40,468 nt of DNA from IMG/VR virus record IMGVR_UViG_3300044832_000046, positions 1-40,468 of that record, one strand, 5' to 3'. The notes beneath the pieces are model-generated. The model was not told the origin of the DNA, did not search any database, and saw only the letters and a list, made by a program, of their open reading frames with translations. A program made the position numbers and the translations under genes. Each line of letters opens with the position of its first letter. The first letter of the stretch is position 1. This DNA is from a virus. This document shows positions 1 through 40,468 of the stretch, in pieces.

Positions 1-293
1 CTGGTGCCGTTGGGCACCGGCGCGCAGCGCATGATCTGCACCGTGATCTCGGCGACCTCCCACGGCGGGCCGCACGAGCCCACGGGGGCGGTCTGCTGCG
101 CGGGGAACTGCTCGCTCAGCACGATCAGGCCGACGGAGACGTACAGCGCTCCGCAGTCGCAGCCGTCCCAGGCGATGAAGCCGGGCACGATGCAGCTGCG
201 CTCCACCGGCGTGGTGAGCGAGGATTCCACCGCCGTCTTGATCGCGGTAGCGACCTGGAACCACTTGGTGGTCCCGGTGATGATGCCGGTCAT
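1..293 (-). CDS. Neck/tail-terminator-like protein, C-terminus cut by window edge
   Basis: The reading frame enters from 293 and runs off the left end, giving 97 residues. The start at 293 is chosen because GGAGG lies five bases upstream on the coding strand; the in-frame ATG at 311 has no ribosome site. The visible part begins MTGIITGTTKWFQVATAIKT, then has a Cys-rich stretch (WDGCDCG) and strand-like segments. It directly follows the head-tail connector candidate and overlaps a 30-codon ORF by an ATGA. Position and size suggest a tail-terminator or head-closure protein, but this is inference from gene order; I do not recognise the family. Confidence 0.6.
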   Translation of the reverse strand, partial: MTGIITGTTKWFQVATAIKTAVESSLTTPVERSCIVPGFIAWDGCDCGALYVSVGLIVLSEQFPAQQTAPVGSCGPPWEVAEITVQIMRCAPVPNGT

Positions 294-382
294 GAATGCC
301 TCCGCAGCCATCGGCTATGGGCGCAGGGGCAAGCCCATGTGCCGTCCATGATTCCGTGCCAGAGCCATACGGGCCAGCTCAT
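290..382 (-). CDS. 30-residue coupled small ORF
   Basis: This ORF fits exactly between two genes. Its ATG (382-380) overlaps the TGA of the upstream gene as ATGA, and its own TGA overlaps the ATG of the next gene at 293, again as ATGA. The peptide starts MSWPVWLWHGIMDGTWACPC and ends in a basic tail (RWLRRHS), so it is rich in Trp and Cys. No strong ribosome site is present, so translation would depend on coupling. The double 4-bp overlap is the main evidence that it is real; the function is unknown. Confidence 0.5.
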   Translation of the reverse strand: MSWPVWLWHGIMDGTWACPCAHSRWLRRHS

Positions 383-1191
383 GTCCCCGCCCTGCGCGGC
401 GGCCGGGTGTCCACGCTGTAGACCCGGCTGCGCGACTTCAGGCGGCTGGGGTTGACCGTGGTGACGAAGGCGTCCACCAGGTAGAGGCCGGTGCGGCCTT
501 CCTTCATCAGGGAGCCCAGCTCGGGGAAGCGGATCTCGACTCCCTGCCGGACGAGGGACTGCACGCCCGGCGGGAGCTGGCAGTCCTCACCGGCCATGCC
601 GCGCAGGATCTGGCAGGCCATCTCGCCGACGGCCAGCTGGCCGCCGACCGGGACGTCCTGGCCGTAGTTCGCGGTCACCGACCAGGTGCCAGCCTGGGAG
701 TCGTCCTTGCTCAGGTCGTTGTAGCGGGGCCAGCGCTGGCCGTCGGTGCGCACCAGCAGCCGGTTGTCGTCCACCCGGTAGGCGCCGGTGACCATCGGCG
801 TGCCGTCCATCTTGACCGAGACGATCGAGCTGACCGGCGCGGGGAGCACGACCTCGGAGACCCGGGAGCACGAGCACCCGCCGGAGCAGGACCCGCAGCT
901 GAGGTCGAACCAGAGCCCGGGGTAGGCCAGCCCGCCGTAGGAGTACCCGGCGCCGTAGGCGGTCGTGGACCACGGCTCGCCGAACATCCCCCACCACTGG
1001 TTGTCGTAGTGGTTGCGGCGGCAGGGCCGCAGCGTCACCTGGCAGGTGCCGAACTGGCGGCCGGACAGGGCCCACACGATCTCGGTGGCCGCCTGCACGG
1101 CGTAGCCGGTGGCGGTCGGGGACTTGGCCGAGACGTCGCAGGTCCAGACGGGGGTCCAGGGCGAGCACGGGCCGAACGCGTTGACGGTCAT
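379..1191 (-). CDS. Putative head-to-tail connector/adaptor
   Basis: 270 residues from an ATG at 1191 with GGAGAGGG just upstream; an in-frame ATG further up overlaps the previous gene and lacks such a site. The sequence begins MTVNAFGPCSPWTPVWTCDV and has a helical segment (ATEIVWALSGRQFG), a Gly/Tyr-rich stretch, a cluster of six Cys (DLSCGSCSGGCSCSR, around residues 110-124) and a C-terminal half rich in strands ending in a basic tail. Its size and place after the capsid and surface proteins match the adaptor proteins that follow capsid genes in actinophages. The Cys cluster is unusual for a structural protein and may bind metal. The assignment rests on layout and general resemblance. Confidence 0.5.
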   Translation of the reverse strand: MTVNAFGPCSPWTPVWTCDVSAKSPTATGYAVQAATEIVWALSGRQFGTCQVTLRPCRRNHYDNQWWGMFGEPWSTTAYGAGYSYGGLAYPGLWFDLSCGSCSGGCSCSRVSEVVLPAPVSSIVSVKMDGTPMVTGAYRVDDNRLLVRTDGQRWPRYNDLSKDDSQAGTWSVTANYGQDVPVGGQLAVGEMACQILRGMAGEDCQLPPGVQSLVRQGVEIRFPELGSLMKEGRTGLYLVDAFVTTVNPSRLKSRSRVYSVDTRPPRRAGT

Positions 1192-1201
1192 GACCCTCTC
1201 C

Positions 1202-1540
1202 TCAGATCGACGGGACCGGGCCGACGGCCGCACGGACGTCGAACTTCAGCAGGATGGAGTCGTACCTCGTCACGCCGTTGCCCACCCATATCTCGGCCTG
1301 GTAGCTGCCGGGGGTCGGGAACTCCGAGCCGGTCCAGGCGTAGGTCACGACGCCCGAGGCCGGGGTGCTCACCGTGGCGTTGTACTGCGTGGCCGCGCCG
1401 TACCGCTCCCGGACGTTGACCTTGGCGGTGTAGCCGGTCAGGTTGATCGGGGCGTTGGTCGAGTCGAGGAAGGTGTAGTTCAGTGGGGGTGGCTTCTCGC
1501 CGGTCACGTATGGACCGATCACCGCACTGGTGGTGCTCAC
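1202..1540 (-). CDS. Small beta-sandwich structural protein (BppU-N/Ig-like)
   Basis: 112 residues from a GTG at 1540. GGAGG lies ten bases upstream, and the GTG overlaps the TGA of the repeat protein (GTGA). The pattern of a short N-terminal lead, YTFLDSTNAPINLTGYTAKV, then alternating strands and a closing SYQAEIWVGNG segment resembles the N-terminal domain of BppU-type baseplate proteins and other small phage Ig-like folds, which pack on virion surfaces. It sits between a 596-residue repeat protein and the connector candidate, so a head-surface or fibre-anchor role is plausible. The fold is inferred by pattern only. Confidence 0.55.
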   Translation of the reverse strand: MSTTSAVIGPYVTGEKPPPLNYTFLDSTNAPINLTGYTAKVNVRERYGAATQYNATVSTPASGVVTYAWTGSEFPTPGSYQAEIWVGNGVTRYDSILLKFDVRAAVGPVPSI

Positions 1541-3327
1541 TGGTGACCAGCCTCCTGACCTGACGCGGATGTGGCGGGCTCTCGTCCCGCTGCTGAGGTT
1601 ACCGTCGTTGAGCCATAGCTCCCGCCGGGCTCCCGGCCGTTGGCCGAGTTGACGTCGCGGCGGGCACCGGAGAGCGCGGTGACCGGCTCGCGGCCGGAGA
1701 CGTCCTCGTGGGTCACGGGCGGCAGGCCGATACCGAAGGCATCCGCCACCGCCGGGGCGAAGCCCGCGTTGGCCATGATGGCGGTGAAGTCGTCGGCCGC
1801 CGCGCCGGTCGCGCTGGCGGTCCCGGCGGTCGCCACGGTCCCCGAGACGGTCTGGGCGACCGCATCGAATGCCGCGCCGGTGGCGGACGCCTCGCTCGGG
1901 GAGGCCGTCAGGTTGGCGTTGGCCGTGGCGTCGTGCGCCGTACCGGTGGCCGCAGCCACGTCGGCGTTCGCCGTGGTGGAGCTGACGGTCTGTGCGGCCA
2001 CGTCGGGAGCCGAGCCGGTAGCCTGTGCGGTGCCCGGCTGGGCAGCCACGGCGGTCATAGGGTCGGACGCGACACCGGCCGCCGTGACGAAGCCGGACGA
2101 GGCCGCGAGTTGAGCCTGTCCGTCGGCCGCCGCGTCCGAGCCAGCCGGGGTGTCGGGCAGGGCGGTGGTCGAGGCGGAGCCGTCGGCCGCCGCGCCGGTG
2201 CCCGCACCGAAGCCCGAGGTTGCCGCGAGAGCGCCTGTCGCGTCCTGGCTGGTACCGGTCGCCGCACTGGCTCCCGGGAACGTGCTGAGCGCCACGGAGG
2301 CATCGCTCGCGGTACCTGTCCCGAGCGCGATGTCCGCCTGCGCGACCGTGGCCCCGGAAACCTGGACCAGGGCGTCGTAGGCCACGCCCGGACCCACGGG
2401 AGTGTCGGGCAGGGCGGTGATCGAGGTGGAGCCGTCGGCCGCCGCGCCGGTGGAGAGGGAAACGTCCGAGGTTGCCGCGAGAGCGCCTGTCGCGCCAGCG
2501 GCGGTACCCGTGGCCGTCGGGGTGTCCGGGAACGCGCTGAGCGCCACGGAGGCGTCGCTCGCGGTGCCTGTCCCGAGCGCGACGTCCGCCGTGGCGATGG
2601 TCGTTGGGGAATCGAGCGCCGTTCCGGCACCCACGGGGGCGTCGGGCAGCGCAGTGACCGAGGCCGAGCCGTCGGCCGCTGCGCCTGCGCCCACCGGAGC
2701 CCCGGGCAGAGCCCCGGCCGCGCCGGTAGCGTCGGTCGCCGTACCTCCGTCGGTCGGGGTGCCGGGGAGAGCGCTCAGGGCGGCCATCGCGTCGGCCGCT
2801 GCGCCCGCGCCCACGGGGGTGCTGGGCAGCGCGGTGAGCTGGACCGAGCCGTCGGCCGCCGCGCCCGCTTCGGACGGGGTGCCGGGGAGAGCACTCAGGG
2901 CAGCCGTGGCGTCGGCCGCCGAGCCTGCTCCGGTCGGCTGCCCGGCCGTGGCGATGGCCATCGGGGCGTCGAACGCCGCGCCTGCTTCGGTCGGGGTGCC
3001 GGGCAGCGCGGTGATCGAGGCCGTGCCGTCGGCCGCCGTACCCGGGCCCACCGGAGTGTCGGGCAGGGCTGCCAGCGCGGCGGTCGCGCTCTGCGCCGCG
3101 TCGGTGCCGCCCGACTGCCCTGCGGTGATGGAGAGCTGAGCCTGCGCGTCCTGCGCCGCGTCGGTACCGCCGGGCTGCTCGGGCAGGGCGGCCAGCGCGG
3201 CGGTCGCGTCCTGAGCCACGTCCGTGGCCAGGGCGACGACGGCCGTGGCGATGACGTCGTTGGCCAGCAGGGGCAACGAGACGGTGACGTACGCCTTAGC
3301 CGGTTGGCCCCGGCCGAGCCGGGCCAA
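1537..3327 (-). CDS. 596-residue Ala/Thr/Gly-rich tandem-repeat surface protein
   Basis: Starts at TTG 3327, preceded by GAGGAG nine bases upstream at the end of the previous gene. After a 35-residue lead, almost the whole protein is about two dozen degenerate repeats of roughly 18-21 residues of the form LPGTPxxAGxAxDxxxxLxA. The C-terminal 80 residues differ and carry three copies of GREP. The composition is dominated by Ala, Gly, Thr, Asp and Pro, with few charges other than Asp and no Cys. It lies among head/surface genes downstream of the capsid genes. A fibrous or decorative head or neck appendage is the best inference; no enzyme motif is visible and I do not recognise a named family. 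Confidence 0.7.
   Translation of the reverse strand: MARLGRGQPAKAYVTVSLPLLANDVIATAVVALATDVAQDATAALAALPEQPGGTDAAQDAQAQLSITAGQSGGTDAAQSATAALAALPDTPVGPGTAADGTASITALPGTPTEAGAAFDAPMAIATAGQPTGAGSAADATAALSALPGTPSEAGAAADGSVQLTALPSTPVGAGAAADAMAALSALPGTPTDGGTATDATGAAGALPGAPVGAGAAADGSASVTALPDAPVGAGTALDSPTTIATADVALGTGTASDASVALSAFPDTPTATGTAAGATGALAATSDVSLSTGAAADGSTSITALPDTPVGPGVAYDALVQVSGATVAQADIALGTGTASDASVALSTFPGASAATGTSQDATGALAATSGFGAGTGAAADGSASTTALPDTPAGSDAAADGQAQLAASSGFVTAAGVASDPMTAVAAQPGTAQATGSAPDVAAQTVSSTTANADVAAATGTAHDATANANLTASPSEASATGAAFDAVAQTVSGTVATAGTASATGAAADDFTAIMANAGFAPAVADAFGIGLPPVTHEDVSGREPVTALSGARRDVNSANGREPGGSYGSTTVTSAAGREPATSASGQEAGHQ
1740..3250 (-). repeat. Coding tandem repeats, about 54-63 bp units
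   Basis: The DNA behind the repeat protein shows degenerate units of about 60 bp in frame, for example variants of gccgtcggccgccgcgcc recurring through 2100-3050. Two longer near-copies, around 2265-2335 and 2515-2590, encode the same peptide GTGTASDASVALS, which indicates recent internal duplication. Confidence 0.7.
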
Positions 3328-3330
3328 CGG

Positions 3331-3837
3331 TCAGCACTCCTCGAAGACGATGTACGCCAGGGCGGTGACGGTGGCCGAGGTGCTGATCCGGAGCTGGCAG
3401 AACTTGGACACGGCGCAGACCGGCTCGCGACCCAGCGGCCACTGCTTGATGTAGAGGCCGGTGGGGGCGAGGAACTGCGCGTCGAAGTATTTGTCCGGGG
3501 TGGCGGAGGTGATCGCGCCGTTGCCGTAGCCGGTGTTGGTCGTCGCGCCGTAGGTCAGCGCGGAGGTCTTCACGTTGTCACCGATGGCCAGCACCGTGGC
3601 AGTGGTGTGGGCGGTGGACACGGTGGACCCGGTTCCGTTCTGGACCAGCTCGCAGACGGCCGGGGTGCCAGCGGTCGAGCCGTTGAAGCTGACACCCCAC
3701 TCCACGATCTTGATCTGCGTCGTGGCCGGGGTCTGGAGCTGGATGGCAACCTTGGCGCCGGTGGCGTACGCGGTGCCGCCCATGGTGGCTGTCGTCGCGC
3801 CGAACGCGTTGTTGTAAGCGATGAACTGCGTGGTCAC
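3331..3837 (-). CDS. Structural/surface protein, 168 aa
   Basis: Begins at GTG 3837 with GAGG seven bases upstream, three bases after the preceding gene. The protein is strand-rich and Thr/Gly/Ala-rich, with two Cys in the C-terminal part (PVCAVSKFCQL) and a terminal Cys. It has no signal peptide, membrane segment or enzyme motif. It contains the peptide LGREPV, also found in the C-terminus of the neighbouring repeat protein. It is one of a set of consecutive small head or decoration genes after the capsid genes; a capsid decoration or head-fibre role is inferred from context. Confidence 0.6.
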   Translation of the reverse strand: MTTQFIAYNNAFGATTATMGGTAYATGAKVAIQLQTPATTQIKIVEWGVSFNGSTAGTPAVCELVQNGTGSTVSTAHTTATVLAIGDNVKTSALTYGATTNTGYGNGAITSATPDKYFDAQFLAPTGLYIKQWPLGREPVCAVSKFCQLRISTSATVTALAYIVFEEC

Positions 3838-3841
3838 TGGC

Positions 3842-4432
3842 TTACCTCGTCGCTGCTCGGTTGACCGTCTGCTGGACCGGGAGGGCGTAGACCGGCTCCA
3901 GCAGACGGGCGAAGATCACGGTGTCGATGAAGACGATGTCGGTGCTCACCAGGCCCGAGACGTGCTGCACGTTCAGCCGGGCGAAGGCGGTCGTGGCCGG
4001 GGTGGTCACGGTGACCGCCCCGTACTGGGACCAGAACTGGTTGTCGAGCGGGCTGCCGGACCCCTGCACCATGGTCTGGGTCGAGGTCACGGTGCTGCTG
4101 ATGAACACCTGGCCGGAGGTGTACCAGTCGATGTTCACGTTGATCGTCACGGACGGCTTGGCGGTGTAGAAGCCGAAGGCGAGGACGTAGTCCAGGGAGG
4201 CCGAGATGGGGATGTCCGTGGTCCCGTTGACCGCGAGGGCTCCCGTGGTGGTCGCACCCTTGGTGATCTTCAGGGAGTGCGTGCCGTCCTTCGAGGGGTC
4301 CGTCGTCCCGTTGCTCAAGGCGATGGCGGACGCCTGCGTTCCCGACGACCAGGTCAGGATTCCCTCGAAGTTGGAGGCGTCCGGGACGACCAGGTTCGGC
4401 CCCCACAGAGGGCGGTAGCTGCTGGTCGTCAC
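3842..4432 (-). CDS. Carbohydrate-binding-module-like surface protein
   Basis: 196 residues from GTG 4432, just after the stop of the previous gene at 4446; a G-rich ribosome site precedes it. The body has the sequence character of CBM4/9 jelly-roll domains: an early NLVVPDASNFEG, a KDGTHSLKITKG strand pair, and the closing FARLNVQHVSGLVSTDIVFI leading to an Asp-bearing last strand. Such domains bind glycans on phage surfaces and may help the virion attach to host wall or mucus-like polymers. It ends LLEPVYAL, related to the EPV peptide in two neighbours. The fold assignment is by pattern; the ligand is unknown. Confidence 0.6.
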   Translation of the reverse strand: MTTSSYRPLWGPNLVVPDASNFEGILTWSSGTQASAIALSNGTTDPSKDGTHSLKITKGATTTGALAVNGTTDIPISASLDYVLAFGFYTAKPSVTINVNIDWYTSGQVFISSTVTSTQTMVQGSGSPLDNQFWSQYGAVTVTTPATTAFARLNVQHVSGLVSTDIVFIDTVIFARLLEPVYALPVQQTVNRAATR

Positions 4433-4445
4433 GGACCGCCCCCGA

Positions 4446-4952
4446 TCAGGTGGTGATGCGGAGGAGGCCGTTGACGTTGAACACCACGGAGAAGGTACCG
4501 GCCGTGACGGACTGCGCACCGCCGAACCAGTTGTAGCAGACGCCCTGCTTGGCGATGCCGCCGGTGCCGACGAGGATGTTGTCGTCGTAGACCAGGCCGC
4601 CCTCGACACCCGACAGGGTGGCCGTGGCCACCGAGGTCAGGTCGGCCGCGTCGAACATGAAGACGCCAGCGGACGGGGTGGTGAAGGTCTTGGACGCCAG
4701 GGTGCGCCCGGCGGCGACCCAGTCGGTGCCGGAGGTCTTCTCGTTAGCGACGACCCACTGCGAGGCGGCCGCGTTGTAGCCGGTCGCGGTGAGGGCCACC
4801 GTGCGGTCGGGGGTGTTGCCGCCGTACAGGGCGAACTTGACCACGTCCGCACCCAGGCCCCCGTAGGAGGCCGGGAGCACGGCGGCCGTCTGGCCCTGGC
4901 CGTAAACGGACTTGGGCCATTCTTGGAAGATCCGGCTCTCGGTCCAGGCCAT
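4446..4952 (-). CDS. Structural protein, 168 aa, probable head surface
   Basis: Starts at ATG 4952 with GAGG eight bases upstream, just after the previous gene. The protein has an N-terminal polar lead (MAWTESRIFQEWPKSVYGQG), then strand-rich sequence with Gly/Asp turns, including KFALYGGNTPDRTV and VVANEKTSGTDWVAAG, and ends in VFNVNGLLRITT. It has no transmembrane segment or catalytic motif. Similar small proteins occur between capsid and tail genes in actinophages, where they decorate heads or form fibres; I cannot name the family with confidence. Confidence 0.6.
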   Translation of the reverse strand: MAWTESRIFQEWPKSVYGQGQTAAVLPASYGGLGADVVKFALYGGNTPDRTVALTATGYNAAASQWVVANEKTSGTDWVAAGRTLASKTFTTPSAGVFMFDAADLTSVATATLSGVEGGLVYDDNILVGTGGIAKQGVCYNWFGGAQSVTAGTFSVVFNVNGLLRITT

Positions 4953-4955
4953 GGC

Positions 4956-5264
4956 TCATACCTCGATTCGCATGTGCGTGGTCGGAGCGAAGACGATCAG
5001 GTCGGTGCCATCCTCGCGGACAGTCTCGACGTTCATCACCGGGCGGCCGTTGCCGTCCAGCTGGACGTCCTGCTTGCCGATGTAGTCCTCGCGCTCGTGC
5101 GCGACGACGATGGCCTTGGAGCCGACCGGGAGCATCGGAGCCGTGATCCCGGCAAGCCCCTGGCAGGGGTGGAACCGGTTGCCCTCGCTGCCGTAGGTGA
5201 CCGCGTAGGCCGGGCAGTTCGGGCAGAACCACTGCCGGGGGATCTTGCCGAGATCAGGGATCAT
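4956..5264 (-). CDS. Small zinc-binding-like head protein
   Basis: 102 residues from ATG 5264, which overlaps the TGA of the upstream gene (ATGA). An upstream in-frame ATG would force a 60-base overlap and has no ribosome site. A likely metal site is formed by C14, C17, H32 and C34 (WFCPNCPAY ... RFHPCQG). The rest is strand-rich and contains a KAIVVAHERED segment. It lies within the head-gene series and is probably made together with the gene before it. A structural or assembly role is inferred; function unknown. Confidence 0.6.
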   Translation of the reverse strand: MIPDLGKIPRQWFCPNCPAYAVTYGSEGNRFHPCQGLAGITAPMLPVGSKAIVVAHEREDYIGKQDVQLDGNGRPVMNVETVREDGTDLIVFAPTTHMRIEV

Positions 5265-5965
5265 GTCAGCGTCACCGGGGAGCAGGAAGGCGCCGGGGGA
5301 GCGGTCGTGGTGATGGTCCACAGCCAGTGGTCCAGCGTTCCGTTGCCGCCACCGGCGGCGTTAGCTGCTCCGGCCGGGAGCCAGGTGGTGCCGCTACCCG
5401 GGCCGTCGTTCCAGCCGATGACCGCAGTCGTGCTGGCCGCTCGGGTCTCCGAGGTGAGCTGGAGGGTCGAGCGGGCGTTGCTGATCTGGTACTGACCGAT
5501 CTTGGTGGCGCCGACGTTCGGCCAGGCGTGGTAGATGTAGCGCTGGTTGCCGGACGGGTCACAGGCACCGGAACCGGCGACCTGCTGCCAGATCTCCAGG
5601 GAGTACCGGTTGGACGGCACGCCCTCCGCCACGGCGAAGCCGTAGCCGGTGTTGGTGACCGCCAGCTCGCGGGCCGACATCATGTACGCCGCGCCGGTGA
5701 CGTTGACCTCACAGAAGTCGATCACCAGGTTGAAGCGCTTGAGGACCGGGTCGTCCTTCTGGTTGACGCAGACCGAGCCGTCGGCCGTGCGCTCGAAGAA
5801 CTCGACACCGTCCTCGTACTGCGCATCCATCTGGACCTGGACGAAAGCCTTGCTGATGATCTGGACCGACGAGGCACCCGTCACCGGGTTGCCGCAGACG
5901 TCGACCTTGACCATCCGGTAGTGCGTGCCCTTGATCGGAGCCGCGCAATTGGAGGTGGTGGCCAT
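5261..5965 (-). CDS. Structural protein, 234 aa
   Basis: A strong ribosome site (AAGGAG, seven bases upstream of ATG 5965) suggests high expression, as expected for a virion component. The protein opens with MATTSNCAAPIKGTHYRMVK and has paired Cys at several points (VDVCGNPVTG, FCEVNVTG, GACDPSG), a central MSARELAVTNTGYGF segment and a strand-rich C-terminus ending in a Pro/Ser tail. It follows two capsid-like genes. It could be a head decoration or a tube-like protein; the pattern of strands and the late W-P-N segment (YHAWPNVGATKIGQ) are compatible with either. The assignment is tentative. Confidence 0.55.
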   Translation of the reverse strand: MATTSNCAAPIKGTHYRMVKVDVCGNPVTGASSVQIISKAFVQVQMDAQYEDGVEFFERTADGSVCVNQKDDPVLKRFNLVIDFCEVNVTGAAYMMSARELAVTNTGYGFAVAEGVPSNRYSLEIWQQVAGSGACDPSGNQRYIYHAWPNVGATKIGQYQISNARSTLQLTSETRAASTTAVIGWNDGPGSGTTWLPAGAANAAGGGNGTLDHWLWTITTTAPPAPSCSPVTLT

Positions 5966-5985
5966 GGTTCAACTCCTTACAAGGG

Positions 5986-6909
5986 TTACACCGTCGGGCT
6001 GGACGGAACGCCCAGACTGACTTGGATGGCGAAGTGGCAGCACTCGAAGCCGATCACGTACACGCGCTGAGCGATCATCCGCATGGTGTTCTCAATGCGG
6101 TCGAACGACTCGGGCACGCTCGGCATGTAGACGTCGCTCCGGTACCCGAACAGAGCGCCGGTGGCGTAGATCCAGGAGTCCGAGGCGCCGGAGGCGACAC
6201 CGGCCGGGCTGGACCCGGTATAGCCGGTCCCGACCACGACCCGGTTGCCCGCCGTGGTGTAGAGAGCGCCGGTTCCGTCGTCCTTGACCAGGTCCCACGC
6301 CCGGAAGGTCGGCAGGGCCTCGGGGGCGATGTGGATGATGCCCTGGCCGTGGTAGCAGTCGGCCAGGGCGCCCTCGATCCGGCCCAGGGCGTCAGCGACG
6401 TCCAGGGTGGCTCCGGTGACCGACGTGTTGGCGGCCGTCTGGAGCGTGATCCCGGCCGGGTCGAGCAGTACGGCGTTCGCTGCCAGGTGAGGGAACACCG
6501 TGGTCTGCGCCACGCCGCCGGTGGCCGTCTTACCGGCGAGGCCGGTCCAGAAGGCACGCTCGACCTGCCACTGCTCGACCCTTTCCAGGGCCGAGGCGGC
6601 GATGGTCTCGGCGTCGCTCAGGCCGACCGGCGAGCAGTCGAACTCGGCGTACACCGAGAACGAGGTCGCGCCCCGGTTGGTCTGGACGACGTTGCTGGCC
6701 ATAGGCGCCTGAGTGGTCGGGGCACCGCCGGTGCCGGTGACCGCGATGCACTCCTCGTACAGCGTGTCGCCGCCACCACAGCGCTCCGACCAGGTGATCC
6801 CGTTCTGCCAGTGGGTACCTTCTGCCGCAGGCTTCTGGACCGCTTCCCACAGACCGTACGGGAGCGAGGTGAAGCTGGGACCGGCGACAACTTGCCGAGG
6901 TCCAGCCAT
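5986..6909 (-). CDS. Second capsid-like protein (possible pentamer/minor capsid)
   Basis: 307 residues from ATG 6909 with AAGG upstream. The middle has a helix (SALERVEQWQVERAFWTGLA) of the kind that begins HK97-like shell domains, then GQGIIHIAPEALPTFRAW, a GNRVVVGTGYTG strand-turn and a late ENTMRMIAQRVYVIGFECCH segment, which resemble the P- and A-domain elements of capsid proteins. It lies directly after the major capsid gene, separated by a strong hairpin. Some actinophages are annotated with separate hexamer and pentamer capsid proteins in this arrangement; by analogy this could be the vertex protein. Homology to the HK97 fold is inferred, not shown. Confidence 0.5.
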   Translation of the reverse strand: MAGPRQVVAGPSFTSLPYGLWEAVQKPAAEGTHWQNGITWSERCGGGDTLYEECIAVTGTGGAPTTQAPMASNVVQTNRGATSFSVYAEFDCSPVGLSDAETIAASALERVEQWQVERAFWTGLAGKTATGGVAQTTVFPHLAANAVLLDPAGITLQTAANTSVTGATLDVADALGRIEGALADCYHGQGIIHIAPEALPTFRAWDLVKDDGTGALYTTAGNRVVVGTGYTGSSPAGVASGASDSWIYATGALFGYRSDVYMPSVPESFDRIENTMRMIAQRVYVIGFECCHFAIQVSLGVPSSPTV

Positions 6910-6931
6910 GGTTCACCACCTTCCCTGTGGT

Positions 6932-6961
6932 CCAGCCAGCCCCGTGGCCGAGGCTGGCTGG
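6932..6961. terminator. Perfect 10-bp stem hairpin between capsid genes
   Basis: CCAGCCAGCC (6932-6941) and GGCTGGCTGG (6952-6961) form a perfect stem with a 10-base loop in the short gap between the major capsid gene and the next gene. No T-run follows on the leftward strand, so it may act as a partial terminator or as a 3' end stabiliser that sets the ratio of the two capsid-like proteins. Confidence 0.6.
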
Positions 6962-6970
6962 GGAGCGGAA

Positions 6971-8770
6971 TCAGACCTTGGCGCCAGCGACACCGATAGC
7001 GAGGTTGCCGCCGACGTTGAGGCCGGTGGTGTACTTGCGCGACTCGTGGCCGACCTTGGCGATCAGGTGCGTCTCCTCGGCCCAGGCGGCGGTGAAGTCG
7101 TTCTCCGCGTTGAGGATGGAGTCGCGCACCACGCCGAGGTCCAGGCTCATGCCCTGGCCGTGGAGGAAGGTGCCCGCCGCGTAGATCAGGAAGTCCACCG
7201 TGGTCGGCCAGGCGACGATGCCAGAGGCGGTCGGGAGGCCGAACTGACCGGCGCCACGCACCTGCCAGTCGCTGACGAACTGCGGCCGGACGTTGCGGCT
7301 GGTGTAGAGGCCGGTGATCTGCGCGTCCACGAGGGACAGCATCTCCGGGCCGTCGATGCCGGGCCGGTAACCTGCGTCGGCCCGGAGGGCTTCGAGCAGC
7401 CAGTACGGGTAGACCACTTCGAGGACGGCGTCCTCGTCCATGGCGTACCGGGTGCGGTAGTCGGTGGCCGCGAGACCGGCCGCGTTCACGACACCCGGGA
7501 GGGCCGCGCCAGCTGCGTTGGTGATCGCGTTGGCCGTGACCGAGGCTGCCACCATCAGGGAGATGAGGCGCGCGTTGATCGCGTGGGCGTAGGCCGAGCG
7601 GAGCAGCCGGATGAAGTTCTGCGTCTGCTCGGGGTACGCGCTGTCGGTCAGGTTGCCCGCCGTGACGGTGAGGCCGTAAGCCTCAAGCCGCTGCGAGGTG
7701 AAGGCCGAGCACGGCACCCGCAGGGTGGGCTTGTTGACGGAGCCGGTGACGGTGAGGATGTCGTCGGTCTCGGTCCACAGCCACGGGTCCGAGGCGTTGC
7801 TGAACGGGAAGGCGAAGGAGCCGAAGCCGGAGGCCGGGTTGGAGCCACCAGCCTGGAAGAACACATCGCCGATCGCGGGGCTGGTCGGGAACTGGAGGCC
7901 GCCGCGCGTCACGCCGACCGTGGGGAGGTCGATGGTCTTGGGCAGACCGGCGATGTTGAAGAAGTCGTACGTGATCTCGTTCGGGGCGCACCAGCCACCA
8001 CCGGCCACCAGGGCCTCGGCGTTCGAGCCGCCCTTGGAGACCATGTCGCGCCAGATCTCCTGGACCTCGAACGGGTTGACCCGGTCGTCCACGGTCTGGG
8101 CGAAGTCGTTGCGAATCCGAGCCACGGGGTGGCGGGGAGCCTGGCTGCCCATCGAGGTCGACGGGATGTTGCCCGCCTTGTCGGTGAACGCCTGCGCCAG
8201 CGCGGCGATGCTCGGGAGTTCCTGTCCGTTGCCGGACGCAGTGATCGCGAGCTTGGCGGCCGGAGCCTTGGCCTTCGGGGCGACGACGGACGTCGCGCTC
8301 AGGCTGGCCACAGCGCGGGCGCCGGAGTCACTGAGCACGGAGCCGTTGCGCTTGTCGGCCATGACCTGCACCAGCGCGGCGGTCGCGCCACGGGCGGCAG
8401 CGGCAGCGATGGCGTCCTCGCGGTCGGCCGTCATCCGAGTCTCTGCGACTGCTGCCTCCGGAGTTCCCTCCGCCGGTCCATGCACGGCCTCCTGGAGCTG
8501 CTGCATCTGAAGCTCCGCACGCGCCTTGGCGGCTGCGGCGGTAGCGTCGTGACGCACCTTGCGGGCGGACAGCTCGGCCTTGACACGGTCCAGGTCTTCC
8601 CGGAGCTTCATGGCGTAGGCCACCATGTCCGGGGTGTAGTCGGTGATCGAGTGGACGCGGTCGAACTCTGCGACCCCCTCGGTCTCCAGGGTGGCAAGTT
8701 CCTCGTCGGAGACCGCAGTGAGGTCATCCGGAGCGGGGAAGAGTGCGGACGGCTCAAACGGCTCAGCCAC
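6971..8770 (-). CDS. Major capsid protein with N-terminal scaffold-like domain
   Basis: 599 residues from GTG 8770, with GGAGG six bases upstream. Residues 1 to about 185 are charged, Ala-rich and helical (LREDLDRVKAELSARKVR and similar), as in HK97-type delta/scaffold domains, followed by a low-complexity linker. From about residue 200 on the sequence looks like an HK97-fold shell protein: an N-arm, the GGGWCAPNEITYDFF segment, a long strand-rich middle, the helix QNFIRLLRSAYAHAINARLI, and a late VVYPYWLLEALRADAG. The following gene order (second capsid-like and head genes) and the dedicated upstream terminator and AT-rich leader support high-level expression. Cleavage of the N-terminal part by the upstream protease is expected but not shown. 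Confidence 0.85.
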   Translation of the reverse strand: MAEPFEPSALFPAPDDLTAVSDEELATLETEGVAEFDRVHSITDYTPDMVAYAMKLREDLDRVKAELSARKVRHDATAAAAKARAELQMQQLQEAVHGPAEGTPEAAVAETRMTADREDAIAAAAARGATAALVQVMADKRNGSVLSDSGARAVASLSATSVVAPKAKAPAAKLAITASGNGQELPSIAALAQAFTDKAGNIPSTSMGSQAPRHPVARIRNDFAQTVDDRVNPFEVQEIWRDMVSKGGSNAEALVAGGGWCAPNEITYDFFNIAGLPKTIDLPTVGVTRGGLQFPTSPAIGDVFFQAGGSNPASGFGSFAFPFSNASDPWLWTETDDILTVTGSVNKPTLRVPCSAFTSQRLEAYGLTVTAGNLTDSAYPEQTQNFIRLLRSAYAHAINARLISLMVAASVTANAITNAAGAALPGVVNAAGLAATDYRTRYAMDEDAVLEVVYPYWLLEALRADAGYRPGIDGPEMLSLVDAQITGLYTSRNVRPQFVSDWQVRGAGQFGLPTASGIVAWPTTVDFLIYAAGTFLHGQGMSLDLGVVRDSILNAENDFTAAWAEETHLIAKVGHESRKYTTGLNVGGNLAIGVAGAKV

Positions 8771-8796
8771 TGGGGGCCTCCGGCAATAGAAGCGGA

Positions 8797-8885
8797 GAGT
8801 AAACGCTCTTGGTCGGGGTCAAGGTAGCGCACATAATCCGAACAACCAAAGATCATATAGTTAGTTCGACCGGCATAAGTAAAGC
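8797..8885 (-). promoter_or_regulatory. AT-rich leader, probable promoter of the capsid genes
   Basis: The stretch between the terminator at 8923-8954 and the capsid start is much richer in A and T than the rest of the window (for example catatagttagttcg and cacataatccgaac). On the leftward strand it holds TTTACT and TATATG-like boxes about 18 bases apart. Its placement just downstream of a terminator and upstream of the capsid gene supports a separate capsid promoter; the exact hexamers are uncertain. Confidence 0.45.
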
Positions 8886-8922
8886 TGACGCCCACTCAGG
8901 CCATGGAAACGCAGACGCAAGA

Positions 8923-8954
8923 GAGCCCCAGCCGGGTGAGGTCGGCTGGGGCTC
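8923..8954 (-). terminator. Terminator after the MuF/protease gene
   Basis: GAGCCCCAGCC (8923-8933) pairs perfectly with GGCTGGGGCTC (8944-8954) around a 10-base loop. On the leftward strand the stem is followed by TCTTGCGTCTGCGTTT, a T-rich tract, consistent with an intrinsic terminator. Confidence 0.7.
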
Positions 8955-8967
8955 CTGGTTGCTGATT

Positions 8968-9027
8968 CTACGTGTGGTCAGGCGCCGGGGGCGGCGGGGG
9001 AGCGGGCTGGTTGCATCCGCAGGACAT
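8968..9027 (-). CDS. 19-residue Cys/Pro-rich micro-ORF
   Basis: The ATG at 9027 is one base after the stop of the MuF/protease gene and has a very strong ribosome site (GGGAGG, about seven bases upstream). The peptide is MSCGCNQPAPPPPPAPDHT: a CGC pair, a proline run and an acidic/His tail. It ends 14 bases before the terminator, so it would be the last cistron of the portal operon. The strong site and tight spacing are the evidence; function unknown. Confidence 0.45.
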   Translation of the reverse strand: MSCGCNQPAPPPPPAPDHT

Positions 9028-9028
9028 C

Positions 9029-12000
9029 TCATTCCCTCCCTTCGTGCACGCGGTTGAACAGCATGTCCATCACCGTGCGGAACGCCTGCTGCACGGTCTC
9101 CTGCTCCGACTTGCCGTGCGTCACGGTCGGCCGACCGGCCGCGACCAGAGCCTGCTGGGCCCCGGAGGCGACGCGAGCACGGACCTTGGGCACGGGGAAG
9201 CCGGGGACGTTGACCGCGAGCAGACCCACCATGCGGAGCTGGCCGCCGATGCGGCGCCAGTCACCGGACACCTGTCCGGACGCCCGGAGTTCGTGGACCA
9301 GCAGCGGGTCGGCGCCGGGGCGGATCGCACCGGCGACCCAGATGCCGTGGGCGTCGTTGCCGACGGAGACGTCAGCCACGGCCGAGCCGGTGTTGTCGTA
9401 GTGCTCAGCGGCGGGCTGAGCCGCGTAGTTGAGCGGGGCGTGGCCGGTGCCCACGGTGATCTGCCCGACGGCTACCCGGCCGCCCTCGGCCGTGACGACC
9501 TCGCCGGTCATGTAGTACGGGTGCTGGTCCTCGTGCGGCGGCTGGATGCACGCGTCGGACTGGCCGATGTGGCAGGCGCCCCACATGGCGGCGTGGCCGT
9601 AGATGCGGCCGCTGTCGTCCACCTGGATGCCGGTGGGGACGGACAGCTTCGGGTCGGCGAACCACTCCTGCGGCGGCTTCCACTCCGGGCCTCCGTGGGC
9701 GACGAGGCCGTCCACCGAGGGGGCGAACACCACGTGGTGCTGCACCTTGTCGGTCGGCTGGCCTCCGGCCACGACCGCTCCGGCCTCGTCCAGCAGGGCG
9801 ATGTACGCCTCAGCGAACGCAGGGATGTCGCAGAGCGTTGCCGCCCTGATCCGGCCGCCGTGGAACACGACCTTCTCCGGCGAGGTCATCAGCAGGTCGA
9901 ACAGGTCTGCGTCCTCGCCGGTGGGGGTGCCCTCGGGCATGACGTACTCGATGTCAGCGTCGCTGATCGAGTCAGCGTCGATGCTGACGCCCCGGATGAA
10001 CTGGCCCTTGATCATGTCGTGCACGCGCTGGCCGTCGACCTCCGCGAGGTTCAGCACGCCCTCGCCCATGAGCAGGCTGCCGTCCCGCCAGATGCGGTCG
10101 ATGCGGCCGACGTTGACCGCCACGGTGTGGGGCTCGCCACCGTGGGAGTCCTCCTTGTTCCAGCGCAGCGGCAGCGGCAGGTCGGCCCACGCGAGCGCGC
10201 CGGTGGCGAACTCTCGCCCGTCGCCGGTCACCTTGCCCTCGATCGCCAGGGGGCCCTGCCAGGGGGCGGTGGTCTCGGGGGCCATGTCCTCCACGGCGGC
10301 CGGGGCACTCGCGGCGGCCGTGGTGCCCTTCTTGACGCACTTGCCGTTCGGGTCGGGCTCCATGCCGGGCGGGCACTCCTTGAGCTTGCCCTTGGCGGCC
10401 ATGGCCAGCTCGACCTCGTCGGCCAGCGTGGCCTTGATGGCGTCGGGGGCGTCCTCGCCGATCTGGCTGTAGTGGGAGCGCAGGTGCGCCTTGGCGCTGG
10501 CGACAGCCGCCGGGTCGTGACCCTCCAGGGAGCTGACGCGCTGCGCGGCGGCGTGGACGCCATCCCTGTTCAGGGCGCCGTCGGGCTCGTGATGCGGCAG
10601 GAAGCAGCGGGACTTGACGGTGCCCTCGCCGGGGTCACAGGCAGCGGTGGCCCGCTGGTACTGGTCGTCGTCGTACCGGCTGGCGGCACCGTCCCAGGCG
10701 GCCTCGACCACGCTGGTGGTGAAGTGCGCGTCGGTCTCCTCGTCCACCGTGACGGTGTCCTCGGTGGCCGCCTTGTTGTTGGGCTTGAGCCGCTTGTCCT
10801 TCTTGGTGCCTTCGCTCGGCTTGCCGCCCAGCTCGGTTTCTGCCACGGCAATCGCCGTCCCTTCGGTCTGGGGTGCTGCTGCGGCCGTCGCGGCCTGGTC
10901 CCACACGGAGATGAGTGTTCCACGGCACCGGCCACCGCCTTGGCACAGTACATACCCGCCACCGGGATATGCCTCGTTCGCCGAGGTCAGGGTGCTGAAC
11001 TCGGTACCGTCGATGCCCTTGCACGGCTTGCAGGTGTTGTGGTCCAGGGCCTCGCTGGCGAAGTAGTTGGCGGGCTCCGCCACCCTCAGCACGGCCAGGC
11101 GCCCGAAGTTCTGAGCGGCCGTCATGGCCTCGCCGATGTTCTCCCGGGGGTAGGCCAGGGACAGGTCGGTGAGGTGCTTGTCGACCTGCGTGGCCAGCTC
11201 GGAGCCGGTCTTGCCCCCGCCGAACAGCCGGGAGGCCGTCCGCTTGGCCGACTGGACCAGGCTGCCGCCCAGCACGGACGCCTTGGTCCGGCTGATGGCC
11301 CGGATCAGGTCGCGGGGAGAGAGGGCTGCGGTGAGGGCGTCGTCGTCCAGGCTCCACTCCGGCACCTTGACGCCCTGGTGCTCGGCCTCGCGCTGCTGCG
11401 CCCGGCCAGCCTGCTCGGCCAGCGCGGTCATCCGCCGGTAGAAGGCTTCGGCCGCCGGGTCTGTGTCGACGTGCAGCTGCTCCAGTGCCCCCAGGTCGTC
11501 CCCGAAAGCGGCGATCTGGCCTCGGATCTCCTGGCGCCACTGCGCGGCGAACACGCCGTACTCGCCGGTGGCCGTGGTCACGGCCGACTCCCAGTCGCGC
11601 TGGTGCCCGGCGAAGTCCCAGCCGCTGGCCTGCTCGGCGTCGGTGAGGTTGCGGCGCAGCGGAGCGGCGGCGGCCGTCACGGCAGAGGCGAGGGGGATGT
11701 CGGTGTCCTCCTTGCCGAAGCTGATCCGGATCCGGTCGAAGGTCACCGGGCCCAGCCGCTGCTCCAGGGTCTTGAGCAGGGACGGGTCGGAGGTATAGGC
11801 CGCACAGATGTGGGCGACCCACGGGGTGTGCTGGTCGGGCAGGCCGAGGTCTTCCAGCGGCTCCTCCACGGCCTTGTGCACGTGGCCCAGCTTGACCTCG
11901 GGCTCGGGCTGGTCGCCCACGTTCCAGACCCAACTGGGGCTGGAGCCGCCAGCGTTCCAGTGCGCGGCACCGAAGATGTTGGCGGTGAACGGGGTGAAGT

Positions 12001-12280
12001 CCTGAGCCGCCATCCGGACGATGTCGGTGATCGTCTTGCGGGCGAGGTCATCGAAGGCCGACCCGTCCTCACCAAGGAAGAAGAGGGTGAGGTGCAGTTC
12101 CGCCGACGATTCGCCGCCCCCGATGGCAAGTCGCTTCGCATCCGAAGCCGTTGGCATCAGGGCGATCATCCCGCCGGACAGGTGGGATCCGTCGGAGGCC
12201 AGCTCCGCCCGGCGGCCGTGGGCCGACTGCACGTGGTGACCGGCCTGGTGGAAGGACTCAGAGCTGAACTCGGTGGCCAT
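9029..12280 (-). CDS. 2H-phosphoesterase-like / MuF / capsid-maturation protease fusion
   Basis: 1,083 residues; ATG 12280 has GAAGG six bases upstream and overlaps the portal end by 23 bases. Residues about 35-195 look like a 2H phosphoesterase (2'-5' RNA ligase/cyclic phosphodiesterase) domain: motif one is H63-L-T65 in ELHLTLFFLG, motif two is H157-I-C159 in WVAHICAAYT, so the second Thr/Ser is replaced by Cys. Residues about 220-460 are MuF-like, with the metal-type cluster C417-x2-C420 and C446/C452. Residues about 555-612 form a charged helical segment. Residues about 675-820 resemble actinophage capsid-maturation proteases, with candidate catalytic H718 (GEPHTVAV) and S766 (GVSIDAD). 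The C-terminal 230 residues are a further head-maturation domain. MuF-protease fusions are known in actinophages; the N-terminal 2H domain is the unusual part. Confidence 0.8.
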   Translation of the reverse strand: MATEFSSESFHQAGHHVQSAHGRRAELASDGSHLSGGMIALMPTASDAKRLAIGGGESSAELHLTLFFLGEDGSAFDDLARKTITDIVRMAAQDFTPFTANIFGAAHWNAGGSSPSWVWNVGDQPEPEVKLGHVHKAVEEPLEDLGLPDQHTPWVAHICAAYTSDPSLLKTLEQRLGPVTFDRIRISFGKEDTDIPLASAVTAAAAPLRRNLTDAEQASGWDFAGHQRDWESAVTTATGEYGVFAAQWRQEIRGQIAAFGDDLGALEQLHVDTDPAAEAFYRRMTALAEQAGRAQQREAEHQGVKVPEWSLDDDALTAALSPRDLIRAISRTKASVLGGSLVQSAKRTASRLFGGGKTGSELATQVDKHLTDLSLAYPRENIGEAMTAAQNFGRLAVLRVAEPANYFASEALDHNTCKPCKGIDGTEFSTLTSANEAYPGGGYVLCQGGGRCRGTLISVWDQAATAAAAPQTEGTAIAVAETELGGKPSEGTKKDKRLKPNNKAATEDTVTVDEETDAHFTTSVVEAAWDGAASRYDDDQYQRATAACDPGEGTVKSRCFLPHHEPDGALNRDGVHAAAQRVSSLEGHDPAAVASAKAHLRSHYSQIGEDAPDAIKATLADEVELAMAAKGKLKECPPGMEPDPNGKCVKKGTTAAASAPAAVEDMAPETTAPWQGPLAIEGKVTGDGREFATGALAWADLPLPLRWNKEDSHGGEPHTVAVNVGRIDRIWRDGSLLMGEGVLNLAEVDGQRVHDMIKGQFIRGVSIDADSISDADIEYVMPEGTPTGEDADLFDLLMTSPEKVVFHGGRIRAATLCDIPAFAEAYIALLDEAGAVVAGGQPTDKVQHHVVFAPSVDGLVAHGGPEWKPPQEWFADPKLSVPTGIQVDDSGRIYGHAAMWGACHIGQSDACIQPPHEDQHPYYMTGEVVTAEGGRVAVGQITVGTGHAPLNYAAQPAAEHYDNTGSAVADVSVGNDAHGIWVAGAIRPGADPLLVHELRASGQVSGDWRRIGGQLRMVGLLAVNVPGFPVPKVRARVASGAQQALVAAGRPTVTHGKSEQETVQQAFRTVMDMLFNRVHEGRE

Positions 12281-14069
12281 TGGCTGCCTTCCCCTTCCGG
12301 GTGGCGATGCCCTGGACCGGGATCCAGGCGGACGTGTCCAGCTCGGGCGCCGGGCGGCCGACGATGAACTGCCCGAAGGTGTCCAGCCTGCACTCGTACG
12401 TGCCGGAGGTCAGGTGCGTGGGCAGCGCGGTCCAGGCCGCGTGGGTGAAGGGGCAGCTGTAGCTGTGCTCGGCGCACAGCGGCGGGTGGAGCAGCACCCC
12501 GGGCTCGACCTTGCTGAAGCGCACCGCGTGCAGGGCCCGCACCTGAGCGTTGATCAGCTCCGCCCGCGCCTTGACCTTGTCCGGCGGGGGAGGCTGCTCC
12601 CCCTTGCCGGGAGGACCGGGCTGAACGCCCTTCTCCGGAGGCGGGGGCGCCTGCTCCTTGGGATTGGGCGCACCGCCGCTCGCAGGCGGAGAGGCGGCAG
12701 GAGCGAGCAGCGGCTCCAGCACCTTCTTGCCGAGCAGGGCGTCCAGCGCGGCCGGGGCTGCGCCGGGGGTGTTGCGCAGCATCGTCTTGAGGCCGATGTC
12801 CTTCAGCTCGTCGGGCGTCGGGGCGTCGTCCTCATCGAAGCCGCCTTCGCGGCGCAGCGCCCGGCCGCTCAGCTCCATGCGGTCGTAGGTGGCCTGAGCG
12901 TTCTCGCTGCGGTCCGGCCGGACGGCCAGCTCGCTCATGTCGTACCAGACCGCGTACTGGGCGATCTCCTTGTCCGGCATGCCCGACGCCTTGAGCCGGG
13001 GGTGCAGGTAGCCGCGCGTCAGGCTGTCGCAGATGGCCTCGGCCGTCGGGGCGATGTGGGTCTTGAGGGCACCCTCGTCCAGCTGCCAGGCCGTCCAGTG
13101 GTTGATCTTGGACATGCCGGTCAGCACCTCGGCCGGGATGTCGAGCTTGTTGGCCAGGCGGTGGATCGCGCTCTCGCGCTTCTCGATGACCTTGTCGTCC
13201 AGCTTGAGCGTGAAGTCGATGTGGCGGATCTTGTCCACGAACTCGCCGGGGACCTTGATCGGGATCGGGATGACCGCGCTGGCGGTGCCCGGCGTGCGGA
13301 TGGCCTCGGCCGCGATCTCGATCCACTCGGCGGTGAAGGGGTCAGGGGCGTCCTCGAACTCGGCTCGCACCGGGAAGGTGACCTCTTCGGGCAGCACGAG
13401 CACGCCCGCGCTCGCCAGGCGGCTGAGGTACTGCGCGGTGATGTGCCGGTTGACCAGCTCCAGTTCGCGCATGACGGGCAGCGCGGCGCGGGCGGTCGAG
13501 TCGGCCAGGTGGTAGAACCGGGCGTGCGGCCGCCAGATACGGACCGGGAGGCTGCCGGAGGGCAGGTCGGTCCAGGCGACGTTGGGGATGCGCTCGGTGA
13601 CGACCTGGAACTTGCCGTTCTGGGCTCGGACTTCGTCAATCGAGCGGATGGTCCAGCTCTCGGCTCCGATGTCGCCTTCGCCGATCAGGTAGCAGTCTCC
13701 GGGCACGGTGAGCTGGAGCGCGAGGCCGCGCATGATGTTGGACTGACCGCCCACGCCACCGGCGAGCGCGCCCATGATCTCGGAGGCGATGCCCTTGTCC
13801 ACGATGCTGGGCTCGTCGGCGTCAGCGGTGACCTCGGCCGCCCGAAGGCGCACCCGGGAGAGCATGTTGGCCAGCCACCAGGCGGCGGTGTTGAACTCAC
13901 CGAGGCTGTCGTAGAAACCCCAGGCTTCGGCCTGCCAGGCTTGGGTGTGCTGGAGGAACTGCGACTGCGGACCCTTGACGACCGTGGCGGCGGCCGTGAC
14001 GGCCTGCGGCTCGGGCATCGGGGCAGGCAGAGGGCGGCGGCCGATCCCGAACGCTGAGTACCACGGCAT
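12258..14069 (-). CDS. Portal protein
   Basis: 603 residues from ATG 14069, with GGGAGG six bases upstream; the longer in-frame ORF runs back through a terminator hairpin and is not used. It forms the dodecameric ring at the head vertex through which DNA passes. The sequence has the layout of phage portals: an N-terminal wing with EFNTAAWWLANMLSRVRLRA, a central QYLSRLASAGVLVLPEEVTF segment, the helical IEKRESAIHRLANKLDIPAE followed by VLTGMSKINHWTAWQLDEGA, and a Pro/Gly-rich C-terminal region around residues 465-500. It is followed by the MuF/protease gene, as is standard. A small C-terminal domain with LCAEHSYSCPF and W-rich sequence extends past the usual portal end. Confidence 0.85.
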   Translation of the reverse strand: MPWYSAFGIGRRPLPAPMPEPQAVTAAATVVKGPQSQFLQHTQAWQAEAWGFYDSLGEFNTAAWWLANMLSRVRLRAAEVTADADEPSIVDKGIASEIMGALAGGVGGQSNIMRGLALQLTVPGDCYLIGEGDIGAESWTIRSIDEVRAQNGKFQVVTERIPNVAWTDLPSGSLPVRIWRPHARFYHLADSTARAALPVMRELELVNRHITAQYLSRLASAGVLVLPEEVTFPVRAEFEDAPDPFTAEWIEIAAEAIRTPGTASAVIPIPIKVPGEFVDKIRHIDFTLKLDDKVIEKRESAIHRLANKLDIPAEVLTGMSKINHWTAWQLDEGALKTHIAPTAEAICDSLTRGYLHPRLKASGMPDKEIAQYAVWYDMSELAVRPDRSENAQATYDRMELSGRALRREGGFDEDDAPTPDELKDIGLKTMLRNTPGAAPAALDALLGKKVLEPLLAPAASPPASGGAPNPKEQAPPPPEKGVQPGPPGKGEQPPPPDKVKARAELINAQVRALHAVRFSKVEPGVLLHPPLCAEHSYSCPFTHAAWTALPTHLTSGTYECRLDTFGQFIVGRPAPELDTSAWIPVQGIATRKGKAANGHRVQL

Positions 14070-14138
14070 GTGAAGCCTCCCGGCCTTGGTCGAGGACAGG
14101 GTACCGTCGATCACCTGTAACGCCGCGCCGGGCAGCGC

Positions 14139-14172
14139 AGAGCCCCGTCGCGGTGGGCCACGACGGGGCTCT
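14139..14172 (-). terminator. 12-bp stem hairpin before the portal gene
   Basis: AGAGCCCCGTCG (14139-14150) pairs perfectly with CGACGGGGCTCT (14161-14172) around a 10-base loop, after the last gene of the lysis/terminase operon and before the portal. Its stem shares the AGAGCCCC...GGGGCTCT design with the hairpin at 8923-8954. A clear T-tract is missing on the leftward strand. Confidence 0.6.
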
Positions 14173-14204
14173 GTGTTGCTGCTGCAAGGGCCACCGTACA
14201 GCAC

Positions 14205-14471
14205 TCAGCCCAGTGGGTGACCGTTGGAGTTGATGGACCCGGCCTGAGCGATGATCAGCCCACTCATCGACTGGACGGTCTGGTGGATCTGCCGGTCCCA
14301 GGTCTCCGCGTCGGCCTTGGGCAGGACGACGGTGAGCGTGGCGTTGGGGACGCGGACGGTGAGGATCATCACCTGGCCCTCGGGGGTGTTCTGCACGCTG
14401 GTGCTCAGCCATGCCGGGCTGGTGCCGACCGCCGGGTGCCCGGGGTCGTATGGCGGTATCTCGGCGGTCAT
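14205..14471 (-). CDS. Hypothetical protein, 88 aa
   Basis: ATG 14471 overlaps the TGA of the methyltransferase gene (ATGA). The protein has a Pro-rich lead (MTAEIPPYDPGHPAVGTSPA), a strand pair QVMILTVRVPNATLTVVLPK and a C-terminal helix ETWDRQIHQTVQSMSG. There are no Cys, membrane segments or enzyme motifs. It is the last gene before the hairpin at 14139. I do not recognise a function. Confidence 0.7.
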   Translation of the reverse strand: MTAEIPPYDPGHPAVGTSPAWLSTSVQNTPEGQVMILTVRVPNATLTVVLPKADAETWDRQIHQTVQSMSGLIIAQAGSINSNGHPLG

Positions 14472-15019
14472 GAGCACACCCACATCTGGAACGTGTAGTA
14501 CCGGATCGACTTGGGGGTCCAGAGTTGGACCTCGCACCGGGTCCACCCGGCCGCGTCCAGCATGACCCGGATGTCCTCCTGGTCCCAGCTCCAGTAGTGC
14601 TCGGGGTTGTTGCTGTCGGCCTCCGCGTGAGGGGTGGTCAGCAGCATGTAGTCGGCCCGGCTGCGGATCTTGGCCAGCAGGGCGTCGGGGTCCTCCACAT
14701 GCTCCAGGGTCTCGGAGCAGAGGTACATGTCCACGTGGTCCAGGGAGTCCAACTCGGTCTCGATCGGGCCGGTGCTGGTGTAGTCGCCTAGGGTCCGCCG
14801 CTCCCACGGATGCCGGGACTGGAGGACGATCGCGCCATCCCCGCAGGACAGGTCCGCGATCGAGCGGGCGCCGACCGAAGCCGCGAACTCGTCCAGCACG
14901 CGGGCGGTCTCAGCCACCCGCTCAATGTGGTCGGGCCACCAGGTGTGGGTGTACTGGTGGTCGTAGACCCGAACCAGCTCCTCGGGGGAGTAGAACGGCC
15001 TCAGCTGCACTCGGGTCAT
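14468..15019 (-). CDS. Class I SAM-dependent methyltransferase
   Basis: 183 residues from ATG 15019 (GAGG eight bases upstream; ATGA overlap with the previous ORF). The glycine-rich SAM loop is ARSIADLSCGDGAIV (motif I), an acidic residue follows in LGDYTSTG, motif IV-like sequence is VDMYLCSETLEHVEDPD, and YMLLTTPHAE is the following strand. This is the methyltransferase-11/12 type seen with small-molecule or glycan substrates. No NPPY or PCQ motif is present, so it is unlikely to be a DNA base methylase. It sits among small membrane proteins before the portal; the substrate is unknown. Confidence 0.75.
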   Translation of the reverse strand: MTRVQLRPFYSPEELVRVYDHQYTHTWWPDHIERVAETARVLDEFAASVGARSIADLSCGDGAIVLQSRHPWERRTLGDYTSTGPIETELDSLDHVDMYLCSETLEHVEDPDALLAKIRSRADYMLLTTPHAEADSNNPEHYWSWDQEDIRVMLDAAGWTRCEVQLWTPKSIRYYTFQMWVCS

Positions 15020-15099
15020 GGCTTACGCCTCATCATCCTGATCACTCCTGCTCCTATGACGATCACTCCTGCGGCCACGACGGCCGCTGCCCAGTTCAC
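15016..15099 (-). CDS. 27-residue single-span membrane peptide
   Basis: A GTG at 15099 overlaps the TGA of the upstream gene (GTGA) and the stop overlaps the methyltransferase ATG (ATGA). The peptide is one hydrophobic span (NWAAAVVAAGVIVIGAGVI) followed by a basic end (RMMRRKP), which predicts an N-out, C-in membrane orientation. It lies in a run of four membrane or secreted proteins next to the holin candidate, so a role in lysis is plausible. Confidence 0.5.
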   Translation of the reverse strand: MNWAAAVVAAGVIVIGAGVIRMMRRKP

Positions 15100-15299
15100 G
15101 GCCGACGAGGTAAGCCGTTGCAGGGCCCGGCTCCCTCGGTCCCACAGGCGTGGCCGGGCCGGGTGCAGACGTCGCTCTCCCGCGAACGGGCGGGACGGAA
15201 ACGGGTGATGTCCGAGAGGATGCCGATGAGGAAACCTATCGCCAGCCCGGCGGCCATCGGGATCACGGTCGTGACCAGGAAGTCCAGGGTGAACCTCAT
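15096..15299 (-). CDS. Small membrane protein, 67 aa
   Basis: ATG 15299 overlaps the previous stop (ATGA). One hydrophobic span occupies residues about 8-28 (LVTTVIPMAAGLAIGFLIGI), followed by a polar, Cys-containing tail (SDVCTRPGHACGTEG). Size and position in the lysis region are compatible with an accessory holin or antiholin, but the sequence alone does not decide. Confidence 0.6.
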   Translation of the reverse strand: MRFTLDFLVTTVIPMAAGLAIGFLIGILSDITRFRPARSRESDVCTRPGHACGTEGAGPCNGLPRRP

Positions 15300-15718
15300 G
15301 CCCAGTCCCTCGAAGCGAGCAGCGCCCCGGCACCCCACACTGAGGGCCACACAAGCAGGGGCGCCGGGACACCGATGGTGAACGCTACACCGGCGGTCAG
15401 GCCGAGCGAGACCCAGCCCGACGCGCACCAGGCGCAGGACCACAGATCGGCCAGCCACTGCGGGCTGTGCTTCCAGCGGCGCACGTAACGGTTGATCCGG
15501 CCATCTATCCGCATCACGCTGCCCAGCCTGGAGTGGGTGGTGACGGAGCTGTCGTCAACCGTCACCGCGTACTCCATCTCCCCGGAGGTCAGCGGGCGCC
15601 AGCCCCCGGCCACGCGGTCGCGCAGCCAGAGCGCCGGGGGGAACGTATCCCGGATGACCAAGCGGGTCAGGCGGAAGGTCGCAAGGGACATGAGCAGCAG
15701 CAGCAGCGGGACGTTCAC
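15296..15718 (-). CDS. DUF1360-like membrane protein
   Basis: 140 residues from GTG 15718 (GTGA overlap). It begins with a hydrophobic span and the FRLTRLVIRDTF motif, has a polar middle, then SCAWCASGWVSLGLTAGVAF with the paired Cys typical of DUF1360 proteins, and a last hydrophobic span before ASRDWA. Members occur in actinophages and Bacillus spore-related loci; the biochemical role is unknown. Three membrane spans are visible. It lies in the cluster of membrane proteins downstream of the holin candidate. Confidence 0.65.
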   Translation of the reverse strand: MNVPLLLLLMSLATFRLTRLVIRDTFPPALWLRDRVAGGWRPLTSGEMEYAVTVDDSSVTTHSRLGSVMRIDGRINRYVRRWKHSPQWLADLWSCAWCASGWVSLGLTAGVAFTIGVPAPLLVWPSVWGAGALLASRDWA

Positions 15719-15984
15719 GGTGTAGGACTCGCGATCTTGTTGATGTCGGACATGAGCTGGTCGAGCTGCACGTTGGTGCAGCCTCGGGTCTGCTCACTGA
15801 ACCATGTGGACGAGGAGTCCGGCTCACCGGCCTCCGCCCAGTCCGCGAACAGCACGGCGGCCGTGGGGCAGTAGGCCGACGGAGAGGGACTCGGTGGGGC
15901 CACAGAGGAGGCGCCACCGCCCCCACAGGCCACCGTGAAGGCCAGCACTGCGGAGGCGGCGAGAGCGGCAGGGAGGCGCCTCAC
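15715..15984 (-). CDS. Small lipoprotein
   Basis: 89 residues from GTG 15984, overlapping the holin-candidate stop (GTGA). The N-terminus is a short signal peptide (RRLPAALAASAVLAFTVAC) with a lipobox-like TVAC, followed by a Gly/Ser/Pro linker and a small domain with two Cys (YCPTAAVLF, TRGCTNVQL). It should be anchored on the outer face of the host membrane. Possible roles are superinfection exclusion or a lysis accessory; there is no direct evidence for either. Confidence 0.65.
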   Translation of the reverse strand: MRRLPAALAASAVLAFTVACGGGGASSVAPPSPSPSAYCPTAAVLFADWAEAGEPDSSSTWFSEQTRGCTNVQLDQLMSDINKIASPTP

Positions 15985-16343
15985 GCGACGAGCTTCCCGG
16001 CCGGACTGACGGTGGCCGGAACCGGGGCGGTCGCCTGAGTGCGGACGAAGAACCCGAGGATCACGGTGATGGCGCCGATCAGGTACGCCTGCTTGTCGGC
16101 GGGCCAGTCCAGGCCGAACGCGGCGAGCAGGGAGAACGCGGCGGTAGCCACGCCGGTGGCAAGAGCGATGATGCCGTCGTGCAGGGCGACGGCCGCGACG
16201 ACCGCGAACACGAAGACGACGACAGCTGTGACGACACCCTGGACGTGGCTGTTGACGTTGAAGCCGAACGAGGTGAGGATGCCGAATCCGGCAGCGATGA
16301 GCGCCAGCCAAGACGCCAGCTCGCGCCCGAATATACGAACCAT
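15981..16343 (-). CDS. Four-span membrane protein, probable holin
   Basis: 120 residues from ATG 16343 with AAGGA just upstream; an earlier in-frame ATG has no ribosome site. After a short basic start (MVRIFGRELASW) there are about four hydrophobic segments: LALIAAGFGILTSFGF, VVTAVVVFVFAVVAAVAL, GIIALATGVATAAFSLLAAF and AYLIGAITVILGFFV. It lies in the same operon as the papain-like protease and adjacent membrane and lipoprotein genes, downstream of the endolysin. Holins have no conserved sequence, so the call rests on topology and context. Confidence 0.55.
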   Translation of the reverse strand: MVRIFGRELASWLALIAAGFGILTSFGFNVNSHVQGVVTAVVVFVFAVVAAVALHDGIIALATGVATAAFSLLAAFGLDWPADKQAYLIGAITVILGFFVRTQATAPVPATVSPAGKLVA

Positions 16344-16361
16344 GGTTCCTTCTCTCAACTG

Positions 16362-16379
16362 GGGGCCGTGCACAGCCCC
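16362..16379. promoter_or_regulatory. Near-palindrome between terminase and holin genes
   Basis: GGGGC-CGTGCACA-GCCCC is an 18-base near-palindrome in the 87-base gap between the large terminase stop and the holin candidate. It could be a weak processing or attenuation hairpin, or a binding site. The rest of the gap shows only the ribosome site for the next gene. Confidence 0.35.
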
Positions 16380-16430
16380 GACGGCACCAGGATGGCACGG
16401 TTTAACCAATCAGCTGGACTACCGGGGCGG

Positions 16431-17840
16431 TCAACTGGCCCGGCCAGGCACGATGGTGCGGGCCATCTGGCCTGAACCTCCGCCAAGGGAGCCCGTACCT
16501 GCGGACATCAGGTGCGCGAGCTTGAGCCCGTGAGCGTCCCAGACCATGGCGTCGAGGCGGTCGGGGGAGTACCCGGCATCGTCGGTCCAGGTGGTCAGTT
16601 GATCCTCCAGAGCCTCGAAGGTACCCGCGTGGTGCCAGCGCCCCTGTGCGGTCAGCGCGCTCACCGGCTGCGCCCGGACGGCCTTGCCCCGGGTGGCGGT
16701 GAGCTTGCGGATGGGGATGGACACGCCCAGGCTCTCGGCAGCGGAGCGGATGGTCGAGATGGCCATGTCCCCGCCGTAGTTGGTCTCCACGAAGATCTCG
16801 TCGGCCTCCCAGTCGATGGCCGCCTGCACGGCCGCCTTGCCCCAGCCGTTCGGGCTCATGTGGACGGTGCGGTCGTCCAGCACGAAGCCCTGGAGCTGGG
16901 GACGCTGGGACGCCGGGACGACGACACCCTCCTCGAACGGCATGGCCGACGGGGGCAGCCGCAGCCGCGAGCGCCCGGCCACGATGATGCCCTGCTCTCC
17001 GGCACCGCCGGACGGGTCGACACCGACGCAGATGCGGCCGAGGTCGGGAACGTCCTCGGGGCGGACGCGGGCAGCGTCGAGGATGACGTGCTTCCACAGC
17101 GCACCCTCGACCTCTTCGATCAGCTGGCCGAGGAGTTCCTGACGGCCCAGCTCGGTGCCGCCGTACTCGTCTTCGAGGGCCTGGCGGATCTCGACCGGGA
17201 GGTGGGGGTTGTCGTACATGGCCGCGCGGGTGACGACGACGTTTCTGACCTCGCCCTTGTCGAGCCGCTTGATCAGCGGGCGCAGCTTGGGGGTGGTCGA
17301 GCCGATCCAGTGCGGGCTCGGGCCGGAGCGCAGGCCGAAGCGCATCTGCGCCCAGGTGGTGTCCAGGTAGCGCCAGGCCGCCAATTCTTCAAGCCACTGG
17401 AGACACCTGTTCCCCCCAGACCTCAGCCGTTGCGTGTCCTCCTCGGTGTGGGCGCCGAACAGCTTGGCCTCGCTGCCGTTGGGCCACTTGATCACCGTGC
17501 CGCCGGTGGTGTTGACCATCTTGGCGGTCGAGTCGTGCGCGCTGATGCCCGAGGGCCCGCTGAAGCAACTCGTAGCCGCGTCACCCAGGGTGGGGGCGAT
17601 GACGCCCATCCAGTGCGGGTGAGGGCCGGGGAGGCACGGCGGTCCCTTGACGTGGTCGACCATGTACTTGGCGCAGGTGTCGGTCTTCCCGGCGCCACGC
17701 CCGGCCATCAGCAGCCAGCCGTAGAAGCCGGGCGGCGGGGGGACCTGGTGGGGGAGCGGCTGCCAGCGGCCTGCCTGCTCGCCGAAGAGGCGCAGCAGTT
17801 GCGCTGCGCCCCGGGCGATCTCCTGCGCGTCAGTGGCCAT
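16431..17840 (-). CDS. terL: Terminase large subunit
   Basis: 469 residues. The protein translocates DNA into the head by ATP hydrolysis and cuts it with an RNase H-like nuclease. Walker A is G47-R-G-A-G-K-T53; Walker B with the catalytic acid is in LQWLEELAAW. The nuclease domain shows the acidic residues in ICVGVDPSGG, EIFVETNYGGD and DRLDAMVWDAHG. Length is normal for the family. ATG 17840 lacks a clear ribosome site, so it may rely on ribosomes from the small ORF that ends 24 bases upstream. The likely small subunit is 3 kb upstream beyond the endolysin and protease genes, an unusual separation. Confidence 0.9.
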   Translation of the reverse strand: MATDAQEIARGAAQLLRLFGEQAGRWQPLPHQVPPPPGFYGWLLMAGRGAGKTDTCAKYMVDHVKGPPCLPGPHPHWMGVIAPTLGDAATSCFSGPSGISAHDSTAKMVNTTGGTVIKWPNGSEAKLFGAHTEEDTQRLRSGGNRCLQWLEELAAWRYLDTTWAQMRFGLRSGPSPHWIGSTTPKLRPLIKRLDKGEVRNVVVTRAAMYDNPHLPVEIRQALEDEYGGTELGRQELLGQLIEEVEGALWKHVILDAARVRPEDVPDLGRICVGVDPSGGAGEQGIIVAGRSRLRLPPSAMPFEEGVVVPASQRPQLQGFVLDDRTVHMSPNGWGKAAVQAAIDWEADEIFVETNYGGDMAISTIRSAAESLGVSIPIRKLTATRGKAVRAQPVSALTAQGRWHHAGTFEALEDQLTTWTDDAGYSPDRLDAMVWDAHGLKLAHLMSAGTGSLGGGSGQMARTIVPGRAS

Positions 17841-17864
17841 GGGGCCAGTGTGCCGCTGAATCAG

Positions 17865-18044
17865 TCACCAGCCGCACCGGCGGTGCACCTCCACCAGCCT
17901 GTCGTACTTCACCGTGTCCGCTATCCCGCCGTCCCGCTGGCTGCGCTCCCAGGCCCGCATGATGCGCGAGCACTGCTCGTCGTGGCCGCCGTACGACGCG
18001 AAGTAGCGGGCCCGGTACCAGCGGTGCTTGAGTGCGGTGATCAT
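17865..18044 (-). CDS. Small basic protein, 59 aa
   Basis: ATG 18044 overlaps the TGA of the zinc-ribbon ORF (ATGA). The peptide begins MITALKHRWYRARYFASYGG and ends VEVHRRCGW; it is basic, Trp/Tyr-rich and probably helical. It precedes the terminase gene by 24 bases. No family recognised; a DNA- or RNA-binding helper of packaging is possible but unproven. Confidence 0.6.
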   Translation of the reverse strand: MITALKHRWYRARYFASYGGHDEQCSRIMRAWERSQRDGGIADTVKYDRLVEVHRRCGW

Positions 18045-18208
18045 GTCTGCTTCTTCCCCAGGGTCTTCATCAGCCGTTCCTCGGCCGCCAGGGCCTCGGT
18101 GTCGCACCAGTCGCACAGGTTGGACGGCTTGCCGCCGGAGCGGCCGGGCCACTGCTGGCCGCAGCTCCCGCAGAGCCCGGCCGCGACGTTGTCGTGCCAG
18201 CGGGCCAT
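18041..18208 (-). CDS. Zinc-ribbon small protein, 55 aa
   Basis: ATG 18208 directly follows the TAG of the protease gene, with AGGGG nine bases upstream. Two CxxC knuckles are visible, LCGSCGQQW (C13, C16) and LCDWCDTE (C32, C35), separated by a basic Gly-rich loop, then a charged helix to the end. This is a classic four-Cys zinc ribbon. The stop overlaps the start of the next gene. Its function is unknown; the position just before the terminase gene could point to packaging. Confidence 0.6.
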   Translation of the reverse strand: MARWHDNVAAGLCGSCGQQWPGRSGGKPSNLCDWCDTEALAAEERLMKTLGKKQT

Positions 18209-19090
18209 CTAGGACAGCCCCTGGTCCTTGGACCACTGGTCGGCGTACGCCTTGAGCTGCTTGTTGGTCACGGCCGGGCCGGGCTCGTACCAGAGCTTGA
18301 CCTTGTCGTACATCTGCTGGTTGGTGACCGGGACACGGGGCGCCGGTGCGGTGACCCAGTGGGGGACGGTGATGTCGCCCTGCTGGCTGAGCAGCCAGGC
18401 CAGGTCGGTGCCCCGGACGTAGAACTTGCCGCTCTTGCCGAAGCCGAGGCCCCATGAGTTCCAGCCCTCGTAGACGTCGGTGCTGGTCTCGTAGCCGGTG
18501 AGCACCAGCTCGTGGCCTCCGGCCTCGCCGGACTGCTTGTCCACGACGAGGAAGCCGCCCGAGTCGGTGGTGAACATGGAGTTGAGCCAGATCGTGCCCC
18601 ACAGCACCGAGCCGTACTGGAGTGCGCTCTTGACCGCCGGGATGCTGAAGGCGTGGGTGTAGGTGTCGACCAGGCCGAGGTCTTGCATGGCCTTCATGAC
18701 GCCCAGGCCGTCGGAGCCGGTGTCGTCGGGCGGGTAGACGCCGGGGTAGCTGTCGGCGTGCGTGGTAAGGCTGTAGCCCTCCACGATGAACGGCTCGTCC
18801 ACGGTGTAGGTGCCGGAGCGGACGATGCCGAAGCTGTCGGCCTTCACGGTCACCTGAGTGACACCCTGCCGCTGCTTACTGTCCGTTACCAGCGCACCGG
18901 CGCCCGCGTTGAAGGTGCAAGAGCCGAGCTGGAGTTGATCGAACGGAGCCACGCGCCGGGTCCAGCTGACGCTGCCGATCGCGGAGTTGGGCAGCACACC
19001 GACGGCGTGGTCCAGGCTGCGGGAGTCGTGCCGCACGTGGCGCCCGAGACGCGGATCGGTGGGGAGGAACCGGTGGGTGGTGATGGTCAC
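18209..19090 (-). CDS. Papain-like (C1) cysteine peptidase
   Basis: 293 residues from GTG 19090 with AAGGA eight bases upstream. All papain-family active residues are in place: oxyanion Gln52 and catalytic Cys58 in DQLQLGSCTF, His193 in GGHELVLTGY, and Asn211 in the NSWG motif (GWNSWGLGFG). There is no signal peptide. The C-terminal 40 residues form a charged helical tail. It is the first gene after the repeated control element at 19.3 kb and lies just past the endolysin, leading the operon that encodes terminase and holin. It may cleave a virion protein or a host protein during lysis. A full papain active site is uncommon in tailed phages. Confidence 0.8.
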   Translation of the reverse strand: MTITTHRFLPTDPRLGRHVRHDSRSLDHAVGVLPNSAIGSVSWTRRVAPFDQLQLGSCTFNAGAGALVTDSKQRQGVTQVTVKADSFGIVRSGTYTVDEPFIVEGYSLTTHADSYPGVYPPDDTGSDGLGVMKAMQDLGLVDTYTHAFSIPAVKSALQYGSVLWGTIWLNSMFTTDSGGFLVVDKQSGEAGGHELVLTGYETSTDVYEGWNSWGLGFGKSGKFYVRGTDLAWLLSQQGDITVPHWVTAPAPRVPVTNQQMYDKVKLWYEPGPAVTNKQLKAYADQWSKDQGLS

Positions 19091-19135
19091 GGGGGACTTC
19101 CTTTGAGCGGCTTGGGCTAAGCGTAGACGACGCCA

Positions 19136-19151
19136 CCGTATAGCCATACGG
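19136..19151. promoter_or_regulatory. CCGTATAGCCATACGG palindrome, copy 1
   Basis: A 16-base inverted repeat (CCGTAT-AGCC-ATACGG) 45 bases upstream of the protease gene. An identical 16-mer precedes the gene at 27,387. On the leftward strand it contains a TATACG box, with TTGACG 19 bases upstream (19162-19167), so it may overlap a promoter as an operator. Confidence 0.55.
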
Positions 19152-19224
19152 CGGGAGTTGGCGTCAAGGGGACGCAAAGCTACTCCGGAGTACCGATCAT
19201 GGCGCTGACCAGGGCAAATGCCGA

Positions 19225-19263
19225 ACAGAAGTGGGCCTCTACCCGTGTGCCGCCCACTTCTGT
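19225..19263 (-). terminator. Terminator-like hairpin downstream of the endolysin
   Basis: ACAGAAGTGGGC (19225-19236) and GCCCACTTCTGT (19252-19263) form a perfect 12-bp stem with a 15-base loop. On the leftward strand it is followed by TCGGCATTTG. It lies between the 81-bp repeat after the endolysin and the palindrome before the protease gene. Confidence 0.6.
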
Positions 19264-19293
19264 CCGGCTCTTAGACGGGAGCCTCGGCAGTTT

Positions 19294-20468
<1,175 letters not shown>

Positions 20469-20503
20469 CTACAAAACGCCGAAGATGCCTAGTCGGAGCG
20501 GCC

Positions 20504-20770
20504 TCAACTCGGCCTGGCGGATGGCAAGGAGGCGCCGCCCGGCGCCACCACGGTCGTCAACAGACGGTGGCCGCCGGGCAGGATGATCGGGATCTGCGTG
20601 GTGCTGGACTCCGAACGCGAGGCCCGCTGCGCCGACTTGAGCTGACGGCGCAGATCCGCGTTGTCGTCGGCCAGGCGAGCCCGGTCGGCCTCCGACCACT
20701 CAAGGTCGGCCCGGAGCTGCGCCATGGCCCGGCGGCTGCGCCTCAGTCCCCGGTGCTTGCCCACGGTCAC
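20504..20770 (-). CDS. Coiled-coil protein, 88 aa
   Basis: A GTG at 20770 overlaps the TGA of a 24-residue membrane ORF (GTGA). The N-terminal basic part (RGLRRSRRAMAQ) is followed by a predicted coiled coil (LRADLEWSEADRARLADDNA), then a hydrophobic PIILPGGH strand and a Ser/Pro tail. Together with the preceding single-span peptide it looks like a membrane-linked coiled-coil pair upstream of the endolysin, which would fit a lysis accessory or spanin-like role, although this is inference only. The 95 bases from here to the endolysin hold a small GTAGC/GCTAC hairpin. Confidence 0.55.
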   Translation of the reverse strand: MTVGKHRGLRRSRRAMAQLRADLEWSEADRARLADDNADLRRQLKSAQRASRSESSTTQIPIILPGGHRLLTTVVAPGGASLPSARPS

Positions 20771-20841
20771 AGGACCATGGAGAGCAGGTAGACGACGAGG
20801 ACCACCAGGAGGATGATCACGATGATGCGCAGCGGGTCCAT
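20767..20841 (-). CDS. 24-residue membrane peptide
   Basis: ATG 20841 has AAGGAG nine bases upstream. The peptide is MDPLRIIVIILLVVLVVYLL followed by SMVL, a single hydrophobic span with almost no polar tail. The stop overlaps the next start (GTGA). Good ribosome site plus coupling support translation; a phage micro-membrane protein for lysis or membrane modulation is a reasonable guess. Confidence 0.55.
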   Translation of the reverse strand: MDPLRIIVIILLVVLVVYLLSMVL

Positions 20842-20854
20842 GAGCCTGGTCTCC

Positions 20855-21391
20855 TTAGACGGTGCTGTCCCCGGCCGGGGCGGCAGCTATGGCCAGTAGC
20901 CTGCCCTGTGCGGCCTCCATTGCACGCAGCCGCATCTCCGGGCCGAGCCCCAGGATCTCGATGGCCGCGAGCACGGCCTCCGCCACGGCGGTCGACTCCA
21001 TCTCGATGCGGTGGGACAGCTCGACCTGAGTCGGAGCCTCCAGTCCCTTGATCTTGCAGATCTGCGCGATCAGCCGGGCGGCCGCGTCGATGGACTGGGT
21101 GTGGCCCTGCACGGCCTTGGGCCAGGTGGCGGCCAGCAGCCGTTCAAGGCGGTCGAGTTGCAGCTCACGGAGGTCTTCGACCGAGGTGTCGAGCTGCGCC
21201 CGGCTGCGCTCGCGGGCCCGCTTCAGGTCCATGCTGACGTGGTCGGCCGAGCTGTAGCCCTGGCCCTTGAGCTGCTGGTAGATGGTCTCCAGGTCGACCC
21301 CTGCCAGGCGCAGCTGGACGGCCTGCTTGCGCCGCTGCTCGACGCGGTGCTGCTCTTCGTCCTTGGACTCTCCGGGATTCCCAGTGGGCAT
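20855..21391 (-). CDS. Probable terminase small subunit
   Basis: 178 residues from ATG 21391 with AGGAG upstream. The N-terminal half holds a helix-turn-helix (VQLRLAGVDLETIYQQLKGQ, then GYSSADHVSMDLKRA), followed by a charged helix (VEDLRELQLDRLERLLAATW), WPKAVQGHTQSIDAAARLI and a KGLEAPTQVEL segment. This order is shared by many actinobacterial phage and prophage small-terminase/DNA-binding proteins. It would recognise packaging sites and recruit the large subunit. It is separated from the large subunit by the coiled-coil, endolysin and protease genes. Confidence 0.6.
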   Translation of the reverse strand: MPTGNPGESKDEEQHRVEQRRKQAVQLRLAGVDLETIYQQLKGQGYSSADHVSMDLKRARERSRAQLDTSVEDLRELQLDRLERLLAATWPKAVQGHTQSIDAAARLIAQICKIKGLEAPTQVELSHRIEMESTAVAEAVLAAIEILGLGPEMRLRAMEAAQGRLLAIAAAPAGDSTV

Positions 21392-21425
21392 GGTGATCCA
21401 ACTCTCCTATGGGGCTAACTCCGAG

Positions 21426-22325
21426 TTACCGGACGCCGGTAGCCTTGCGCAGCTCCTGGTCGGGGGAGCCGCACTCGGTGATCTTTGTGCGGAAGTAGGA
21501 CACGATGCTGACCCGCTCGGCACCGCACGCCTGGCAGAAGCCGTTGGGCTCCCGGCCGCAGGCGCACACCAGGGCGGTGTTGCCGTGCCACTGGTGGGCG
21601 TCCATGAGGATCAGGTCCCCGTGCTTCAGGTCGACCGCGACGCGGTACTCGGGGAACACCAGGTGGCCGCCGGTGTAGTCGCCCCGGCGCAGCACCGCGA
21701 TCGTGCTGAAGCCCGCGTCCAGGTCGCCCTTGTCGGTGTGGACCCCGGTCGGGTACGTGTTGTTGACGGTGATCGTGCTGAACGGCGTACCGGGCACGAC
21801 CCAGGCCGGATTGGTGCGGTCGGCCTCGGCCTGCTGCGCGGCGGCACGCTCGGGGACGTGGCGCTTCTGGAGTTCGGCCACGCGCTGGAAGATCGGGTGG
21901 AGCGTCTGCCACTCCGGCATGTGCGTGCCGGTCCAGGCCGTCAGGCGGCAGTGCTGCTTCTGGCCCTGCGGGTCGACGGCACCCGCGATCATCGACGGCA
22001 CCTGGCGGGAGTAGGTGCGCCCCGGGCCCCGGCGCCCGTCCTCGGTGCGGCCGTGCAGGGTCTGGATGCGCTGGCTGCCGGACGCCAGGCCACGGTTGTT
22101 GGTCTTGTGGACCCGCAGCGAGTGCAGGATCTCGTAGACGCCCGGCTTGTCCAGCTCGCCGAGGAGGGCCCCGGGCAGGTACACGCACAGCGGCCGGTTG
22201 TCGGGCATGCGGATACGAGCCGGGCCGGTCAGCAGCAGGTTGTAGTCCGCCGGGCCGAGGATCTTCCCGGCCTTGGCCGCCAGCTCCTGCTCGGACACCC
22301 TCGTCCTCAGCCGTAGGTCGATCAC
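21426..22325 (-). CDS. TET/JBP-family 2OG-Fe(II) dioxygenase
   Basis: 299 residues from GTG 22325 (GTGA overlap with the kinase). The iron ligands of the double-stranded beta-helix are visible: His196 and Asp198 (GVHTDKGD), and distal His247 (QWHGNT); the 2-oxoglutarate-binding Arg is R271 or R279 (RVSIVSYFR). Between them come a GGHLVFPEYRVAVDLKHGD strand set typical of TET/JBP enzymes. An insert before the Arg carries C254, C256, C264 and C267, a probable zinc site. JBP enzymes hydroxylate the methyl of thymine and TET that of 5-methylcytosine. No C5-cytosine methylase is seen in the window, so thymine is the likelier substrate. It is the last enzyme of the modification block. Confidence 0.8.
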   Translation of the reverse strand: MIDLRLRTRVSEQELAAKAGKILGPADYNLLLTGPARIRMPDNRPLCVYLPGALLGELDKPGVYEILHSLRVHKTNNRGLASGSQRIQTLHGRTEDGRRGPGRTYSRQVPSMIAGAVDPQGQKQHCRLTAWTGTHMPEWQTLHPIFQRVAELQKRHVPERAAAQQAEADRTNPAWVVPGTPFSTITVNNTYPTGVHTDKGDLDAGFSTIAVLRRGDYTGGHLVFPEYRVAVDLKHGDLILMDAHQWHGNTALVCACGREPNGFCQACGAERVSIVSYFRTKITECGSPDQELRKATGVR

Positions 22326-23035
22326 CGCAGCACCTCCAGTTCGGGATCGAGGCCGAGCAGGAAGTCGGCGATCCGGTGGGGCGGACGGTCGGCACGGATG
22401 ACGTGCACGTCGGCGTCCATCTGCATTCTCTCAGTCAGGCGGACCGCCCTGGTCGCTGCGCCCCGCATCCACTGCTCGTTCTGGGTCGAGCCCCGGGCCA
22501 GCCGCCGCTCCGCGAGGGTGTGCTGGTCGGCCGTCAGGTGCACGAGCATCACCTTGTACCCGGAGTTGCGCGCGGCCATCAGGAAGCCCACGGTGCCCAG
22601 CCGCGCTCCCTCACCGAGGATCAGCGAGTGGGGCTTGGTGGCGATCCACTCGACCGCCTTGGGCTGGACGCTCATGCCCAGGGAGTCCGTGCCGCTGAAG
22701 GCGTCGCGCCGCTTGCCCAGTTCGACCGCCACGGGGTCGGAGGAGAGCAGGCCGGTCGGATCGTGGCGCAGCAGGTGGTCGTGGGCGAACGGCTGGGTCC
22801 TGGCGAGACGCTGGCAGCGCTCGGTCAGTGCGGCCATCAGCGTCGACTTGCCCACACCGGGGGAGCCGACCAGGTACAGCAGGGTGCTCACAGCAGCTCC
22901 TTCATCGTCATCCGGCCACGAGCACACGTGGTCCGCGCAGGGTGGGTCTTGGCTGCACAGGTCGCAGTGCCGGGGATGGCACTCTCCGCAGCGCGTGCAC
23001 GGGACGGTCTGCCAGGGACCGTCCAGGTAGCTCAC
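22322..23035 (-). CDS. P-loop kinase (DNA-hypermodification type) with Cys-rich N-terminus
   Basis: 237 residues from GTG 23035 (AAGGA six bases upstream). Walker A is G57-S-P-G-V-G-K-S-T65; ILGEGAR holds the Walker B-like acid (E142); DAFSGTDSLGM is the GTD motif seen in nucleotide-like kinases of phage base-modification loci. The first 48 residues are a Cys cluster (C13, C16, C19, C24, C27, C33, C38), probably binding zinc and perhaps DNA. A second good start, GTG 22891 with its own AAGGAG, would give a 189-residue kinase without that module. The likely reaction is phosphorylation of a hydroxymethylated pyrimidine in DNA. Confidence 0.75.
   Translation of the reverse strand: MSYLDGPWQTVPCTRCGECHPRHCDLCSQDPPCADHVCSWPDDDEGAAVSTLLYLVGSPGVGKSTLMAALTERCQRLARTQPFAHDHLLRHDPTGLLSSDPVAVELGKRRDAFSGTDSLGMSVQPKAVEWIATKPHSLILGEGARLGTVGFLMAARNSGYKVMLVHLTADQHTLAERRLARGSTQNEQWMRGAATRAVRLTERMQMDADVHVIRADRPPHRIADFLLGLDPELEVLR
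22886..22907. repeat. 22-bp direct repeat, inner copy
   Basis: GCTCACAGCAGCTCCTTCATCG; matches 23030-23051 with one mismatch, spaced exactly 144 bp (48 codons). It carries the ribosome site and GTG start for the short form of the kinase. Confidence 0.85.
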
Positions 23036-23051
23036 AGCAGTTCCTTCATCG
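23030..23051. repeat. 22-bp direct repeat, outer copy
   Basis: GCTCACAGCAGTTCCTTCATCG; spans the end of the PLP-enzyme gene (MKELL stop) and the GTG start of the long kinase form. Confidence 0.85.
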
Positions 23052-24048
23052 CGCTCAGGTGGGGCTCGGACCCGATGATCCAGAACAGCTCGGTCCCGTC
23101 ACCCGGCTTGTGCCAGTGGGGCTGCTCGTCGTGCAGCCACTTCATGACCTTGCCCTCGTAGGTCGGGTGGAAGTCGATGCCGTCCTGCCGCCACGGGCGG
23201 CGGTCGGCGTACTTGACGTACCCGGTGCCGTGCAGGTCGTAGTGCTCCAGCAGCACGGGCCCGGTGTCCGGCATGTCGCCCCGGCTGCCGTTGTGCGGGC
23301 GCCAGTTGAACAGGCCGGTGATGTCGAGCCCCGTCGCTGCGCCTATCTGGTCCAGCCGCTTGTGGAGCCAGGCCAGCCGGTTAGGGCCTATGCCCACCAG
23401 CACGACTCGGCTGATCGAGCCGGGGCCGTACTTGGCCAGGCCGGTCAGGATGCCGGTCGCGCTGTTGGCCGAGCCGAACGGCAGCACGAGCGTGCGCACC
23501 TGGCTGGGGATGTTGACGACCTGCGGTGCGGCGACGAGGTGGAACTGCGCGATCTGCCGTGGCCCGGCCTCCGCCGGGGTGGTGATGCCGTAGGGCACGA
23601 CGTACGAGTTGTGCTCCGCACGGTGCAGCGCGACCGCCCGCTGGAGCGCCGGGTTGTACGCGACCTTGACGAACTTGAGCTGCGCCCCGGCCGCCACGGC
23701 GATCTTCACGTTCTCGTGCTTCACCGCACTGGTCGCGTTGGTCGCCCCGAGGATCACCGTGACGTCGAGCCCGAAGTGGCGGCCGACCAGAGCGGTCATG
23801 CTGGACTGCGGGCTGAGCACCGAGCAGGCCGTGACCACCGGCCACTGGTTGTCCATGTGCTGCATCAGGTAGATGAGCTGGCGGAGCTTGGAGCCGTTGA
23901 TGCCGCCGTAGCCCAGGGGGGCGAAGGCGTCCTCGCGCTTGAACCAGAGCCCTGACTCCCCCTGCTCCACCGGGGTCAGGGTGTCGGTGAGGTCGGCCCA
24001 TGAGACGTCCCGGGGCAGCAGCTCATGGAAGATCGTGCCGCTGCTCAT
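23032..24048 (-). CDS. Fold-type II PLP-dependent enzyme
   Basis: 338 residues from ATG 24048, which shares one base with the preceding stop (TGATG). The active-site Lys is expected in YGGINGSKLRQL, comparable to the GxNxxRKL region of D-cysteine desulfhydrase and ACC deaminase; TACSVLSPQSSMTALVGRHF is the Asn/Ser-rich cofactor strand and LPFGSANSATGILTGLAKYG is the Gly-rich phosphate-binding loop. In base-hypermodification loci, PLP enzymes are predicted to alter amino acids attached to the base, for example by decarboxylation or deamination. It lies between a conserved small ORF and the kinase. The exact reaction cannot be read from the sequence. Confidence 0.75.
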   Translation of the reverse strand: MSSGTIFHELLPRDVSWADLTDTLTPVEQGESGLWFKREDAFAPLGYGGINGSKLRQLIYLMQHMDNQWPVVTACSVLSPQSSMTALVGRHFGLDVTVILGATNATSAVKHENVKIAVAAGAQLKFVKVAYNPALQRAVALHRAEHNSYVVPYGITTPAEAGPRQIAQFHLVAAPQVVNIPSQVRTLVLPFGSANSATGILTGLAKYGPGSISRVVLVGIGPNRLAWLHKRLDQIGAATGLDITGLFNWRPHNGSRGDMPDTGPVLLEHYDLHGTGYVKYADRRPWRQDGIDFHPTYEGKVMKWLHDEQPHWHKPGDGTELFWIIGSEPHLSAMKELL

Positions 24049-24323
24049 CAGTTCACCGGACCCAGCAGCACGATGGGCGCGGCATCCATCGGCTGGTAGG
24101 CGTCGGGATCGTCGGGGTCGGGCGCAGCGGGATGGACCTCTCCGCTCCAGGTGGTGTCCGGCTCGTAGGCGTAGCCGGTCGGGTCGACCGAGCTGAGCGG
24201 CGAATAGCCGTTGCCCTCCGCGTCCTTCTGGAGGATCACGGGGGTGTCGTCGGGGACTCCCTCCAGCCGGGCGCGCAGCTCCCCGGCCGTGACCACGTAC
24301 TGCTTCCAGCCGTCGGTGTTCAC
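24048..24323 (-). CDS. Conserved hypothetical protein, 91 aa
   Basis: GTG 24323 overlaps the stop of the aGPT-PPlase gene (GTGA). Begins MNTDGWKQYVVTAGELRARL, then GVPDDTPVILQKDAEGNGYS and an acidic/Pro-rich middle, ending in MDAAPIVLLGPVN. The TAGELRARLEG...VPDDTPV pattern is familiar from short proteins in Streptomyces and their phages, but no function is known to me. It is fully embedded in the modification operon and coupled on both sides, so it may be a structural or regulatory partner of the neighbouring enzymes. Confidence 0.65.
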   Translation of the reverse strand: MNTDGWKQYVVTAGELRARLEGVPDDTPVILQKDAEGNGYSPLSSVDPTGYAYEPDTTWSGEVHPAAPDPDDPDAYQPMDAAPIVLLGPVN

Positions 24324-25444
24324 CGCAGTACCATCCTGTCTCGCTTGATGTCGCGCCGGAGGCCGAACTCACCATGACCCACGGCGACGTCGAAAGTGGA
24401 CCAGAACACCGGATCGTCGTGGCCCATGACCGGGATCTCGCCGTACTCGCGATACCAGTTCTGCTTGGTCGGGGCGCAGCCCGGGTCGTAGGGGTTGTCC
24501 TCCAGCCGCATCCAGCGGGGCAGGCACTCGGTGCGCGCTCGCCAGAACGGTGCCGTGTGCTGGACGCCCCCGCCGGGCCAGGTCGCCTCGTATCGGCGCA
24601 GCCGGTCGTAGAGCATGTCGTTGTAGACGCCGGGGTACCGCCGGTTGGGCTTGTGCCAGCCCTTGTACGTGCACAGGGCGGACTCCAGCGTGAAGTTGTT
24701 GACGTCTCCCGCCCAGCCCGCTCCGGCGCGGTCCTGCGCCTCTTCGAGGATGCTCGCGGCCACGGTCCCCAGCTTGGTGATGTCCCCGGCCGTGTAGCTC
24801 CCGTCGAAGGTGCCCAGGGCCTTGTCCCAGACGAGGTCGTCGCGGCCGGTGGCGATGCACAGCCCGTTGCGGTGGGAGCGCGAGCCGTCCTTGTCGCCCA
24901 GGAACAGGTCGTCGCAGTCGAACTGCACGCCCATGATCTTCAGGTACTCGGCGTACGAGAAGGCGCTCAGACGGCCGAACCCGTACAGGCTGGTGGCCCT
25001 GGCCCAGACTCCGGCGAACCCTCCGGAGGCGGCAGCTGACCACATGTCTGCCTGGCTTCCGCCGTAGGGGCGCAGCGCGGTGACGTAGCTGTCCACGGCC
25101 TCGGGCAGGCTCTTCTTCCAGTGGCGGCGGTCGGTGTCGAACGCCAGCCAGGGGTAGTGCTTCTGGTAGAAGCGGATCATGCGACGGACGTGCTCGTCGT
25201 TGGCCGGGTCGGGACAGACCTGGTGCAGGATCAGCGACGTGACCGGGTGCTGGGTGTTGCCGTTGAGGAACGCGAACCACAGGGCCTGCTCGTCCGTCCA
25301 GCCGTAGTGCTTGCGGAGCCAAGGCAGGACGTAGTACACCGCGCCAGGGCTGCTGCGCCGCTGGCAGGTCCACAGGAAGAACCGGATGAAGACCTCGCGC
25401 CGGTACTCCTGCCGCCGGAAGTCCATGCCTCGCTCAAGCTGCAC
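24320..25444 (-). CDS. aGPT-PPlase2-like thymine-hypermodification enzyme
   Basis: 374 residues from GTG 25444 with GGGAGG six bases upstream. The N-terminal region has the family signature SSPGAVYYVLPWLRKHYGWT followed by WFAFLNGNTQHPVTSL (residues 56-71). Further conserved-looking blocks are SLYGFGRLSAFSYAEYLKIM, LCIATGRDD, and LESALCTYKGWHKPNRRYPG near the C-terminus. This matches the alpha-glutamyl/putrescinyl-thymine pyrophosphorylase clade 2 fold, related to DNA glycosylases. Such enzymes are predicted to displace the (pyro)phosphate on 5-hydroxymethyluracil with an amino acid or amine. In this operon it would act after the kinase. Confidence 0.75.
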   Translation of the reverse strand: MQLERGMDFRRQEYRREVFIRFFLWTCQRRSSPGAVYYVLPWLRKHYGWTDEQALWFAFLNGNTQHPVTSLILHQVCPDPANDEHVRRMIRFYQKHYPWLAFDTDRRHWKKSLPEAVDSYVTALRPYGGSQADMWSAAASGGFAGVWARATSLYGFGRLSAFSYAEYLKIMGVQFDCDDLFLGDKDGSRSHRNGLCIATGRDDLVWDKALGTFDGSYTAGDITKLGTVAASILEEAQDRAGAGWAGDVNNFTLESALCTYKGWHKPNRRYPGVYNDMLYDRLRRYEATWPGGGVQHTAPFWRARTECLPRWMRLEDNPYDPGCAPTKQNWYREYGEIPVMGHDDPVFWSTFDVAVGHGEFGLRRDIKRDRMVLR

Positions 25445-25724
25445 CGTGAGCCTCCCTCATGTGAAGCACGATGAGCAGCGGCCGAACGGCCGCGCCGCAC
25501 TCGACGCACAGCGTCTGCGCCCGCTCGACCTCGGGGTCCCGAGCGTGCTGCTCCCCGAGGGCTTCGGCCAGCCGCTCCGCCACGCGCAGCGCCATCGGGG
25601 TCGAGCGGGCGAAGGTGCCCCGGTCGGTCCAGCCGCACAGGCACTCGACCCCCCAGTTGCCGCCGGGCTGCGCCCCGTTGAAGGCAGCCCAGCCGACGGT
25701 GATGTGCTCAGTCGGTGCTGACAT
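25434..25724 (-). CDS. Zinc-finger-like small protein, 96 aa
   Basis: ATG 25724 with GAGGA five bases upstream; overlaps the ParB-like gene by 17 bases and the next gene by 11. The N-terminal part has VECLCGWTDRG; the C-terminal has CVECGAAVRPLLIVLHMREA followed by HGAA, a C2H2-type arrangement (Cys-x2-Cys, then His and His). It may bind DNA next to the modification enzymes. I do not know a named family. Confidence 0.65.
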   Translation of the reverse strand: MSAPTEHITVGWAAFNGAQPGGNWGVECLCGWTDRGTFARSTPMALRVAERLAEALGEQHARDPEVERAQTLCVECGAAVRPLLIVLHMREAHGAA

Positions 25725-26415
25725 CAGCGTCCTCGACCTCGGCGTGGGTGCGCAGCGCGTACAGCACGATCTCCCCGGCGGTCAGGTCGCCGTCCCGCTC
25801 GCGCACCCGCTTGATCAGCTCAGCGGCCTCGGTGCGGTTGGCGATGGTCATCACCAGGATCAGCTCGGTCATCGCTCCGTCACCGTCGCCCCCGCCGTGG
25901 CGGGGCTCGTAGCTCTCGACGCGCTCACGCCGGGCCTGCTCCTCCTCCTCGGACTCGGCGTAGCGGGCGGCCGTGGGGCCGACCTCCGGCATCACGGTGG
26001 CGGCCGGTTCGAGCCGGGCGATCAGGTCGTCCAGCTCGTCGGGGTCGTAGCCGGTGCCGGACAGGTCGTCGGCGAAGGGCTTCAGCAGCTCCAGCAGTGC
26101 GCCGTTGTCGTACCCGCCCCACTCCTTGGACTTGTTGTCCAGCAGGTTGATCTTCACGGCGGTCTCGTCGTCCATCCGGTAGACCTCGCACCGGGAGTCG
26201 CTGCGCCCCAGGGAGGACAGCGCGAGCATCGTGTGGTTGCCCGCGACCACGACGTGCTGACCGTCGTCGGTGCGCCGGACCACCAGCGGCCGGTACTGGC
26301 CGTGCTCGGTGATGGACTCGGCGATCTTCTCGACGTCGCCCTGCCAGGCGTTGCCCGGGAAGGGCTTCAGCTCGGACAGCAGGATGTGGTCGGTTTCGAC
26401 GTACTCGGCAGTCAT
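25708..26415 (-). CDS. ParB-like (ParB/Srx fold) protein
   Basis: 235 residues from ATG 26415 (ATGA overlap). Residues 10-100 match a ParB N-terminal domain: ILLSELKPFPGNAWQGDVEK, IAESITEHGQYRPLVV, and the nucleotide-binding-type VVVAGNHTMLALSSLG, in which GNHT replaces the usual GxxR-type motif. The remainder is acidic and ends in a helical domain (TELILVMTIANRTEAAELIK). Phage ParB-like proteins often sit in DNA-modification neighbourhoods rather than acting in partition; here it heads the block of modification enzymes. It may load or guide the enzymes on DNA, or act as a nuclease/CTPase; this is inference. Confidence 0.75.
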   Translation of the reverse strand: MTAEYVETDHILLSELKPFPGNAWQGDVEKIAESITEHGQYRPLVVRRTDDGQHVVVAGNHTMLALSSLGRSDSRCEVYRMDDETAVKINLLDNKSKEWGGYDNGALLELLKPFADDLSGTGYDPDELDDLIARLEPAATVMPEVGPTAARYAESEEEEQARRERVESYEPRHGGGDGDGAMTELILVMTIANRTEAAELIKRVRERDGDLTAGEIVLYALRTHAEVEDADVSTD

Positions 26416-26795
26416 GATCCGCTCTTCTCTGTGTGGGTGTTCGGCAGGCGTCCGAGCCGGGCCCAGCCCTCGGACGCGAGCAGCTTGAGCGCGGCCGGTG
26501 AGACCCCGGCGGCCTCCGCCTCGTGCCAGACGGCGGAACCCTGCTCCCGGGTGGTGATCTGATTGATCTTCACGAACCACTCCAGGGGCTTGACGCCCAG
26601 TCCGGTGATGGCCTTGAGCGGGCCGGTGTAGCCGTCGGCTCCCATGCTCGCGACCATGCCCTCGCCCCCGTCGGGGTTCACGGCGTTGCCGGGCAGCGTG
26701 ACCCAGTCGTACACCTTCAGCGGCTGGTCCCCCTCCCAGGCGTAGGCGTACGTCTGCTGCGGTCCTCCGAGGATCTTCACCTGTACGGTCTGCAT
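26412..26795 (-). CDS. Hypothetical protein, 127 aa, SH3/PriA-N-like start
   Basis: ATG 26795 has AGGAG six bases upstream. The first 65 residues (MQTVQVKILGGPQQTYAYAW, then PLKVYDWVTLPGN and GMVASMGADGYTGPLKAI) look like a small beta-barrel similar to the N-terminal 3'-DNA-binding part of PriA. The rest is a helical segment with SPAALKLLASEGWARLGRLP. It is coupled to the ParB-like gene by ATGA. A nucleic-acid-binding role is plausible but not shown. Confidence 0.6.
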   Translation of the reverse strand: MQTVQVKILGGPQQTYAYAWEGDQPLKVYDWVTLPGNAVNPDGGEGMVASMGADGYTGPLKAITGLGVKPLEWFVKINQITTREQGSAVWHEAEAAGVSPAALKLLASEGWARLGRLPNTHTEKSGS

Positions 26796-26809
26796 CGCTC
26801 TCTCCTGAC

Positions 26810-27214
26810 TCACTTGATCCAGCCTTGCTGACGGGCGACCTTGAGTGCCCAGGTGCGCCGGTCCTGAGACAGATGGTGGCACGGGATGTCCTTGACCCCT
26901 AGCCGCGTGTAGCACTCACTCAGCAGCCGGGCCACCTTGGGCCGGGGCATGCCGAGTTCGAGAGCAGCGGCGGTCAGCGTGCGGCCGTCGGCCACGGTCT
27001 CCAGAACCAGCAGCTGCTGGGGGTAGGGCTTGTACGGTGCGCCGGGGTCCGTGTCGAAGTTCGCCGCCTCGTCCCAGCTCTTCTGCTCGCGGGCCTCTGC
27101 CCTCCGCCGCTCCTTCCGCCCCGAGGCGATGTGGTGCGCCCGGTCGTAGCACCGGCGGCAGACGCCCTTGCTGACTGCGGTGCCCCCGCACTGCGGGGTG
27201 GCGCAGCCGGTCAC
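26810..27214 (-). CDS. Zinc-knuckle + LuxR-like helix-turn-helix protein
   Basis: 134 residues from GTG 27214 (GTGA overlap). C4, C9, C19 and C22 form a knuckle (GCATPQCGG ... KGVCRRCYDR), followed by a very basic helix. The C-terminal 80 residues hold QQLLVLETVADGRTLTAAAL, then GMPRPKVARLLSECYTRLGV, a LuxR/sigma-4-type helix-turn-helix. It is a likely DNA-binding regulator, second gene of the operon that carries the modification enzymes, and may act on the CCGTATA sites. Confidence 0.65.
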   Translation of the reverse strand: MTGCATPQCGGTAVSKGVCRRCYDRAHHIASGRKERRRAEAREQKSWDEAANFDTDPGAPYKPYPQQLLVLETVADGRTLTAAALELGMPRPKVARLLSECYTRLGVKDIPCHHLSQDRRTWALKVARQQGWIK

Positions 27215-27387
27215 CAGATGTCCCCGGTGTCGTTGCCCTGGCGGTACATCGAGTCCGCGCCGGGCTCCTGATCGGCCCAGCCGCGCCGCAGGATGTTCGC
27301 CAGCAGCCGGGCGTTCATGGCGTCCTCGTGGGCCAGCGTCAGGGCGCGGAGCCGCTCCTCGGGGGTGAACTCGTCCTCGTTCGTCAT
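27211..27387 (-). CDS. First gene of the modification operon, 58 aa
   Basis: ATG 27387 with AGGAG five bases upstream; only 19 bases separate it from the CCGTATA palindrome. The peptide is acidic and helical (MTNEDEFTPEERLRALTLAH, DAMNARLLANILRRGW) with a polar tail. No family recognised. Its stop overlaps the next start. Confidence 0.65.
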   Translation of the reverse strand: MTNEDEFTPEERLRALTLAHEDAMNARLLANILRRGWADQEPGADSMYRQGNDTGDIW

Positions 27388-27406
27388 GGTCTCTCCTGTC
27401 TGGTCC

Positions 27407-27422
27407 CCGTATAGCCATACGG
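27407..27422. promoter_or_regulatory. CCGTATAGCCATACGG palindrome, copy 2
   Basis: Identical to 19136-19151; located 19 bases upstream of the first gene of the modification operon, so a bound protein here would block transcription or translation initiation. Confidence 0.6.
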
Positions 27423-27488
27423 CCGACGGGGCACTGCTTGTTACCCGCTCGTACTGATCAAGCTCTGACCAGCCACTATCCCGAGGAG

Positions 27489-27522
27489 CGGAGCCTGGTG
27501 CACGGGTACCACCCAGGCTCCG
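27489..27522 (-). terminator. Terminator-like hairpin downstream of the polymerase fusion
   Basis: CGGAGCCTGG (27489-27498) pairs with CCAGGCTCCG (27513-27522) around a 14-base loop. It occupies the same relative place as the hairpin at 19225-19263, between the 81-bp repeat and the palindrome. Confidence 0.55.
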
Positions 27523-27553
27523 TTCGGCCGGGAGAGGGGAACCTCGGGAGTTC

Positions 27554-27634
27554 CCTACTCTACGTAGTAGTAACTTGTCCGATAACTGCATACGGTAACC
27601 GTATACCCAACCGGTCTGCCGTATAGGTTACTTG
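27554..27634. repeat. 81-bp intergenic control element, copy B
   Basis: Second copy of the element at 19294-19374. It begins at the last codon of the polymerase fusion on the leftward strand and contains the same CTACGTAG core and CCGTATA/TATACGG half-sites. Beyond the element the coding sequences of the two upstream genes are unrelated. Confidence 0.8.
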
Positions 27635-30600
27635 GCGGAGCACTCACCCCAACTGGCCCCCGGACGGGACAGTTCCGACAGGATCGGCACGCCTTTCCAC
27701 TCCCAGGTGAAAGCGTCGAGGATGTCCGCGCCGATCTCCTCGGCCCGGTCGGCGGGGACGGAGAACACGAACTCGTCGTGAACCCAGGTGCGGAGGTACT
27801 GCGCGTAGTTGGGGTGCCGGTCCATCAGGCGGAGCAGCACCTCCATGGTGATGTCCCGCGCGCCGCCCTGGCCCATGAGGGCGGGCGCCACGGTGTAGGC
27901 CCAGTTCGGGTCGCACCGCATCAGCCGACCGAAGCCGTTGTCCAGCAGCTCGCCCCGGCCTCCGATGTCGCGCACCTTCTCGGTCCAGGCGTCCTTGACG
28001 GTGAACTGGCTCATGACCTCGAAGAAGGCCCGAACCAGCTCCGGGGCGTGGCCCTCACGCTCGATCATCGTGCGGGCGCCCATGCCGTAGTTGTAGCCGT
28101 GGCCCAGCGGCTTGGCCTCGTCGCGGGTCACGCCCATCATGGCGGCGATCTCCGCGTGGGCGTCCTTCCCGGGCTCGTACAGCGCCATGTACCGCTCGTC
28201 CTGGCAGTGCCCGGCCACCGCCCGCATGTCGACCTGGCTCAGGTCGCAGGTGATGATCACGTGACCCTCGTCCGCGATGAAGATGTCCCGCTCGACATGC
28301 TTGCCGTTGCGCTTGCCGAAGACCGTCATGCCCGGCTCGGTGATGCTGCCCCGGCCGGACGCCTGGCGCATGCTCACCTTGGGGTGGACCCGGCCAGCGG
28401 CCGTCAGGTAGGTGGCCGCTGTCTGGTAGACGGTGCGGGTCTTGGTCACGATGGCCATCAGCCCGAGGGCTTCCTTCAGCTCCGCCGGGCAGCGCGGGTG
28501 CGCCGCGATGACGTCCAGGGCCTCGGCCGCCGTGCTCAGCTTGCCCTTGTCGGTGCGCGGGGGAGCGACCACGTTGAACTGCTTCCACAGGTCGAGCAGC
28601 CAGGCGTTGCCCTCCTTGGTGGCGAGAGGGGAGCTGTGCGGCTCCCAGACGGCCTGCTTGGCCTTGCCGCGCCCCCTCATGACCTCGCGGCCCAGCGGGA
28701 GCCCGAAGGTGCCACCGAGGGACGCGAGGGCGGCCTGCTTCTTCTCCTCGCCCTCAGTCAGCCGCTGGTTGAGCAGCGGCACGTCGACCTTGAAGCCGTT
28801 GAGCGTCATCCGCCCCATGAGCCCGAGGATCTTGTGCTCGCGGGCCACGTAGGCGTCCCGGGCAGGCTCCAGCACCTCGCGCACGGCCTTGGAGGCTCCC
28901 AGGTCCCCGACGAGGTACGCGTTGTAATCGGCGTCGTCCTTCGGGATCTTGTCGAAGCCGCCGTGCTTGCGGGCCAGGGCCTTGATGTCGTCGGTCTTCC
29001 CGGCCACGCCGTAGCGCTCCGCGACGTGGTCCAGGTCGTACTCGTCAATGCTGGACTTGCCCCGGCTGCGCGGGGGGTGGGCCTGGCGGGCGACCGGCTC
29101 GGTGTCGACCGTCTTGGCGACGAACGCCTCCCAGTCGAGACCGTGGTAGTGCGCCAGCGCGAGCCCGTCGAACCCGAGCGCGTTGTGACCGTAGACCTCC
29201 GGCGCCGCCTCGATCATCTCGACCAGCTCCTCCGGCGGGACGCCGGTCCGGGTCGCCCCGTGCTGGTCGATCACTCCGGCGAGGCGTACGAAGCCCTCTC
29301 CGTACGTGAACTCCTCGGCGGCGGACGCGGTCTCCAGGTCGAACCCGATGGGCCCGGAGAGGTCGATCTGGGGAACCTCAGCGGGGGGTGCGGGGGTCTC
29401 CGCGAACGGGTCCATGACGGGCTCCGCGAAGGGGTCCACCAGGTCGGCGAACAGAAGATCGTTGATCTCCTCTGCGGTGTAGCTCGGCTGGGTGTCGTCC
29501 AGCCCGTTTTCCGAGTCTCCGGTCATGATCTTTTCGGTCTCCTGGTCTCCTGTTTTCAGTGAACGACTGTTTTCGGTTACGCCAGTTACGCCAGATCCGT
29601 TAACGCCTATGCGAGGCTCTTCTATAGCGGTTATCGGGGGACGCGTAACTGGCGTAACCGATCTTGGATCAGGGCCGCTGAACGGGTCGTTTACCGGAAT
29701 GTCCGTTTCGCCCGTTGAGCCCGGATTCTCCTTAAATTTGATTCCGACCCACGCCCGGAAGGTGCTCGCGGTAGGCAGGTCCGACTTCCGCGTCGAGAGG
29801 GCGTCTGAGCGCTTCACGACCTTGTACTGGACCCCGTGCTGGGCGACCATGTCGTGGCCCCCGAAACGGGCGCTGAACGTCTTCTCGGACCACTCCTTCT
29901 GGCCCCTCTCGCGGAGCCTGTCGTTGAAGATCGTCCGCAGCTCCGAGGAGATCACGTAGCGGCTGTGGTCGAACTCGATCTCGTCCGGTGCGAATGCCAG
30001 GATCAGGTCGGCCTCCTTGCGCCACTCCAGGGTGTCCTCGGTGACCCGGGTGGGCAGCTCGGGCATGATCTTCTCCAGCTCGTACCAGCGCCGTGCGCCC
30101 GCTGCCATCCACGCCAGCGCGGCCTCCATGGCCTGCGGGTCCAGCTTCAGCCGGTCACGCAGCGTGGCGTCCCCGACGCGGTCCTCCGGCCCGTGGCAGG
30201 CCGACTGGGACTTCCGGAACGTGAAGGGCCAACGCAGCAGCGCGAGCCGCCTCCAGGTTCCGTGGTCCGTCTCGTCCACGACCGGCTTGTAGTTGGAGTT
30301 GATGAACAGCGAGTGCGTCGCGGCGAAGGTCACCGGGTCCTGCCGGATGCGCCGCCCGGTGATCTCCCGGGTGCCCGCCAGCTTCTTCAGCCGGTTGGTG
30401 TCGAGCCTGCGGGACTCCGGCGTCTCCTCCAGGACCGCATACCGAGCACCCATCAGGTCCATGATCTCCGTGGGGTGGTTGTCGCTCGCTCCTCCGAGCA
30501 TCGTCCGGTCCGAGACCTGCACGTGGTACTTACCGGCCGCCAGCGCACAGGCGTCGTAGACCGTCGACTTGCCGTTCGCTCCGCCGCCCTGGCAGATGAT

Positions 30601-31914
30601 CACAAGGTCGTCCGGGGTCATGTGGCCGGTCAGGGCCTGGCCGACCCGGAGCTGGTACCAGTCGCGCACGTCCTCCGGCAGGGCCTCAAGTGCCTTGGTC
30701 CAGTCGGGGTGTTCGGCGTCCTTGACGAAGTCCGCACCGGAGATCTTCGTCATCAGCAGATCCTGGTCCGGCGGCTGGAGCCCGCCGGTGCGCAGGTCGA
30801 CTATGCCGTTGGGGCAGTTGAGCAGGTCCGGGTTGGAGTCGAACGCGTCGGCCGCGCAGGCGAGGATGCCCTTGGCGAGCTTGAGGACCGCCCCTATCCG
30901 ACCGGCCGACAGCACGCCGCGCCAGCCGTCGGAGACCGCCTGGAGATCCCGGCCGGTGCCGTGGTGCTGGGCGTCCACGCTCTGGTGGTAGTGCTCCATG
31001 ACCCACTGCCGGATGGCCTCGGTGACGTTGACCTCGTTGCTCTCCTTCCAGACCTTGCCGGTCCACTCCATCCAGCCCATGCCCGGAGCCCAGCGGAAGC
31101 GGTCGTCCAGCTCCTCGGAGCAGGCCGCGTCGGCCAGCATCGAGTCGGTGAAGGTCGCGTCCCGGGCCTCGTTGGGGATGGCGGACAGAGCCGCGTCGCG
31201 CAGGATCTCCATCGTGCCGCCAGCGGCGAAGAAGTCGTCCACGCCCTTGACGTCGACATCCCCGACCTTGGGCGGGACGATCAGGTACCGTACGTCCTGC
31301 GCACCCTTGGACTCCAGCCACCGGCCGAGCCGCTGCATGGCGAGCATGACGTTGCGGTTGGACCGGGCGTCGGAGTCGAAGCAGATGATCACCGCCCGGT
31401 TGCGGAGCGGGACATCCTCCCAGTCGCCCAGCGTGCCCATCTTCGAGCGCCAGTTGAAGACGCCCGTCAGGGTGATCACCGCCCGCTCCAGGCTGGCCAG
31501 GCAGTCGCCCTTCTTGATCCCCTCGGTGATCCAGAGTGTGTGGCTCGCGTCCCGGACCTTGTCGGCCACGCCCGGCGGGACGTCCAGCCGGTTGGGCACA
31601 CCGGCCTGGCTGGCGTACTTCTCCAGCTTGCCGCCGGGGGCCTCCTGCGGGATGGAGGGCTTCCACTGAGCCCCGATCTCCTCGCCGGTGACGCGGTACA
31701 TCGGCATCAGGATGCCGGGGAAGGCGAGGTCTTCCCGCCAGGCCCAGCGGGGGATGTGCAGGGCCTTGAGCCGGGCCCTGTCGTCGTCACCGCCGTACAG
31801 CGTCTCGTATCCACGAGCCGCTATCACCTCGGCATTGATCACCGAGCCTTCTAGCTGGCGCAGGTGACCGGGCATCAGGTCCCGGGGTGCCGCCGGGGGA
31901 GTCTCTTCGGTCAT
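27628..31914 (-). CDS. Primase-helicase-3'-5' exonuclease-DNA polymerase A fusion
   Basis: One uninterrupted 1,428-residue frame from ATG 31914. Residues 1-245: DUF3854/TOPRIM-like primase part, with the acid of LWITEGIKKGD and the FDSDA motif (179-183). Residues 260-690: D5-type/SF3 helicase, Walker A GGGANGKST (443-451), Walker B AVLEET, sensor FINSNYKP. Residues 735-850: Pro/Asp-rich linker with three DPF motifs. Residues 855-1010: DEDDy exonuclease, D859 and E861 (GFDLETA), N911/D916 and Y1000xxxD1004. Residues 1165-1428: family A polymerase with motif A D1224 (CDLSQVD), O-helix R1264/K1268/Y1276, and motif C HDE (1379-1381). All catalytic signatures look intact. Separate genes are usual; three activities in one chain are unusual. 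Confidence 0.85.
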   Translation of the reverse strand: MTEETPPAAPRDLMPGHLRQLEGSVINAEVIAARGYETLYGGDDDRARLKALHIPRWAWREDLAFPGILMPMYRVTGEEIGAQWKPSIPQEAPGGKLEKYASQAGVPNRLDVPPGVADKVRDASHTLWITEGIKKGDCLASLERAVITLTGVFNWRSKMGTLGDWEDVPLRNRAVIICFDSDARSNRNVMLAMQRLGRWLESKGAQDVRYLIVPPKVGDVDVKGVDDFFAAGGTMEILRDAALSAIPNEARDATFTDSMLADAACSEELDDRFRWAPGMGWMEWTGKVWKESNEVNVTEAIRQWVMEHYHQSVDAQHHGTGRDLQAVSDGWRGVLSAGRIGAVLKLAKGILACAADAFDSNPDLLNCPNGIVDLRTGGLQPPDQDLLMTKISGADFVKDAEHPDWTKALEALPEDVRDWYQLRVGQALTGHMTPDDLVIICQGGGANGKSTVYDACALAAGKYHVQVSDRTMLGGASDNHPTEIMDLMGARYAVLEETPESRRLDTNRLKKLAGTREITGRRIRQDPVTFAATHSLFINSNYKPVVDETDHGTWRRLALLRWPFTFRKSQSACHGPEDRVGDATLRDRLKLDPQAMEAALAWMAAGARRWYELEKIMPELPTRVTEDTLEWRKEADLILAFAPDEIEFDHSRYVISSELRTIFNDRLRERGQKEWSEKTFSARFGGHDMVAQHGVQYKVVKRSDALSTRKSDLPTASTFRAWVGIKFKENPGSTGETDIPVNDPFSGPDPRSVTPVTRPPITAIEEPRIGVNGSGVTGVTENSRSLKTGDQETEKIMTGDSENGLDDTQPSYTAEEINDLLFADLVDPFAEPVMDPFAETPAPPAEVPQIDLSGPIGFDLETASAAEEFTYGEGFVRLAGVIDQHGATRTGVPPEELVEMIEAAPEVYGHNALGFDGLALAHYHGLDWEAFVAKTVDTEPVARQAHPPRSRGKSSIDEYDLDHVAERYGVAGKTDDIKALARKHGGFDKIPKDDADYNAYLVGDLGASKAVREVLEPARDAYVAREHKILGLMGRMTLNGFKVDVPLLNQRLTEGEEKKQAALASLGGTFGLPLGREVMRGRGKAKQAVWEPHSSPLATKEGNAWLLDLWKQFNVVAPPRTDKGKLSTAAEALDVIAAHPRCPAELKEALGLMAIVTKTRTVYQTAATYLTAAGRVHPKVSMRQASGRGSITEPGMTVFGKRNGKHVERDIFIADEGHVIITCDLSQVDMRAVAGHCQDERYMALYEPGKDAHAEIAAMMGVTRDEAKPLGHGYNYGMGARTMIEREGHAPELVRAFFEVMSQFTVKDAWTEKVRDIGGRGELLDNGFGRLMRCDPNWAYTVAPALMGQGGARDITMEVLLRLMDRHPNYAQYLRTWVHDEFVFSVPADRAEEIGADILDAFTWEWKGVPILSELSRPGASWGECSAK

Positions 31915-32120
31915 GACTGCCTCCGGATCTCAGCCATGATCGCCCGTCCGGCCTCGTAGCTCATCAGGTCGGTCTCGCCCCGCATGATCACGTATTTGCG
32001 GACGAACTCCTGCACCGTGATGTGGGTGACCGGTATGCCGTCGAGCATCCAGCCCTTGTTGAACTCGACCTCGTCCAGCAGTTCGCTGGCCGCGTCCTTG
32101 ATCCTGCTCTCCTGGCTCAT
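31911..32120 (-). CDS. Hypothetical protein, 69 aa
   Basis: ATG 32120 overlaps the nuclease stop (ATGA), with GGGGA upstream. Starts MSQESRIKDAASELLDEVEF, followed by GIPVTHITVQEFVRKYVIMR and a helical end. It is mainly helical and acidic then basic. It is coupled to the polymerase fusion on the other side. No family recognised. Confidence 0.65.
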   Translation of the reverse strand: MSQESRIKDAASELLDEVEFNKGWMLDGIPVTHITVQEFVRKYVIMRGETDLMSYEAGRAIMAEIRRQS

Positions 32121-32572
32121 CCTGTTTCCCCGAACTCGAATCGTGCGCTGCTCGCGGTGTCCCATGCCTTCTGAGGGACCGTCTTCTGCCACAGCCGGGC
32201 CAGGATCGCCCGACCGCCCTCCACGCCTGGCGTGTACGCCGTGGCGCTGTGATCGCGTTCGCAGTGGTCGCTGGTGCGGTGCATGCCCCGGGCGACGATC
32301 ACTACCATCTCGCTGGCCGTGGCCAGCTCCCACCAGCGGGCGTCCTCAGCGTTGTTGGACCCCGGCTTGACCTCGAACCAGATCGGCTCGGCCGCGCCGG
32401 TGACGCTGAGTCGGAAGTCCGGCAGGTAGTTGCCCGCCGGGAGTTGGACCCCTTGGGGCTCGTACTCCCACTGCCACTTCATGTGGTTGAACAACGTGGC
32501 CCACCGTGCCTCGGCCCTGCTGCGGAAGCGGCAGCCGTAAGCGCGCGTCTCGATGGCTTTGATGAACGCCAT
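32117..32572 (-). CDS. PD-(D/E)XK nuclease
   Basis: 151 residues from ATG 32572, with AGGAG repeats upstream. The nuclease core is visible: E21 in FRSRAEARWATLF, then YEP, D52 in NYLPDFRL, and E67-x-K69 in WFEVKPG. The small restriction-endonuclease-like fold matches resolvase-type or phage accessory nucleases that accompany primase/helicase genes. It may resolve branched replication intermediates or trim DNA; the gene lies in the same operon as the polymerase fusion. Confidence 0.75.
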   Translation of the reverse strand: MAFIKAIETRAYGCRFRSRAEARWATLFNHMKWQWEYEPQGVQLPAGNYLPDFRLSVTGAAEPIWFEVKPGSNNAEDARWWELATASEMVVIVARGMHRTSDHCERDHSATAYTPGVEGGRAILARLWQKTVPQKAWDTASSARFEFGETG

Positions 32573-32634
32573 GTCTCCTGCTCTCCTGACTCCCGGTCCC
32601 ACCTAGTGGTCCGCGTAGGGTACCGCTGGCGCGG

Positions 32635-32823
32635 TCATTCGTCGGTTGTGTCCGGCTTCGCGTCCGGAACGATCATCCGGTTCAGCTCGGCCGCGTCCAC
32701 CAGGACCCGCCGTCCGGCCCGGTACTTGGTCAGCTGGCCCTCGTCCATCCATCGGCGGATGGTGTGCGGCACCACGTGGGCTATGTCGGCCGCCTGCTTT
32801 ACGGTCAGGTAGTCGCGTTCCAT
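32635..32823 (-). CDS. Excisionase/MerR-like helix-turn-helix protein
   Basis: 62 residues from ATG 32823 with AGGAGG five bases upstream. The sequence MERDYLTVKQAADIAHVVPH followed by TIRRWMDEGQLTKYRAGRRV is a standard winged helix-turn-helix of the Xis/AlpA/MerR class. It is the first leftward gene at the divergent control region and is a likely regulator of the two early operons. The 62 bases between it and the nuclease hold only an 11-codon ORF. Confidence 0.8.
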   Translation of the reverse strand: MERDYLTVKQAADIAHVVPHTIRRWMDEGQLTKYRAGRRVLVDAAELNRMIVPDAKPDTTDE

Positions 32824-32925
32824 CGTTTCCTCCTAGCTCGGTATACATGAGCTTACCCGAGTTTGCGTGGGTGTACGCGTCGGGTACTATGAGGGCAGCA
32901 GGATCAACCAGGAGAGCAGGAGATC
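32824..32925. promoter_or_regulatory. Divergent early control region
   Basis: Rightward promoter candidate: TTTGCG (32862-32867), 17-base spacer, TACTAT (32885-32890). A near-inverted repeat, CTCGGTA...TACCCGAG (about 32838-32861), lies between the two start regions and could be an operator for the adjacent helix-turn-helix protein. Leftward promoter hexamers are not clear. A rightward ribosome site (GGAGAGCAGGAG) ends the region. Confidence 0.5.
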
Positions 32926-32997
32926 ATGACCAGCAACCAGTCCATATGCCCGTGGCCCGACGGCCCGTGCACCTGCCCGAGGCCGTGGTCGCGATGA
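32926..32997 (+). CDS. 23-residue Cys-rich leader peptide/ORF
   Basis: ATG 32926 follows AGGAG closely; the stop overlaps the next start (ATGA). The peptide MTSNQSICPWPDGPCTCPRP plus WSR has three Cys. It is the first rightward ORF and may work as a coupling leader or a small zinc peptide. The strong ribosome site favours translation. Confidence 0.5.
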   Translation: MTSNQSICPWPDGPCTCPRPWSR

Positions 32998-33356
32998 CCC
33001 GTGAAGAGACCGCCTACGCTCAGGCGCTCAACGTCTTCGGCAGCGACCAGGAGAGCCCCGAGGAGCACGACCTGCTCCGCAACCTGCGCATCCACAGCCA
33101 CGACGGAGAGGCCGTCCCGGCCGTACGCTCCGTCAACTGGCAGGCCACGCTGGCCGCCGTCTCCGCCCGGGGCCCGCGCTGCGACGTCTGCAACGGCTGG
33201 ACCTTCCGGCCGTGGTACGTCACCCTGCTCTCCCGCACGACCCCGCGCCTGTGCGGCACCTGCGAGACGAGCATCCCCTGGACCGAGCCCGTGGCCGTCA
33301 TCGGCCGTCAGGCCACCAACCCGTTCGGTGCGCCGTACGACCGGATCACCCAGTGA
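32994..33356 (+). CDS. Zinc-binding hypothetical protein, 120 aa
   Basis: Begins at ATG 32994 (ATGA overlap). The N-terminal 45 residues are acidic and helical (ETAYAQALNVFGSDQESPEE). Two CxxC knuckles follow: RCDVCNGWTFRPWY and LCGTCETSIPW, spaced by 22 residues. The C-terminus is GRQATNPFGAPYDRITQ. It is a likely zinc ribbon; function unknown, early rightward operon. Confidence 0.7.
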   Translation: MTREETAYAQALNVFGSDQESPEEHDLLRNLRIHSHDGEAVPAVRSVNWQATLAAVSARGPRCDVCNGWTFRPWYVTLLSRTTPRLCGTCETSIPWTEPVAVIGRQATNPFGAPYDRITQ

Positions 33357-33901
33357 GCGCGGCCCACACCGACCTCGTGCTGAGCGAGGTCGCGGCGGAG
33401 CGCGAGCGCCAAGTCGAGCGCTGGGGGCGCCAGTACATCACCGACAACGACGGGACGGACGACGGGACGATCCTGCTCGGCCGGAGCTACGCCGTGCTGG
33501 AGAACACCCTCAAGGCGCGCTGCGACCACCTCGCTGAGGAGTGGAGGGCCGGGCGCCTGCCCGACCCCCGCAACATGACGACCGTCCTCCTGGAGGAGGT
33601 CTTCGAGGCTCTGTCACAGGCCGTGGCCGGGAACCCCGAGGAGCTGCGCAAGGAGCTGGTTCAGGTAGCGGCCGTCGCCGTGAAGTGGGCGGAGATCCTG
33701 GACCACCGTGCGGCCGAGGCCGCCGGTGCCGAGATCGACGCCGCCACCGCCGGTCTGTACGCCGCGACCGGCCGGGTCCGGATGCGCAAGGGACTGAGCT
33801 TCGATGAGGCCAAGTCCCTGCGCACGCACGGAAAGAAGATCGTGAAGGCCCCGGCCATCGTGGAGCTGGAGCTGCCGGAGCAGAGGGAGGAAACGCCATG
33901 A
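33353..33901 (+). CDS. MazG-like NTP pyrophosphohydrolase
   Basis: 182 residues from GTG 33353 (GTGA overlap). The all-alpha MazG-like pattern is visible: EVAAERERQVERWGRQ near the start, TVLLEEVFEALSQAV with the metal-binding acids, then LRKELVQVAAVAVKWAEILD. Such phage proteins hydrolyse non-canonical or signalling nucleotides or adjust dNTP pools. The C-terminal third is extra and helical, with a basic segment (LRTHGKKIVKAPA). In a phage with modified bases it could remove unmodified or damaged dNTPs, but that is inference. Confidence 0.7.
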   Translation: MSAAHTDLVLSEVAAERERQVERWGRQYITDNDGTDDGTILLGRSYAVLENTLKARCDHLAEEWRAGRLPDPRNMTTVLLEEVFEALSQAVAGNPEELRKELVQVAAVAVKWAEILDHRAAEAAGAEIDAATAGLYAATGRVRMRKGLSFDEAKSLRTHGKKIVKAPAIVELELPEQREETP

Positions 33902-34224
33902 GCCAGTGCATCAGGTGCGCATGCCCTGACCACCCCTTCAGCGTGTGCCGGAAGAACACTGACCCGGACATGCCGGAGGCCGGTACCGCGTGCGGCTGCA
34001 CCCCGGAGCAGGTGGCCGAGGTCGCCCGTGCGGAGATCCCCTCCGACACCCGGGGCTCGCTGGCCCTCCTGGCCCTCACCGACGACGACCCGACCACCGC
34101 CCTGCGGATCGTCAAGGAGCTGGGGATTGACGAGCTGAACGACCTCCGGTCCCACGCCCGCATGCTGCTGGAGATGATCGGTAACGAGACCACCCGGAAG
34201 CTGAGGGCCCGCCGTGGCTGCTAG
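33898..34224 (+). CDS. Cys-rich hypothetical protein, 108 aa
   Basis: ATG 33898 with GGAGG seven bases upstream; ATGA overlap with the MazG-like gene. The first 35 residues hold six Cys (QCIRCACPDHPFSVC and TACGCT), likely zinc-binding; the rest is a helical domain (GSLALLALTDDDPTTALRIV). No family recognised. Confidence 0.65.
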   Translation: MSQCIRCACPDHPFSVCRKNTDPDMPEAGTACGCTPEQVAEVARAEIPSDTRGSLALLALTDDDPTTALRIVKELGIDELNDLRSHARMLLEMIGNETTRKLRARRGC

Positions 34225-34426
34225 GAAGACCCGCCGGAAGAGCACCCACACCGGCATCCTCGGCTGCCAGGCGTGGTGCGAGGACTGCGGCTGGAAGCTG
34301 GAGGCCACCAACGCCCTGGGCAACGGGGCCATCCACGCCGACAAGTACCCCGAGCACACCGTGCACGTCGAGCAGACGCTGGGCGTGACCTACAACATGA
34401 AGGCCCGTGAGGGGGAGACGAGTTGA
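34214..34426 (+). CDS. Small zinc-finger-like protein, 70 aa
   Basis: GTG 34214, GAGGG six bases upstream, overlapping the previous gene by 11 bases. Basic start (AARKTRRKSTHTG), then CQAWCEDCGWKLEA and a His-rich stretch (IHADKYPEHTVHVEQ) that together could bind zinc. The stop overlaps the HNH gene start (TTGA). Function unknown. Confidence 0.6.
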   Translation: MAARKTRRKSTHTGILGCQAWCEDCGWKLEATNALGNGAIHADKYPEHTVHVEQTLGVTYNMKAREGETS

Positions 34427-34929
34427 CCGCCCGCACCGAGCTGCGCCCCCGAGTAGTGATCTGCCCGGAGTTCCCGGAGCTGGTCGTGTCGGACGATGGG
34501 CAGATCCGAGGCCCGAGGAAGTGGCTGAAGCTCTTCCCCAACAAGACCAACCCCTACCTGCACTTCAACATCTACCGCAGCCCGAAGTGGACGCAGCTGT
34601 CGGTCCACGTCGTCGTGTGCACGGCGTTCCACGGGCCTCGCCCGGCCGGACTGCTGGTGCGGCACCTGGACGGAGACCCCCTGAACAACCGGGCTGACAA
34701 CCTGGCCTGGGGAACCTTCGAGGAGAACGAGGCCGACAAGGTCGCTCACGGCCGGGCCGCCAGGGGAGAGAGCCACCCCCACGTCAAGCTGACCGAGGGC
34801 CAGGTCAGGGCCATCCGAGCTGCGAGGGCCGCCGGGATCAAGCTGTCGGAGCTGTCTGCCGAATACAGGATCTCGCAAACCCAGATCAGCGCCATCGCGC
34901 ACCGGAAGGTATGGAGGCACCTGACGTGA
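34423..34929 (+). CDS. HNH homing endonuclease
   Basis: 168 residues from TTG 34423, with GGAG five bases upstream and TTGA coupling. The N-terminal part resembles the NUMOD4 domain (VICPEFPELVVSDDGQIRGP). The HNH core is VHVVVCTAFHGPRPAGLLVR followed by HLDGDPLNNRADNLAWGT. The C-terminal 50 residues form a helix-turn-helix DNA-reading domain (KLTEGQVRAIRAARAAGIKL). Such genes insert next to conserved phage genes and copy themselves into lacking relatives; here the neighbour is the helicase gene. Confidence 0.85.
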   Translation: MTARTELRPRVVICPEFPELVVSDDGQIRGPRKWLKLFPNKTNPYLHFNIYRSPKWTQLSVHVVVCTAFHGPRPAGLLVRHLDGDPLNNRADNLAWGTFEENEADKVAHGRAARGESHPHVKLTEGQVRAIRAARAAGIKLSELSAEYRISQTQISAIAHRKVWRHLT

Positions 34930-36584
34930 GGGACACCCTTACCCCCAGGGATTACCAGATCGAGTGCCTGGACCTGATCAGGTCGGCCTGGTACAACCTG
35001 CAACGCCCGGCGGTCGTGCTCCCCACCGGCGCCGGGAAGACCGTCATCTTCGCCCACCTCGCCTCGGAGTGGCTGGAGCGCGAGCACACCCGTGTGGTCG
35101 TCCTGGTCCACCGCGATGAGCTGGCCGACCAGGCCATCGCCAAGATCCGCGCGGTCGCCCCCGGGCTGGACGTCGGCAAGGTCAAGGCGGCCGACAACGA
35201 CACCGGGGCCGACGTGGTCGTGGCCTCGGTGCAGACCCTGGCCCGTGCCTCCCGGCTCGACCAACTCACGGCGCACGCGGGTCTGGTCGGGCAGATCGGC
35301 CTCGTGATCGTGGACGAGTGCCACCACGCCGCAGCCCCGAGCTACATCCGGATCATGACGGAGCTGGGCTGCTACACCCGGGGCGAGGAGGACTCCTACG
35401 GCCAGTGGCCGGGCACCCGGGCGGTGGGCTTCACCGCCACGATGGCGCGGGGCGACGGGGTGGGCCTGGGGGGCGTGTGGGAGGACGTCGTCTACACCAA
35501 GACCACGCTCTGGATGATCGCCCACGGGTACCTGACCGACGTGCGCGGCCGGGTCATCGACCTGGAGCTGGACCTCAGCCAGGTCAAGACCTCCGGCGGC
35601 GACTACCAGGCCAAGTCCCTGGGCAACGCGCTGATGGACATGGACGCCCCGGCGAGCATCGCCCGAGCGGTCCAGCAGCACGCGGCCGACCGGCGGCCTA
35701 TCGTCTTCACCCCCGACGTGGCGACCGCCCACGCCACCGCCCACGCCCTGAACTTCTACGGCATCGCCTGCGACGTGGTCGACGGCACCACGCCCCGGGA
35801 GGCCCGGCTGGCCACCTACGCGGCCTTCCGCACCGGCCGGATTCAGGCTCTGGTCAACTGCATGGTCTTGACGGAAGGCGCCGACATGCCGTGGGCCGAC
35901 TGCGCGGTGATCGCCCGTCCGACCAAGAGCGCCGGGCTCTACATCCAGATGGTCGGCCGCGTCCTGCGGCCGTGGCCCGGCAAGGCCGACGCGCTGGTGC
36001 TCAACGTGATCGGGGAGGGCGGCACGCTCTGCACGCTGATCGACCTGGACCCCGGGCTCATCGTCCCGCCGGAGGGCCGGGAGTCCCTGGCCGAGGCGTA
36101 CGTCCGGCAGGAGGAGCGGGCGGAGCGGACCTACAGCTCCGACCACCTGGCGTTCGACCTCAAGTTCCGCGACATCGACATGTTCGAGTCGTCCACCCAC
36201 AAGTGGCTCCGCACCCCGGCCGGGGTCATGTTCCTCTCCCGTGGCGACGGAGACGTCTTCCTCTGGCCGGAGAGGGACGAACGCGGCTGGATGGTGGGAT
36301 TCGCCGCAGCCAACGGCCGCGCCTGGGAGCCGCTGCACAGGGAGCTTTCGCTGACCATGGCGATGGCGTGGGCCGAGACCGAGGCCGGGTCCGGTCTGTT
36401 CAACCTCTCGGCCAAGGACAAGCGCTGGCGCAAGGAGCCTGCCGACGGCAAGCAGATCGGCAAGGCGCGGTCCATCGGCCTGGACCCCGGCAGCGACCCC
36501 CGCAAGGGCGAGCTGTCCGACGCGATCAGCATCGCGCTGGCCGCCCAGAAGTTCGACCGACGGATGAGGAGCCTGGAGCGATGA
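34926..36584 (+). CDS. SF2 DNA helicase (DEAD/DEAH, SSL2-like)
   Basis: 552 residues. GTG 34926 is chosen over ATG 34911 because GGAGG lies eight bases before it and it overlaps the HNH stop as GTGA. Motif I is PTGAGKT (33-39), motif Ia VLVHRDELADQA, motif II DECH (130-133), motif III FTATMARGDG, and motif VI QMVGRVLRPW. The two RecA-like domains are followed by a C-terminal 190-residue part with ERDERGWMVGFAAANGRAWE and a Lys-rich end. It likely unwinds DNA in replication or recombination with the nearby nuclease. Length and motifs are typical. Confidence 0.85.
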   Translation: MRDTLTPRDYQIECLDLIRSAWYNLQRPAVVLPTGAGKTVIFAHLASEWLEREHTRVVVLVHRDELADQAIAKIRAVAPGLDVGKVKAADNDTGADVVVASVQTLARASRLDQLTAHAGLVGQIGLVIVDECHHAAAPSYIRIMTELGCYTRGEEDSYGQWPGTRAVGFTATMARGDGVGLGGVWEDVVYTKTTLWMIAHGYLTDVRGRVIDLELDLSQVKTSGGDYQAKSLGNALMDMDAPASIARAVQQHAADRRPIVFTPDVATAHATAHALNFYGIACDVVDGTTPREARLATYAAFRTGRIQALVNCMVLTEGADMPWADCAVIARPTKSAGLYIQMVGRVLRPWPGKADALVLNVIGEGGTLCTLIDLDPGLIVPPEGRESLAEAYVRQEERAERTYSSDHLAFDLKFRDIDMFESSTHKWLRTPAGVMFLSRGDGDVFLWPERDERGWMVGFAAANGRAWEPLHRELSLTMAMAWAETEAGSGLFNLSAKDKRWRKEPADGKQIGKARSIGLDPGSDPRKGELSDAISIALAAQKFDRRMRSLER

Positions 36585-36859
36585 GGTTCGACCTGACACC
36601 CGAGCAGCACCAGCGGATGGCCGACGAGGTCATGCGCGAGCAGACGGCGATGCAGGGCCGGTACGAGGCCGAGCTGAAGCTGGCCGCCCGCAAGGAGGTC
36701 CGGCGCAGCCTGGCCCGGATGGCCGACCACGTCCGGGAGACGACCCGCAGCGCGGCACCGAGCCGGTACATCGACCTGCTGCTGCTGGCCGGGATGCTGG
36801 ACATCGAGGTCGCCCGGCTGGACACCGAGATCATGACCGGGCAGGAGATCGAGCTGTGA
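36581..36859 (+). CDS. Hypothetical helical protein, 92 aa
   Basis: ATG 36581 overlaps the helicase stop (ATGA) and GAGGAG precedes it. It is predicted almost all helical: MRFDLTPEQHQRMADEVMRE, RYEAELKLAARKEVRRSLAR, then YIDLLLLAGMLDIEVARLDT. No Cys or enzyme motif. The stop overlaps the next start. It may be a helicase partner; function unknown. Confidence 0.7.
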   Translation: MRFDLTPEQHQRMADEVMREQTAMQGRYEAELKLAARKEVRRSLARMADHVRETTRSAAPSRYIDLLLLAGMLDIEVARLDTEIMTGQEIEL

Positions 36860-37290
36860 AGCGGATCGCGTTCGCGGCCATCGTGGCCTATCTCGACCGC
36901 GCCACGGACGACGGCCGCCTGCTGGTGACCCCAGAGATCCTGCTCCACCACGCCTACCCGCTCCCGGTGTTCGGCTACAACGCCACCACCGGCCAGCGCG
37001 ACCGCGTCGGGCTGATCGAGATCGCGGCCGTGTGCGACCGGCGCCTGATCGTCTTCGGCCGGATGACCACCGGGCCGGAGGCCAAGCCCTACGTCGACCG
37101 ACTGTCAGAGGGGTCTGCTTGGCTGGAGCTTGACCTGAGCCACATCGAGACCGAGACCGAGGAGCCCACGAACACCGACCCCAACCCGGTGACCCGCTTC
37201 ACGAGCTGGTCGCTGGCCTGCGCCACTATCGGCGAGAGCCCCTGCTGGGACCTTCCGCCCGTACAGATCGAGGAGTTCACGAATGCCTGA
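36856..37290 (+). CDS. Hypothetical protein, 144 aa, protease-fold-like pattern
   Basis: GTG 36856 overlaps the previous stop (GTGA). The first 70 residues (IVAYLDRATDDGRLLVTPEI, PLPVFGYNATTGQRDRVG, then AAVCDRRLIVFGRM) resemble the beta-barrel start of phage prohead proteases, with PLPV and the following VGxIxxI pattern. However, the catalytic Ser motif is not visible, so it may be a non-catalytic relative. The C-terminal half is acidic with SWSLACATIGESPCW. Role unknown. Confidence 0.6.
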   Translation: MKRIAFAAIVAYLDRATDDGRLLVTPEILLHHAYPLPVFGYNATTGQRDRVGLIEIAAVCDRRLIVFGRMTTGPEAKPYVDRLSEGSAWLELDLSHIETETEEPTNTDPNPVTRFTSWSLACATIGESPCWDLPPVQIEEFTNA

Positions 37291-39652
37291 GACCGAGAAG
37301 TTCGCCTGCCAGCGGTGCACCCGCACCGACGTCTCCAAGACCGCGAGCGGCGGGCTGCGCAGCCACGCCGCCAACGGCAAGAAGGTCGCCCCCGACAACC
37401 CCGTCTGCCCCGGCGCGGGCATGGACCCGAGGGGTGTCGAGCACGGTGGGGGAGAGGCCCCGACCGAGGCTCACGGCGGGGCGTCCGCCTGCCGCGTCTG
37501 CAAGATGCCGTACCCGCTGACCGCCAACGGCCGCATCCGCAGCCACCTGGCCCGGTCCGGCCGGGAGAGCTGCGCCGGAGGCTCCGACTGGCCGCTGGGG
37601 GTCGAGGGCATCAGCACCGAGCCCACGCCGCAGCAGGAGCTGGACATGGCCGTCCGCCGCGCCGGTGGCGCCGTTGTCGAGATCGCCCGGCTGTTCAACG
37701 ACGTGCCGAGCGACGTTGCCACGGCCAGGGACGAGAGCTGGGGCTTCACGCCGCCGGTCGACCACGTCCACACCTTCGAGTACGGGGACGACGGCAACGG
37801 CCACTCCGGCAGCTTCTGCCCGTGCGGCATGGAGGAGCCCGACAACCCGAGCGAGGCCGCAGCCGCCAGTGCGCCGGTCATCGTGGTCTCGTCGGCCGAC
37901 GACTTCCTCACCGGCGGCCGACCGGCGGCCGTGCAGTCCGCCGACGACTTCCTCACCGGGACGTCCGACGAGGCTGACCGCACGCCGAACTACTTCACGT
38001 CCCGATACGACGGCGACTGCTCCAACTGCTTCCGCCACTTCGACTCCGGGGACCTGATCCGGTCCGACGGCGACGGTGGCTGGATGGCGCAGGACTGCTG
38101 CGGGGACGAGGACGACCAGGCACCGGCCAAGGCCAAGGCCGTGGCCGCCAAGCCGCAGCACACCTCCCTCCAACTCCCTGTGGTCAACGGCCGGTACCGG
38201 GGCCCCCACCCCAAGACCGGCAAGAAGACCAACTGGACCCGGACGACGACCTTCGCCGAGGCCATCGCGGACAGCATCGCCCTGGACCAGTGGAAGGGCC
38301 GGATGGAGGCCATGGGCCTGGCGATCCGCCCCGACCTGCTGGCCAAGGTCCGCTCCATCGTCCAGGGCCGGGTGCCGTACGAGGTCGCCAGCCTGGCCCG
38401 TAAGGACCTGAACCAGATCGTGGAGGACGCCAAGCTCGCGGCCGGGTCCAAGGACCGCGCCAAGAAAGGCACCATCCTCCACAAGCACACCGAGGAGATC
38501 GAGTCCGGCCGCCGCAAGCTGGCCGACGTGCCCGAGGAGTTCCGCCCCGACGTCACGTCCTACCTGGCCAAGATGGAGGCCATGGGCTTCCGCCCGGTGA
38601 AGGGCATGATCGAGCGCTCCGTCCTGACCACCGAGCTGGCCACCGGCGTGGTCGGCACGTTCGACCGCGTCCTGGAGGTGATCAAGCCGCAGGAGCCGGT
38701 CACCCTGGAGACCGGCCGGGTGGTGCAGCTCCAGGTGGGTGATTTCGTCATTGGCGACGTCAAGTCCGGCGCCACGCTCGACTTCGCCTGGGGTGAGATC
38801 GAGATCCAGCTGTCGATCTACGCGCACGGGATCAACGAGAACGGCGTGGCCACGATCATCTACGACGACGCGGGCCTGCCGCACTGGGCCTGGAGTCCGC
38901 TGGCCGAGAACAGCATCACCAAGGTCCGCGAGGACATCGGCGTCGTGATGCACATGCCCTACGGCGAGGCCCGCTGCGACTTCTTCCCGGCCGACCTGGT
39001 CGAGGGCTGGGAGGGTGCCCGGATCTGCGAGCGGACGCGGGAGTACCGCAAGGTCAAGATGCCGCAGGCGCCGATGGCCGTTCCGCAGGCCGAGGTCGAG
39101 GCCGCTCCGCCGGTCGAGGTCGAGGCCGCTCCGCCGGTCGAGGTCGAGGCCGTCCCCAACCGGGCGAAGGAGATCGAGGCCCGTGCCTTCCAGCGGCCGA
39201 CGGCCGCTCAGATGGCCACCGGCCACCCGTCCGTGAACGGCGCGGTCAACGGGACACCGGCCAAGGTCACCTGGGAGCAGGCGTTCAAGGCCGTGGAGAC
39301 CAAGGCGGAGGGCTCCGCGCTCTGGAAGAAGGCCGTGGAGGCCGGGGTCGAGGCGACCGAACTCGCCCGTCTCGTCAGCCTGGTGAACCTGGCGGAGCCG
39401 AAGCCGGAGAAGCCCGTCTCCGCCCCGAACGCGGCGGTGGTGGTACCGGCGGCCGTCCAACAGCCCGCAGCCGCCCCTGTCCCCGCTCAGGCCCCGCCCA
39501 AGCCGACTCTTGAGGACCGCGCCCGCGCCGTCACCACGAAGGCCGAAGCCTCCGCCCTGTTCCAGGAGATGAAGGGGAACGTCCAGCAGATCGGCATGGC
39601 ACGGCTGAACGCAGTTGTCAAGCTGGCGCAGCAAGCACTCGGCCTGGTCTGA
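37283..39652 (+). CDS. RecB/Cas4-family exonuclease with zinc knuckles
   Basis: 789 residues from ATG 37283 with GAGGAG seven bases upstream. Two tandem C2HC knuckles open the protein (C9, C12, H28, C42 and C70, C73, H88, C97); a further Cys cluster lies at 246-273 (CSNCFRHF ... QDCC). The PD-(D/E)XK nuclease is in the middle: GTILH (H400), D461 in GTFDRVLEV, D492-x-K494 in GDVKSG, and the QLSIYAHG helix. The C-terminal 190 residues are low-complexity Ala/Pro/Glu linkers alternating with two helical repeats (KAVETKAEGSALWKKAV and RAVTTKAEASALFQEM). It likely makes single-stranded ends for recombination with the SSB-like protein downstream. The long modular tails are unusual. Confidence 0.8.
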   Translation: MPETEKFACQRCTRTDVSKTASGGLRSHAANGKKVAPDNPVCPGAGMDPRGVEHGGGEAPTEAHGGASACRVCKMPYPLTANGRIRSHLARSGRESCAGGSDWPLGVEGISTEPTPQQELDMAVRRAGGAVVEIARLFNDVPSDVATARDESWGFTPPVDHVHTFEYGDDGNGHSGSFCPCGMEEPDNPSEAAAASAPVIVVSSADDFLTGGRPAAVQSADDFLTGTSDEADRTPNYFTSRYDGDCSNCFRHFDSGDLIRSDGDGGWMAQDCCGDEDDQAPAKAKAVAAKPQHTSLQLPVVNGRYRGPHPKTGKKTNWTRTTTFAEAIADSIALDQWKGRMEAMGLAIRPDLLAKVRSIVQGRVPYEVASLARKDLNQIVEDAKLAAGSKDRAKKGTILHKHTEEIESGRRKLADVPEEFRPDVTSYLAKMEAMGFRPVKGMIERSVLTTELATGVVGTFDRVLEVIKPQEPVTLETGRVVQLQVGDFVIGDVKSGATLDFAWGEIEIQLSIYAHGINENGVATIIYDDAGLPHWAWSPLAENSITKVREDIGVVMHMPYGEARCDFFPADLVEGWEGARICERTREYRKVKMPQAPMAVPQAEVEAAPPVEVEAAPPVEVEAVPNRAKEIEARAFQRPTAAQMATGHPSVNGAVNGTPAKVTWEQAFKAVETKAEGSALWKKAVEAGVEATELARLVSLVNLAEPKPEKPVSAPNAAVVVPAAVQQPAAAPVPAQAPPKPTLEDRARAVTTKAEASALFQEMKGNVQQIGMARLNAVVKLAQQALGLV
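39092..39152 (+). repeat. 24-bp tandem repeat in the exonuclease gene
   Basis: The unit gaggtcgaggccgctccgcc plus ggtc occurs twice and then in part (39092-39115, 39116-39139, 39140-39152), encoding the EVEAAPPV linker. It is a likely site of length variation between relatives. Confidence 0.85.
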
Positions 39653-39654
39653 CG

Positions 39655-39682
39655 TTTGCGGATTAGATAAATCAGGTAGACT
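39655..39682 (+). promoter_or_regulatory. Candidate promoter for the SSB-like gene
   Basis: TTTGCG (39655-39660), a 16-base AT-rich spacer and TAGACT (39677-39682) lie right after the exonuclease stop. The same TTTGCG box occurs in the rightward promoter candidate at 32862. Spacing and the local AT-rich tract support a promoter. Confidence 0.5.
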
Positions 39683-39740
39683 TCAACTCGTACCACCCGG
39701 GCCGCACTCACTCGACGGGCGAAGGCACCGGGGGGAGATC

Positions 39741-39806
39741 GGGACTGGTGCTCTGGCGTAGGTGGTCTCCTGGCCACCCGAAGACCGAGCAGCAAGCACC
39801 AGTCCC
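39741..39806 (+). ncRNA. Structured leader RNA upstream of the SSB-like gene
   Basis: GGGACTGGTGCT (39741-39752) pairs perfectly with AGCACCAGTCCC (39795-39806), closing a 42-base loop. The loop can form further helices (GGTGG with CCACC; GGTCT with AGACC). It lies 45 bases before the GTG of the SSB-like gene, downstream of a promoter candidate, within a 199-base gap. It may be an autoregulatory 5' leader or a small RNA. It lacks a U-tract, so it is not an obvious terminator. Confidence 0.5.
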
Positions 39807-39851
39807 GCATCTCACACACCATCAAAGGTTCACAGGCGAAAGGGATACACC

Positions 39852-40436
39852 GTGAGCAACGACCCGTTCGGCAGCAACACCGCAGTAGACGACGGAGCCA
39901 ATGACTTCCTCGTCGGCGGGACCACCGTCGTGGCCGCCAAGTGGCCCACCGTCGGCCACAAGGTCGAAGGCACCATCACCGGCTGGCAGTGGCCGATCCA
40001 GAAGACCGACATGGACACCGGCGAACTGCTCTGGTTCGAGGGCAAGAAGATCGTCAAGGACAGCGACCTGAAGAACCGGGCCGCAGCCCGCCCGGCCAAC
40101 CAGATGCTGCTGGACATCCAGTTCCCGGCCGACAGCGCCGAACTGGGCAAGACCTGGGAGACCAACCAGTACATCCCCAAGCCGGTCGCGGACGACGACG
40201 GTATGCGTCGCATCTACATCAGCGGCGAACTCCAGAAGGCCCTGGGCGAAGCGCTCAAGGCGGCCGAGGCCGTGCTGGAGGAGGGTGCGTACATCGAGAT
40301 CGTCCGCACCGACCCGGTCAAGAAGAGTTCCGGCTTCTACGCCTACACCTACAAGGCGCGCTGGACCCCGGCGGCGAAGAACACCAAGGCGGGCACCGAC
40401 TTCCTCACGACCCCGGAGGCCGACCCGTTCGCCTGA
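39852..40436 (+). CDS. Probable single-stranded DNA-binding protein
   Basis: 194 residues from GTG 39852 with AAAGGGA upstream. The protein begins MSNDPFGSNTAVDDGANDFL and has an OB-fold-like series of strands (GHKVEGTITGWQWPIQKTD, NQMLLDIQFPAD), RRIYISGELQKALGEALKAA, and a last YKARW strand followed by an acidic tail ending EADPFA. The DPF-type acidic end recalls the protein-interaction tip of SSBs, and its own leader suggests high expression. Position after the exonuclease fits a recombination/replication SSB. The last 32 bases of the window after the stop show no start that can be supported. Confidence 0.6.
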   Translation: MSNDPFGSNTAVDDGANDFLVGGTTVVAAKWPTVGHKVEGTITGWQWPIQKTDMDTGELLWFEGKKIVKDSDLKNRAAARPANQMLLDIQFPADSAELGKTWETNQYIPKPVADDDGMRRIYISGELQKALGEALKAAEAVLEEGAYIEIVRTDPVKKSSGFYAYTYKARWTPAAKNTKAGTDFLTTPEADPFA

Positions 40437-40468
40437 TCGAGACCGGCGCCCCCGACCCCCGCGAGTGA

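Follow-up and report, generated by a model that had tools for sequence, protein, structure and literature searches.

The window, by which we mean the whole stretch of DNA analysed, is a single virus contig (40,468 bp, 69% GC) with an operon on its minus strand (positions 21426-26415) that we judge, with reasonable though not high confidence, to specify a TET-started, wholly DNA-level thymine hypermodification ending in 5-(2-aminoethoxy)methyl-dU (5-NeOmdU). The operon's gene content, the families, folds and catalytic residues of its products, their linkage, the replacement of the front end, and the pairing of the ADDT with the PLP enzyme are described below, and from these observations we infer the substrates, reaction order, final base, and role of the ParB protein as follows. 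The entire route would run on polymerised DNA, with TET replacing the nucleotide-level first step of phages such as Salmonella phage ViI. The TET/JBP enzyme would hydroxylate the 5-methyl group of selected thymines to give 5-hydroxymethyl-dU in DNA, the P-loop kinase would phosphorylate this to 5-phosphomethyl-dU, the ADDT would put an amino acid in place of the phosphate (with serine, O-linked on the ViI model, the likeliest candidate), and the PLP enzyme would decarboxylate the adduct to 5-NeOmdU. The ParB_N protein would probably help in site choice, and the likely purpose of the modification would be to shield the DNA against host restriction.

The genes are transcribed in the order ParB_N, orf96, ADDT, orf91, PLP enzyme, kinase, and TET/JBP (Table 1), with GTGA overlaps at the ADDT/orf91, PLP/kinase, and kinase/TET junctions and TGATG at orf91/PLP; these short start/stop overlaps bear out the translational coupling proposed in a preliminary description of this DNA. 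The frames lie where that description had located them, and the five families it named in one operon were all detected by Pfam above curated cut-offs, including Tet_JBP and aGPT-PPlase2 (now amino acid:DNA transferase, ADDT; PF18724), which it had expected profile searches to return. Its gene list lacked the two small frames, orf96 and orf91, the first of which had no Pfam or PHROG match. The protein adjoining the operon downstream lies outside the claimed pathway and is syntenic with the operon in loci L010, L015, and L016.

Table 1 Features of the operon and its downstream neighbour in the window.
Feature	Coordinates	Strand	Matches
ParB_N-domain protein of 235 aa	25708..26415	-	PF02195 2.3e-6; phrog_723 9.1e-43
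orf96, small protein with cysteine pairs	25434..25724	-	weak relative in L016
ADDT (ViI type)	24320..25444	-	PF18724 2.4e-17
orf91, small protein	24048..24323	-	weak DUF6225, PF19735 1.9e-4, below cut-off
Fold-II PLP enzyme	23032..24048	-	PALP PF00291 1.6e-10; phrog_3650 1.8e-87
P-loop kinase	22322..23035	-	Ploopntkinase3 PF18751 5.8e-34; phrog_800
TET/JBP Fe(II)/2OG dioxygenase	21426..22325	-	Tet_JBP PF12851 8.8e-19
178-aa protein	20855..21391	-	phrog_645 5.5e-22

The contig also encodes structural proteins (terminase, portal, major head, and major tail), and a 1428-aa fusion of a D5-type primase/helicase with a family-A DNA polymerase lies at window positions 27628-31914 (Pfam, PHROG). Because a close relative, G001, which keeps the gene order of the window at 74-89% identity across the operon region, extends over 87.8 kb, the window contig is probably a fragment, and gene absences in the window alone therefore carry little meaning. 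When a collection of isolate genomes was scanned with a closer TET alignment (A6), relatives of the TET were found in the genomes of Streptomyces africanus and Actinomadura rayongensis, which makes an actinobacterial host likely for this soil-type phage. A phage-like contig of S. africanus NRRL B-24243 belongs to the Gly/FAD type described below.

The oxygenase matched Tet_JBP at 67.8 bits (curated cut-off 34.9), and the residues H196-x-D198, H247, and R271, which the preliminary description had recognised as an HxD...H...R iron/2OG pattern, are invariant in 37 relatives. A Foldseek search of PDB with its AlphaFold2 model (pLDDT 93.7) placed CcTet, NgTET1, TET2, and CMD1 entries in the top 26 positions. 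The single TET sequence and the larger TET profile A5 gave no credible PDB match, whereas profile A1, built from a broad TET alignment, did. We predict that the enzyme is a thymine C5-methyl hydroxylase acting on DNA. Thymine as the substrate is suggested by genomic context, and the solved TET structures that head the fold match belong to enzymes acting mainly on 5mC or 6mA, a preference that counts against the thymine reading.

The kinase retains a conserved GxPGxGK motif and a mostly conserved GTD motif, and its true start may lie inside the annotated frame, as the conserved part spans residues ~46-237. Two features count against our reading of this enzyme: its family is PF18751, whereas the characterised HMUDK proteins fall in PF18748/PF18747, and the operon lacks the HMUDK_hel and HMUD2 proteins of M6 and ViI. 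It does share phrog_800 with M6 gp54, PaMx11 gp49, and Vi01_061c, and M6 gp54 matches HMUDK_HMUD1, the 5-hmdU DNA kinase Pfam family. We predict a 5-hydroxymethyl-dU DNA kinase, and, given the PHROG 800 shared with M6 gp54, the protein may work as one. The label 'terminase small subunit' attached to phrog_800 was rejected on account of the same M6 gp54 match, and is likely wrong.

The ADDT scored 63.9 bits against PF18724 (cut-off 26.2). Its AF2 model (pLDDT 93.4) has a PUGT-like fold and found as its best PDB match 8z2n/8z2m, the 5-phosphomethyl-dU glycinyltransferase PaMx11 gp46 (TM 0.53/0.66, E 3.9e-3, and probability 1.00 against 8z2n), an entry that PaMx11 gp46 itself matched over its full length; the single ADDT sequence returned nothing credible from PDB. 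Taken together, the ADDT and TET searches of PDB drew credible matches from profiles A1 and A3 and from the two models. E values were 5e-21 to Vi01_199 of ViI, 4e-4 to PaMx11 gp46, and 2e-3 to M6 gp51. In the ADDT tree the Gly group is split from the rest with support of 100/100, and Vi01_199 sits on a very long branch (7.7), leaving the placement of ViI uncertain. The PLP enzyme is 37% identical to Vi01_182 (E 4e-65), whose family is phrog_3650, and M6 gp52 was matched to it by profile only. Its K57 (numbering from the translation of window:23032-24057) is invariant and is the probable Schiff-base lysine. Judged by sequence, both the ADDT and the PLP enzyme are nearest to those of ViI among the reference phages.

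Serine is reportedly the donor in the ViI pathway, and the PLP enzyme of that pathway is said to decarboxylate. We accordingly predict that the window's ADDT transfers serine to 5-phosphomethyl-dU and that its PLP enzyme then decarboxylates the attached residue. Because the ADDT and PLP enzyme are of the ViI type and ViI DNA contains 5-NeOmdU, which there replaces about 40% of thymidine (PMC11721090), the final base, which the preliminary description had called unknown, is probably 5-NeOmdU. The same DNA-level thymine pathway could instead use another amino donor, end in another base, or involve PLP chemistry other than decarboxylation; we consider this unlikely but deserving of attention, given that the best solved relatives of the PLP profile, D-cysteine desulfhydrase and ACC deaminase, are not decarboxylases and that the ADDT is merely 27% identical to Vi01_199. 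The M6 pathway also needs a radical SAM enzyme, and none was recognised by Pfam in the window's operon, which argues against an M6-like outcome. In favour of a different final base, M6 too has a PALP-family enzyme yet makes 5-(2-aminoethyl)dU (PMC6449724). The closeness of both window enzymes to ViI, together with the co-occurrence of the pair in 47 TET-positive clusters, favours serine transfer and decarboxylation to 5-NeOmdU over these variants.

Profile scans of IMG/VR and fetched phage records yielded 227 loci in 123 dereplicated clusters. All five genes recur in 32 dereplicated clusters, which excludes a chance grouping and makes the operon one of many; 49 clusters contain the quartet of ADDT, PLP enzyme, kinase, and TET, on one strand in 47/49 and within 6 kb in 47/49. 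Frames and catalytic residues are intact in the window, and the G001 counterpart is 75-85% identical with gene order kept. On these grounds we hold it very improbable that the operon has decayed or lies silent, or that its product is a rare minor mark and not a substantial substitution, a reading to which the putative roles of ParB_N and the small orfs lend some weight. A further 27 clusters (e.g. L107, L113, L118, and L126) and the Actinomadura locus L239 carry TET, often with ParB, and have no recognised ADDT, PLP, or FAD partner; other downstream chemistry is possible in these.

Across this collection, we read the gene content as two alternative front ends, one comprising a thymidylate-synthase (TS)-family dUMP hydroxymethylase with HMUDK_hel and the other comprising TET, usually with ParB, as TET and TS never co-occur, HMUDK_hel tracks TS, and ParB tracks TET. 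Among 92 ADDT clusters, 78 had TET only, six TS only, eight neither, and none both. The pattern was the same in clusters reached via PLP or ADDT scans, a subset chosen so that clusters were not selected for TET (54 TET only, 5 TS only, 12 neither, and 0 both; p=0.0005). In whole records, thymidylate-synthase-family genes were found in 0/28 TET-positive records, with TET presence verified at each of the 28 loci, and in 6/17 TET-negative records (p=0.0015); PF00303, the thymidylate-synthase family, was likewise found in 0/37 TET-positive whole records. HMUDK_hel (PF18723), which is present in M6 and PaMx11, was detected in 6/6 TS-positive and 0/31 TET-positive records including the window (p=4e-7), while ParB accompanies TET+ADDT in 53/78 clusters and TS+ADDT in 0/6. 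These tests count records as independent, so that shared ancestry makes the p-values look too strong, and the absences are statistical and not absolute, the records often being fragments. A search of the 17 TET-lacking records with A1, which had no built-in positive control, gave no matches. One contig, L214 (IMG/VR 3300031772_000007, 93.8 kb), encodes a Ser-type ADDT, PLP enzyme, kinase, and ParB at positions 8826-14345, alongside a protein resembling radical SAM enzymes (PF04055 at 1.1e-5, short of the cut-off), and neither TET nor a TS-family gene was found in the record; it possibly represents a third way to the hydroxymethyl group.

The preliminary description had noted the lack of both a dUMP hydroxymethylase and a C5-methylase, and this observation now extends to G001 and dozens of TET-positive records: no thymidylate-synthase-family gene (dUMP hydroxymethylase) and no C5-methylase (PF00145) was found in the window or in the 87.8-kb G001. 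These absences bear on a cytosine pathway, in which TET would oxidise 5-methylcytosine made by the host or by an unseen methylase and the later enzymes would decorate 5hmC. There is precedent for such a route in phages with a C5-methylase and TET, which make hypermodified cytosine (Burke et al. 2021, cited in PMC12730594), and one TET-positive relative, G008, carries a clear C5-methylase. Yet only 2/37 TET-positive records had a C5-methylase at E<=1e-3, one of them above the cut-off, and there was no enrichment (3/32 TET-positive vs 1/8 TET-negative). This non-association argues against the cytosine route, with host-made 5mC still compatible; the kinase and ADDT families are moreover tied to 5-hmdU, and TET sits in the place of the dUMP route. 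Overall we regard a cytosine pathway as improbable. For the DNA-level thymine pathway as first put forward, the gene-content absences have held, and the choice of thymine over 5mC keeps the standing of a prediction from genomic context.

The back-end genes form a cassette that can be exchanged, and the window carries its ViI-type version, the ADDT and PLP pair. ADDTs were typed by their better profile score as ViI-like ('Ser') or M6/PaMx11-like ('Gly'), labels that reflect what we take to be the chemistry of ViI and of M6/PaMx11. The Ser type occurred with PLP in the 47 TET-positive clusters mentioned above and the Gly type with an FAD enzyme in 13; no cluster had a crossed pairing alone, two scored for both types, and 11 Ser-type and five Gly-type TET-positive clusters had no recognised partner. 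Since PLP was the query that brought in many of the clusters, these counts are biased towards PLP beside Ser-type ADDT. L015 and L016 share the window-like context of ParB, kinase, TET, and 178-aa protein and have a Gly-type ADDT and FAD enzyme, a natural swap of the ADDT and PLP pair for the Gly/FAD cassette. Another contig, L079, has Ser- and Gly-type ADDTs together with PLP, kinase, and TET, perhaps indicating two modifications in one phage. A more specific model, in which TET marks thymines in particular sequence contexts after replication under ParB_N targeting, so that bases derived from amino acids would sit at specific sites instead of replacing a nucleotide in bulk, and in which front and back ends behave as interchangeable modules, is one that we put forward only tentatively.

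Comparison with known systems indicates which parts of the arrangement are new. ViI (Vi01), representing the 5-NeOmdU pathway of the Ackermannviridae, shares a homologous ADDT (Vi01_199), PLP enzyme (Vi01_182), and same-PHROG kinase, but has an annotated thymidylate synthase-family protein, Vi01_060c, for the step at nucleotide level, and HMUD2 (PF18747), whereas the window has neither and has TET and ParB instead. The Pseudomonas phages M6 and PaMx11 share the ADDT and kinase superfamilies, with PaMx11 gp46 as the best ADDT fold match, but possess a TS homologue with HMUDK_hel, a Gly-type ADDT, and other tailoring enzymes. The five-gene system of Rhodococcus phage Tonitrus, published as a predicted thymidine hypermodification (PMC11955845), likewise groups ParB, TET, ADDT, and a kinase within a single operon; its ADDT is of the Gly type and no PLP enzyme was found, in contrast to the ViI-type ADDT and PLP enzyme of the window. 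Mycobacteriophage Zemanar gp1-4 (L002) comprise ParB, TET/JBP, a ViI-like ADDT (gp3), and kinase, but have no PLP enzyme alongside, and the TET is ~20% identical to that of the window. Zemanar gp2 is annotated as a queuine tRNA-ribosyltransferase and matches Tet_JBP at 5.5e-6, below the gathering score, while gp4 carries the name 'terminase small subunit' despite a Ploopntkinase3 match at 3e-71; such misannotations probably recur across Coopervirus. In PMC12730594, gp2 of mycobacteriophage Cooper, a relative of Zemanar, serves as a reference for TET/JBP; the earlier studies of phage TETs that this paper cites deal with cytosine, which counts against thymine as the substrate here. Kinetoplastid JBP (base J) shares a TET/JBP-family oxygenase making hmU in DNA, which is then glucosylated, whereas the window pathway is predicted to phosphorylate it and then add an amino acid. 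The families and parts of the arrangement are thus already published (Cooper gp2; Tonitrus). In the literature searched we found no replacement of TS by TET with exclusion of HMUDK_hel, no ADDT cassette pairing, and no product prediction for the TET arrangement, parts of which may appear in earlier papers such as Iyer 2013 and Lee 2021.

If the proposed pathway is true, these phages would not need an altered nucleotide pool, as oxidation and decoration would follow the synthesis of normal DNA; the chemistry would resemble that of base J and TET, but the end product would be an aminated thymine. The action of a phage TET on thymine becomes directly testable, with a predicted product, and the findings account for several misnamed genes of sequenced actinophages. 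More broadly, they suggest an interchangeable enzyme set with which amine handles could be introduced into ordinary DNA.
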